Of a stretch of DNA of 64,000 nt, positions 1 through 64,000 are shown piece after piece. The DNA lies in the NCBI RefSeq assembly GCF_036373705.1, contig NC_089851.1, positions 55,423,940 through 55,487,939 on the forward strand. The letters are read 5' to 3'. A program made the position numbers and the translations under genes. The notes beneath the pieces were generated by a model, which did no database searches, was not told the DNA's origin, and was given only the letters and a program-made list of their open reading frames with translations. Position 1 is the stretch's first letter; each line of letters opens with the position of its first letter. This DNA comes from Amia ocellicauda (lineage: Eukaryota > Chordata > Actinopteri > Amiiformes > Amiidae).

Positions 1-217
1 ATCTATCTATCTATGACTCTTGATATCTAACTCTCTTGCTTGCTATCGCTCCCCCAATGGTCAGTAGCATAGTAGCATAACAGCAGATCACGGACCACTG
101 TCAATCAGATGCTTGCCTTGCCGTCCATCCATCCATCTATCTATCTATCTAGCTAGCTATCTATCTATGACTCTCGATATCTAACTCTCTTGCTTGCTAT
201 CGCTCCCCCAGTGGTCA
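1..217 (+). repeat. Satellite monomers at left edge
   Basis: The window opens inside a TCTA tract and runs through about one and a half satellite monomers up to the junction with the first tRNA block. The monomer just before the block has a TAGC interruption in its TCTA tract (about 149-160) and reads CCCCCAGTGG rather than CCCCCAATGG. Both marks recur before the other two decayed blocks (near 3,333 and 6,500). No gene is seen here. Confidence 0.9.
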
Positions 218-317
218 CGTATGTTGCATTCAATGACAAAGAAAATCGTGTGCTGGAAATGATTTCTGGCAACTGTGAAGGAACTGCACGACTGCAGCAA
301 CCACAACACCTCTGTCT

Positions 318-391
318 GTCTCTGTGTCGCAATCGGTCAGCGTGTTTGGCTATTAACCGAAAGGATGGTGGTTTGAATCCACACAAGGACG
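318..391 (+). pseudogene. tRNA-Asn pseudogene (anticodon AUU), copy 1
   Basis: This 74-nt sequence aligns end to end with the intact tRNA-Asn(GUU) at 1,335 and has seven substitutions. Position 10 G to T and position 25 C to T turn a D-stem pair into T:T. Position 34 G to A changes the anticodon to AUU. Position 41 is G, making a T29:G41 wobble. Position 56 C to T breaks the invariant C of the TTC loop and the B box. Position 65 C to A breaks T-stem pair 49:65, and 68 G to A gives a C5:A68 mismatch. Several of these hit sites needed for TFIIIC binding and folding, so I call it a pseudogene. An inosine-34 Asn tRNA is formally possible but not supported. Confidence 0.88.
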
Positions 392-397
392 GCCCAC

Positions 398-401
398 TTT
401 T
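398..401 (+). terminator. T4 run after Asn pseudogene, copy 1
   Basis: A TTTT run lies six bases past the discriminator base, in the same position as the terminator of the intact Asn gene. Confidence 0.55.
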
Positions 402-555
402 CCCCCCGCCCCTTGTTATTGTTTCTACTTCTGGCGGTCAGCTTGCCAGATTGCGGCTACAGTAACCTTAAGCTGCTTGCTGCAGACGGCCATCTTGCAA
501 AAATGTATTGAGCGTTTAAAAACTTCCTTTCCATTGCCTATGCCAACGTAAACCA

Positions 556-629
556 AAGCACTGCTGGGAGTCGAACCCAGGGTTTCCTGTTAACAAGACA
601 GGCGCGTTGACCAACTAAGCCACGGCGCC
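556..629 (-). pseudogene. Chimeric tRNA-Thr pseudogene, copy 1
   Basis: A 74-nt Thr-type body read on the minus strand. Its first seven bases (GGCGCCG) and upstream flank (AAATCTGCC on the plus strand) are those of Thr-AGU. From the D loop onward it follows Thr-UGU, including the AAACC variable region and the downstream flank. Defects are a T12:C23 mismatch in the D stem, T at position 37, C6:A67 mismatch and a G1:T72 end pair. Position 37 in ANN-decoding tRNAs is normally A (carrying t6A), so T37 argues strongly against function. The recombination point lies in 16 bases common to the two parents (about 610-625). Confidence 0.88.
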
Positions 630-651
630 AAATCTGCCACTGTTGCTGCTG

Positions 652-1147
652 ATAGTAGCATAACAGCAGATCACGGACCACTGTCAATCAGATGCTTGCC
701 TTGCCGTCCATCCATCCATCTATCTATCTATCTATCTATCTATGACTCTCGATATCTAACTCTCTTGCTTGCTATCTCTCCCTCAATGGTCAGTAGCATA
801 GTAGCATAACAGCAGATCACGGACCACTGTCAATCAGATGCTTGCCTTGCCGTCCATCCATCCATCTATCTATCTATCTTTCGATGACTCTTGATATCTA
901 ACTCTCTTGCTTGCTATCGCTCCCCCAATGGTCAGTAACATAGTAGCATAACAGCAGATCACGGACCACTGTCAATCAGATGCTTGCCTTGCCGTCCATC
1001 CATCCATCTATCTATCTATCTATGACTCTTGATATCTAACTCTCTTGCTTGCTATCGCTCCCCCAATGGTCAGTAGCATTGTAGCATAACAGCAGATCAC
1101 GGACCACTGTCAATCAGATGCTTGCCTTGCCGTTCATCCATCCATCC

Positions 1148-1185
<38 letters not shown>

Positions 1186-1234
1186 GACTCTCGATATCTA
1201 ACTCTCTTGCTTGCTATCGCTCCCCCAATGGTCA
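652..1234 (+). repeat. Satellite monomers between blocks, unit 1
   Basis: About four monomers. Diagnostic variants in order: CTATCTCTCCCTC, then TTTCGATGACTC with AACATAG, then CATTGTAG, then the monomer broken by the intact tRNA block. The order repeats in units 2 and 3. The TCTA tract at about 1,151-1,185 is 35 bp here against 19 bp in units 2 and 3. Confidence 0.9.
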
Positions 1235-1334
1235 CGTATGTTGCATTCAACGACAAAGAAAATCGTGTGCTGGAAATGATTTTTGGCAACTGTGAAGGAA
1301 CTGCACGACTGCAGCAACCACAACACCTCTGTCT

Positions 1335-1408
1335 GTCTCTGTGGCGCAATCGGTCAGCGCGTTTGGCTGTTAACCAAAAGGATGGTGGTTCGAATCCACC
1401 CAGGGACG
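1335..1408 (+). tRNA. tRNA-Asn(GUU), copy 1
   Basis: Reads AAC/AAU codons. The 74-nt cloverleaf is complete. Acceptor GTCTCTG pairs with CAGGGAC (one T4:G69 wobble). The D stem is GCGC/GCGC. The anticodon stem TTTGG/CCAAA encloses loop CTGTTAA with anticodon GTT. T stem GGTGG/CCACC encloses TTCGAAT. The A box is TGGCGCAATCGG (from 1,342) and the B box GGTTCGAATCC (1,387-1,397). The discriminator is G and no CCA is encoded. The body matches the metazoan Asn-GUU type, except that 29:41 is T:A where C:G is usual, a compensated pair. No intron. Confidence 0.95.
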
Positions 1409-1414
1409 GCCCAC

Positions 1415-1418
1415 TTTT
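1415..1418 (+). terminator. Pol III T4 terminator of tRNA-Asn, copy 1
   Basis: TTTT begins seven bases after the last base of the tRNA and is followed by a C run. The distance is normal for an RNA polymerase III trailer. Confidence 0.8.
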
Positions 1419-1515
1419 CCCCCCGGCCCTTGTTATTGTTTCTACTTCTGGCGGACAGCTTGCCAGACTGTGGCTACAGTAACCTTAAGCTGCTTGCTGT
1501 GGACGGCCATCTTGC

Positions 1516-1520
1516 AAAAA
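1516..1520 (-). terminator. Candidate distal T5 terminator of Thr-UGU, copy 1
   Basis: AAAAA on the plus strand reads T5 on the minus strand, 53 nt past the 3' end of Thr-UGU. It is the first run of four or more T downstream of that gene; only TTT occurs nearer (about 1,567-1,569). If used, the pre-tRNA would have an unusually long trailer. Confidence 0.4.
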
Positions 1521-1572
1521 TGTATTGAGCGTTTAGAAACTTCCTTTCCATTGCCTAGGCCAACATAAACCA

Positions 1573-1646
1573 AGGCACTGCTGGGAGTCGAACCCAGGGT
1601 TTCCTGTTTACAAGACAGGCGCTTTGACCAACTAAGCCACGGTGCC
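1573..1646 (-). tRNA. tRNA-Thr(UGU), copy 1
   Basis: Reads ACA (and related ACN) codons. Minus-strand cloverleaf of 74 nt: acceptor GGCACCG/CAGTGCC with one C6:A67 mismatch, D stem GCTT/AAGC, anticodon stem CCTGT/ACAGG, loop CTTGTAA (anticodon TGT), T stem CTGGG/CCCAG, discriminator T, no CCA. The A box is TGGCTTAGTTGG and the B box GGTTCGACTCC. It matches the adjacent Thr-AGU at 65 of 74 positions, and the anticodons differ by one base, so it looks like an isoacceptor remoulded from that body. The acceptor mismatch leaves some doubt about full activity. Confidence 0.9.
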
Positions 1647-1687
1647 AGGACTCTCCCGTTCCCCAGTGCCTACACTCAGGCGTAAGG

Positions 1688-1734
1688 CAAAAAACAAAAC
1701 CAAACAAAACAAAACAAAACAAAACAAAACAAAA
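1688..1734 (+). repeat. (AAAAC)n microsatellite, copy 1
   Basis: A 47-bp pentanucleotide tract. Same length in copies 2 and 3, 77 bp in copy 4. Confidence 0.92.
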
Positions 1735-1959
1735 TCTGGATGCAGGCTGCAACAAAGGAAGCACACAGAGGTGAAAACGTATGGTTGACGGGAGCAACAA
1801 GCTCCCTGTTGCGACTGTCCAGGGGCGGCAATGGGAATTGGACGTTGGCCGTAGCGCGTGTCCTTTGGGTTCTGGTTCTTCTTTACAAACCGGCGTCTGT
1901 CCAGTTGGCTTTCCGGTTCATTACGTCCTCTGATGGCTTTACGATAAGCCTATCTTGCT

Positions 1960-1963
1960 AAAA
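1960..1963 (-). terminator. Candidate distal T4 terminator of Thr-AGU, copy 1
   Basis: Reads TTTT on the minus strand, 58 nt past the 3' end of Thr-AGU; nothing longer than TTT lies closer. Confidence 0.35.
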
Positions 1964-2020
1964 CTGATGGTCGACAAAGCGGAAGCACAAGCTTCGCAAG
2001 GAGCACAGAAAGCCCGCCTA

Positions 2021-2094
2021 AGGCACCGCTGGGATTTGAACCCAGGACCTCCTGTTTACTAGACAGGCGCTTTAACCAACTAAGCCACGGCGCC
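2021..2094 (-). tRNA. tRNA-Thr(AGU), copy 1
   Basis: Reads ACU/ACC codons, with A34 expected to become inosine. Minus-strand cloverleaf of 74 nt: acceptor GGCGCCG/CGGTGCC (G4:T69 wobble only), D stem GCTT/AAGC, anticodon stem CCTGT/ACAGG, loop CTAGTAA (anticodon AGT), T stem CTGGG/CCCAG with loop TTCAAAT, discriminator T, no CCA. The A box is TGGCTTAGTTGG and the B box GGTTCAAATCC, which fits the consensus. The body is very close to the standard animal Thr-AGU gene. The 22-bp upstream flank ends in CTG triplets before the satellite resumes. Confidence 0.95.
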
Positions 2095-2116
2095 AAATCT
2101 GCCGCTGCTGCTGCTG

Positions 2117-3401
2117 ATAGTAGAATAACAGCAGATCACGGACCGCTGTCAATCAGGTTCTTGCCTTGCCGTCCATCCATCCATCCATCTATCTATGACT
2201 CTCAATATCTAACTCTCTTGCTTGCTATCGCTCCCCCAATGGTCAGTAGCATAGTAGCATAACAGCAGATCACGGACCACTGTCAATCAGATGCTTGCCT
2301 TGCCGTCCATCCATCCATCCATCTATCTATCTATCTATGACTCTTGACATCTAACTCTCTTGCTTGCTATCGCTCCCCCAATGGTCAGTAGCAAAGTAGC
2401 ATAACAGCAGATCACGGACCACTGTCAATCAGATGCTTGCCTTGCCGTCCATCCATCCACCCATCCATCTACCTATCTATGACTCATGATATCTAACTCT
2501 CTTGCTTGCTATCGCTCCCCCAATGGTCAGTAGCATAGTAGCATAACAGCAGATCACGGACCACTGTCAATCAGATGCTTGCCTTGCCGTCCATCCATCC
2601 ATCCATCTATCTATCTATCTATCTATGACTCTTGATATCTAACTCTCTTGCTTGCTATCGCTCCCCCAATGGTCAGTAGCATAGTAGCATAACAGCAGAT
2701 CATGGACCACTGTCAATCAGATGCTTGCCTTGCCGTCCATCCATCCATCCATCTATCTATCTATGTATCTATGTCTCTTGATATCTAACTCTCTTGCTTG
2801 CTATCGCTCCCCCAATGGTCAGTAGCATAGTAGCATAACAGCAGATCACGGACCACTGTCAATCAGATGCTTGCCTTGCCGTCCATCCATCCATCTATCT
2901 ATCTATCTATCTATGACTCTTGATATCTAACTCTCTTGCTTGCTATCGCTCCCCCAATGGTCAGTAGCATTGTAGCATAACAGCAGATCACGGACCACTG
3001 TCAATCAGATGCTTGCCTTGCCGTCCATCCATCCATCCATCTATCTATCTATCTATCAATGACTCTCGATATCTAACTCTCTTGCTTGCTATCGCTCCCC
3101 CAATGGTCAGTAGCATAGTAGCATAACAGCAGATCACGGACCACTGTCAATCACATGCTTGCCTTGCCGTCCATCCATCTATCTATCTATCTATCTATGA
3201 CTCTTGATATCTAACTCTCTTGCTTGCTATCGCTCCCCCAATGGTCAGTAGCATAGTAGCATAACAGCAGATCACGGACCACTGTCAATCAGATGCTTGC
3301 CTTGCCGTCCATCCATCCATCTATCTATCTATCTAGCTAGCTATCTATCTATGACTCTCGATATCTAACTCTCTTGCTTGCTATCGCTCCCCCAGTGGTC
3401 A
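2117..3401 (+). repeat. Satellite monomers, right part of unit 1
   Basis: About nine monomers, about 1.28 kb. Diagnostic order: CAATATC; TGACATC with AAAGTAG; CACCCATCCATCTACC with TCATGATATC; a plain one with CATGG; one with TATGTCTC; CATTGTAG; CAATGACTCTCG; one with CACATGC; then the TAGC-interrupted one before the next decayed block. No genes. Confidence 0.9.
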
Positions 3402-3501
3402 CGTATGTTGCATTCAACGACAAAGAAAATCGTGTGCTGGAAATGATTTCTGGCAACTGTGAAGGAACTGCACGACTGCAGCAACCACAACACCTCTGTC
3501 T

Positions 3502-3575
3502 GTCTCTGTGTCGCAATCGGTCAGCGTGTTTGGCTATTAACCGAAAGGATGGTGGTTTGAATCCACACAAGGACG
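3502..3575 (+). pseudogene. tRNA-Asn pseudogene (AUU), copy 2
   Basis: Identical in all 74 positions to the copy at 318, including AUU anticodon, T10:T25 mismatch, lost C56 and the 49:65 and 5:68 mismatches. Identity among the three pseudogene copies shows the lesions predate unit amplification. Confidence 0.88.
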
Positions 3576-3581
3576 GCCCAC

Positions 3582-3585
3582 TTTT
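3582..3585 (+). terminator. T4 run after Asn pseudogene, copy 2
   Basis: TTTT at the conserved distance from the Asn-like body. Confidence 0.5.
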
Positions 3586-3739
3586 CCCCCCGCCCCTTGT
3601 TATTGTTTCTACTTCTGGCGGTCAGCTTGCCAGATTGCGGCTACAGTAACCTTAAGCTGCTTGCTGCAGACGGCCATCTTGCAAAAATGTATTGAGCGTT
3701 TAAAAACTTCCTTTCCATTGCCTATGCCAACGTAAACCA

Positions 3740-3813
3740 AAGCACTGCTGGGAGTCGAACCCAGGGTTTCCTGTTAACAAGACAGGCGCGTTGACCAACT
3801 AAGCCACGGCGCC
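3740..3813 (-). pseudogene. Chimeric tRNA-Thr pseudogene, copy 2
   Basis: Identical to the copy at 556: AGU-type first seven bases and upstream flank, UGU-type remainder, T37, and mismatches at 12:23 and 6:67. Confidence 0.88.
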
Positions 3814-3835
3814 AAATCTGCCACTGTTGCTGCTG

Positions 3836-4402
3836 ATAGTAGCATAACAGCAGATCACGGACCACTGTCAATCAGATGCTTGCCTTGCCGTCCATCCATC
3901 CATCTATCTATCTATCTATCTATCTATGACTCTCGATATCTAACTCTCTTGCTTGCTATCTCTCCCTCAATGGTCAGTAGCATAGTAGCATAACAGCAGA
4001 TCACGGACCACTGTCAATCAGATGCTTGCCTTGCCGTCCATCCATCCATCTATCTATCTATCTTTCGATGACTCTTGATATCTAACTCTCTTGCTTGCTA
4101 TCGCTCCCCCAATGGTCAGTAACATAGTAGCATAACAGCAGATCACGGACCACTGTCAATCAGATGCTTGCCTTGCCGTCCATCCATCCATCTATCTATC
4201 TATCTATGACTCTTGATATCTAACTCTCTTGCTTGCTATCGCTCCCCCAATGGTCAGTAGCATTGTAGCATAACAGCAGATCACGGACCACTGTCAATCA
4301 GATGCTTGCCTTGCCGTTCATCCATCCATCCATCTATCTATCTATCTATCTATGACTCTCGATATCTAACTCTCTTGCTTGCTATCGCTCCCCCAATGGT
4401 CA
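3836..4402 (+). repeat. Satellite monomers between blocks, unit 2
   Basis: Four monomers in the same diagnostic order as in unit 1, with a shorter (19-bp) TCTA tract at 4,335-4,353. Confidence 0.9.
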
Positions 4403-4502
4403 CGTATGTTGCATTCAACGACAAAGAAAATCGTGTGCTGGAAATGATTTTTGGCAACTGTGAAGGAACTGCACGACTGCAGCAACCACAACACCTCTGT
4501 CT

Positions 4503-4576
4503 GTCTCTGTGGCGCAATCGGTCAGCGCGTTTGGCTGTTAACCAAAAGGATGGTGGTTCGAATCCACCCAGGGACG
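4503..4576 (+). tRNA. tRNA-Asn(GUU), copy 2
   Basis: Identical to the gene at 1,335: full cloverleaf, anticodon GTT, intact A and B boxes, discriminator G without CCA. It converges on Thr-UGU 164 bp away. Confidence 0.95.
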
Positions 4577-4582
4577 GCCCAC

Positions 4583-4586
4583 TTTT
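4583..4586 (+). terminator. Pol III T4 terminator of tRNA-Asn, copy 2
   Basis: TTTT seven bases after the tRNA end. Confidence 0.8.
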
Positions 4587-4683
4587 CCCCCCGCCCCTTG
4601 TTATTGTTTCTACTTCTGGCGGACAGCTTGCCAGACTGTGGCTACAGTAACCTTAAGCTGCTTGCTGTGGACGGCCATCTTGC

Positions 4684-4688
4684 AAAAA
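4684..4688 (-). terminator. Candidate distal T5 terminator of Thr-UGU, copy 2
   Basis: T5 on the minus strand, 53 nt downstream; no nearer T4. Confidence 0.4.
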
Positions 4689-4740
4689 TGTATTGAGCGT
4701 TTAGAAACTTCCTTTCCATTGCCTAGGCCAACATAAACCA

Positions 4741-4814
4741 AGGCACTGCTGGGAGTCGAACCCAGGGTTTCCTGTTTACAAGACAGGCGCTTTGACCAAC
4801 TAAGCCACGGTGCC
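4741..4814 (-). tRNA. tRNA-Thr(UGU), copy 2
   Basis: Identical to the gene at 1,573, including the single C6:A67 acceptor mismatch. Anticodon TGT, B box GGTTCGACTCC. Confidence 0.9.
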
Positions 4815-5188
4815 AGGACTCTCCCGTTCCCCAGTGCCTACACTCAGGCGTAAGGCAAAAAACAAAACCAAACAAAACAAAACAAAACAAAACAAAACAA
4901 AATCTGGATGCAGGCTGCAACAAAGGAAGCACACAGAGGTGAAAACGTATGGTTGACGGGAGCAACAAGCTCCCTGTTGCGACTGTCCAGGGGCGGCAAT
5001 GGGAATTGGACGTTGGCCGTAGCGCGTGTCCTTTGGGTTCTGGTTCTTCTTTACAAACCGGCGTCTGTCCAGTTGGCTTTCCGGTTCATTACGTCCTCTG
5101 ATGGCTTTACGATAAGCCTATCTTGCTAAAACTGATGGTCGACAAAGCGGAAGCACAAGCTTCGCAAGGAGCACAGAAAGCCCGCCTA
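4815..5188. other. Spacer between the two Thr genes, copy 2
   Basis: Same length and inverted repeats as copy 1; no gene recognised. First minus-strand T4 after Thr-AGU is at 5,128-5,131. Confidence 0.7.
4856..4902 (+). repeat. (AAAAC)n microsatellite, copy 2
   Basis: 47-bp pentanucleotide tract. Confidence 0.92.
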
Positions 5189-5262
5189 AGGCACCGCTGG
5201 GATTTGAACCCAGGACCTCCTGTTTACTAGACAGGCGCTTTAACCAACTAAGCCACGGCGCC
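5189..5262 (-). tRNA. tRNA-Thr(AGU), copy 2
   Basis: Identical to the gene at 2,021: anticodon AGT, fully paired acceptor apart from G4:T69, intact internal promoter boxes. Confidence 0.95.
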
Positions 5263-5284
5263 AAATCTGCCGCTGCTGCTGCTG

Positions 5285-6569
5285 ATAGTAGAATAACAGC
5301 AGATCACGGACCGCTGTCAATCAGGTTCTTGCCTTGCCGTCCATCCATCCATCCATCTATCTATGACTCTCAATATCTAACTCTCTTGCTTGCTATCGCT
5401 CCCCCAATGGTCAGTAGCATAGTAGCATAACAGCAGATCACGGACCACTGTCAATCAGATGCTTGCCTTGCCGTCCATCCATCCATCCATCTATCTATCT
5501 ATCTATGACTCTTGACATCTAACTCTCTTGCTTGCTATCGCTCCCCCAATGGTCAGTAGCAAAGTAGCATAACAGCAGATCACGGACCACTGTCAATCAG
5601 ATGCTTGCCTTGCCGTCCATCCATCCACCCATCCATCTACCTATCTATGACTCATGATATCTAACTCTCTTGCTTGCTATCGCTCCCCCAATGGTCAGTA
5701 GCATAGTAGCATAACAGCAGATCACGGACCACTGTCAATCAGATGCTTGCCTTGCCGTCCATCCATCCATCCATCTATCTATCTATCTATCTATGACTCT
5801 TGATATCTAACTCTCTTGCTTGCTATCGCTCCCCCAATGGTCAGTAGCATAGTAGCATAACAGCAGATCATGGACCACTGTCAATCAGATGCTTGCCTTG
5901 CCGTCCATCCATCCATCCATCTATCTATCTATGTATCTATGTCTCTTGATATCTAACTCTCTTGCTTGCTATCGCTCCCCCAATGGTCAGTAGCATAGTA
6001 GCATAACAGCAGATCACGGACCACTGTCAATCAGATGCTTGCCTTGCCGTCCATCCATCCATCTATCTATCTATCTATCTATGACTCTTGATATCTAACT
6101 CTCTTGCTTGCTATCGCTCCCCCAATGGTCAGTAGCATTGTAGCATAACAGCAGATCACGGACCACTGTCAATCAGATGCTTGCCTTGCCGTCCATCCAT
6201 CCATCCATCTATCTATCTATCTATCAATGACTCTCGATATCTAACTCTCTTGCTTGCTATCGCTCCCCCAATGGTCAGTAGCATAGTAGCATAACAGCAG
6301 ATCACGGACCACTGTCAATCACATGCTTGCCTTGCCGTCCATCCATCTATCTATCTATCTATCTATGACTCTTGATATCTAACTCTCTTGCTTGCTATCG
6401 CTCCCCCAATGGTCAGTAGCATAGTAGCATAACAGCAGATCACGGACCACTGTCAATCAGATGCTTGCCTTGCCGTCCATCCATCCATCTATCTATCTAT
6501 CTAGCTAGCTATCTATCTATGACTCTCGATATCTAACTCTCTTGCTTGCTATCGCTCCCCCAGTGGTCA
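5285..6569 (+). repeat. Satellite monomers, right part of unit 2
   Basis: Nine monomers in the same order of diagnostic variants as the matching part of unit 1. No genes. Confidence 0.9.
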
Positions 6570-6669
6570 CGTATGTTGCATTCAACGACAAAGAAAATCG
6601 TGTGCTGGAAATGATTTCTGGCAACTGTGAAGGAACTGCACGACTGCAGCAACCACAACACCTCTGTCT

Positions 6670-6743
6670 GTCTCTGTGTCGCAATCGGTCAGCGTGTTTG
6701 GCTATTAACCGAAAGGATGGTGGTTTGAATCCACACAAGGACG
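6670..6743 (+). pseudogene. tRNA-Asn pseudogene (AUU), copy 3
   Basis: Identical to the copies at 318 and 3,502, with all seven differences from the intact Asn gene. Confidence 0.88.
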
Positions 6744-6749
6744 GCCCAC

Positions 6750-6753
6750 TTTT
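6750..6753 (+). terminator. T4 run after Asn pseudogene, copy 3
   Basis: TTTT at the conserved distance. Confidence 0.5.
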
Positions 6754-6907
6754 CCCCCCGCCCCTTGTTATTGTTTCTACTTCTGGCGGTCAGCTTGCCA
6801 GATTGCGGCTACAGTAACCTTAAGCTGCTTGCTGCAGACGGCCATCTTGCAAAAATGTATTGAGCGTTTAAAAACTTCCTTTCCATTGCCTATGCCAACG
6901 TAAACCA

Positions 6908-6981
6908 AAGCACTGCTGGGAGTCGAACCCAGGGTTTCCTGTTAACAAGACAGGCGCGTTGACCAACTAAGCCACGGCGCC
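6908..6981 (-). pseudogene. Chimeric tRNA-Thr pseudogene, copy 3
   Basis: Identical to copies 1 and 2; AGU-type 5' end fused to UGU-type body, with T37 and stem mismatches. Confidence 0.88.
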
Positions 6982-7003
6982 AAATCTGCCACTGTTGCTG
7001 CTG

Positions 7004-7570
7004 ATAGTAGCATAACAGCAGATCACGGACCACTGTCAATCAGATGCTTGCCTTGCCGTCCATCCATCCATCTATCTATCTATCTATCTATCTATGACTC
7101 TCGATATCTAACTCTCTTGCTTGCTATCTCTCCCTCAATGGTCAGTAGCATAGTAGCATAACAGCAGATCACGGACCACTGTCAATCAGATGCTTGCCTT
7201 GCCGTCCATCCATCCATCTATCTATCTATCTTTCGATGACTCTTGATATCTAACTCTCTTGCTTGCTATCGCTCCCCCAATGGTCAGTAACATAGTAGCA
7301 TAACAGCAGATCACGGACCACTGTCAATCAGATGCTTGCCTTGCCGTCCATCCATCCATCTATCTATCTATCTATGACTCTTGATATCTAACTCTCTTGC
7401 TTGCTATCGCTCCCCCAATGGTCAGTAGCATTGTAGCATAACAGCAGATCACGGACCACTGTCAATCAGATGCTTGCCTTGCCGTTCATCCATCCATCCA
7501 TCTATCTATCTATCTATCTATGACTCTCGATATCTAACTCTCTTGCTTGCTATCGCTCCCCCAATGGTCA
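7004..7570 (+). repeat. Satellite monomers between blocks, unit 3
   Basis: Four monomers as in units 1 and 2. The third (CATTGTAG near 7,429) is a likely partner in the exchange that shortened unit 4. Confidence 0.9.
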
Positions 7571-7670
7571 CGTATGTTGCATTCAACGACAAAGAAAATC
7601 GTGTGCTGGAAATGATTTTTGGCAACTGTGAAGGAACTGCACGACTGCAGCAACCACAACACCTCTGTCT

Positions 7671-7744
7671 GTCTCTGTGGCGCAATCGGTCAGCGCGTTT
7701 GGCTGTTAACCAAAAGGATGGTGGTTCGAATCCACCCAGGGACG
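7671..7744 (+). tRNA. tRNA-Asn(GUU), copy 3
   Basis: Identical to the genes at 1,335 and 4,503. Confidence 0.95.
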
Positions 7745-7750
7745 GCCCAC

Positions 7751-7754
7751 TTTT
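7751..7754 (+). terminator. Pol III T4 terminator of tRNA-Asn, copy 3
   Basis: TTTT seven bases after the tRNA end. Confidence 0.8.
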
Positions 7755-7851
7755 CCCCCCGCCCCTTGTTATTGTTTCTACTTCTGGCGGACAGCTTGCC
7801 AGACTGTGGCTACAGTAACCTTAAGCTGCTTGCTGTGGACGGCCATCTTGC

Positions 7852-7856
7852 AAAAA
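7852..7856 (-). terminator. Candidate distal T5 terminator of Thr-UGU, copy 3
   Basis: T5 on the minus strand, 53 nt downstream; no nearer T4. Confidence 0.4.
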
Positions 7857-7908
7857 TGTATTGAGCGTTTAGAAACTTCCTTTCCATTGCCTAGGCCAAC
7901 ATAAACCA

Positions 7909-7982
7909 AGGCACTGCTGGGAGTCGAACCCAGGGTTTCCTGTTTACAAGACAGGCGCTTTGACCAACTAAGCCACGGTGCC
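7909..7982 (-). tRNA. tRNA-Thr(UGU), copy 3
   Basis: Identical to the other Thr-UGU copies, with the C6:A67 mismatch. Confidence 0.9.
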
Positions 7983-8356
7983 AGGACTCTCCCGTTCCCC
8001 AGTGCCTACACTCAGGCGTAAGGCAAAAAACAAAACCAAACAAAACAAAACAAAACAAAACAAAACAAAATCTGGATGCAGGCTGCAACAAAGGAAGCAC
8101 ACAGAGGTGAAAACGTATGGTTGACGGGAGCAACAAGCTCCCTGTTGCGACTGTCCAGGGGCGGCAATGGGAATTGGACGTTGGCCGTAGCGCGTGTCCT
8201 TTGGGTTCTGGTTCTTCTTTACAAACCGGCGTCTGTCCAGTTGGCTTTCCGGTTCATTACGTCCTCTGATGGCTTTACGATAAGCCTATCTTGCTAAAAC
8301 TGATGGTCGACAAAGCGGAAGCACAAGCTTCGCAAGGAGCACAGAAAGCCCGCCTA
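7983..8356. other. Spacer between the two Thr genes, copy 3
   Basis: Same length and inverted repeats as copies 1 and 2; no gene recognised. Confidence 0.7.
8024..8070 (+). repeat. (AAAAC)n microsatellite, copy 3
   Basis: 47-bp pentanucleotide tract. Confidence 0.92.
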
Positions 8357-8430
8357 AGGCACCGCTGGGATTTGAACCCAGGACCTCCTGTTTACTAGAC
8401 AGGCGCTTTAACCAACTAAGCCACGGCGCC
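8357..8430 (-). tRNA. tRNA-Thr(AGU), copy 3
   Basis: Identical to the other Thr-AGU copies. Confidence 0.95.
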
Positions 8431-8452
8431 AAATCTGCCGCTGCTGCTGCTG

Positions 8453-9291
8453 ATAGTAGAATAACAGCAGATCACGGACCACTGTCAATCAGGTTCTTGC
8501 CTTGCCGTCCATCCATCCATCCATCTATCTATGACTCTCAATATCTAACTCTCTTGCTTGCTATCGCTCCCCCAATGGTCAGTAGCATAGTAGCATAACA
8601 GCAGATCACGGACCACTGTCAATCAGATGCTTGCCTTGCCGTCCATCCATCCATCTATCTATCTATCTATCTATGACTCTTGACATCTAACTCTCTTGCT
8701 TGCTATCGCTCCCCCAATGGTCAGTAGCAAAGTAGCATAACAGCAGATCACGGACCACTGTCAATCAGATGCTTGCCTTGCCGTCCATCCATCCACCCAT
8801 CCATCTACCTATCTATGACTCATGATATCTAACTCTCTTGCTTGCTATCGCTCCCCCAATGGTCAGTAGCATAGTAGCATAACAGCAGATCACGGACCAC
8901 TGTCAATCAGATGCTTGCCTTGCCGTCCATCCATCCATCCATCTATCTATCTATCTATGACTCTTGATATCTAACTCTCTTGCTTGCTATCGCTCCCCCA
9001 ATGGTCAGTAGCATAGTAGCATAACAGCAGATCACGGACCACTGTCAATCAGATGCTTGCCTTGCCGTCCATCCATCCATCTATCTATCTATCTATCTAT
9101 GACTCTTGATATCTAACTCTCTTGCTTGCTATCGCTCCCCCAATGGTCAGTAGCATTGTAGCATAACAGCAGATCACGGACCAATGTCAATCAGATGCTT
9201 GCCTTGCCGTCCATCCATCCATCTATCTATCTATCTATCTATGACTCTCGATATCTAACTCTCTTGCTTGCTATCGCTCCCCCAATGGTCA
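8453..9291 (+). repeat. Satellite monomers across the unit 3/4 deletion junction
   Basis: Only about six monomers separate Thr-AGU copy 3 from the next intact block. Order: CAATATC; TGACATC/AAAGTAG; CACCC with TCATGAT; plain; CATTGTAG with CCAATGTC; then the monomer broken by the block. The decayed block and its neighbours are missing. Confidence 0.85.
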
Positions 9292-9391
9292 CGTATGTTG
9301 CATTCAACGACAAAGAAAATCGTGTGCTGGAAATGATTTTTGGCAACTGTGAAGGAACTGCACGACTGCAGCAACCACAACACCTCTGTCT

Positions 9392-9465
9392 GTCTCTGTG
9401 GCGCAATCGGTCAGCGCGTTTGGCTGTTAACCAAAAGGATGGTAGTTCGAATCCACCCAGGGACG
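9392..9465 (+). tRNA. tRNA-Asn(GUU), copy 4, T-stem variant
   Basis: Same as the other Asn genes except G52 to A (position 9,444). This breaks T-stem pair 52:62 (A:C) and changes the first base of the B box from GGTTCGAATCC to AGTTCGAATCC. Anticodon GTT, acceptor, D arm and terminator are intact. The change may weaken TFIIIC binding and T-arm stability, so activity is less certain than for copies 1-3. Confidence 0.85.
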
Positions 9466-9471
9466 GCCCAC

Positions 9472-9475
9472 TTTT
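9472..9475 (+). terminator. Pol III T4 terminator of tRNA-Asn, copy 4
   Basis: TTTT seven bases after the tRNA end. Confidence 0.8.
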
Positions 9476-9572
9476 CCCCCCGCCCCTTGTTATTGTTTCT
9501 ACTTCTGGCGGACAGCTTGCCAGACTGTGGCTACAGTAACCTTAAGCTGCTTGCTGTGGACGGCCATCTTGC

Positions 9573-9577
9573 AAAAA
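9573..9577 (-). terminator. Candidate distal T5 terminator of Thr-UGU, copy 4
   Basis: T5 on the minus strand, 53 nt downstream; no nearer T4. Confidence 0.4.
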
Positions 9578-9629
9578 TGTATTGAGCGTTTAGAAACTTC
9601 CTTTCCATTGCCTAGGCCAACATAAACCA

Positions 9630-9703
9630 AGGCACTGCTGGGAGTCGAACCCAGGGTTTCCTGTTTACAAGACAGGCGCTTTGACCAACTAAGCCACGGT
9701 GCC
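9630..9703 (-). tRNA. tRNA-Thr(UGU), copy 4
   Basis: Identical to the other three Thr-UGU copies including C6:A67, although its surroundings have diverged. Confidence 0.9.
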
Positions 9704-10107
9704 AGGACTCTCCCATTCCCCAGTGCCTACACTCAGGCGTAAGGCAAAAAACAAAACCAAACAAAACCAAACAAAACAAAACAAAACAAAACAAAACAAA
9801 ACAAAACAAAACAAAACAAAATCTGGATGCAGGCTGCAACAAAGGAAGCACACAGAGGTGAAAACGTAAGGTTGACGGGAGCAACAAGCTCCCTGTTGCG
9901 ACTGTCCAGGGGCGGCAATGGGAATTGGACGTTGGCCGTAGCGCTTGTCCTTTGGGTTCTGGTTCTTCTTTACAAACCGGCGTCTGTCCAGTTGGCTTTC
10001 CGGTTCATTACGTCCTCTGATGGCTTTACGATAAGCCTATCTTGCTAAAACTGATGGTCGACAAAGCGGAAGCACAAGCTTCGCAAGGAGCACAGAAAGC
10101 CCGCCTA
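9704..10107. other. Spacer between the two Thr genes, copy 4
   Basis: Like the other copies, but 404 bp because of the expanded (AAAAC)n, and with private substitutions near 9,715, 9,869 and 9,945. The GGGAGC/GCTCCC inverted repeat is kept. No gene recognised. Confidence 0.7.
9745..9821 (+). repeat. (AAAAC)n microsatellite, copy 4 (expanded)
   Basis: 77 bp, six pentanucleotide units longer than in copies 1-3. Confidence 0.92.
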
Positions 10108-10181
10108 AGGCACCGCTGGGATTTGAACCCAGGACCTCCTGTTTACTAGACAGGCGCTTTAACCAACTAAGCCACGGCGCC
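10108..10181 (-). tRNA. tRNA-Thr(AGU), copy 4
   Basis: Identical to the other Thr-AGU copies. It is the last gene of the window; 22 bp further on the uninterrupted satellite begins. Confidence 0.95.
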
Positions 10182-10203
10182 AAATCTGCCGCTGCTGCTG
10201 CTG

Positions 10204-13200
10204 ATAGTAGAATAACAGCAGATCACGGACCGCTGTCAATCAGGTTCTTGCCTTGCCGTCCATCCATCCATCCATCTATCTATGACTCTCAATATCTAAC
10301 TCTCTTGCTTGCTATCGCTCCCCCAATGGTCAGTAGCATAGTAGCATAACAGCAGATCACGGACCACTGTCAATCAGATGCTTGCCTTGCCGTCCATCCA
10401 TCCATCCATCTATCTATCTATCTATGACTCTTGACATCTAACTCTCTTGCTTGCTATCGCTCCCCCAATGGTCAGTAGCAAAGTAGCATAACAGCAGATC
10501 ACGGACCACTGTCAATCAGATGCTTGCCTTGCCGTCCATCCATCCACCCATCCATCTACCTATCTATGACTCTTGATATCTAACTCTCTTGCTTGCTATC
10601 GCTCCCCCAATGGTCAGTAGCATAGTAGCATAACAGCAGATCACGGACCACTGTCAATCAGATGCTTGCCTTGCCGTCCATCCATCCATCCATCTATCTA
10701 TCTATCTATGACTCTTGATATCTAACTCTCTTGCTTGATATCGCTCCCCCAATGGTCAGTAGCATAGTAGCATAACAGCAGATCACGGACCACTGTCAAT
10801 CAGATGCTTGCCTTGCCGTCCATCCATCCATCTATCTATCTATCTATCTATGACTCTTGATATCTAACTCTCTTGCTTGCTATCGCTCCCCCAATGGTCA
10901 GTAGCATTGTAGCATAACAGCAGATCACGGACCACTGTCAATCAGATGCTTGCCTTGCCGTCCATCCATTCATCCATCCATCTATCTATCTATCTATGAC
11001 TCTTGACATCTAACTCTCTTGCTTGCTATCGCTCCCCCAATGGTCAGTAGCATAGTAGCATAACAGCAGATCACGGACCACTGTCAATCAGATGCTTGCC
11101 TTGCCGTCCATCCATCCATCCATCTATCTATCAATCTATCAATGACTCTCGATATCTAACTCTCTTACTTGCTATCGCTCCCCCAATGGTCAGTAGCATA
11201 GTAGCATAACAGCAGATCACGGACCACTGTCAATCAGATGCTTGCCTTGCCGTCCATCCATCCATCCATCTATCTATCAATCTATCAATGACTCTCAATA
11301 TCTAACTCTCTTACTTGCTATCGCTCCCCCAATGGTCAGTAGCATAGTAGCATAACAGCAGATCACGGACCACTGTCAATCAGATGCTTGCCTTGCCGTC
11401 CATCCATCCATCCATCTATCTATCTATCTATCAATGACTCTCGATATCTAACTCTCTTACTTGCTATCGCTCCCCCAATGGTCAGTAGCATAGTAGCATA
11501 ACAGCAGATCACGGACCACTGTCAATCAGATGCTTGCCTTGCCGTCCATCCATCCATCTATCTATCTATCTATCTATGACTCTTGATATCTAACTCTCTT
11601 GCTTGCTATCGCTCCCCCAATGGTCAGTAGCATAGTAGCATAACAGCAGATCACGGACCAGTGTCACTCAGATGCTTGCCTTGCCTTCCATCCATCCATC
11701 CATCTATCTATCTATCTATCAATGACTCTCGATATCTAACTCTCTTGCTTGCTATCGCTCCCCCAATGGTCAGTAGCATAGTAGCATAACAGCAGATCAC
11801 GGACCACTGTCAATCAGATGCTTGCCTTGCCGTCCATCCATCCATCCATCTATCTATCTATCTATGACTCTTGACATCTAACTCTCTTGCTTGCTATCGC
11901 TCCCCCAATGGTCAGTAGCAAAGTAGCATAACAGCAGATCACGGACCACTGTCAATCAGATGCTTGCCTTGCCGTCCATCCATCCACCCATCCATCTACC
12001 TATCTATGACTCTTGATATCTAACTCTCTTGCTTGCTATCGCTCCCCCAATGGTCAGTAGCATAGTAGCATAACAGCAGATCACGGACCACTGTCAATCA
12101 GATGCTTGCCTTGCCGTCCATCCATCCATCCATCTATCTATCTATCTATGACTCTTGATATCTAACTCTCTTGCTTGATATCGCTCCCCCAATGGTCAGT
12201 AGCATAGTAGCATAACAGCAGATCTCGGACCACTGTCAATCAGATGCTTGCCTTGCCGTCCATCCATCCATCTATCTATCTATCTATCTATGACTCTTGA
12301 TATCTAACTCTCTTGCTTGCTATTGCTCCCCCAATGGTCAGTAGCATTGTAGCATAACAGCAGATCACGGACCAATGTCAATCAGATGCTTGCCTTGCCG
12401 TCCATCCATCCATCTATCTATCTATCTATCTATGACTCTCGATATCTAACTCTCTTGCTTGCTATCGCTCCCCCAATGGTCAGTAGCATAGTAGCATAAC
12501 AGCAGATCACGGACCACTGTCAATCAGATGCTTGCCTTGCCGTCCATCCATCCATCCATCTATCTATCAATCTATCAATGACTCTCGATATCTAACTCTC
12601 TTACTTGCTATCGCTCCCCCAATGGTCAGTAGCATAGTAGCATAACAGCAGATCACGGACCACTGTCAATCAGATGCTTGCCTTGCCGTCCATCCATCCA
12701 TCCATCTATCTATCTATCTATCAATGACTCTCGATATCTAACTCTCTTACTTGCTATCGCTCCCCCAATGGTCAGTAGCATAGTAGCATAACAGCAGATC
12801 ACGGACCACTGTCAATCAGATGCTTGCCTTGCCGTCCATCCATCCATCTATCTATCTATCTATCTATCTATGACTCTTGATATCTAACTCTCTTGCTTGC
12901 TATCGCTCCCCCAATGGTCAGTAGCATAGTAGCATAACAGCAGATCACGGACCACTGTCACTCAGATGCATGCCTTGCCGTCCATCCATCCATCCATCTA
13001 TCTATCTATCTATCAATGACTCTCGATATCTAACTCTCTTGCTTGCTATCGCTCCCCCAATGGTCAGTAGCATAGTAGCATAACAGCAGATCACGGACCA
13101 CTGTCAATCAGATGCTTGCCTTGCCGTCCATCCATCCATCTATCCATCTACCTATCTATGACTCTTGATATCTAACTCTCTTGCTTGCTATCGCTCCCCC

Positions 13201-13800
13201 AATGGTCAGTAGCATAGTAGCATAACAGCAGATCACGGACCACTGTCAATCAGATGCTTGCCTTGCCGTCCATCCATCCATCCATCTATCTATCTATCTA
13301 TGACTCTTGATATCTAACTCTCTTGCTTGATATCGCTCCCCCAATGGTCAGTAGCATAGTAGCATAACAGCAGATCACGGACCACTGTCAATCAGATGCT
13401 TGCCTTGCCGTCCATCCATCCACCCATCCATCTACCTATCTATGACTCTTGATATCTAACTCTCTTGCTTGCTATCGCTCCCCCAATGGTCAGTAGCATA
13501 GTAGCATAACAGCAGATCACGGACCACTGTCAATCAGATGCTTGCCTTGCCGTCCATCCATCCATCCATCTATCTATCTATCTATGACTCTTGATATCTA
13601 ACTCTCTTGCTTGATATCGCTCCCCCAATGGTCAGTAGCATAGTAGCATAACAGCAGATCTCGGACCACTGTCAATCAGATGCTTGCCTTGCCGTCCATC
13701 CATCCATCTATCTATCTATCTATCTATGACTCTTGATATCTAACTCTCTTGCTTGCTATTGCTCCCCCAATGGTCAGTAGCATTGTAGCATAACAGCAGA
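10204..13800 (+). repeat. Satellite segment continuing the tRNA-unit monomer order
   Basis: The first monomers after the last tRNA block repeat the post-Thr order of the tRNA unit (CAATATC; TGACATC/AAAGTAG; CACCC). The TGACATC/AAAGTAG then CACCC pair returns at about 11,871-12,000, roughly 1,440 bp later. Here the classes typical of the long array (TATCAATG with TTACTTGC, CACTCAG) first appear. Confidence 0.75.
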
Positions 13801-14281
13801 TCACGGACCAATGTCAATCAGATGCTTGCCTTGCCGTCCATCCATCCATCTATCTATCTATCTATCTATGACTCTCGATATCTAACTCTCTTGCTTGCTA
13901 TCGCTCCCCCAATGGTCAGTAGCATAGTAGCATAACAGCAGATCACGGACCTCTGTCAATCAGATGCTTGCCTTGCCGTCCATCCATCCATCCATCTATC
14001 TATCAATCTATCAATGACTCTCGATATCTAACTCTCTTACTTGCTATCGCTCCCCCAATGGTCAGTAGCATAGTAGCATAACAGCAGATCACGGACCACT
14101 GTCAATCAGATGCTTGCCTTGCCGTCCATCCATCCATCCATCTATCTATCTATCTATCAATGACTCTCGATATCTAACTCTCTTACTTGCTATCGCTCCC
14201 CCAATGGTCAGTAGCATAGTAGCATAACAGCAGGTCACGGACCACTGTACATCAGATGCTTGCCTTGCCGTCCATCCATCC

Positions 14282-14284
<3 letters not shown>

Positions 14285-14347
<63 letters not shown>
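14285..14347 (+). repeat. Expanded TATC tract (63 bp)
   Basis: Ordinary monomers have about 15-25 bp of TATC. This tract precedes a monomer with the CACTCAG variant. Confidence 0.9.
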
Positions 14348-15189
14348 GACTCTTGATATCTAACTCTCTTGCTTGCTATCGCTCCCCCAATGGTCAGTAG
14401 CATAGTAGCATAACAGCAGATCACGGACCACTGTCACTCAGATGCTTGCCTTGCCGTCCATCCATCCATCCATCTATCTATCTATCTATCAATGACTCTC
14501 GATATCTAACTCTCTTGCTTGCTATCGCTCCCCCAATGGTCAGTAGCATAGTAGCATAACAGCAGATCACGGACCACTGTCAATCAGATGCTTGCCTTGC
14601 CGTCCATCCATCCATCTATCCATCTACCTATATATGACTCTTGATATCTAACTCTCTTGCTTGCTATCGCTCCCCCAATGGTCAGTAGCATAGTAGCATA
14701 ACAGCAGATCACGGACCACTGTCAATCAGATGCTTGCCTTGCCGTCCATCCATCCATCCATCTATCTATCTATCTATGACTCTTGATATCTAACTCTCTT
14801 GCTTGATATCGCTCCCCCAATGGTCAGTAGCATAGTAGCATAACAGCAGATCACGGACCACTGTCAATCAGATGCTTGCCTTGCCGTCCATCCATCCATC
14901 TATCTATCTATCTATCTATGACTCTTGATATCTAACTCTCTTGCTTGCTATTGCTCCCCCAATGGTCAGTAGCATTGTAGCATAACAGCAGATTTCGGAC
15001 CAATGTCAATCAGATGCTTGCCTTGCCGTCCATCCATCCATCTATCTATCTATATATCTATGACTCTCGATATCTAACTCTCTTGCTTGCTATCGCTCCC
15101 CCAATGGTCAGTAGCATAGTAGCATAACAGCAGATCACGGACCACTGTCAATCAGATGCTTGCCTTGCCGTCCATCCATCCATCCATCT

Positions 15190-17780
15190 ATCTATCAATC
15201 TATCAATGACTCTCGATATCTAACTCTCTTACTTGCTATCGCTCCCCCAATGGTCAGTAGCATAGTAGCATAACAGCAGATCACGGACCACTGTCAATCA
15301 GATGCTTGCCTTGCCGTCCATCCATCCATCCATCTATCTATCTATCTATCAATGACTCTCGATATCTAACTCTCTTACTTGCTATCGCTCCCCCAATGGT
15401 CAGTAGCATAGTAGCATAACAGCAGATCACGGACCACTGTCAATCAGATGCTTGCCTTGCCGTCCATCCATCCATCAATCTATCTATCTATCTATCAATG
15501 ACTCTCGATATCTAACTCTCTTACTTGCTATCGCTCCCCCAATGGTCAGTAGCATAGTAGCATAACAGCAGATCACGGACCACTGTCAATCAGATGCTTG
15601 CCTTGCCGTCCATCCATCCATCTATCCATCTACCTATCTATGACTCTTGATATCTAACTCTCTTGCTTGCTATCGCTACCCCAATGGTCAGTAGCATAGT
15701 AGCATAACAGCAGATCACGGACCACTGTCAATCAGATGCTTGCCTTGCCGTCCATCCATCCATCCATCTATCTATCTATCTATGACTCTTGATATCTAAC
15801 TCTCTTGCTTGATATCGCTCCCCCAATGGTCAGTAGCATAGTAGCATAACAGCAGATCACGGACCACTGTCAATCAGATGCTTGCCTTGCCGTCCATCCA
15901 TCCACCCATCCATCTACCTATCTATGACTCTTGATATCTAACTCTCTTGCTTGCTATCGCTCCCCCAATGGTCAGTAGCATAGTAGCATAACAGCAGATC
16001 ACGGACCACTGTCAATCAGATGCTTGCCTTGCCGTCCATCCATCCATCCATCTATCTATCTATCTATGACTCTTGATATCTAACTCTCTTGCTTGATATC
16101 GCTCCCCCAATGGTCAGTAGCATAGTAGCATAACAGCAGATCTCTGACCACTGTCAATCAGATGCTTGCCTTGCCGTCCATCCATCCATCTATCTATCTA
16201 TCTATCTATGACTCTTGATATCTAACTCTCTTGCTTGCTATTGCTCCCCCAATGGTCAGTAGCATTGTAGCATAACAGCAGATCACGGACCAATGTCAAT
16301 CAGATGCTTGCCTTGCCGTCCATCCATCCATCTATCTATCTATCTATCTATGTCTCTCGATATCTAACTCTCTTGCTTGCTATCGCTCCCCCAATGGTCA
16401 GTAGCATAGTAGCATAACAGCAGATCACGGACCACTGTCAATCAGATGCTTGCCTTGCCGTCCATCCATCCATCCATCTATCTATCAATCTATCAATGAC
16501 TCTCGATATCTAACTCTCTTACTTGCTATCGCTCCCCCAATGGTCAGTAGCATAGTAGCATAACAGCAGATCACGGACCACTGTCAATCAGATGCTTGCC
16601 TTGCCGTCCATCCATCCATCCATCTATCTATCTATCTATCAATGACTCTCGATATCTAACTCTCTTACTTGCTATCGCTCCCCCAATGGTCAGTAGCATA
16701 GTAGCATAACAGCAGATCACGGACCACTGTCAATCAGATGCTTGCCTTGCCGTCCATCCATCCATCAATCTATCTATCTATCTATCAATGACTCTCGATA
16801 TCTAACTCTCTTACTTGCTATCGCTCCCCCAATGGTCAGTAGCATAGTAGCATAACAGCAGATCACGGACCACTGTCAATCAGATGCTTGCCTTGCCGTC
16901 CATCCATCCATCTATCCATCTACCTATCTATGACTCTTGATATCTAACTCTCTTGCTTGCTATCGCTACCCCAATGGTCAGTAGCATAGTAGCATAACAG
17001 CAGATCACGGACCACTGTCAATCAGATGCTTGCCTTGCCGTCCATCCATCCATCCATCTATCTATCTATCTATGACTCTTGATATCTAACTCTCTTGCTT
17101 GATATCGCTCCCCCAATGGTCAGTAGCATAGTAGCATAACAGCAGATCACGGACCACTGTCAATCAGATGCTTGCCTTGCCGTCCATCCATCCACCCATC
17201 CATCTACCTATCTATGACTCTTGATATCTAACTCTCTTGCTTGCTATCGCTCCCCCAATGGTCAGTAGCATAGTAGCATAACAGCAGATCACGGACCACT
17301 GTCAATCAGATGCTTGCCTTGCCGTCCATCCATCCATCCATCTATCTATCTATCTATGACTCTTGATATCTAACTCTCTTGCTTGATATCGCTCCCCCAA
17401 TGGTCAGTAGCATAGTAGCATAACAGCAGATCTCGGACCACTGTCAATCAGATGCTTGCCTTGCCGTCCATCCATCCATCTATCTATCTATCTATCTATG
17501 ACTCTTGATATCTAACTCTCTTGCTTGATATTGCTCCCCCAATGGTCAGTAGCATTGTAGCATAACAGCAGATCACGGACCAATGTCAATCAGATGCTTG
17601 CCTTGCCGTCCATCCATCCATCTATCTATCTATCTATCTATGTCTCTCGATATCTAACTCTCTTGCTTGCTATCGCTCCCCCAATGGTCAGTAGCATAGT
17701 AGCATAACAGCAGATCACGGACCACTGTCAATCAGATGCTTGCCTTGCCGTCCATCCATCCATCCATCTATCTATCAATC
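15190..17780 (+). repeat. Tandem duplication of about 1,290 bp in the satellite
   Basis: Rare private variants occur twice at the same spacing: CGCTACCCC at 15,675 and 16,965, a CATCAATC tract near 15,475 and 16,765, and TATGTCTCTCG near 16,350 and 17,640. This marks a nine-monomer block duplicated as a unit. Limits are approximate. Confidence 0.75.
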
Positions 17781-20700
17781 TATCAATGACTCTCGATATC
17801 TAACTCTCTTACTTGCTATCGCTCCCCCAATGGTCAGTAGCATAGTAGCATAACAGCAGATCACGGACCACTGTCAATCAGATGCTTGCCTTGCCGTCCA
17901 TCCATCCATCCATCTATCTATCTATCTATCAATGACTCTCGATATCTAACTCTCTTACTTGCTATCGCTCCCCCAATGGTCAGTAGCATAGTAGCATAAC
18001 AGCAGATCACGGACCACTGTCAATCAGATGCTTGCCTTGCCGTCCATCCATCCATCTATCTATCTATCAATCTATCTATGACTCTTGATATCTAACTCTC
18101 TTGCTTGCTATCGCTCCCCCAATGGTCAGTAGCATAGTAGCATAACAGCAGATCACGGACCACTGTCACTCAGATGCTTGCCTTGCCGTCCATCCATCCA
18201 TCCATCTATCTATCTATCTATCAATGACTCTCGATATCTAACTCTCTTGCTTGCTATCGCTCCCCCAATGGTCAGTAGCATAGTAGCATAACAGCAGATC
18301 ACGGACCACTGTCAATCAGATGCTTGCCTTGCCGTCCATCCATCCATCTATCCATCTACCTATCTATGACTCTTGATATCTAACTCTCTTGCTTGCTATC
18401 GCTCCCCCAATGGTCAGTAGCATAGTAGCATAACAGCAGATCACGGACCACTGTCAATCAGATGCTTGCCTTGCCGTCCATCCATCCATCCATCTATCTA
18501 TCTATCTATGACTCTTGATATCTAACTCTCTTGCTTGATATCGCTCCCCCAATGGTCAGTAGCATAGTAGCATAACAGCAGATCTCGGACCACTGTCAAT
18601 CAGATGCTTGCCTTGCCGTCCATCCATCCACCCATCCATCTACCTATCTATGACTCTTGATATCTAACTCTCTTGCTTGCTATTGCTCCCCCAATGGTCA
18701 GTAGCATTGTAGCATAACAGCAGATCACGGACCAATGTCAATCAGATGCTTGCCTTGCCGTCCATCCATCCATCTATCTATCTATCTATGACTCTCGATA
18801 TCTAACTCTCTTGCTTGCTATCGCTCCCCCAATGGTCAGTAGCATAGTAGCATAACAGCAGATCACGGACCACTGTCAATCAGATGCTTGCCTTGCCGTC
18901 CATCCATCCATCTATCTATCTATCTATCTATGACTCTTGATATCTAACTCTCTTGCTTGCTATCGCTCCCCCAATGGTCAGTAGCATAGTAGCATAACAG
19001 CAGATCACGGACCACTGTCACTCAGATGCTTGCCTTGCCTTCCATCCATCCATCCATCTATCTATCTATCTATCAATGACTCTCGATATCTAACTCTCTT
19101 GCTTGCTATCGCTCCCCCAATGGTCAGTAGCATAGTAGCATAACAGCAGATCACGGACCACTGTCAATCAGATGCTTGCCTTGCCGTCCATCCATCCATC
19201 CATCTATCTATCTATCTATGACTCTTGACATCTAACTCTCTTGCTTGCTATCGCTCCCCCAATGGTCAGTAGCAAAGTAGCATAACAGCAGATCACGGAC
19301 CACTGTCAATCAGATGCTTGCCTTGCCGTCCATCCATCCACCCATCCATCTACCTATCTTTGACTCTTGATATCTAACTCTCTTGCTTGCTATCGCTCCC
19401 CCAATGGTCAGTAGCATAGTAGCATAACAGCAGATCACGGACCACTGTCAATCAGATGCTTGCCTTGCCGTCCATCCATCCATCCATCTATCTATCTATC
19501 TATGACTCTTGATATCTAACTCTCTTGCTTGATATCGCTCCCCCAATGGTCAGTAGCATAGTAGCATAACAGCAGATCTCGGACCACTGTCAATCAGATG
19601 CTTGCCTTGCCGTCCATCCATCCATCTATCTATCTATCTATCTATGACTCTTGATATCTAACTCTCTTGCTTGCTATTGCTCCCCCAATGGTCAGTAGCA
19701 TTGTAGCATAACAGCAGATCACGGACCAATGTCAATCAGATGCTTGCCTTGCCGTCCATCCATCCATCTATCTATCTATCTATCTATGACTCTCGATATC
19801 TAACTCTCTTGCTTGCTATCGCTCCCCCAATGGTCAGTAGCATAGTAGCATAACAGCAGATCACAGACCACTGTCAATCAGATGCTTGCCTTGCCGTCCA
19901 TCCATCCATCCATCTATCTATCAATCTATCAATGACTCTCGATATCTAACTCTCTTACTTGCTATCGCTCCCCCAATGGTCAGTAGCATAGTAGCATAAC
20001 AGCAGATCACGGACCACTGTCAATCAGATGCTTGCCTTGCCGTCCATCCATCCATCCATCTATCTATCTATCTATCTATGACTCTTGATATCTAACTCTC
20101 TTGCTTGCTATCGCTCCCCCAATGGTCAGTAGCATAGTAGCATAACAGCAGATCACGGACCACTGTCACTCAGATGCTTGCCTTGCCGTCCATCCATCCA
20201 TCCATCTATCTATCTATCTATCAATGACTCTCGATATCTAACTCTCTTGCTTGCTATCGCTCCCCCAATGGTCAGTAGCATAGTAGCATAACAGCAGATC
20301 ACGGACCACTGTCAATCAGATGCTTGCCTTGCCGTCCATCCATCCATCTATCCATCTACCTATCTATGACTCTTGATATCTAACTCTCTTGCTTGCTATC
20401 GCTCCCCCAATGGTCAGTAGCATAGTAGCATAACAGCAGATCACGGACCACTGTCAATCAGATGCTTGCCTTGCCGTCCATCCATCCATCCATCTATCTA
20501 TCTATCTATGACTCTTGATATCTAACTCTCTTGCTTGCTATCGCTCCCCCAATGGTCAGTAGCATAGTAGCATAACAGCAGATCACGGACCAATGTCAAT
20601 CAGATGCTTGCCTTGCCGTCCATCCATCCATCTATCTATCTATCTATCTATGACTCTCGATATCTAACTCTCTTGCTTGCTATCGCTCCCCCAATGGTCA

Positions 20701-22979
20701 GTAGCATAGTAGCATAACAGCAGATCACGGACCACTGTCAATCAGATGCTTGCCTTGCCGTCCATCCATCCATCCATCTATCTATCAATCTATCAATGAC
20801 TCTCGATATCTAACTCTCTTACTTGCTATCGCTCCCCCAATGGTCAGTAGCATAGTAGCATAACAGCAGATCACGGACCACTGTCAATCAGATGCTTGCC
20901 TTGCCGTCCATCCATCCATCCATCTATCTATCTATCTATCAATGACTCTCGATATCTAACTCTCTTACTTGCTATCGCTCCCCCAATGGTCAGTAGCATA
21001 GTAGCATAACAGCAGATCACGGACCACTGTCAATCAGATGCTTGCCTTGCCGTCCATCCATCCATCTATCTATCTATCTATCTATCTATGACTCTTGATA
21101 TCTAACTCTCTTGCTTGCTATCGCTCCCCCAATGGTCAGTAGCATAGTAGCATAACAGCAGATCACGGACCACTGTCACTCAGATGCTTGCCTTGCCGTC
21201 CATCCATCCATCCATCTATCTATCTATCTATCAATGACTCTCGATATCTAACTCTCTTGCTTGCTATCGCTCCCCCAATGGTCAGTAGCATAGTAGCATA
21301 ACAGCAGATCACGGACCACTGTCAATCAGATGCTTGCCTTGCCGTCCATCCATCCATCTATCTATCTATCTATCTATCTATGACTCTTGATATCTAACTC
21401 TCTTGCTTGCTATCGCTCCCCCAATGGTCAGTAGCAAAGTAGCATAACAGCAGATCACGGACCACTGTCAATCAGATGCTTGCCTTGCCGTCCATCCATC
21501 CACCCATCCATCTACCTATCTATGACTCTTGATATCTAACTCTCTTGCTTGCTATCGCTCCCCCAATGGTCAGTAGCATAGTAGCATAACAGCAGATCAC
21601 GGACCACTGTCAATCAGATGCTTGCCTTGCCGTCCATCCATCCATCCATCTATCTATCTATCTATGACTCTTGATATCTAACTCTCTTGCTTGATATCGC
21701 TCCCCCAATGGTCAGTAGCATAGTAGCATAACAGCAGATCTCGGACCACTGTCAATCAGATGCTTGCCTTGCCGTCCATCCATCCATCTATCTATCTATC
21801 TATCTATGACTCTTGATATCTAACTCTCTTGCTTGCTATTGCTCCCCCAATGGTCAGTAGCATTGTAGCATAACAGCAGATCACGGACCAATGTCAATCA
21901 GATGCTTGCCTTGCCGTCCATCCATCCATCTATCTATCTATCTATCTATGACTCTCGATATCTAACTCTCTTGCTTGCTATCGCTCCCCCAATGGTCAGT
22001 AGCATAGTAGCATAACAGCAGATCACGGACCACTGTCAATCAGATGCTTGCCTTGCCGTCCATCCATCCATCCATCTATCTATCAATCTATCAATGACTC
22101 TCGATATCTAACTCTCTTACTTGCTATCGCTCCCCCAATGGTCAGTAGCATAGTAGCATAACAGCAGATCACGGACCACTGTCAATCAGATGCTTGCCTT
22201 GCCGTCCATCCATCCATCCATCTATCTATCTATCTATCAATGACTCTCGATATCTAACTCTCTTACTTGCTATCGCTCCCCCAATGGTCAGTAGCATAGT
22301 AGCATAACAGCAGATCACGGACCACTGTCAATCAGATGCTTGCCTTGCCGTCCATCCATCCATCTATCTATCTATCTATCTATCTATGACTCTTGATATC
22401 TAACTCTCTTGCTTGCTATCGCTCCCCCAATGGTCAGTAGCATAGTAGCATAACAGCAGATCACGGACCACTGTCACTCAGATGCTTGCCTTGCCGTCCA
22501 TCCATCCATCCATCTATCTATCTATCTATCAATGACTCTCGATATCTAACTCTCTTGCTTGCTATCGCTCCCCCAATGGTCAGTAGCATAGTAGCATAAC
22601 AGCAGATCACGGACCACTGTCAATCAGATGCTTGCCTTGCCGTCCATCCATCCATCTATCCATCTACCTATCTATGACTCTTGATATCTAACTCTCTTGC
22701 TTGCTATCGCTCCCCCAATGGTCAGTAGCATAGTAGCATAACAGCAGATCACGGACCACTGTCAATCAGATGCTTGCCTTGCCGTCCATCCATCCATCCA
22801 TCTATCTATCTATCTATGACTCTTGATATCTAACTCTCTTGCTTGATATCGCTCCCCCAATGGTCAGTAGCATAGTAGCATAACAGCAGATCACGGACCA
22901 CTGTCAATCAGATGCTTGCCTTGCCGTCCATCCATCCATCTATCTATCTATCTATCTATGACTCTTGATATCTAACTCT

Positions 22980-25900
22980 CTTGCTTGCTATTGCTCCCCC
23001 AATGGTCAGTAGCATTGTAGCATAACAGCAGATCACGGACCAATGTCAATCAGATGCTTGCCTTGCCGTCCATCCATCCATCTATCTATCTATCTATCTA
23101 TGACTCTTGATATCTAACTCTCTTGCTTGCTATCGCTCCCCCAATGGTCAGTAGCATAGTAGCATAACAGCAGATCACGGACCACTGTCAATCAGATGCT
23201 TGCCTTGCCGTCCATCCATCCATCTATCTATCTATCTATCTATGACTCTTGATATCTAACTCTCTTGCTTGCTATCGCTCCCCCAATGGTCAGTAGCATA
23301 GTAGCATAACAGCAGATCACGGACCACTGTCAATCAGATGCTTGCCTTGCCGTCCATCCATCCATCCATCTATCTATCAATCTATCAATGACTCTCGATA
23401 TCTAACTCTCTTACTTGCTATCGCTCCCCCAATGGTCAGTAGCATAGTAGCATAACAGCAGATCACGGACCACTGTCAATCAGATGCTTGCCTTGCCGTC
23501 CATCCATCCATCTATCCATCTACCTATCTATGACTCTTGATATCTAACTCTCTTGCTTGCTATCGCTCCCCCAATGGTCAGTAGCATAGTAGCATAACAG
23601 CAGATCACGGACCACTGTCAATCAGATGCTTGCCTTGCCGTCCATCCATCCATCCATCTATCTATCTATCTATGACTCTTGATATCTAACTCTCTTGCTT
23701 GATATCGCTCCCCCAATGGTCAGTAGCATAGTAGCATAACAGCAGATCACGGACCACTGTCAATCAGATGCTTGCCTTGCCGTCCATCCATCCACCCATC
23801 CATCTACCTATCTATGACTCTTGATATCTAACTCTCTTGCTTGCTATCGCTCCCCCAATGGTCAGTAGCATAGTAGCATAACAGCAGATCACGGACCACT
23901 GTCAGTCAGATGCTTGCCTTGCCGTCCATCCATCCATCCATCTATCTATCTATCTATGACTCTTGATATCTAACTCTCTTGCTTGATATCGCTCCCCCAA
24001 TGGTCAGTAGCATAGTAGCATAACAGCAGATCTCGGACCACTGTCAATCAGATGCTTGCCTTGCCGTCCATCCATCCATCTATCTATCTATCTATCTATG
24101 ACTCTTGATATCTAACTCTCTTGCTTGCTATTGCTCCCCCAATGGTCAGTAGCATTGTAGCATAACAGCAGATCACGGACCAATGTCAATCAGATGCTTG
24201 CCTTGCCGTCCATCCATCCATCTATCTATCTATCTATCTATGACTCTCGATATCTAACTCTCTTGCTTGCTATCGCTCCCCCAATGGTCAGTAGCATAGT
24301 AGCATAACAGCAGATCACGGACCACTGTCAATCAGATGCTTGCCTTGCCGTCCATCCATCCATCCATCTATCTATCAATCTATCAATGACTCTCGATATC
24401 TAACTCTCTTACTTGCTATCGCTCCCCCAATGGTCAGTAGCATAGTAGCATAACAGCAGATCACGGACCACTGTCAATCAGATGCTTGCCTTGCCGTCCA
24501 TCCATCCATCTATCTATCTATCTATCTATCTATGACTCTTGATATCTAACTCTCTTGCTTGCTATCGCTCCCCCAATGGTCAGTAGCATAGTAGCATAAC
24601 AGCAGATCACGGACCACTGTCACTCAGATGCTTGCCTTGCCGTCCATCCATCCATCCATCTATCTATCTATCTATCAATGACTCTCGATATCTAACTCTC
24701 TTGCTTGCTATCGCTCCCCCAATGGTCAGTAGCATAGTAGCATAACAGCAGATCACGGACCACTGTCAATCAGATGCTTGCCTTGCCGTCCATCCATCCA
24801 TCTATCTATCTATCTATCTATCTATGACTCTTGATATCTAACTCTCTTGCTTGCTATCGCTCCCCCAATGGTCAGTAGCAAAGTAGCATAACAGCAGATC
24901 ACGGACCACTGTCAATCAGATGCTTGCCTTGCCGTCCATCCATCCACCCATCCATCTACCTATCTATGACTCTTGATATCTAACTCTCTTGCTTGCTATC
25001 GCTCCCCCAATGGTCAGTAGCATAGTAGCATAACAGCAGATCACGGACCACTGTCAATCAGATGCTTGCCTTGCCGTCCATCCATCCATCCATCTATCTA
25101 TCTATCTATGACTCTTGATATCTAACTCTCTTGCTTGATATCGCTCCCCCAATGGTCAGTAGCATAGTAGCATAACAGCAGATCTCGGACCACTGTCAAT
25201 CAGATGCTTGCCTTGCCGTCCATCCATCCATCTATCTATCTATCTATCTATGACTCTTGATATCTAACTCTCTTGCTTGCTATTGCTCCCCCAATGGTCA
25301 GTAGCATTGTAGCATAACAGCAGATCACGGACCAATGTCAATCAGATGCTTGCCTTGCCGTCCATCCATCCATCTATCTATCTATCTATCTATGACTCTC
25401 GATATCTAACTCTCTTGCTTGCTATCGCTCCCCCAATGGTCAGTAGCATAGTAGCATAACAGCAGATCACGGACCACTGTCAATCAGATGCTTGCCTTGC
25501 CGTCCATCCATCCATCCATCTATCTATCAATCTATCAATGACTCTCGATATCTAACTCTCTTACTTGCTATCGCTCCCCCAATGGTCAGTAGCATAGTAG
25601 CATAACAGCAGATCACGGACCACTGTCAATCAGATGCTTGCCTTGCCGTCCATCCATCCATCCATCTATCTATCTATCTATCAATGACTCTCGATATCTA
25701 ACTCTCTTACTTGCTATCGCTCCCCCAATGGTCAGTAGCATAGTAGCATAACAGCAGATCACGGACCACTGTCAATCAGATGCTTGCCTTGCCGTCCATC
25801 CATCCATCTATCTATCTATCTATCTATCTATGACTCTTGATATCTAACTCTCTTGCTTGCTATCGCTCCCCCAATGGTCAGTAGCATAGTAGCATAACAG

Positions 25901-28440
25901 CAGATCACGGACCACTGTCACTCAGATGCTTGCCTTGCCGTCCATCCATCCATCCATCTATCTATCTATCTATCAATGACTCTCGATATCTAACTCTCTT
26001 GCTTGCTATCGCTCCCCCAATGGTCAGTAGCATAGTAGCATAACAGCAGATCACGGACCACTGTCAATCAGATGCTTGCCTTGCCGTCCATCCATCCATC
26101 TATCCATCTACCTATCTATGACTCTTGATATCTAACTCTCTTGCTTGCTATCGCTCCCCCAATGGTCAGTAGCATAGTAGCGTAACAGCAGATCACGGAC
26201 CACTGTCAATCAGATGCTTGCCTTGCCGTCCATCCATCCATCCATCTATCTATCTATCTATGACTCTTGATATCTAACTCTCTTGCTTGATATCGCTCCC
26301 CCAATGGTCAGTAGCATAGTAGCATAACAGCAGATCACGGACCACTGTCAATCAGATGCTTGCCTTGCCGTCCATCCATCCATCTATCTATCTATCTATC
26401 TATGACTCTTGATATCTAACTCTCTTGCTTGCTATTGCTCCCCCAATGGTCAGTAGCATTGTAGCATAACAGCAGATCACGGACCAATGTCAATCAGATG
26501 CTTGCCTTGCCGTCCATCCATCCATCTATCTATCTATCTATCTATGACTCTTGATATCTAACTCTCTTGCTTGCTATCGCTCCCCCAATGGTCAGTAGCA
26601 TAGTAGCATAACAGCAGATCACGGACCACTGTCAATCAGATGCTTGCCTTGCCGTCCATCCATCCATCCATCTATCTATCAATCTATCAATGACTCTCGA
26701 TATCTAACTCTCTTACTTGCTATCGCTCCCCCAATGGTCAGTAGCATAGTAGCATAACAGCAGATCACGGACCACTGTCAATCAGATGCTTGCCTTGCCG
26801 TCCATCCATCCATCCATCTATCTATCTATCTATCAATGACTCTCGATATCTAACTCTCTTACTTGCTATCGCTCCCCCAATGGTCAGTAGCATAGTAGCA
26901 TAACAGCAGATCACGGACCACTGTCAATCAGATGCTTGCCTTGCCGTCCATCCATCCATCTATCCATCTACCTATCTATGACTCTTGATATCTAACTCTC
27001 TTGCTTGCTATCGCTCCCCCAATGGTCAGTAGCATAGTAGCATAACAGCAGATCACGGACCACTGTCAATCAGATGCTTGCCTTGCCGTCCATCCATCCA
27101 TCCATCTATCTATCTATCTATGACTCTTGATATCTAACTCTCTTGCTTGATATCGCTCCCCCAATGGTCAGTAGCATAGTAGCATAACAGCAGATCACGG
27201 ACCACTGTCAATCAGATGCTTGCCTTGCCGTCCATCCATCCATCTATCTATCTATCTATCTATGACTCTTGATATCTAACTCTCTTGCTTGCTATTGCTC
27301 CCCCAATGGTCAGTAGCATTGTAGCATAACAGCAGATCACGGACCAATGTCAATCAGATGCTTGCCTTGCCGTCCATCCATCCATCTATCTATCTATCTA
27401 TCTATGACTCTTGATATCTAACTCTCTTGCTTGCTATCGCTCCCCCAATGGTCAGTAGCATAGTAGCATAACAGCAGATCACGGACCACTGTCAATCAGA
27501 TGCTTGCCTTGCCGTCCATCCATCCATCCATCTATCTATCAATCTATCAATGACTCTCGATATCTAACTCTCTTACTTGCTATCGCTCCCCCAATGGTCA
27601 GTAGCATAGTAGCATAACAGCAGATCACGGACCACTGTCAATCAGATGCTTGCCTTGCCGTCCATCCATCCATCCATCTATCTATCTATCTATCAATGAC
27701 TCTCGATATCTAACTCTCTTACTTGCTATCGCTCCCCCAATGGTCAGTAGCATAGTAGCATAACAGCAGATCACGGACCACTGTCAATCAGATGCTTGCC
27801 TTGCCGTCCATCCATCCATCTATCCATCTACCTATCTATGACTCTTGATATCTAACTCTCTTACTTGCTATCGCTCCCCCAATGGTCAGTAGCATAGTAG
27901 CATAACAGCAGATCACGGACCACTGTCAATCAGATGCTTGCCTTGCCGTCCATCCATCCATCCATCTATCTATCTATCTATGACTCTTGATATCTAACTC
28001 TCTTGCTTGATATCGCTCCCCCAATGGTCAGTAGCATAGTAGCATAACAGCAGATCACGGACCACTGTCAATCAGATGCTTGCCTTGCCGTCCATCCATC
28101 CACCCATCCATCTACCTATCTATGACTCTTGATATCTAACTCTCTTGCTTGCTATCGCTCCCCCAATGGTCAGTAGCATAGTAGCATAACAGCAGATCAC
28201 GGACCACTGTCAATCAGATGCTTGCCTTGCCGTCCATCCATCCATCCATCTATCTATCTATCTATGACTCTTGATATCTAACTCTCTTGCTTGATATCGC
28301 TCCCCCAATGGTCAGTAGCATAGTAGCATAACAGCAGATCTCGGACCACTGTCAATCAGATGCTTGCCTTGCCGTCCATCCATCCATCTATCTATCTATC
28401 TATCTATGACTCTTGATATCTAACTCTCTTGCTTGCTATT
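22980..28440 (+). repeat. Region of regular 8-monomer higher-order repeats
   Basis: The CTATTGC/CATTGTAG/CCAATGTC monomer recurs at about 22,988, 24,128, 25,280, 26,432, 27,292 and 28,436. Spacings are 1,140, 1,152, 1,152, 860 and 1,144 bp, that is 8, 8, 8, 6 and 8 monomers. The monomers between follow a consistent class order. Confidence 0.8.
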
Positions 28441-28815
28441 GCTCCCCCAATGGTCAGTAGCATTGTAGCATAACAGCAGATCACGGACCAATGTCAATCA
28501 GATGCTTGCCTTGCCGTCCATCCATCCATCTATCTATCTATCTATCTATGACTCTCGATATCTAACTCTCTTGCTTGCTATCGCTCCCCCAATGGTCAGT
28601 AGCATAGTAGCATAACAGCAGATCACGGACCACTGTCAATCAGATGCTTGCCTTGCCGTCCATCCATCCATCCATCTATCTATCAATCTATCAATGACTC
28701 TCGATATCTAACTCTCTTACTTGCTATCGCTCCCCCAATGGTCAGTAGCATAGTAGCATAACAGCAGATCACGGACCACTGTCAATCAGATGCTTGCCTT
28801 GCCGTCCATCCATCC

Positions 28816-28818
<3 letters not shown>

Positions 28819-28857
<39 letters not shown>
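28819..28857 (+). repeat. Expanded TATC tract (39 bp)
   Basis: Precedes a CACTCAG monomer. Confidence 0.85.
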
Positions 28858-31800
28858 GACTCTTGATATCTAACTCTCTTGCTTGCTATCGCTCCCCCAA
28901 TGGTCAGTAGCATAGTAGCATAACAGCAGATCACGGACCACTGTCACTCAGATGCTTGCCTTGCCGTCCATCCATCCATCCATCTATCTATCTATCTATC
29001 AATTACTCTCGATATCTAACTCTCTTGCTTGCTATCGCTCCCCCAATGGTCATTAGCATAGTAGCATAACAGCAGATCACGGACCACTGTCAATCAGATG
29101 CTTGCCTTGCCGTCCATCCATCCATCTATCTATCTATCTATCTATCTATGACTCTTGATATCTAACTCTCTTGCTTGCTATCGCTCCCCCAATGGTCAGT
29201 AGCATAGTAGCATAACAGCAGATCACGGACCACTGTCACTCAGATGCTTGCCTTGCCGTCCATCCATCCATCCATCTATCTATCTATCTATCTATGACTC
29301 TTGATATCTAACTCTCTTGCTTGATATCGCTCCCCCAATGGTCAGTAGCATAGTAGCATAACAGCAGATCTCGGACCACTGTCAATCAGATGCTTGCCTT
29401 GCCGTCCATCCATCCATCTATCTATCTATCTATCTATGACTCTTGATATCTAACTCTCTTGCTTGCTATTGCTCCCCCAATGGTCAGTAGCATTGTAGCA
29501 TAACAGCAGATCACGGACCAATGTCAATCAGATGCTTGCCTTGCCGTCCATCCATCCATCTATCTATCTATCTATCTATGACTCTCGATATCTAACTCTC
29601 TTGCTTGCTATCGCTCCCCCAATGGTCAGTAGCATAGTAGCATAACAGCAGATCACGGACCACTGTCAATCAGATGCTTGCCTTGCCGTCCATCCATCCA
29701 TCCATCTATCTATCAATCTATCAATGACTCTCGATATCTAACTCTCTTACTTGCTATCGCTCCCCCAATGGTCAGTAGCATAGTAGCATAACAGCAGATC
29801 ACGGACCACTGTCAATCAGATGCTTGCCTTGCCGTCCATCCATCCATCCATCTATCTATCTATCTATCAATGACTCTCGATATCTAACTCTCTTACTTGC
29901 TATCGCTCCCCCAATGGTCAGTAGCATAGTAGCATAACAGCAGATCACGGACCACTGTCAATCAGATGCTTGCCTTGCCGTCCATCCATCCATCTATCTA
30001 TCTATCTATCTATCTATGACTCTTGATATCTAACTCTCTTGCTTGCTATCGCTCCCCCAATGGTCAGTAGCATAGTAGCATAACAGCAGATCACGGACCA
30101 CTGTCACTCAGATGCTTGCCTTGCCGTCCATCCATCCATCCATCCATCTATCTATCTATCTATCAATGACTCTCGATATCTAACTCTCTTGCTTGCTATC
30201 GCTCCCCCAATGGTCAGTAGCATAGTAGCATAACAGCAGATCACGGACCACTGTCAATCAGATGCTTGCCTTGCCGTCCATCCATCCATCTATCCATCTA
30301 CCTATCTATGACTCTCGATATCTAACTCTCTTACTTGCTATCGCTCCCCCAATGGTCAGTAGCATAGTAGCATAACAGCAGATTACGGACCACTGTCAAT
30401 CAGATGCTTGCCTTGCCGTCCATCCATCCATCTATCCATCTACCTATCTATGACTCTTGATATCTAACTCTCTTGCTTGCTATCGCTCCCCCAATGGTCA
30501 GTAGCATAGTAGCATAACAGCAGATCACGGACCACTGTCAATCAGATGCTTGCCTTGCCGTCCATCCATCCATCCATCTATCTATCTATCTATGACTCTT
30601 GATATCTAACTCTCTTGCTTGATATCGCTCCCCCAATGGTCAGTAGCATAGTAGCATAACAGCAGATCACGGACCACTGTCAATCAGATGCTTGCCTTGC
30701 CGTCCATCCATCCACCCATCCATCTACCTATCTATGACTCTTGATATCTAACTCTCTTGCTTGCTATCGCTCCCCCAATGGTCAGTAGCATAGTAGCATA
30801 ACAGCAGATCACGGACCACTGTCAATCAGATGCTTGCCTTGCCGTCCATCCATCCATCCATCTATCTATCTATCTATGACTCTTGATATCTAACTCTCTT
30901 GCTTGATATCGCTCCCCCAATGGTCAGTAGCATAGTAGCATAACAGCAGATCTCGGACCACTGTCAATCAGATGCTTGCCTTGCCGTCCATCCATCCATC
31001 TATCTATCTATCTATCTATGACTCTTGATATCTAACTCTCTTGCTTGCTATTGCTCCCCCAATGGTCAGTAGCATTGTAGCATAACAGCAGATCACGGAC
31101 CAATGTCAATCAGATGCTTGCCTTGCCGTCCATCCATCCATCTATCTATCTATCTATCTATGACTCTCGATATCTAACTCTCTTGCTTGCTATCGCTCCC
31201 CCAATGGTCAGTAGCATAGTAGCATAACAGCAGATCACGGACCACTGTCAATCAGATGCTTGCCTTGCCGTCCATCCATCCATCCATCTATCTATCAATC
31301 TATCAATGACTCTCGATATCTAACTCTCTTACTTGCTATCGCTCCCCCAATGGTCAGTAGCATAGTAGCATAACAGCAGATCACGGACCACTGTCAATCA
31401 GATGCTTGCCTTGCCGTCCATCCATCCATCCATCTATCTATCTATCTATCAATGACTCTCGATATCTAACTCTCTTACTTGCTATCGCTCCCCCAATGGT
31501 CAGTAGCATAGTAGCATAACAGCAGATCACGGACCACTGTCAATCAGATGCTTGCCTTGCCGTCCATCCATCCATCTATCTATCTATCTATCTATCTATG
31601 ACTCTTGATATCTAACTCTCTTGCTTGCTATCGCTCCCCCAATGGTCAGTAGCATAGTAGCATAACAGCAGATCACGGACCACTGTCACTCAGATGCTTG
31701 CCTTGCCGTCCATCCATCCATCCATCTATCTATCTATCTATCAATGACTCTCGATATCTAACTCTCTTGCTTGCTATCGCTCCCCCAATGGTCAGTAGCA

Positions 31801-34800
31801 TAGTAGCATAACAGCAGATCACGGACCACTGTCAATCAGATGCTTGCCTTGCCGTCCATCCATCCATCTATCCATCTACCTATCTATGACTCTTGATATC
31901 TAACTCTCTTGCTTGCTATCGCTCCCCCAATGGTAAGTAGCATAGTAGCATAACAGCAGATCACGGACCACTGTCAATCAGATGCTTGCCTTGCCGTCCA
32001 TCCATCCATCCATCTATCTATCTATCTATGACTCTCGATATCTAACTCTCTTGCTTGCTATCGCTCCCCCAATGGTCAGTAGCATAGTAGCATAACAGCA
32101 GATCACGGACCACTGTCAATCAGATGCTTGCCTTGCCGTCCATCCATCCATCCATCTATCTATCAATCTATCAATGACTCTCGATATCTAACTCTCTTAC
32201 TTGCTATCGCTCCCCCAATGGTCAGTAGCATAGTAGCATAACAGCAGATCACGGACCACTGTCAATCAGATGCTTGCCTTGCCGTCCATCCATCCATCCA
32301 TCTATCTATCTATCTATCAATGACTCTCGATATCTAACTCTCTTACTTGCTATCGCTCCCCCAATGGTCAGTAGCATAGTAGCATAACAGCAGATCACGG
32401 ACCACTGTCAATCAGATGCTTGCCTTGCCGTCCATCCATCCATCTATCTATCTATCTATCTATCTATGACTCTTGATATCTAACTCTCTTGCTTGCTATC
32501 GCTCCCCCAATGGTCAGTAGCATAGTAGCATAACAGCAGATCACGGACCACTGTCACTCAGATGCTTGCCTTGCCGTCCATCCATCCATCCATCTATCTA
32601 TCTATCTATCAATGACTCTCGATATCTAACTCTCTTGCTTGCTATCGCTCCCCCAATGGTCAGTAGCATAGTAGCATAACAGCAGATCACGGACCACTGT
32701 CAATCAGATGCTTGCCTTGCCGTCCATCCATCCATCTATCCATCTACCTATCTATGACTCTCGATATCTAACTCTCTTGCTTGCTATCGCTCCCCCAATG
32801 GTCAGTAGCATAGTAGCATAACAGCAGATCACGGACCACTGTCAATCAGATGCTTGCCTTGCCGTCCATCCATCCATCTATCCATCTACCTATCTATGAC
32901 TCTTGATATCTAACTCTCTTGCTTGCTATCGCTCCCCCAATGGTCAGTAGCATAGTAGCATAACAGCAGATCACGGACCACTGTCAATCAGATGCTTGCC
33001 TTGCCGTCCATCGATCCATCCATCTATCTATCTATCTATGACTCTTGATATCTAACTCTCTTGCTTGATATCGCTCCCCCAATGGTCAGTAGCATAGTAG
33101 CATAACAGCAGATCACGGACCACTGTCAATCAGATGCTTGCCTTGCCGTCCATCCATCCACCCATCCATCTACCTATCTATGACTCTTGATATCTAACTC
33201 TCTTGCTTGCTATCGCTCCCCCAATGGTCAGTAGCATAGTAGCATAACAGCAGATCACGGACCACTGTCAATCAGATGCTTGCCTTGCCGTCCATCCATC
33301 CATCCATCTATCTATCTATCTATGACTCTTGATATCTAACTCTCTTGCTTGATATCGCTCCCCCAATGGTCAGTAGCATAGTAGCATAACAGCAGATCTC
33401 GGACCACTGTCAATCAGATGCTTGCCTTGCCGTCCATCCATCCATCTATCTATCTATCTATCTATGACTCTTGATATCTAACTCTCTTGCTTGCTATTGC
33501 TCCCCCAATGGTCAGTAGCATTGTAGCATAACAGCAGATCACGGACCAATGTCAATCAGATGCTTGCCTTGCCGTCCATCCATCCATCTATCTATCTATC
33601 TATCTATGACTCTCGATATCTAACTCTCTTGCTTGCTATCGCTCCCCCAATGGTCAGTAGCATAGTAGCATAACAGCAGATCACGGACCACTGTCAATCA
33701 GATGCTTGCCTTGCCGTCCATCCATCCATCCATCTATCTATCAATCTATCAATGACTCTCGATATCTAACTCTCTTACTTGCTATCGCTCCCCCAATGGT
33801 CAGTAGCATAGTAGCATAACAGCAGATCACGGACCACTGTCAATCAGATGCTTGCCTTGCCGTCCATCCATCCATCCATCTATCTATCTATCTATCAATG
33901 ACTCTCGATATCTAACTCTCTTACTTGCTATCGCTCCCCCAATGGTCAGTAGCATAGTAGCATAACAGCAGATCACGGACCACTGTCAATCAGATGCTTG
34001 CCTTGCCGTCCATCCATCCATCTATCTATCTATCTATCTATCTATGACTCTTGATATCTAACTCTCTTGCTTGCTATCGCTCCCCCAATGGTCAGTAGCA
34101 TAGTAGCATAACAGCAGATCACGGACCACTGTCACTCAGATGCTTGCCTTGCCGTCCATCCATCCATCCATCTATCTATCTATCTATCAATGACTCTCGA
34201 TATCTAACTCTCTTGCTTGCTATCGCTCCCCCAATGGTCAGTAGCATAGTAGCATAACAGCAGATCACGGACCACTGTCAATCAGATGCTTGCCTTGCCG
34301 TCCATCCATCCATCTATCCATCTACCTATCTATGACTCTTGATATCTAACTCTCTTGCTTGCTATCGCTCCCCCAATGGTCAGTAGCATAGTAGCATAAC
34401 AGCAGATCACGGACCACTGTCAATCAGATGCTTGCCTTGCCGTCCATCCATCCATCCATCTATCTATCTATCTATGACTCTTGATATCTAACTCTCTTGC
34501 TTGATATCGCTCCCCCAATGGTCAGTAGCATAGTAGCATAACAGCAGATCACGGACCACTGTCAATCAGATGCTTGCCTTGCCGTACATCCATCCATCTA
34601 TCTATCTATCTATCTATGACTCTCGATATCTAACTCTCTTGCTTGCTATCGCTCCCCCAATGGTCAGTAGCATAGTAGCATAACAGCAGATCACGGACCA
34701 CTGTCAATCAGATGCTTGCCTTGCCGTCCATCCATCCATCCATCTATCTATCAATCTATCAATGACTCTCGATATCTAACTCTCTTACTTGCTATCGCTC

Positions 34801-37800
34801 CCCCAATGGTCAGTAGCATAGTAGCATAACAGCAGATCACAGACCACTGTCAATCAGATCCTTGCCTTGCCGTCCATCCATCCATCCATCTATCTATCTA
34901 TCTATCAATGACTCTCGATATCTAACTCTCTTACTTGCTATCGCTCCCCCAATGGTCAGTAGCATAGTAGCATAACAGCAGATCACGGACCACTGTCAAT
35001 CAGATGCTTGCCTTGCCGTCCATCCATCCATCTATCTATCTATCTATCTATCTATGACTCTTGATATCTAACTCTCTTGCTTGCTATCGCTCCCCCAATG
35101 GTCAGTAGCATAGTAGCATAACAGCAGATCACGGACCATTGTCACTCAGATGCTTGCCTTGCCGTCCATCCATCCATCCATCTATCTATCTATCTATCAA
35201 TGACTCTCGATATCTAACTCTCTTGCTTGCTATCGCTCCCCCAATGGTCAGTAGCATAGTAGCATAACAGCAGATCACGGACCACTGTCAATCAGATGCT
35301 TGCCTTGCCGTCCATCCATCCATCTATCCATCTACCTATCTATGACTCTTGATATCTAACTCTCTTGCTTGCTATCGCTCCCCCAATGGTCAGTAGCATA
35401 GTAGCATAACAGCAGATCACGGACCACTGTCAATCAGATGCTTGCCTTGCCGTCCATCCATCCATCCATCTATCTATCTATCTATGACTCTTGATATCTA
35501 ACTCTCTTGCTTGATATCGCTCCCCCAATGGTCAGTAGCATAGTAGCATAACAGCAGATCACGGACCACTGTCAATCAGATGCTTGCCTTGCCGTCCATC
35601 CATCCATCTATCTATCTATCTATCTATGACTCTTGATATCTAACTCTCTTGCTTGCTATTGCTCCCCCAATGGTCAGTAGCATTGTAGCATAACAGCAGA
35701 TCACGGACCAATGTCAATCAGATGCTTGCCTTGCCGTCCATCCATCCATCTATCTATCTATCTATCTATGACTCTTGATATCTAACTCTCTTGCTTGCTA
35801 TCGCTCCCCCAATGGTCAGTAGCATAGTAGCATAACAGCAGATTACGGACCACTGTCAATCAGATGCTTGCCTTGCCGTCCATCCATCCATCCATCTATC
35901 TATCAATCTATCAATGACTCTCGATATCTAACTCTCTTACTTGCTATCGCTCCCCCAATGGTCAGTAGCATAGTAGCATAACAGCAGATCACGGACCACT
36001 GTCAATCAGATGCTTGCCTTGCCGTCCATCCATCCATCCATCTATCTATCAATCTATCAATGACTCTCGATATCTAACTCTCTTACTTGCTATCGCTCCC
36101 CCAATGGTCAGTAGCATAGTAGCATAACAGCAGATCACGGACCACTGTCAATCAGATGCTTGCCTTGCCGTCCATCCATCCATCTATCCATCTACCTATC
36201 TATGACTCTTGATATCTAACTCTCTTGCTTGCTATCGCTCCCCCAATGGTCAGTAGCATAGTAGCATAACAGCAGATCACGGACCACTGTCAATCAGATG
36301 CTTGCCTTGCCGTCCATCCATCCATCCATCTATCTATCTATCTATCTATGACTCTTGATATCTAACTCTCTTGCTTGATATCGCTCCCCCAATGGTCAGT
36401 AGCATAGTAGCATAACAGCAGATCACGGACCACTGTCAATCAGATGCTTGCCTTGCCGTCCATCCATCCACCCATCCATCTACCTATCTATGACTCTTGA
36501 TATCTAACTCTCTTGCTTGCTATCGCTCCCCCAATGGTCAGTAGCATAGTAGCATAACAGCAGATCACGGACCACTGTCAATCAGATGCTTGCCTTGCCG
36601 TCCATCCATCCATCCATCCATCTATCTATCTATCTATGACTCTTGATATCTAACTCTCTTGCTTGATATCGCTCCCCCAATGGTCAGTAGCATAGTAGCA
36701 TAACAGCAGATCTCGGACCACTGTCAATCAGATGCTTGCCTTGCCGTCCATCCATCCATCTATCTATCTATCTATCTATGACTCTTGATATCTAACTCTC
36801 TTGCTTGCTATTGCTCCCCCAATGGTCAGTAGCATTGTAGCATAACAGCAGATCACGGACCAATGTCAATCAGATGCTTGCCTTGCCGTCCATCCATCCA
36901 TCTATCTATCTATCTATCTATGACTCTCGATATCTAACTCTCTTGCTTGCTATCGCTCCCCCAATGGTCAGTAGCATAGTAGCATAACAGCAGATCACGG
37001 ACCACTGTCAATCAGATGCTTGCCTTGCCGTCCATCCATCCATCCATCTATCTATCAATCTATCAATGACTCTCGATATCTAACTCTCTTACTTGCTATC
37101 GCTCCCCCAATGGTCAGTAGCATAGTAGCATAACAGCAGATCACGGACCACTGTCAATCAGATGCTTGCCTTGCCGTCCATCCATCCATCCATCTATCTA
37201 TCTATCTATCAATGACTCTCGATATCTAACTCTCTTACTTGCTATCGCTCCCCCAATGGTCAGTAGCATAGTAGCATAACAGCAGATCACGGACCACTGT
37301 CAATCAGATGCTTGCCTTGCCGTCCATCCATCCATCTATCCATCTACCTATCTATGACTCTTGATATCTAACTCTCTTGCTTGCTATCGCTCCCCCAATG
37401 GTCAGTAGCATAGTAGCATAACAGCAGATCACGGACCACTGTCAATCAGATGCTTGCCTTGCCGTCCATCCATCCATCCATCTATCTATCTATCTATGAC
37501 TCTTGATATCTAACTCTCTTGCTTGATATCGCTCCCCCAATGGTCAGTAGCATAGTAGCATAACAGCAGATCACGGACCACTGTCAATCAGATGCTTGCC
37601 TTGCCGTCCATCCATCCACCCATCCATCTACCTATCTATGACTCTTGATATCTAACTCTCTTGCTTGCTATCGCTCCCCCAATGGTCAGTAGCATAGTAG
37701 CATAACAGCAGATCACGGACCACTGTCAATCAGATGCTTGCCTTGCCGTCCATCCATCCATCCATCTATCTATCAATCTATCAATGACTCTCGATATCTA

Positions 37801-40505
37801 ACTCTCTTACTTGCTATCGCTCCCCCAATGGTCAGTAGCATAGTAGCATAACAGCAGATCACGGACCACTGTCAATCAGATGCTTGCCTTGCCGTCCATC
37901 CATCCATCCATCAATCTATCTATCTATCAATGACTCTCGATATCTAACTCTCTTACTTGCTATCGCTCCCCCAATGGTCAGTAGCATAGTAGCATAACAG
38001 CAGATCACGGACCACTGTCAATCAGATGCTTGCCTTGCCGTCCATCCATCCATCTATCTATCTATCTATCTATCTATGACTCTTGATATCTAACTCTCTT
38101 GCTTGCTATCGCTCCCCCAATGGTCAGTAGCATAGTAGCATAACAGCAGATCACGGACCACTGTCACTCAGATGCTTGCCTTGCCGTCCATCCATCCATC
38201 CATCTATCTATCTATCTATCAATGACTCTCGATATCTAACTCTCTTGCTTGCTATCGCTCCCCCAATGGTCAGTAGCATAGTAGCATAACAGCAGATCAC
38301 GGACCACTGTCAATCAGATGCTTGCCTTGCCGTCCATCCATCCATCTATCCATCTACCTATCTATGACTCTTGATATCTAACTCTCTTGCTTGCTATCGC
38401 TCCCCCAATGGTCAGTAGCATAGTAGCATAACAGCAGATCACGGACCACTGTCAATCAGATGCTTGCCTTGCCGTCCATCCATCCATCCATCTATCTATC
38501 TATCTATGACTCTTGATATCTAACTCTCTTGCTTGATATCGCTCCCCCAATGGTCAGTAGCATAGTAGCATAACAGCAGATCACGGACCACTGTCAATCA
38601 GATGCTTGCCTTGCCGTCCATCCATCCATCTATCTATCTATCTATCTATGACTCTTGATATCTAACTCTCTTGCTTGCTATTGCTCCCCCAATGGTCAGT
38701 AGCATTGTAGCATAACAGCAGATCACGGACCAATGTCAATCAGATGCTTGCCTTGCCGTCCATCCATCCATCTATCTATCTATCTATCTATGACTCTCGA
38801 TATCTAACTCTCTTGCTTGCTATCGCTCCCCCAATGGTCAGTAGCATAGTAGCATAACAGCAGATCACGGACCACTGTCAATCAGATGCTTGCCTTGCCG
38901 TCCATCCATCCATCCATCAATCTATCAATCTATCAATGACTCTCGATATCTAACTCTCTTACTTGCTATCGCTCCCCCAATGGTCAGTAGCATAGTAGCA
39001 TAACAGCAGATCACGGACCACTGTCAATCAGATGCTTGCCTTGCCGTCCATCCATCCATCCATCTATCTATCTATCTATCAATGACTCTCGATATCTAAC
39101 TCTCTTACTTGCTATCGCTCCCCCAATGGTCAGTAGCATAGTAGCATAACAGCAGATCACGGACCACTGTCAATCAGATGCTTGCCTTGCCGTCCATCCA
39201 TCCACCTATCCATCTACCTATCTATGACTCTTGATATCTAACTCTCTTGCTTGCTATCGCTCCCCCAATGGTCAGTAGCATAGTAGCATAACAGCAGATC
39301 ACGGACCACTGTCACTCAGATGCTTGCCTTGCCGTCCATCCATCCATCCATCTATCTATCTATCTATCAATGACTCTCGATATCTAACTCTCTTGCTTGC
39401 TATCGCTCCCCCAATGGTCAGTAGCATAGTAGCATAACAGCAGATCACGGACCACTGTCAATCAGATGCTTGCCTTGCCGTCCATCCATCCACCCATCCA
39501 TCTACCTATCTATGACTCTTGATATCTAACTCTCTTGCTTGCTATCGCTCCCCCAATGGTCAGTAGCATAGTAGCATAACAGCAGATCACGGACCACTGT
39601 CAATCAGATGCTTGCCTTGCCGTCCATCCATCCATCCATCCATCTATCTATCTATCTATGACTCTTGATATCTAACTCTCTTGCTTGATATCGCTCCCCC
39701 AATGGTCAGTAGCATAGTAGCATAACAGCAGATCTCGGACCACTGTCAATCAGATGCTTGCCTTGCCGTCCATCCATCCATCTATCTATCTATCTATCTA
39801 TGACTCTTGATATCTAACTCTCTTGCTTGCTATTGCTCCCCCAATGGTCAGTAGCATTGTAGCATAACAGCAGATCACGGACCAATGTCAATCAGATGCT
39901 TGCCTTGCCGTCCATCCATCCATCCATCTATCTATCAATCTATCAATGACTCTCGATATCTAACTCTCTTGCTTGCTATTGCTCCCCCAATGGTCAGTAG
40001 CATTGTAGCATAACAGCAGATCACGGACCAATGTCAATCAGATGCTTGCCTTGCCGTCCATCCATCCATCTATCTATCTATCTATCTATGACTCTCGATA
40101 TCTAACTCTCTTGCTTGCTATCGCTCCCCCAATGGTCAGTAGCATAGTAGCATAACAGCAGATCACGGACCACTGTCAATCAGATGCTTGCCTTGCCGTC
40201 CATCCATCCATCCATCTATCTATCAATCTATCAATGACTCTCGATATCTAACTCTCTTACTTGCTATCGCTCCCCCAATGGTCAGTAGCATAGTAGCATA
40301 ACAGCAGATCACGGACCACTGTCAATCAGATGCTTGCCTTGCCGTCCATCCATCCATCCAACTATCTATCTATCTATCAATGACTCTCGATATCTAACTC
40401 TCTTACTTGCTATCGCTCCCCCAATGGTCAGTAGCATAGTAGCATAACAGCAGATCACGGACCACTGTCAATCAGATGCTTGCCTTGCCGTCCATCCATC
40501 CATCC

Positions 40506-40508
<3 letters not shown>

Positions 40509-40552
<44 letters not shown>
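40509..40552 (+). repeat. Expanded TATC tract (44 bp)
   Basis: Precedes a CACTCAG monomer that, unusually for that class, starts with CAATGACTCTCG and TTACTTGC, as if two classes recombined. Confidence 0.85.
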
Positions 40553-41539
40553 AATGACTCTCGATATCTAACTCTCTTACTTGCTATCGCTCCCCCAATG
40601 GTCAGTAGCATAGTAGCATAACAGCAGATCACGGACCACTGTCACTCAGATGCTTGCCTTGCCGTCCATCCATCCATCCATCTATCTATCTATCTATCAA
40701 TGACTCTCGATATCTAACTCTCTTGCTTGCTATCGCTCCCCCAATGGTCAGTAGCATAGTAGCATAACAGCAGATCACGGACCACTGTCAATCAGATGCT
40801 TGCCTTGCCGTCCATCCATCCACCCATCCATCTACCTATCTATGACTCTTGATATCTAACTCTCTTGCTTGCTATCGCTCCCCCAATGGTCAGTAGCATA
40901 GTAGCATAACAGCAGATCACGGACCACTGTCAATCAGATGCTTGCCTTGCCGTCCATCCATCCATCCATCTATCTATCTATCTATGACTCTTGATATCTA
41001 ACTCTCTTGCTTGCTATTGCTCCCCCAATGGTCAGTAGCATTGTAGCATAACAGCAGATCACGGACCAATGTCAATCAGATGCTTGCCTTGCCGTCCATC
41101 CATCCATCTATCTATCTATCTATCTATGACTCTCGATATCTAACTCTCTTGCTTGCTATCGCTCCCCCAATGGTCAGTAGCATAGTAGCATAACAGCAGA
41201 TCACGGACCACTGTCAATCAGATGCTTGCCTTGCCGTCCATCCATCCATCCATCTATCTATCAATCTATCAATGACTCTCGATATCTAACTCTCTTACTT
41301 GCTATCGCTCCCCCAATGGTCAGTAGCATAGTAGCATAACAGCTGATCACGGACCACTGTCAATCAGATGCTTGCCTTGCCGTCCATCCATCCATCCATC
41401 TATCTATCTATCTATCAATGACTCTCGATATCTAACTCTCTTACTTGCTATCGCTCCCCCAATGGTCAGTAGCATAGTAGCATAACAGCAGATCACGGAC
41501 CACTGTCAATCAGATGCTTGCCTTGCCGTCCATCCATCC

Positions 41540-41573
<34 letters not shown>

Positions 41574-44435
41574 GACTCTTGATATCTAACTCTCTTGCTT
41601 GCTATCGCTCCCCCAATGGTCAGTAGCATAGTAGCATAACAGCAGATCACGGACCACTGTCACTCAGATGCTTGCCTTGCCGTCCATCCATCCATCCATC
41701 TATCTATCTATCTATCAATGACTCTCGATATCTAACTCTCTTGCTTGCTATCGCTCCCCCAATGGTCAGTAGCATAGTAGCATAACAGCAGATCACGGAC
41801 CACTGTCAATCAGATGCTTGCCTTGCCGTCCATCCATCCACCCATCCATCTACCTATCTATGACTCTTGATATCTAACTCTCTTGCTTGCTATCGCTCCC
41901 CCAATGGTCAGTAGCATAGTAGCATAACAGCAGATCACGGACCACTGTCAATCAGATGCTTGCCTTGCCGTCCATCCATCCATCCATCCATCTATCTATC
42001 TATCTATGACTCTTGATATCTAACTCTCTTGCTTGATATCGCTCCCCCAATGGTCAGTAGCATAGTAGCATAACAGCAGATCTCGGACCACTGTCAATCA
42101 GATGCTTGCCTTGCCGTCCATCCATCCATCTATCTATCTATCTATCTATGACTCTTGATATCTAACTCTCTTGCTTGCTATTGCTCCCCCAATGGTCAGT
42201 AGCATTGTAGCATAACAGCAGATCACGGACCAATGTCAATCAGATGCTTGCCTTGCCGTCCATCCATCCATCTATCTATCTATCTATCTATGACTCTCGA
42301 TATCTAACTCTCTTGCTTGCTATCGCTCCCCCAATGGTCAGTAGCATAGTAGCATAACAGCAGATCACGGACCACTGTCAATCAGATGCTTGCCTTGCCG
42401 TCCATCCATCCATCCATCTATCTATCAATCTATCAATGACTCTCGATATCTAACTCTCTTACTTGCTATCGCTCCCCCAATGGTCAGTAGCATAGTAGCA
42501 TAACAGCAGATCACGGACCACTGTCAATCAGATGCTTGCCTTGCCGTCCATCCATCCATCTATCTATCTATCTATCTATGACTCTCGATATCTAACTCTC
42601 TTGCTTGCTATCGCTCCCCCAATGGTCAGTAGCATAGTAGCATAACAGCAGATCACGGACCACTGTCAATCAGATGCTTGCCTTGCCGTCCATCCATCCA
42701 TCCATCTATCTATCAATCTATCAATGACTCTCGATATCTAACTCTCTTACTTGCTATCGCTCCCCCAATGGTCAGTAGCATAGTAGCATAACAGCAGATC
42801 ACGGACCACTGTCAATCAGATGCTTGCCTTGCCGTCCATCAATCCATCTATCTATCTATCTATCTATGACTCTTGATATCTAACTCTCTTGCTTGCTATT
42901 GCTCCCCCAATGGTCAGTAGCATTGTAGCATAACAGCAGATCACGGACCAATGTCAATCAGATGCTTGCCTTGCCGTCCATCCATCCATCTATCTATCTA
43001 TCTATCTATGACTCTCGATATCTAACTCTCTTGCTTGCTATCGCTCCCCCAATGGTCAGTAGCATAGTAGCATAACAGCAGATCACGGACCACTGTCAAT
43101 CAGATGCTTGCCTTGCCGTCCATCCATCCATCCATCTATCTATCAATCTATCAATGACTCTCGATATCTAACTCTCTTACTTGCTATCGCTCCCCCAATG
43201 GTCAGTAGCATAGTAGCATAACAGCAGATCACGGACCTCTGTCAATCAGATGCTTGCCTTGCCGTCCATCCATCCATCCATCTATCTATCTATCTATCAA
43301 TGACTCTCGATATCTAACTCTCTTACTTGCTATCGCTCCCCCAATGGTCAGTAGCATTGTAGCATAACAGCAGATCACGGACCAATGTCAATCAGATGCT
43401 TGCCTTGCCGTCCATCCATCCATCTATCTATCTATCTATCTATGACTCTCGATATCTAACTCTCTTGCTTGCTATCGCTCCCCCAATGGTCAGTAGCATA
43501 GTAGCATAACAGCAGATCACGGACCACTGTCAATCAGATGCTTGCCTTGCCGTCCATCCATCCATCCATCTATCTATCAATCTATCAATGACTCTCGATA
43601 TCTAACTCTCTTACTTGCTATCGCTCCCCCAATGGTCAGTAGCATAGTAGCATAACAGCAGATCACGGACCACTGTCAATCAGATGCTTGCCTTGCCGTC
43701 CATCCATCCATCTATCTATCTATCTATCTATGACTCTCGATATCTAACTCTCTTGCTTGCTATCGCTCCCCCAATGGTCAGTAGCATAGTAGCATAACAG
43801 CAGATCACGGACCACTGTCAATCAGATGCTTGCCTTGCCGTCCATCCATCCATCCATCTATCTATCAATCTATCAATGACTCTCGATATCTAACTCTCTT
43901 GCATGCTATTGCTCCCCCAATGGTCAGTAGCATTGTAGCATAACAGCAGATCACGGACCAATGTCAATCAGATGCTTGCCTTGCCGTCCATCCATCCATC
44001 TATCTATCTATCTATCTATGACTCTCGATATCTAACTCTCTTGCTTGCTATCGCTCCCCCAATGGTCAGTAGCATAGTAGCATAACAGCAGATCACGGAC
44101 CACTGTCAATCAGATGCTTGCCTTGCCGTCCATCCATCCATCCATCTATCTATCAATCTATCAATGACTCTCGATATCTAACTCTCTTACTTGCTATCGC
44201 TCCCCCAATGGTCAGTAGCATAGTAGCATAACAGCAGATCACGGACCACTGTCAATCAGATGCTTGCCTTGCCGTCCATCCATCCATCCATCTATCTATC
44301 TATCTATCAATGACTCTCGATATCTAACTCTCTTACTTGCTATCGCTCCCCCAATGGTCAGTAGCATAGTAGCATAACAGCAGATCACGGACCACTGTCA
44401 ATCAGATGCTTGCCTTGCCGTCCATCCATCCATCC

Positions 44436-44438
<3 letters not shown>

Positions 44439-44501
<63 letters not shown>
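44439..44501 (+). repeat. Expanded TATC tract (63 bp)
   Basis: Precedes a CACTCAG monomer. Confidence 0.9.
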
Positions 44502-45485
44502 GACTCTTGATATCTAACTCTCTTGCTTGCTATCGCTCCCCCAATGGTCAGTAGCATAGTAGCATAACAGCAGATCACGGACCACTGTCACTCAGATGCT
44601 TGCCTTGCCGTCCATCCATCCATCCATCTATCTATCTATCTATCAATGACTCTCGATATCTAACTCTCTTGCTTGCTATCGCTCCCCCAATGGTCAGTAG
44701 CATAGTAGCATAACAGCAGATCACGGACCACTGTCAATCAGATGCTTGCCTTGCCGTCCATCCATCCACCCATCCATCTACCTATCTATGACTCTTGATA
44801 TCTAACTCTCTTGCTTGCTATCGCTCCCCCAATGGTCAGTAGCATAGTAGCATAACAGCAGATCACGGACCACTGTCAATCAGATGCTTGCCTTGCCGTC
44901 CATCCATCCATCCATCTATCTATCTATCTATGACTCTTGATATCTAACTCTCTTGCTTGCTATTGCTCCCCCAATGGTCAGTAGCATTGTAGCATAACAG
45001 CAGATCACGGACCAATGTCAATCAGATGCTTGCCTTGCCGTCCATCCATCCATCTATCTATCTATCTATCTATGACTCTCGATATCTAACTCTCTTGCTT
45101 GCTATCGCTCCCCCAATGGTCAGTAGCATAGTAGCATAACAGCAGATCACGGACCACTGTCAATCAGATGCTTGCCTTGCCGTCCATCCATCCATCCATC
45201 TATCTATCAATCTATCAATGACTCTCGATATCTAACTCTCTTACTTGCTATCGCTCCCCCAATGGTCAGTAGCATAGTAGCATAACAGCAGATCACGGAC
45301 CACTGTCAATCAGATGCTTGCCTTGCCGTCCATCCATCCATCCATCTATCTATCTATCTATCAATGACTCTCGATATCTAACTCTCTTACTTGCTATCGC
45401 TCCCCCAATGGTCAGTAGCATAGTAGCATAACAGCAGATCACGGACCACTGTCAATCAGATGCTTGCCTTGCCGTCCATCCATCC

Positions 45486-45488
<3 letters not shown>

Positions 45489-45527
<39 letters not shown>
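45489..45527 (+). repeat. Expanded TATC tract (39 bp)
   Basis: Precedes a CACTCAG monomer. Confidence 0.85.
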
Positions 45528-47375
45528 GACTCTTGATATCTAACTCTCTTGCTTGCTATCGCTCCCCCAATGGTCAGTAGCATAGTAGCATAACAGCAGA
45601 TCACGGACCACTGTCACTCAGATGCTTGCCTTGCCGTCCATCCATCCATCCATCTATCTATCTATCTATCAATGACTCTCGATATCTAACTCTCTTGCTT
45701 GCTATCGCTCCCCCAATGGTCAGTAGCATAGTAGCATAACAGCAGATCACGGACCACTGTCAATCAGATGCTTGCCTTGCCGTCCATCCATCCACCCATC
45801 CATCTACCTATCTATGACTCTTGATATCTAACTCTCTTGCTTGCTATCGCTCCCCCAATGGTCAGTAGCATAGTAGCATAACAGCAGATCACGGACCACT
45901 GTCAAACAGATGCTTGCCTTGCCGTCCATCCATCCATCCATCCATCTATCTATCTATCTATGACTCTTGATATCTAACTCTCTTGCTTGATATCGCTCCC
46001 CCAATGGTCAGTAGCATAGTAGCATAACAGCAGATCTCGGACCACTGTCAATCAGATGCTTGCCTTGCCGTCCATCCATCCATCTATCTATCTATCTATC
46101 TATGACTCTTGATATCTAACTCTCTTGCTTGCTATTGCTCCCCCAATGGTCAGTAGCATTGTAGCATAACAGCAGATCACGGACCAATGTCAATCAGATG
46201 CTTGCCTTGCCGTCCATCCATCCATCTATCTATCTATCTATCTATGACTCTCGATATCTAACTCTCTTGCTTGCTATCGCTCCCCCAATGGTCAGTAGCA
46301 TAGTAGCATAACAGCAGATCACGGACCACTGTCAATCAGATGCTTGCCTTGCCGTCCATCCATCCATCCATCTATCTATCAATCTATCAATGACTCTCGA
46401 TATCTAACTCTCTTACTTGCTATCGCTCCCCCAATGGTCAGTAGCATAGTAGCATAACAGCAGATCACGGACCACTGTCAATCAGATGCTTGCCTTGCCG
46501 TCCATCCATCCATCTATCTATCTATCTATCTATGACTCTCGATATCTAACTCTCTTGCTTGCTATCGCTCCCCCAATGGTCAGTAGCATAGTAGCATAAC
46601 AGCAGATCACGGACCACTGTCAATCAGATGCTTGCCTTGCCGTCCATCCATCCATCCATCTATCTATCAATCTATCAATGACTCTCGATATCTAACTCTC
46701 TTACTTGCTATCGCTCCCCCAATGGTCAGTAGCATAGTAGCATAACAGCAGATCACGGACCACTGTCAATCAGATGCTTGCCTTGCCGTCCATCCATCCA
46801 TCTATCTATCTATCTATCTATGACTCTTGATATCTAACTCTCTTGCTTGCTATTGCTCCCCCAATGGTCAGTAGCATTGTAGCATAACAGCAGATCACGG
46901 ACCAATGTCAATCAGATGCTTGCCTTGCCGTCCATCCATCCATCTATCTATCTATCTATCTATGACTCTCGATATCTAACTCTCTTGCTTGCTATCGCTC
47001 CCCCAATGGTCAGTAGCATAGTAGCATAACAGCAGATCACGGACCACTGTCAATCAGATGCTTGCCTTGCCGTCCATCCATCCATCCATCTATCTATCAA
47101 TCTATCAATGACTCTCGATATCTAACTCTCTTACTTGCTATCGCTCCCCCAATGGTCAGTAGCATAGTAGCATAACAGCAGATCACGGACCACTGTCAAT
47201 CAGATGCTTGCCTTGCCGTCCATCCATCCATCCATCTATCTATCTATCTATCAATGACTCTCGATATCTAACTCTCTTACTTGCTATCGCTCCCCCAATG
47301 GTCAGTAGCATAGTAGCATAACAGCAGATCACGGACCACTGTCAATCAGATGCTTGCCTTGCCGTCCATCCATCC

Positions 47376-47378
<3 letters not shown>

Positions 47379-47441
<63 letters not shown>
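47379..47441 (+). repeat. Expanded TATC tract (63 bp)
   Basis: Precedes a CACTCAG monomer. Confidence 0.9.
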
Positions 47442-49147
47442 GACTCTTGATATCTAACTCTCTTGCTTGCTATCGCTCCCCCAATGGTCAGTAGCATAGT
47501 AGCATAACAGCAGATCACGGACCACTGTCACTCAGATGCTTGCCTTGCCGTCCATCCATCCATCCATCTATCTATCTATCTATCAATGACTCTCGATATC
47601 TAACTCTCTTGCTTGCTATCGCTCCCCCAATGGTCAGTAGCATAGTAGCATAACAGCAGATCACGGACCACTGTCAATCAGATGCTTGCCTTGCCGTCCA
47701 TCCATCCACCCATCCATCTACCTATCTATGACTCTTGATATCTAACTCTCTTGCTTGCTATCGCTCCCCCAATGGTCAGTAGCATAGTAGCATAACAGCA
47801 GATCACGGACCACTGTCAATCAGATGCTTGCCTTGCCGTCCATCCATCCATCCATCCATCTATCTATCTATCTATGACTCTTGATATCTAACTCTCTTGC
47901 TTGATATCGCTCCCCCAATGGTCAGTAGCATAGTAGCATAACAGCAGATCTCGGACCACTGTCAATCAGATGCTTGCCTTGCCGTCCATCCATCCATCTA
48001 TCTATCTATCTATCTATGACTCTTGATATCTAACTCTCTTGCTTGCTATTGCTCCCCCAATGGTCAGTAGCATTGTAGCATAACAGCAGATCACGGACCA
48101 ATGTCAATCAGATGCTTGCCTTGCCGTCCATCCATCCATCTATCTATCTATCTATCTATGACTCTCGATATCTAACTCTCTTGCTTGCTATCGCTCCCCC
48201 AATGGTCAGTAGCATAGTAGCATAACAGCAGATCACGGACCACTGTCAATCAGATGCTTGCCTTGCCGTCCATCCATCCATCCATCTATCTATCAATCTA
48301 TCAATGACTCTCGATATCTAACTCTCTTACTTGCTATCGCTCCCCCAATGGTCAGTAGCATAGTAGCATAACAGCAGATCACGGACCACTGTCAATCAGA
48401 TGCTTGCCTTGCTGTCCATCCATCCATCTATCTATCTATCTATCTATGACTCTCGATATCTAACTCTCTTGCTTGCTATCGCTCCCCCAATGGTCAGTAG
48501 CATAGTAGCATAACAGCAGATCACGGACCACTGTCAATCAGATGCTTGCCTTGCCGTCCATCCATCCATCCATCTATCTATCAATCTATCAATGACTCTC
48601 GATATCTAACTCTCTTGCTTGCTATTGCTCCCCCAATGGTCAGTAGCATTGTAGCATAACAGCAGATCACGGACCAATGTCAATCAGATGCTTGCCTTGC
48701 CGTCCATCCATCCATCTATCTATCTATCTATCTATGACTCTCGATATCTAACTCTCTTGCTTGCTATCGCTCCCCCAATGGTCAGTAGCATAGTAGCATA
48801 ACAGCAGATCACGGACCACTGTCAATCAGATGCTTGCCTTGCCGTCCATCCATCCATCCATCTATCTATCAATCTATCAATGACTCTCGATATCTAACTC
48901 TCTTACTTGCTATCGCTCCCCCAATGGTCAGTAGCATAGTAGCATAACAGCAGATCACGGACCACTGTCAATCAGATGCTTGCCTTGCCGTCCATCCATC
49001 CATCCATCTATCTATCTATCTATCAATGACTCTCGATATCTAACTCTCTTACTTGCTATCGCTCCCCCAATGGTCAGTAGCATAGTAGCATAACAGCAGA
49101 TCACGGACCACTGTCAATCAGATGCTTGCCTTGCCGTCCATCCATCC

Positions 49148-49150
<3 letters not shown>

Positions 49151-49241
<91 letters not shown>
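49151..49241 (+). repeat. Longest TATC tract of the window (91 bp)
   Basis: About 22 uninterrupted tetranucleotides, followed by a CACTCAG monomer. Confidence 0.92.
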
Positions 49242-51815
49242 GACTCTTGATATCTAACTCTCTTGCTTGCTATCGCTCCCCCAATGGTCAGTAGCATAGT
49301 AGCATAACAGCAGATCACGGACCACTGTCACTCAGATGCTTGCCTTGCCGTCCATCCATCCATCCATCTATCTATCTATCTATCAATGACTCTCGATATC
49401 TAACTCTCTTGCTTGCTATCGCTCCCCCAATGGTCAGTAGCATAGTAGCATAACAGCAGATCACGGACCACTGTCAATCAGATGCTTGCCTTGCCGTCCA
49501 TCCATCCATCCATCTATCTATCTATCTATGACTCTTGATATCTAACTCTCTTGCTTGCTATTGCTCCCCCAATGGTCAGTAGCATTGTAGCATAACAGCA
49601 GATCACGGACCAATGTCAATCAGATGCTTGCCTTGCCGTCCATCCATCCATCTATCTATCTATCTATCTATGACTCTCGATATCTAACTCTCTTGCTTGC
49701 TATCGCTCCCCCAATGGTCAGTAGCATAGTAGCATAACAGCAGATCATGGACCACTGTCAATCAGATGCTTGCCTTGCCGTCCATCCATCCATCCATCTA
49801 TCTATCAATCTATCAATGACTCTCGATATCTAACTCTCTTACTTGCTATCGCTCACCCAATGGTCAGTAGCATAGTAGCATAACAGCAGATCACGGACCA
49901 CTGTCAATCAGATGCTTGCCTTGCCGTCCATCCATCCATCCATCTATCTATCTATCTATCAATGACTCTCGATATCTAACTCTCTTACTTGCTATCGCTC
50001 CCCCAATGGTCAGTAGCATAGTAGCATAACAGCAGATCACGGACCACTGTCAATCAGATGCTTGCCTTGCCGTCCATCCATCCATCTATCTATCTATCTA
50101 TCTATCTATCTATGACTCTTGATATCTAACTCTCTTGCTTGCTATCGCTCCCCCAATGGTCAGTAGCATAGTAGCATAACAGCAGATCACGGACCACTGT
50201 CACTCAGATGCTTGCCTTGCCGTCCATCCATCCATCCATCTATCTATCTATCTATCAATGACTCTCGATATCTAACTCTCTTGCTTGCTATCGCTCCCCC
50301 AATGGTCAGTAGCATAGTAGCATAACAGCAGATCACGGACCACTGTCAATCAGATGCTTGCCTTGCCGTCCATCCATCCACCCATCCATCTACCTATCTA
50401 TGACTCTTGATATCTAACTCTCTTGCTTGCTATCGCTCCCCCAATGGTCAGTAGCATAGTAGCATAACAGCAGATCACGGACCACTGTCAATCAGATGCT
50501 TGCCTTGCCGTCCATCCATCCATCCATCCATCTATCTATCTATCTATGACTCTCGATATCTAACTCTCTTGCTTGCTATCGCTCCCCCAATGGTCAGTAG
50601 CATAGTAGCATAACAGCAGATCTCGGACCACTGTCAATCAGATGCTTGCCTTGCCGTCCATCCATCCATCTATCTATCTATCTATCTATGACTCTTAATA
50701 TCTAACTCTCTTGCTTGCTATTGCTCCCCCAATGGTCAGTAGCATTGTAGCATAACAGCAGATCACGGACCAATGTCAATCAGATGCTTGCCTTGCCGTC
50801 CATCCATCCATCTATCTATCTATCTATCTATGACTCTCGATATCTAACTCTCTTGCTTGCTATCGCTCCCCCAATGGTCAGTAGCATAGTAGCATAACAG
50901 CAGATCACGGACCACTGTCAATCAGATGCTTGCCTTGCCGTCCATCCATCCATCCATCTATCTATCAATCTATCAATGACTCTCGATATCTAACTCTCTT
51001 ACTTGCTATCGCTCCCCCAATGGTCAGTAGCATAGTAGCATAACAGCAGATCACGGACCACTGTCAATCAGATGCTTGCCTTGCCGTCCATCCATCCATC
51101 TATCTATCTATCTATCTATGACTCTCGATATCTAACTCTCTTGCTTGCTATCGCTCCCCCAATGGTCAGTAGCATAGTAGCATAACAGCAGATCACGGAC
51201 CACTGTCAATCAGATGCTTGCCTTGCCGTCCATCCATCCATCCATCTATCTATCAATCTATCAATGACTCTCGATATCTAACTCTCTTACTTGCTATCGC
51301 TCCCCCAATGGTCAGTAGCATAGTAGCATAACAGCAGATCACGGACCACTGTCAATCAGATGCTTGCCTTGCCGTCCATCCATCCATCTATCTATCTATC
51401 TATCTATGACTCTTGATATCTAACTCTCTTGCTTGCTATTGCTCCCCCAATGGTCAGTAGCATTGTAGCATAACAGCAGATCACGGACCAATGTCAATCA
51501 GATGCTTGCCTTGCCGTCCATCCATCCATCTATCTATCTATCTATCTATGACTCTCGATATCTAACTCTCTTGCTTGCTATCGCTCCCCCAATGGTCAGT
51601 AGCATAGTAGCATAACAGCAGATCACGGACCACTGTCAATCAGATGCTTGCCTTGCCGTCCATCCATCCATCCATCTATCTATCAATCTATCAATGACTC
51701 TCGATATCTAACTCTCTTACTTGCTATCGCTCCCCCAATGGTCAGTAGCATAGTAGCATAACAGCAGATCACGGACCACTGTCAATCAGATGCTTGCCTT
51801 GCCGTCCATCCATCC

Positions 51816-51818
<3 letters not shown>

Positions 51819-51889
<71 letters not shown>
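51819..51889 (+). repeat. Expanded TATC tract (71 bp)
   Basis: Precedes a CACTCAG monomer. Confidence 0.9.
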
Positions 51890-53165
51890 GACTCTTGATA
51901 TCTAACTCTCTTGCTTGCTATCGCTCCCCCAATGGTCAGTAGCATAGTAGCATAACAGCAGATCACGGACCACTGTCACTCAGATGCTTGCCTTGCCGTC
52001 CATCCATCCATCCATCTATCTATCTATCTATCAATGACTCTCGATATCTAACTCTCTTGCTTGCTATCGCTCCCCCAATGGTCAGTAGCATAGTAGCATA
52101 ACAGCAGATCACGGACCACTGTCAATCAGATGCTTGCCTTGCCGTCCATCCATCCACCCATCCATCTACCTATCTATGACTCTTGATATCTAACTCTCTT
52201 GCTTGCTATCGCTCCCCCAATGGTCAGTAGCATAGTAGCATAACAGCAGATCACGGACCACTGTCAATCAGATGCTTGCCTTGCCGTCCATCCATCCATC
52301 CATCCATCTATCTATCTATCTATGACTCTTGATATCTAACTCTCTTGCTTGATATCGCTCCCCCAATGGTCAGTAGCATAGTAGCATAACAGCAGATCTC
52401 GGACCACTGTCAATCAGATGCTTGCCTTGCCGTCCATCCATCCATCTATCTATCTATCTATCTATGACTCTTGATATCTAACTCTCTTGCTTGCTATTGC
52501 TCCCCCAATGGTCAGTAGCATTGTAGCATAACAGCAGATCACGGACCAATGTCAATCAGATGCTTGCCTTGCCGTCCATCCATCCATCTATCTATCTATC
52601 TATCTATGACTCTCGATATCTAACTCTCTTGCTTGCTATCGCTCCCCCAATGGTCAGTAGCATAGTAGCATAACAGCAGATCACGGACCACTGTCAATCA
52701 GATGCTTGCCTTGCCGTCCATCCATCCATCCATCTATCTATCAATCTATCAATGACTCTCGATATCTAACTCTCTTACTTGCTATCGCTCCCCCAATGGT
52801 CAGTAGCATAGTAGCATAACAGCAGATCACGGACCACTGTCAATCAGATGCTTGCCTTGCCGTCCATCCATCCATCCATCTATCTATCAATCTATCAATG
52901 ACTCTCGATATCTAACTCTCTTACTTGCTATCGCTCCCCCAATGGTCAGTAGCATAGTAGCATAACAGCAGATCACGGACCACTGTCAATCAGATGCTTG
53001 CCTTGCCGTCCATCCATCCATCCATCTATCTATCTATCTATCAATGACTCTCGATATCTAACTCTCTTACTTGCTATCGCTCCCCCAATGGTCAGTAGCA
53101 TAGTAGCATAACAGCAGATCACGGACCACTGTCAATCAGATGCTTGCCTTGCCGTTTATCCATCC

Positions 53166-53168
<3 letters not shown>

Positions 53169-53231
<63 letters not shown>
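53169..53231 (+). repeat. Expanded TATC tract (63 bp)
   Basis: Preceded by a rare CCGTTTATCC; followed by a CAAGCAG monomer and only then a CACTCAG monomer, so an extra monomer seems inserted. Confidence 0.9.
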
Positions 53232-55221
53232 GACTCTTGATATCTAACTCTCTTGCTTGCTATCGCTCCCCCAATGGTCAGTAGCATAGTAGCATAACAG
53301 CAGATCACGGACCACTGTCAAGCAGATGCTTGCCTTGCCGTCCATCCATCCATCTATCTATCTATCTATCTATGACTCTTGATATCTAACTCTCTTGCTT
53401 GCTATCGCTCCCCCAATGGTCAGTAGCATAGTAGCATAACAGCAGATCACGGACCACTGTCACTCAGATGCTTGCCTTGCCGTCCATCCATCCATCCATC
53501 TATCTATCTATCTATCAATGACTCTCGATATCTAACTCTCTTGCTTGCTATCGCTCCCCCAATGGTCAGTAGCATAGTAGCATAACAGCAGATCACGGAC
53601 CACTGTCAATCAGATGCTTGCCTTGCCGTCCATCCATCCATCTATCTATCTATCTATCTATGACTCTTGATATCTAACTCTCTTGCTTGCTATCGCCCCC
53701 CCAATGGTCAGTAGCATAGTAGCATAACAGCAGATCACGGACCACTGTCAATCAGATGCTTGCCTTGCCGTCCATCCATCCATCCATCTATCTATCTATC
53801 TATCAATGACTCTCGATATCTAACTCTCTTGCTTGCTATCGCTCCCCCAATGGTCAGTAGCATAGTAGCATAACAGCAGATCACGGACCACTGTCAATCA
53901 GATGCTTGCCTTGCCGTCCATCCATCCATCTATCTATCTATCTATCTATGACTCTTGATATCTAACTCTCTTGCTTGCTATCGCTCCCCCAATGGTCAGT
54001 AGCATTGTAGCATAACAGCAGATCACGGACCACTGTCAATCAGATGCTTGCCTTGCCGTCCATCCATTCATCCATCCATCTATCTATCTATCTATCAATG
54101 ACTCTCGATATCTAACTCTCTTACTTGCTATCGCTCCCCCAATGGTCAGTAGCATAGTAGCATAACAGCAGATCACGGACCACTGTCAATCAGATGCTTG
54201 CCTTGCCGTCCATCTATCTATCTATCTATCTATGACTCTCGATATCTAACTCTCTTGCTTGCTATCGCTCCCCCAATGGTCAGTAGCATAGTAGCATAAC
54301 AGCAGATCACGGACCACTGTCACTCAGATGCTTGCCTTGCCGTCCATCCATCCATCCATCTATCTATCTATCTATCAATGACTCTCGATATCTAACTCTC
54401 TTGCTTGCTATCGCTCCCCCAATGGTCAGTAGCATAGTAGCATAACAGCAGATCACGGACCACTGTCAATCAGATGCTTGCCTTGCCGTCCATCCATCCA
54501 TCTATCTATCTATCTATCTATCTATGACTCTCGATATCTAACTCACTTGCTTGCTATCGCTCCCCCAATGGTCAGTAGCATAGTAGCATAACAGCAGATC
54601 ACGGACCACTGTCAATCAGATGCTTGCCTTGCCGTCCATCCATCCATCCATCTATCTATCTATCTATGACTCTTGATATCTAACTCTCTTGCTTGCTATT
54701 GCTCCCCCAATGGTCAGTAGCATTGTAGCATAACAGCAGATCACGGACCAATGTCAATCAGATGCTTGCCTTGCCGTCCATCCATCCATCTATCTATCTA
54801 TCTATCTATGACTCTCGATATCTAACTCTCTTGCTTGCTATCGCTCCCCCAATGGTCAGTAGCATAGTAGCATAACAGCAGATCACGGACCACTGTCAAT
54901 CAGATGCTTGCCTTGCCGTCCATCCATCCATCCATCTATCTATCAATCTATCAATGACTCTCGATATCTAACTCTCTTACTTGCTATCGCTCCCCCAATG
55001 GTCAGTAGCATAGTAGCATAACAGCAGATCACGGACCACTGTCAATCAGATGCTTGCCTTGCCGTCCATCCATCCATCCATCTATCTATCTATCTATCAA
55101 TGACTCTCGATATCTAACTCTCTTACTTGCTATCGCTCCCCCAATGGTCAGTAGCATAGTAGCATAACAGCAGATCACGGACCACTGTCAATCAGATGCT
55201 TGCCTTGCCGTCCATCCATCC

Positions 55222-55224
<3 letters not shown>

Positions 55225-55259
<35 letters not shown>
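55225..55259 (+). repeat. Expanded TATC tract (35 bp)
   Basis: Precedes a CACTCAG monomer. Confidence 0.8.
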
Positions 55260-55959
55260 GACTCTTGATATCTAACTCTCTTGCTTGCTATCGCTCCCCC
55301 AATGGTCAGTAGCATAGTAGCATAACAGCAGATCACGGACCACTGTCACTCAGATGCTTGCCTTGCCGTCCATCCATCCATCCATCTATCTATCTATCTA
55401 TCAATGACTCTCGATATCTAACTCTCTTGCTTGCTATCGCTCCCCCAATGGTCAGTAGCATAGTAGCATAACAGCAGATCACGGACCACTGTCACTCAGA
55501 TGCTTGCCTTGCCGTCCATCCATCCATCCATCTATCTATCTATCTATCAATGACTCTCGATATCTAACTCTCTTGCTTGCTATCGCTCCCCCAATGGTCA
55601 GTAGCATAGTAGCATAACAGCAGATCACGGACCACTGTCAATCAGATGCTTGCCTTGCCGTCCATCCATCCATCTATCTATCTATCTATCTATCTATGAC
55701 TCTCGATATCTAACTCACTTGCTTGCTATCGCTCCCCCAATGGTCAGTAGCATAGTAGCATAACAGCAGATCACGGACCACTGTCAATCAGATGCTTGCC
55801 TTGCCGTCCATCCATCCATCCATCTATCTATCTATCTATGACTCTTGATATCTAACTCTCTTGCTTGCTATTGCTCCCCCAATGGTCAGTAGCATTGTAG
55901 CATAACAGCAGATCACGGACCAATGTCAATCAGATGCTTGCCTTGCCGTCCATCCATCC

Positions 55960-55962
<3 letters not shown>

Positions 55963-55997
<35 letters not shown>
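55963..55997 (+). repeat. Expanded TATC tract (35 bp)
   Basis: Precedes a CACTCAG monomer of the GACTCTCG type, directly after a CCAATGTC monomer. This is a different local order from the other expansions. Confidence 0.8.
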
Positions 55998-58559
55998 GAC
56001 TCTCGATATCTAACTCTCTTGCTTGCTATCGCTCCCCCAATGGTCAGTAGCATAGTAGCATAACAGCAGATCACGGACCACTGTCACTCAGATGCTTGCC
56101 TTGCCGTCCATCCATCCATCCATCTATCTATCTATCTATCAATGACTCTCGATATCTAACTCTCTTGCTTGCTATCGCTCCCCCAATGGTCAGTAGCATA
56201 GTAGCATAACAGCAGATCACGGACCACTGTCAATCAGATGCTTGCCTTGCCGTCCATCCATCCACCCATCCATCTACCTATCTATGACTCTTGATATCTA
56301 ACTCTCTTGCTTGCTATCGCTCCCCCAATGGTCAGTAGCATAGTAGCATAACAGCAGATCACGGACCACTGTCAATCAGATGCTTGCCTTGCCGTCCATC
56401 CATCCATCCATCCATCTATCTATCTATCTATGACTCTTGATATCTAACTCTCTTGCTTGATATCGCTCCCCCAATGGTCAGTAGCATAGTAGCATAACAG
56501 CAGATCTCGGACCACTGTCAATCAGATGCTTGCCTTGCCGTCCATCCATCCATCTATCTATCTATCTATCTATGACTCTTGATATCTAACTCTCTTGCTT
56601 GCTATTGCTCCCCCAATGGTCAGTAGCATTGTAGCATAACAGCAGATCACGGACCAATGTCAATCAGATGCTTGCCTTGCCGTCCATCCATCCATCTATC
56701 TATCTATCTATCTATGACTCTCGATATCTAACTCTCTTGCTTGCTATCGCTCCCCCAATGGTCAGTAGCATAGTAGCATAACAGCAGATCACGGACCACT
56801 GTCAATCAGATGCTTGCCTTGCCGTCCATCCATCCATCCATCTATCTATCAATCTATCAATGACTCTCGATATCTAACTCTCTTACTTGCTATCGCTCCC
56901 CCAATGGTCAGTAGCATAGTAGCATAACAGCAGATCACGGACCACTGTCAATCAGATGCTTGCCTTGCCGTCCATCCATCCATCTATCTATCTATCTATC
57001 TATGACTCTCGATATCTAACTCTCTTGCTTGCTATCGCTCCCCCAATGGTCAGTAGCATAGTAGCATAACAGCAGATCACGGACCACTGTCAATCAGATG
57101 CTTGCCTTGCCGTCCATCCATCCATCCATCTATCTATCAATCTATCAATGACTCTCGATATCTAACTCTCTTACTTGCTATCGCTCCCCCAATGGTCAGT
57201 AGCATAGTAGCATAACAGCAGATCACGGACCACTGTCAATCAGATGCTTGCCTTGCCGTCCATCCATCCATCTATCTATCTATCTATCTATGACTCTTGA
57301 TATCTAACTCTCTTGCTTGCTATTGCTCCCCCAATGGTCAGTAGCATTGTAGCATAACAGCAGATCACGGACCAATGTCAATCAGATGCTTGCCTTGCCG
57401 TCCATCCATCCATCTATCTATCTATCTATCTATGACTCTCGATATCTAACTCTCTTGCTTGCTATCGCTCCCCCAATGGTCAGTAGCATAGTAGCATAAC
57501 AGCAGATCACGGACCACTGTCAATCAGATGCTTGCCTTGCCGTCCATCCATCCATCCATCTATCTATCAATCTATCAATGACTCTCGATATCTAACTCTC
57601 TTACTTGCTATCGCTCCCCCAATGGTCAGTAGCATAGTAGCATAACAGCAGATCACGGACCACTGTCAATCAGATGCTTGCCTTGCCGTCCATCCATCCA
57701 TCCATCTATCTATCTATCTATCAATGACTCTCGATATCTAACTCTCTTACTTGCTATCGCTCCCCCAATGGTCAGTAGCATAGTAGCATAACAGCAGATC
57801 ACGGACCACTGTCACTCAGATGCTTGCCTTGCCGTCCATCCATCCATCCATCTATCTATCTATCTATCTATGACTCTCGATATCTAACTCTCTTGCTTGC
57901 TATCGCTCCCCCAATGGTCAGTAGCATAGTAGCATAACAGCAGATCACGGACCACTGTCAATCAGATGCTTGCCTTGCCGTCCATCCATCCATCCATCTA
58001 TCTATCAATCTATCAATGACTCTCGATATCTAACTCTCTTACTTGCTATCGCTCCCCCAATGGTCAGTAGCATAGTAGCATAACAGCAGATCACGGACCA
58101 CTGTCAATCAGATGCTTGCCTTGCCGTCCATCCATCCATCCATCTATCTATCTATCTATCAATGACTCTCGATATCTAACTCTCTTACTTGCTAACGCTC
58201 CCCCAATGGTCAGTAGCATAGTAGCATAACAGCAGATCACGGACCACTGTCAATCAGATGCTTGCCTTGCCGTCCATCCATCCATCTATCTATCTATCTA
58301 TCTATCTATGACTCTTGATATCTAACTCTCTTGCTTGCTATCGCTCCCCCAATGGTCAGTAGCATAGTAGCATAACAGCAGATCACGGACCACTGTCACT
58401 CAGATGCTTGCCTTGCCGTCCATCCATCCATCCATCTATCTATCTATCTATCAATGACTCTCGATATCTAACTCTCTTGCTTGCTATCGCTCCCCCAATG
58501 GTCAGTAGCATAGTAGCATAACAGCAGATCACGGACCACTGTCAATCAGATGCTTGCCT

Positions 58560-61320
58560 TGCCGTCCATCCATCCATCTATCTATCTATCTATCTATGAC
58601 TCTTGATATCTAACTCTCTTGCTTGCTATCGCTCCCCCAATGGTCAGTAGCATTGTAGCATAACAGCAGATCACGGACCACTGTCAATCAGATGCTTGCC
58701 TTGCCGTCCATCCATTCATCCATCCATCTATCTATCTATCTATCAATGACTCTCGATATCTAACTCTCTTACTTGCTATCGCTCCCCCAATGGTCAGTAG
58801 CATAGTAGCATAACAGCAGATCACGGACCACTGTCAAGCAGATGCTTGCCTTGCCGTCCATCCATCCATCTATCTATCTATCTATCTATGACTCTTGATA
58901 TCTAACTCTCTTGCTTGCTATCGCTCCCCCAATGGTCAGTAGCATAGTAGCATAACAGCAGATCACGGACCACTGTCACTCAGATGCTTGCCTTGCCGTC
59001 CATCCATCCATCCATCTATCTATCTATCTATCAATGACTCTCGATATCTAACTCTCTTGCTTGCTATCGCTCCCCCAATGGTCAGTAGCATAGTAGCATA
59101 ACAGCAGATCACGGACCACTGTCAATCAGATGCTTGCCTTGCCGTCCATCCATCCATCCATCTATCTATCAATCTATCAATGACTCTCGATATCTAACTC
59201 TCTTACTTGCTATCGCTCCCCCAATGGTCAGTAGCATAGTAGCATAACAGCAGATCACGGACCACTGTCAATCAGATGCTTGCCTTGCCGTCCATCCATC
59301 CATCCATCTATCTATCTATCTATCAATGACTCTCGATAATTAACTCTCTTACTTGCTATCGCTCCCCCAATGGTCAGTAGCATAGTAGCATAACAGCAGA
59401 TCACGGACCACTGTCAATCAGATGCTTGCCTTGCCGTCCATCCATCCATCCATCTATCTATCAATCTATCAATGACTCTCGATATCTAACTCTCTTACTT
59501 GCTATCGCTCCCCCAATGGTCAGTAGCATAGTAGCATAACAGCAGATCACGGACCACTGTCAATCAGATGCTTGCCTTGCCGTCCATCCATCCATCCATC
59601 TATCTATCTATCTATCAATGACTCTCGATATCTAACTCTCTTACTTGCTATCGCTCCCCCAATGGTCAGTAGCATAGTAGCATAACAGCAGATCACGGAC
59701 CACTGTCACTCAGATGCTTGCCTTGCCGTCCATCCATCCATCCATCTATCTATCTATCTATCTATGACTCTCGATATCTAACTCTCTTGCTTGCTATCGC
59801 TCCCCCAATGGTCAGTAGCATAGTAGCATAACAGCAGATCACGGACCACTGTCAATCAGATGCTTGCCTTGCCGTCCATCCATCCATCCATCTATCTATC
59901 AATCTATCAATGACTCTCGATATCTAACTCTCTTACTTGCTATCGCTCCCCCAATGGTCAGTAGCATAGTAGCATAACAGCAGATCACGGACCACTGTCA
60001 ATCAGATGCTTGCCTTGCCGTCCATCCATCCATCCATCTATCTATCTATCTATCAATGACTCTCGATATCTAACTCTCTTACTTGCTATCGCTCCCCCAA
60101 TGGTCAGTAGCATAGTAGCATAACAGCAGATCACGGACCACTGTCAATCAGATGCTTGCCTTGCCGTCCATCCATCCATCTATCTATCTATCTATCTATC
60201 TATGACTCTTGATATCTAACTCTCTTGCTTGCTATCGCTCCCCCAATGGTCAGTAGCATAGTAGCATAACAGCAGATCACGGACCACTGTCACTCAGATG
60301 CTTGCCTTGCCGTCCATCCATCCATCCATCTATCTATCTATCTATCAATGACTCTCGATATCTAACTCTCTTGCTTGCTATCGCTCCCCCAATGGTCAGT
60401 AGCATAGTAGCATAACAGCAGATCACGGACCACTGTCAATCAGATGCTTGCCTTGCCGTCCATCCATCCATCTATCTATCTATCTATCTATGACTCTTGA
60501 TATCTAACTCTCTTGCTTGCTATCGCTCCCCCAATGGTCAGTAGCATTGTAGCATAACAGCAGATCACGGACCACTGTCAATCAGATGCTTGCCTTGCCG
60601 TCCATCCATTCATCCATCCATCTATCTATCTATCTATCAATGACTCTCGATATCTAACTCTCTTACTTGCTATCGCTCCCCCAATGGTCAGTAGCATAGT
60701 AGCATAACAGCAGATCACGGACCACTGTCAAGCAGATGCTTGCCTTGCCGTCCATCCATCCATCTATCTATCTATCTATCTATGACTCTTGATATCTAAC
60801 TCTCTTGCTTGCTATCGCTCCCCCAATGGTCAGTAGCATAGTAGCATAACAGCAGATCACGGACCACTGTCACTCAGATGCTTGCCTTGCCGTCCATCCA
60901 TCCATCCATCTATCTATCTATCTATCAATGACTCTCGATATCTAACTCTCTTGCTTGCTATCGCTCCCCCAATGGTCAGTAGCATAGTAGCATAACAGCA
61001 GATCACGGACCACTGTCAATCAGATGCTTGCCTTGCCGTCCATCCATCCATCCATCTATCTATCAATCTATCAATGACTCTCGATATCTAACTCTCTTAC
61101 TTGCTATCGCTCCCCCAATGGTCAGTAGCATAGTAGCATAACAGCAGATCACGGACCACTGTCAATCAGATGCTTGCCTTGCCGTCCATCCATCCATCCA
61201 TCTATCTATCTATCTATCAATGACTCTCGATAATTAACTCTCTTACTTGCTATCGCTCCCCCAATGGTCAGTAGCATAGTAGCATAACAGCAGATCACGG
61301 ACCACTGTCAATCAGATGCT
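58560..61320 (+). repeat. Satellite duplication with a period of about 1,894 bp
   Basis: Rare variants recur together at about the same spacing: CCATTCATCC near 58,714 and 60,609; CAAGCAG near 58,839 and 60,731; GATAATTAAC at 59,335 and 61,229. About 13 monomers were duplicated as one block. A related CCATTCATCC monomer returns near 63,369. Limits are approximate. Confidence 0.75.
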
Positions 61321-61341
61321 TGCCTTGCCGTCCATCCATCC

Positions 61342-61375
<34 letters not shown>

Positions 61376-64000
61376 GACTCTTGATATCTAACTCTCTTGC
61401 TTGCTATCGCTCCCCCAATGGTCAGTAGCATAGTAGCATAACAGCAGATCACGGACCACTGTCACTCAGATGCTTGCCTTGCCGTCCATCCATCCATCCA
61501 TCTATCTATCTATCTATCAATGACTCTCGATATCTAACTCTCTTGCTTGCTATCGCTCCCCCAATGGTCAGTAGCATAGTAGCATAACAGCAGATCACGG
61601 ACCACTGTCAATCAGATGCTTGCCTTGCCGTCCATCCATCCACCCATCCATCTACCTATCTATGACTCTTGATATCTAACTCTCTTGCTTGCTATCGCTC
61701 CCCCAATGGTCAGTAGCATAGTAGCATAACAGCAGATCACGGACCACTGTCAATCAGATGCTTGCCTTGCCGTCCATCCATCCATCCATCCATCTATCTA
61801 TCTATCTATGACTCTTGATATCTAACTCTCTTACTTGCTATCGCTCCCCCAATGGTCAGTAGCATAGTAGCATAACAGCAGATCACGGACCACTGTCAAT
61901 CAGATGCTTGCCTTGCCGTCCATCCATCCATCTATCTATCTATCTATCTATGACTCTTGATATCTAACTCTCTTGCTTGCTATTGCTCCCCCAATGGTCA
62001 GTAGCATTGTAGCATAACAGCAGATCACGGACCAATGTCAATCAGATGCTTGCCTTGCCGTCCATCCATCCATCTATCTATCTATCTATCTATGACTCTC
62101 GATATCTAACTCTCTTGCTTGCTATCGATCCCCCAATGGTCAGTAGCATAGTAGCATAACAGCAGATCACGGACCACTGTCAATCAGATGCTTGCCTTGC
62201 CGTCCATCCATCCATCCATCTATCTATCAATCTATCAATGACTCTCGATATCTAACTCTCTTACTTGCTATCGCTCCCCCAATGGTCAGTAGCATAGTAG
62301 CATAACAGCAGATCACGGACCACTGTCAATCAGATGCTTGCCTTGCCGTCCATCCATCCATCCATCTATCTATCTATCTATCAATGACTCTCGATATCTA
62401 ACTCTCTTACTTGCTATCGCTCCCCCAATGGTCAGTAGCATAGTAGCATAACAGCAGATCACGGACCACTGTCACTCAGATGCTTGCCTTGCCGTCCATC
62501 CATCCATCCATCTATCTATCTATCTATCTATGACTCTCGATATCTAACTCTCTTGCTTGCTATCGCTCCCCCAATGGTCAGTAGCATAGTAGCATAACAG
62601 CAGATCACGGACCACTGTCAATCAGATGCTTGCCTTGCCGTCCATCCATCCATCCATCTATCTATCAATCTATCAATGACTCTCGATATCTAACTCTCTT
62701 ACTTGCTATCGCTCCCCCAATGGTCAGTAGCATAGTAGCATAACAGCAGATCACGGACCACTGTCAATCAGATGCTTGCCTTGCCGTCCATCCATCCATC
62801 CATCTATCTATCTATCTATCAATGACTCTCGATATCTAACTCTCTTGCTTGCTATCGCTCCCCCAATGGTCAGTAGCATAGTAGCATAACAGCAGATCAC
62901 GGACCACTGTCAATCAGATGCTTGCCTTGCCGTCCATCCATCCATCTATCTATCTATCTATCTATGACTCTTGATATCTAACTCTCTTGCTTGCTATCGC
63001 CCCCCCAATGGTCAGTAGCATAGTAGCATAACAGCAGATCACGGACCACTGTCAATCAGATGCTTGCCTTGCCGTCCATCCATCCATCCATCTATCTATC
63101 TATCTATCAATGACTCTCGATATCTAACTCTCTTGCTTGCTATCGCTCCCCCAATGGTCAGTAGCATAGTAGCATAACAGCAGATCACGGACCACTGTCA
63201 ATCAGATGCTTGCCTTGCCGTCCATCCATCCATCTATCTATCTATCTATCTATGACTCTTGATATCTAACTCTCTTGCTTGCTATCGCTCCCCCAATGGT
63301 CAGTAGCATTGTAGCATAACAGCAGATCACGGACCACTGTCAATCAGATGCTTGCCTTGCCGTCCATCCATTCATCCATCCATCTATCTATCTATCTATC
63401 AATGACTCTCGATATCTAACTCTCTTACTTGCTATCGCTCCCCCAATGGTCAGTAGCATAGTAGCATAACAGCAGATCACGGACCACTGTCAATCAGATG
63501 CTTGCCTTGCCGTCCATCCATCCATCCATCTATCTATCAATCTATCAATGACTCTCGATATCTAACTCTCTTACTTGCTATCGCTCCCCCAATGGTCAGT
63601 AGCATAGTAGCATAACAGCAGATCACGGACCACTGTCAATCAGATGCTTGCCTTGCCGTCCATCCATCCATCTATCTATCTATCTATCTATGACTCTCGA
63701 TATCTAACTCTCTTGCTTGCTATCGCTCCCCCAATGGTCAGTAGCATAGTAGCATAACAGCAGATCACGGACCACTGTCAATCAGATGCTTGCCTTGCCG
63801 TCCATCCATCCATCCATCTATCTATCAATCTATCAATGACTCTCGATATCTAACTCTCTTACTTGCTATCGCTCCCCCAATGGTCAGTAGCATAGTAGCA
63901 TAACAGCAGATCACGGACCACTGTCAATCAGATGCTTGCCTTGCCGTCCATCCATCCATCTATCTATCTATCTATCTATGACTCTTGATATCTAACTCTC

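Follow-up and report, generated by a model that had tools for sequence, protein, structure and literature searches.

A hybrid tRNA-Thr gene very probably left by recombination between two tRNA-Thr genes in a satellite-embedded tRNA array of Amia ocellicauda

A block of tRNA genes in Amia ocellicauda carries a single, hybrid tRNA-Thr gene where related blocks carry two. We consider it very probable that the block arose by a deletion, through recombination between two direct-repeat Thr genes of a two-Thr ancestor, and that the product afterwards decayed and spread. The block lies in a stretch of 64 kb (the window, C2:55423940-55487939) of a genome of 988 Mb in 385 contigs. Matches to a 142/146-bp satellite make up 92.4% of the window, that is, all sequence outside seven tRNA blocks. 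The seven stretches without satellite end exactly where the seven tRNA blocks end, so the block boundaries are not arbitrary, and all seven blocks start and end at the same positions of the satellite unit. Four of them contain Asn-GUU, Thr-UGU and Thr-AGU, and the other three contain Asn-ATT and one Thr gene (Table 1). From 10204 to 64000 the window is 142/146-bp satellite, and no further tRNA gene was found there.

The window is part of a tandem tRNA array in which the same tRNA genes recur in repeated units, and 147 such Thr genes were counted over the loci covered at that stage. Genome-wide, an exact 23-bp Thr pattern matches 575 times (370 forward and 205 reverse), and the first 100 listed are all on C2. 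A similarity search gave at least 94 matches, with 40 of 1185 candidates scored. The loci, which cover part of the array, were picked on the basis of pattern matches and of likeness to the window; the sample is one genome, from one individual of one species.

Table 1. Features of the tRNA blocks in the window (positions in the 64-kb stretch; scores are Rfam bits)
Feature	Position	Strand	Basis
One-Thr (deleted) block, copy 1, 434 bp	218..651	+	alignment, satellite boundaries
tRNA-Asn of deleted block, anticodon ATT, degraded, 42.0 bits	318..391	+	Rfam
Hybrid tRNA-Thr, body of UGU type, position 4 and upstream flank of AGU type, 49.1 bits	556..629	-	
Exchange stretch, 16 bp, tRNA positions 5-20, identical in UGU and AGU genes	610..625	-	
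AGU-type upstream flank with two derived bases	630..651	+	
Two-Thr block (Asn-GUU, Thr-UGU, Thr-AGU), 882 bp, cousin of deleted block	1235..2116	+	alignment, tree
tRNA-Thr(UGU), 68.7 bits	1573..1646	-	Rfam
tRNA-Thr(AGU), 71.5 bits	2021..2094	-	Rfam
Deleted block, copy 2, 1 mismatch to copy 1	3402..3835	+	
Deleted block, copy 3, identical to copy 2	6570..7003	+	
Higher-order unit, first of three (deleted block, satellite, two-Thr block, satellite), 3184 bp	218..3401	+	

The hybrid gene and its junction

Global alignment of the one-Thr block with the neighboring two-Thr block opens a single gap of 448 bp, which ends at homologous positions of the two direct-repeat Thr genes and equals the distance between the starts of the UGU and AGU genes in the two-Thr block (2021-1573 = 448 bp). 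The left flank (100 bp), the Asn-to-Thr distance (238 bp), and the right flank (22 bp) are equal in both blocks by Rfam coordinates. The earlier note had given the same block lengths, difference, flanks and Asn-Thr distance, all of which we reproduced, and the alignment check it proposed returned one gap only and one UGU/AGU switch within 610-625. The tRNA-Asn of the two-Thr block, at 1335-1408, scores 73.1 bits as compared with 42.0 in the deleted block.

Nine of the 74 gene positions distinguish UGU from AGU genes. At eight of these diagnostic sites the hybrid is UGU-like; at the last, tRNA position 4, it is AGU-like, and an AGU-type flank follows. There is thus one switch, inside the 16-bp identical stretch, and this pattern bears out the earlier suggestion that the exchange lay in a 16-base stretch common to both parents. 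The same stretch is present in both Thr genes of the two-Thr block at locus L012. On its AGU side the junction is marked inside the gene by one base, at position 4, together with the flank; at L033 an AGU gene carries the UGU-type base at position 4, which is therefore not strictly diagnostic.

When the 147 Thr genes were classified by both flanks, 76 proved to be UGU-type and 67 AGU-type on both sides. The rest are the three window copies of the deletion hybrid and one gene that combines an AGU-type 3' flank with a UGU body and a UGU-type upstream flank. Separately, a Thr-UGU gene at L031 (797-870) is AGU-like at three diagnostic sites near both ends and has UGU-type flanks; it is either an older mosaic or a divergent copy.

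Relatives, deleted length and direction of change

The left parts (392 bp) of 74 blocks, from the loci fetched by then, were compared. Beyond the window's own copies, the best match to the deleted block is the two-Thr block of L012, about 7.5 kb upstream (97.2%, 11 mismatches), followed by L033 (96.4%) and then by two L018 blocks and L032 (95.2%), and the two-Thr blocks of the window reach 94.9% at best. Two-Thr blocks of the deleted block's own subfamily are situated about 7-14 kb upstream of it. A tree of the 74 blocks (50 distinct rows; unrooted, with a midpoint root for drawing and the bootstrap not settled) places the deleted block in a set with the two-Thr blocks L032, L033 and L012 (supports 93/87 and 92/88) and, with the midpoint root, inside the two-Thr blocks. 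Support for L012 as its exact sister is weak (80/3). A grouping of the deleted block with the adjacent intact window blocks was rejected (p-AU 0.0007), in a test whose group was suggested by the finding, with the left-part identities already known and one set of identical rows left free. The intact window block, which the earlier note had treated as the parent or closest relative, is therefore only a cousin.

Among 22 sites compared with a consensus built from 68 other blocks, the deleted block has a different base at 19; L012 has 12 of these differences as well and lacks the other seven. On the other side of the junction, 70 AGU-type flanks were tabulated, without L034-L038. Six have the two derived bases together: those of the three window copies, that of L012 and two at L032. 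L033 does not have the pair. The pair is present at L034, the locus of a fourth hybrid copy, and absent from the two-Thr neighbor there. The 135 bp from 626 into the satellite match L012 best and then L032. By these similarities, a single subfamily of two-Thr blocks matches the sequence to the left and to the right of the junction alike. The trees may have been blurred by gene conversion from block to block.

The Asn anticodon ATT is found in L012 and L033 as well, and is therefore not a product of the deletion. Asn-ATT genes of one subfamily were located at L012 (2285 and 9757), L033 (1610), L034 (1797) and in the window (about 317, 3501 and 6669). Elsewhere, anticodon changes cause the gene at L018 (5860), in the Asn position, to be called Lys(CTT) and that at L025 (2115), in the Thr position, Arg(TCT).

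Neighboring Thr genes are 438-554 bp apart over 67 pairs (66 UGU-AGU and one UGU-UGU), and a CAAAA repeat sits in the spacer between them. In the hybrid's own subfamily the UGU-AGU spacings are 459, 494, 514, 519, and 554 bp, so that 448 bp is not the likely deleted length; to judge from these spacings, a true loss of about 460-550 bp is more likely. A gap equal to the distance between the genes follows from any exchange at homologous positions and hence does not identify the parent. Of the 448-bp recombination deletion between two Thr genes that was originally proposed, the deletion, the exchange in 610-625 and the two-Thr ancestor stand; the length and the parent do not.

The array contains gains as well. 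The fourth gene of mixed flanks mentioned above, with its AGU-type 3' flank, occupies the middle position of a three-Thr block at L014. Its junction pattern has three exact matches in the genome, all of them middle genes of three-Thr blocks, at three places. With the CAAAA run collapsed, the first spacers of the other two blocks show 1 and 2 base differences to the L014 spacer, which makes one event likely for all three blocks. The junction of this gene is at its 3' end, so the three-Thr block is not the reciprocal of the window event. The two spacers of L014 belong to different families, the second having an insertion found in 7 of 66 spacers, including those of L012, L032 and L033; blocks have thus been mixed.

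The last observation bears on which two genes recombined. It is quite possible, if somewhat short of an even chance, that the exchange joined different blocks (on sister chromatids, homologues or neighboring units) and was not confined to one block. Exchanges between Thr genes can also add a gene, as the three-Thr blocks show, and the spacers of L014 record a mixing of blocks; against this, both sides of the deletion belong to one subfamily, for which a deletion within one block is enough, and the exact reciprocal product of the window deletion, which would be expected from unequal crossing over only, has 0 matches in the genome (junction patterns were exact, and diverged copies may be missed).

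As to direction, the tree is unrooted, which leaves room for a one-Thr ancestor. The genome also contains other single-Thr blocks: five Thr-CGU genes at L029 (1-5000) and L030 (1-3000) have a UGU-type upstream flank, and no AGU gene was found beside them. It is nonetheless highly improbable that the one-Thr block is ancestral and that two-Thr blocks arose by duplication of Thr and addition of a spacer. The UGU-type and AGU-type sides of the hybrid, flanks included, would then need coincidence, and the one-Thr block groups in one two-Thr subfamily and not at the midpoint-rooted base. The UGU-type upstream flank of the Thr-CGU genes means that their blocks do not explain the hybrid, and the one L029 block that was printed in full, which breaks off inside the inter-Thr spacer into satellite, looks like a separate loss of the AGU gene. 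The direction from two genes to one rests on the grouping with two-Thr blocks together with the two-sided hybrid itself, and on both counts the earlier view that the opposite history is unlikely holds. A Thr-UGU gene lacking an AGU gene at L018 (224-1684), where the CAAAA repeat runs straight into satellite, is another kind of AGU loss.

Equally improbable are two separate events, in which a UGU gene received AGU-type 5' sequence by gene conversion and the spacer and AGU gene were lost independently. The AGU gene of L033 with its UGU-type base indicates that bases at position 4 can differ or move; in the deleted block, however, the flank switches together with position 4, and one in-register gap explains everything at once. 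Deletion by recombination between the two Thr genes is the reading that we carry forward.

Copies, spread and decay

Three copies of the deleted block are present in the window, and the single difference of the first from the other two lies outside the junction; the junction is therefore neither a chance match nor a one-off error. The block has been amplified with its neighbor as a higher-order unit, the second of which is 3168 bp long and differs from the first by 2 mismatches and 16 gap positions. Units 2 and 3, over the 2731 bp compared, differ by 8 mismatches and 16 gap positions. The exact hybrid pattern, a strict extension of the Thr pattern with 575 matches, occurs four times in the genome, namely three times in the window and once at C2:56480218, 1.06 Mb away, so this allele is not confined to the window.

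The fourth copy is 99.2% identical to the deleted block over 266 readable bp and has as its neighbor a two-Thr block of its own subfamily. Four of the changes by which the window copies stand apart from both L012 and the consensus can be read in it, and it has three of these: the change at tRNA position 38 and those at window 484 and 519. It does not have the change at position 24, and it has an anticodon change of its own, with the result that ARAGORN calls the gene Ile. Because the fourth copy carries the position-38 change too, that change predates the separation of the copies. Misjoining of reads from two Thr genes in this satellite-rich, hard-to-assemble region, where some of the retrieved sequence reads N, is very improbable as an explanation, given that the identical junction recurs in three window copies and 1.06 Mb away and that all four copies share changes at window 519 and 592 that are absent from 71 other blocks.

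Three bases separate the hybrid from the L012 UGU gene, at positions 4, 24, and 38. The exchange accounts for the first but not for the other two. The position-24 change breaks a D-stem pair (T-C), and position 38 is directly 3' of the anticodon, in the anticodon loop. The Rfam score falls from 66.4 bits in the L012 UGU gene to 49.1 in the hybrid. An AGU gene that has the alternative base at position 4 scores 73.3 bits (71.5 for the window AGU gene), by which the base brought in by the exchange would cost about 2 bits in an AGU background, an estimate from scores and not a measured decomposition; by the same scores, the substitutions at positions 24 and 38 probably make up most of the remaining loss. 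The hybrid thus has pseudogene-type mutations of the cloverleaf and conserved positions (24 and 38) and still scores above the Rfam gathering cut-off of 29, and we infer from its sequence that it has lost its function. The earlier description of a pseudogene made by the deletion has the cause wrong, as the exchange accounts for only one of the three changes, that at position 4.

The history that we propose would have begun with a two-Thr block of a divergent subfamily (Asn-ATT, Thr-UGU ending CTT, Thr-AGU). An exchange in the 16-bp identical stretch, from acceptor-stem position 5 to D-loop position 20, would have removed everything between corresponding points of its two direct-repeat Thr genes, by a pathway that may have been unequal crossing over, single-strand annealing or replication slippage. 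The product would be one hybrid Thr(UGU) gene with position 4 and the upstream flank of the AGU gene. Ordinary substitution would then account for the decay: the anticodon-loop change of all four known copies may have come before or after the deletion, and the D-stem change of the window copies and the anticodon change of the fourth would have followed their separation. Copies spread within the array, one of them 1.06 Mb off, and in the window the deleted block and its more distant two-Thr neighbor form a unit of about 3.17 kb that is present in three copies. The junction, the kinship with two-Thr blocks on either side of it, the substitutions common to all copies or private to some and the later amplification can be read from the sequences, and the pathway and the loss of function are inferred from them.

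Known tRNA arrays and implications

In Entamoeba, tRNA genes likewise lie in tandem units, with short tandem repeats between genes, and concerted evolution has been proposed for them, possibly by unequal sister chromatid exchange (PMC2652664). Unlike those arrays, the blocks described here sit in a 142/146-bp satellite. The part of the Entamoeba paper available to us finds no clear evidence for nonfunctional copies and describes no hybrid tRNA gene; recombination between active tRNA genes is the subject of a paper cited there (PMC2652664). The human repeat at 1q23.3 is also a tRNA-bearing tandem repeat with copy-number variation (PMC4041453). Its unit is 7.3 kb, GC-rich and contains five tRNA genes, and the accessible portion of that report mentions no exchange inside a tRNA gene. 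A survey of eukaryotic tRNA clusters, as far as its available text goes, describes clusters of at least fifty genes in some animals, rapid turnover and pseudogenes (PMC2888827), features in common with this array; here, by comparison, one event is resolved to a 16-bp interval and the undeleted relatives are known. Local gain and loss of tRNA genes have been attributed to unequal crossover, and the likeness of tRNA copies to gene conversion (PMC5745555); in the sections available this is a general statement with no single case of such a kind, of which ours is one.

A chimeric tRNA gene at a bacterial gene-cluster junction (PMC2791219, seen in part) was considered and is not a close precedent. 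A hybrid nuclear tRNA gene from such a deletion was not found in the titles and abstract openings of the open-licence literature, which is no proof of absence. Drosophila has hybrid serine tRNA genes, which may be a precedent.

The mechanism is ordinary and well documented, and the present case is a clean example of it. One genome contains the undeleted relatives, the junction, the further mutations and the later spread of a tRNA gene loss, and the case separates the recombination that removed a gene from the substitutions that damaged the one remaining. The three-Thr blocks are the opposite change within the same array. Exchanges inside Thr genes might, we suggest tentatively, be a recurrent source of gain and loss, with a loss allele known from 4 copies and a gain allele known from 3 (probably of one event) spread over about 1 Mb. 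If so, the ratio of isoacceptor genes would drift by recombination between the genes themselves.
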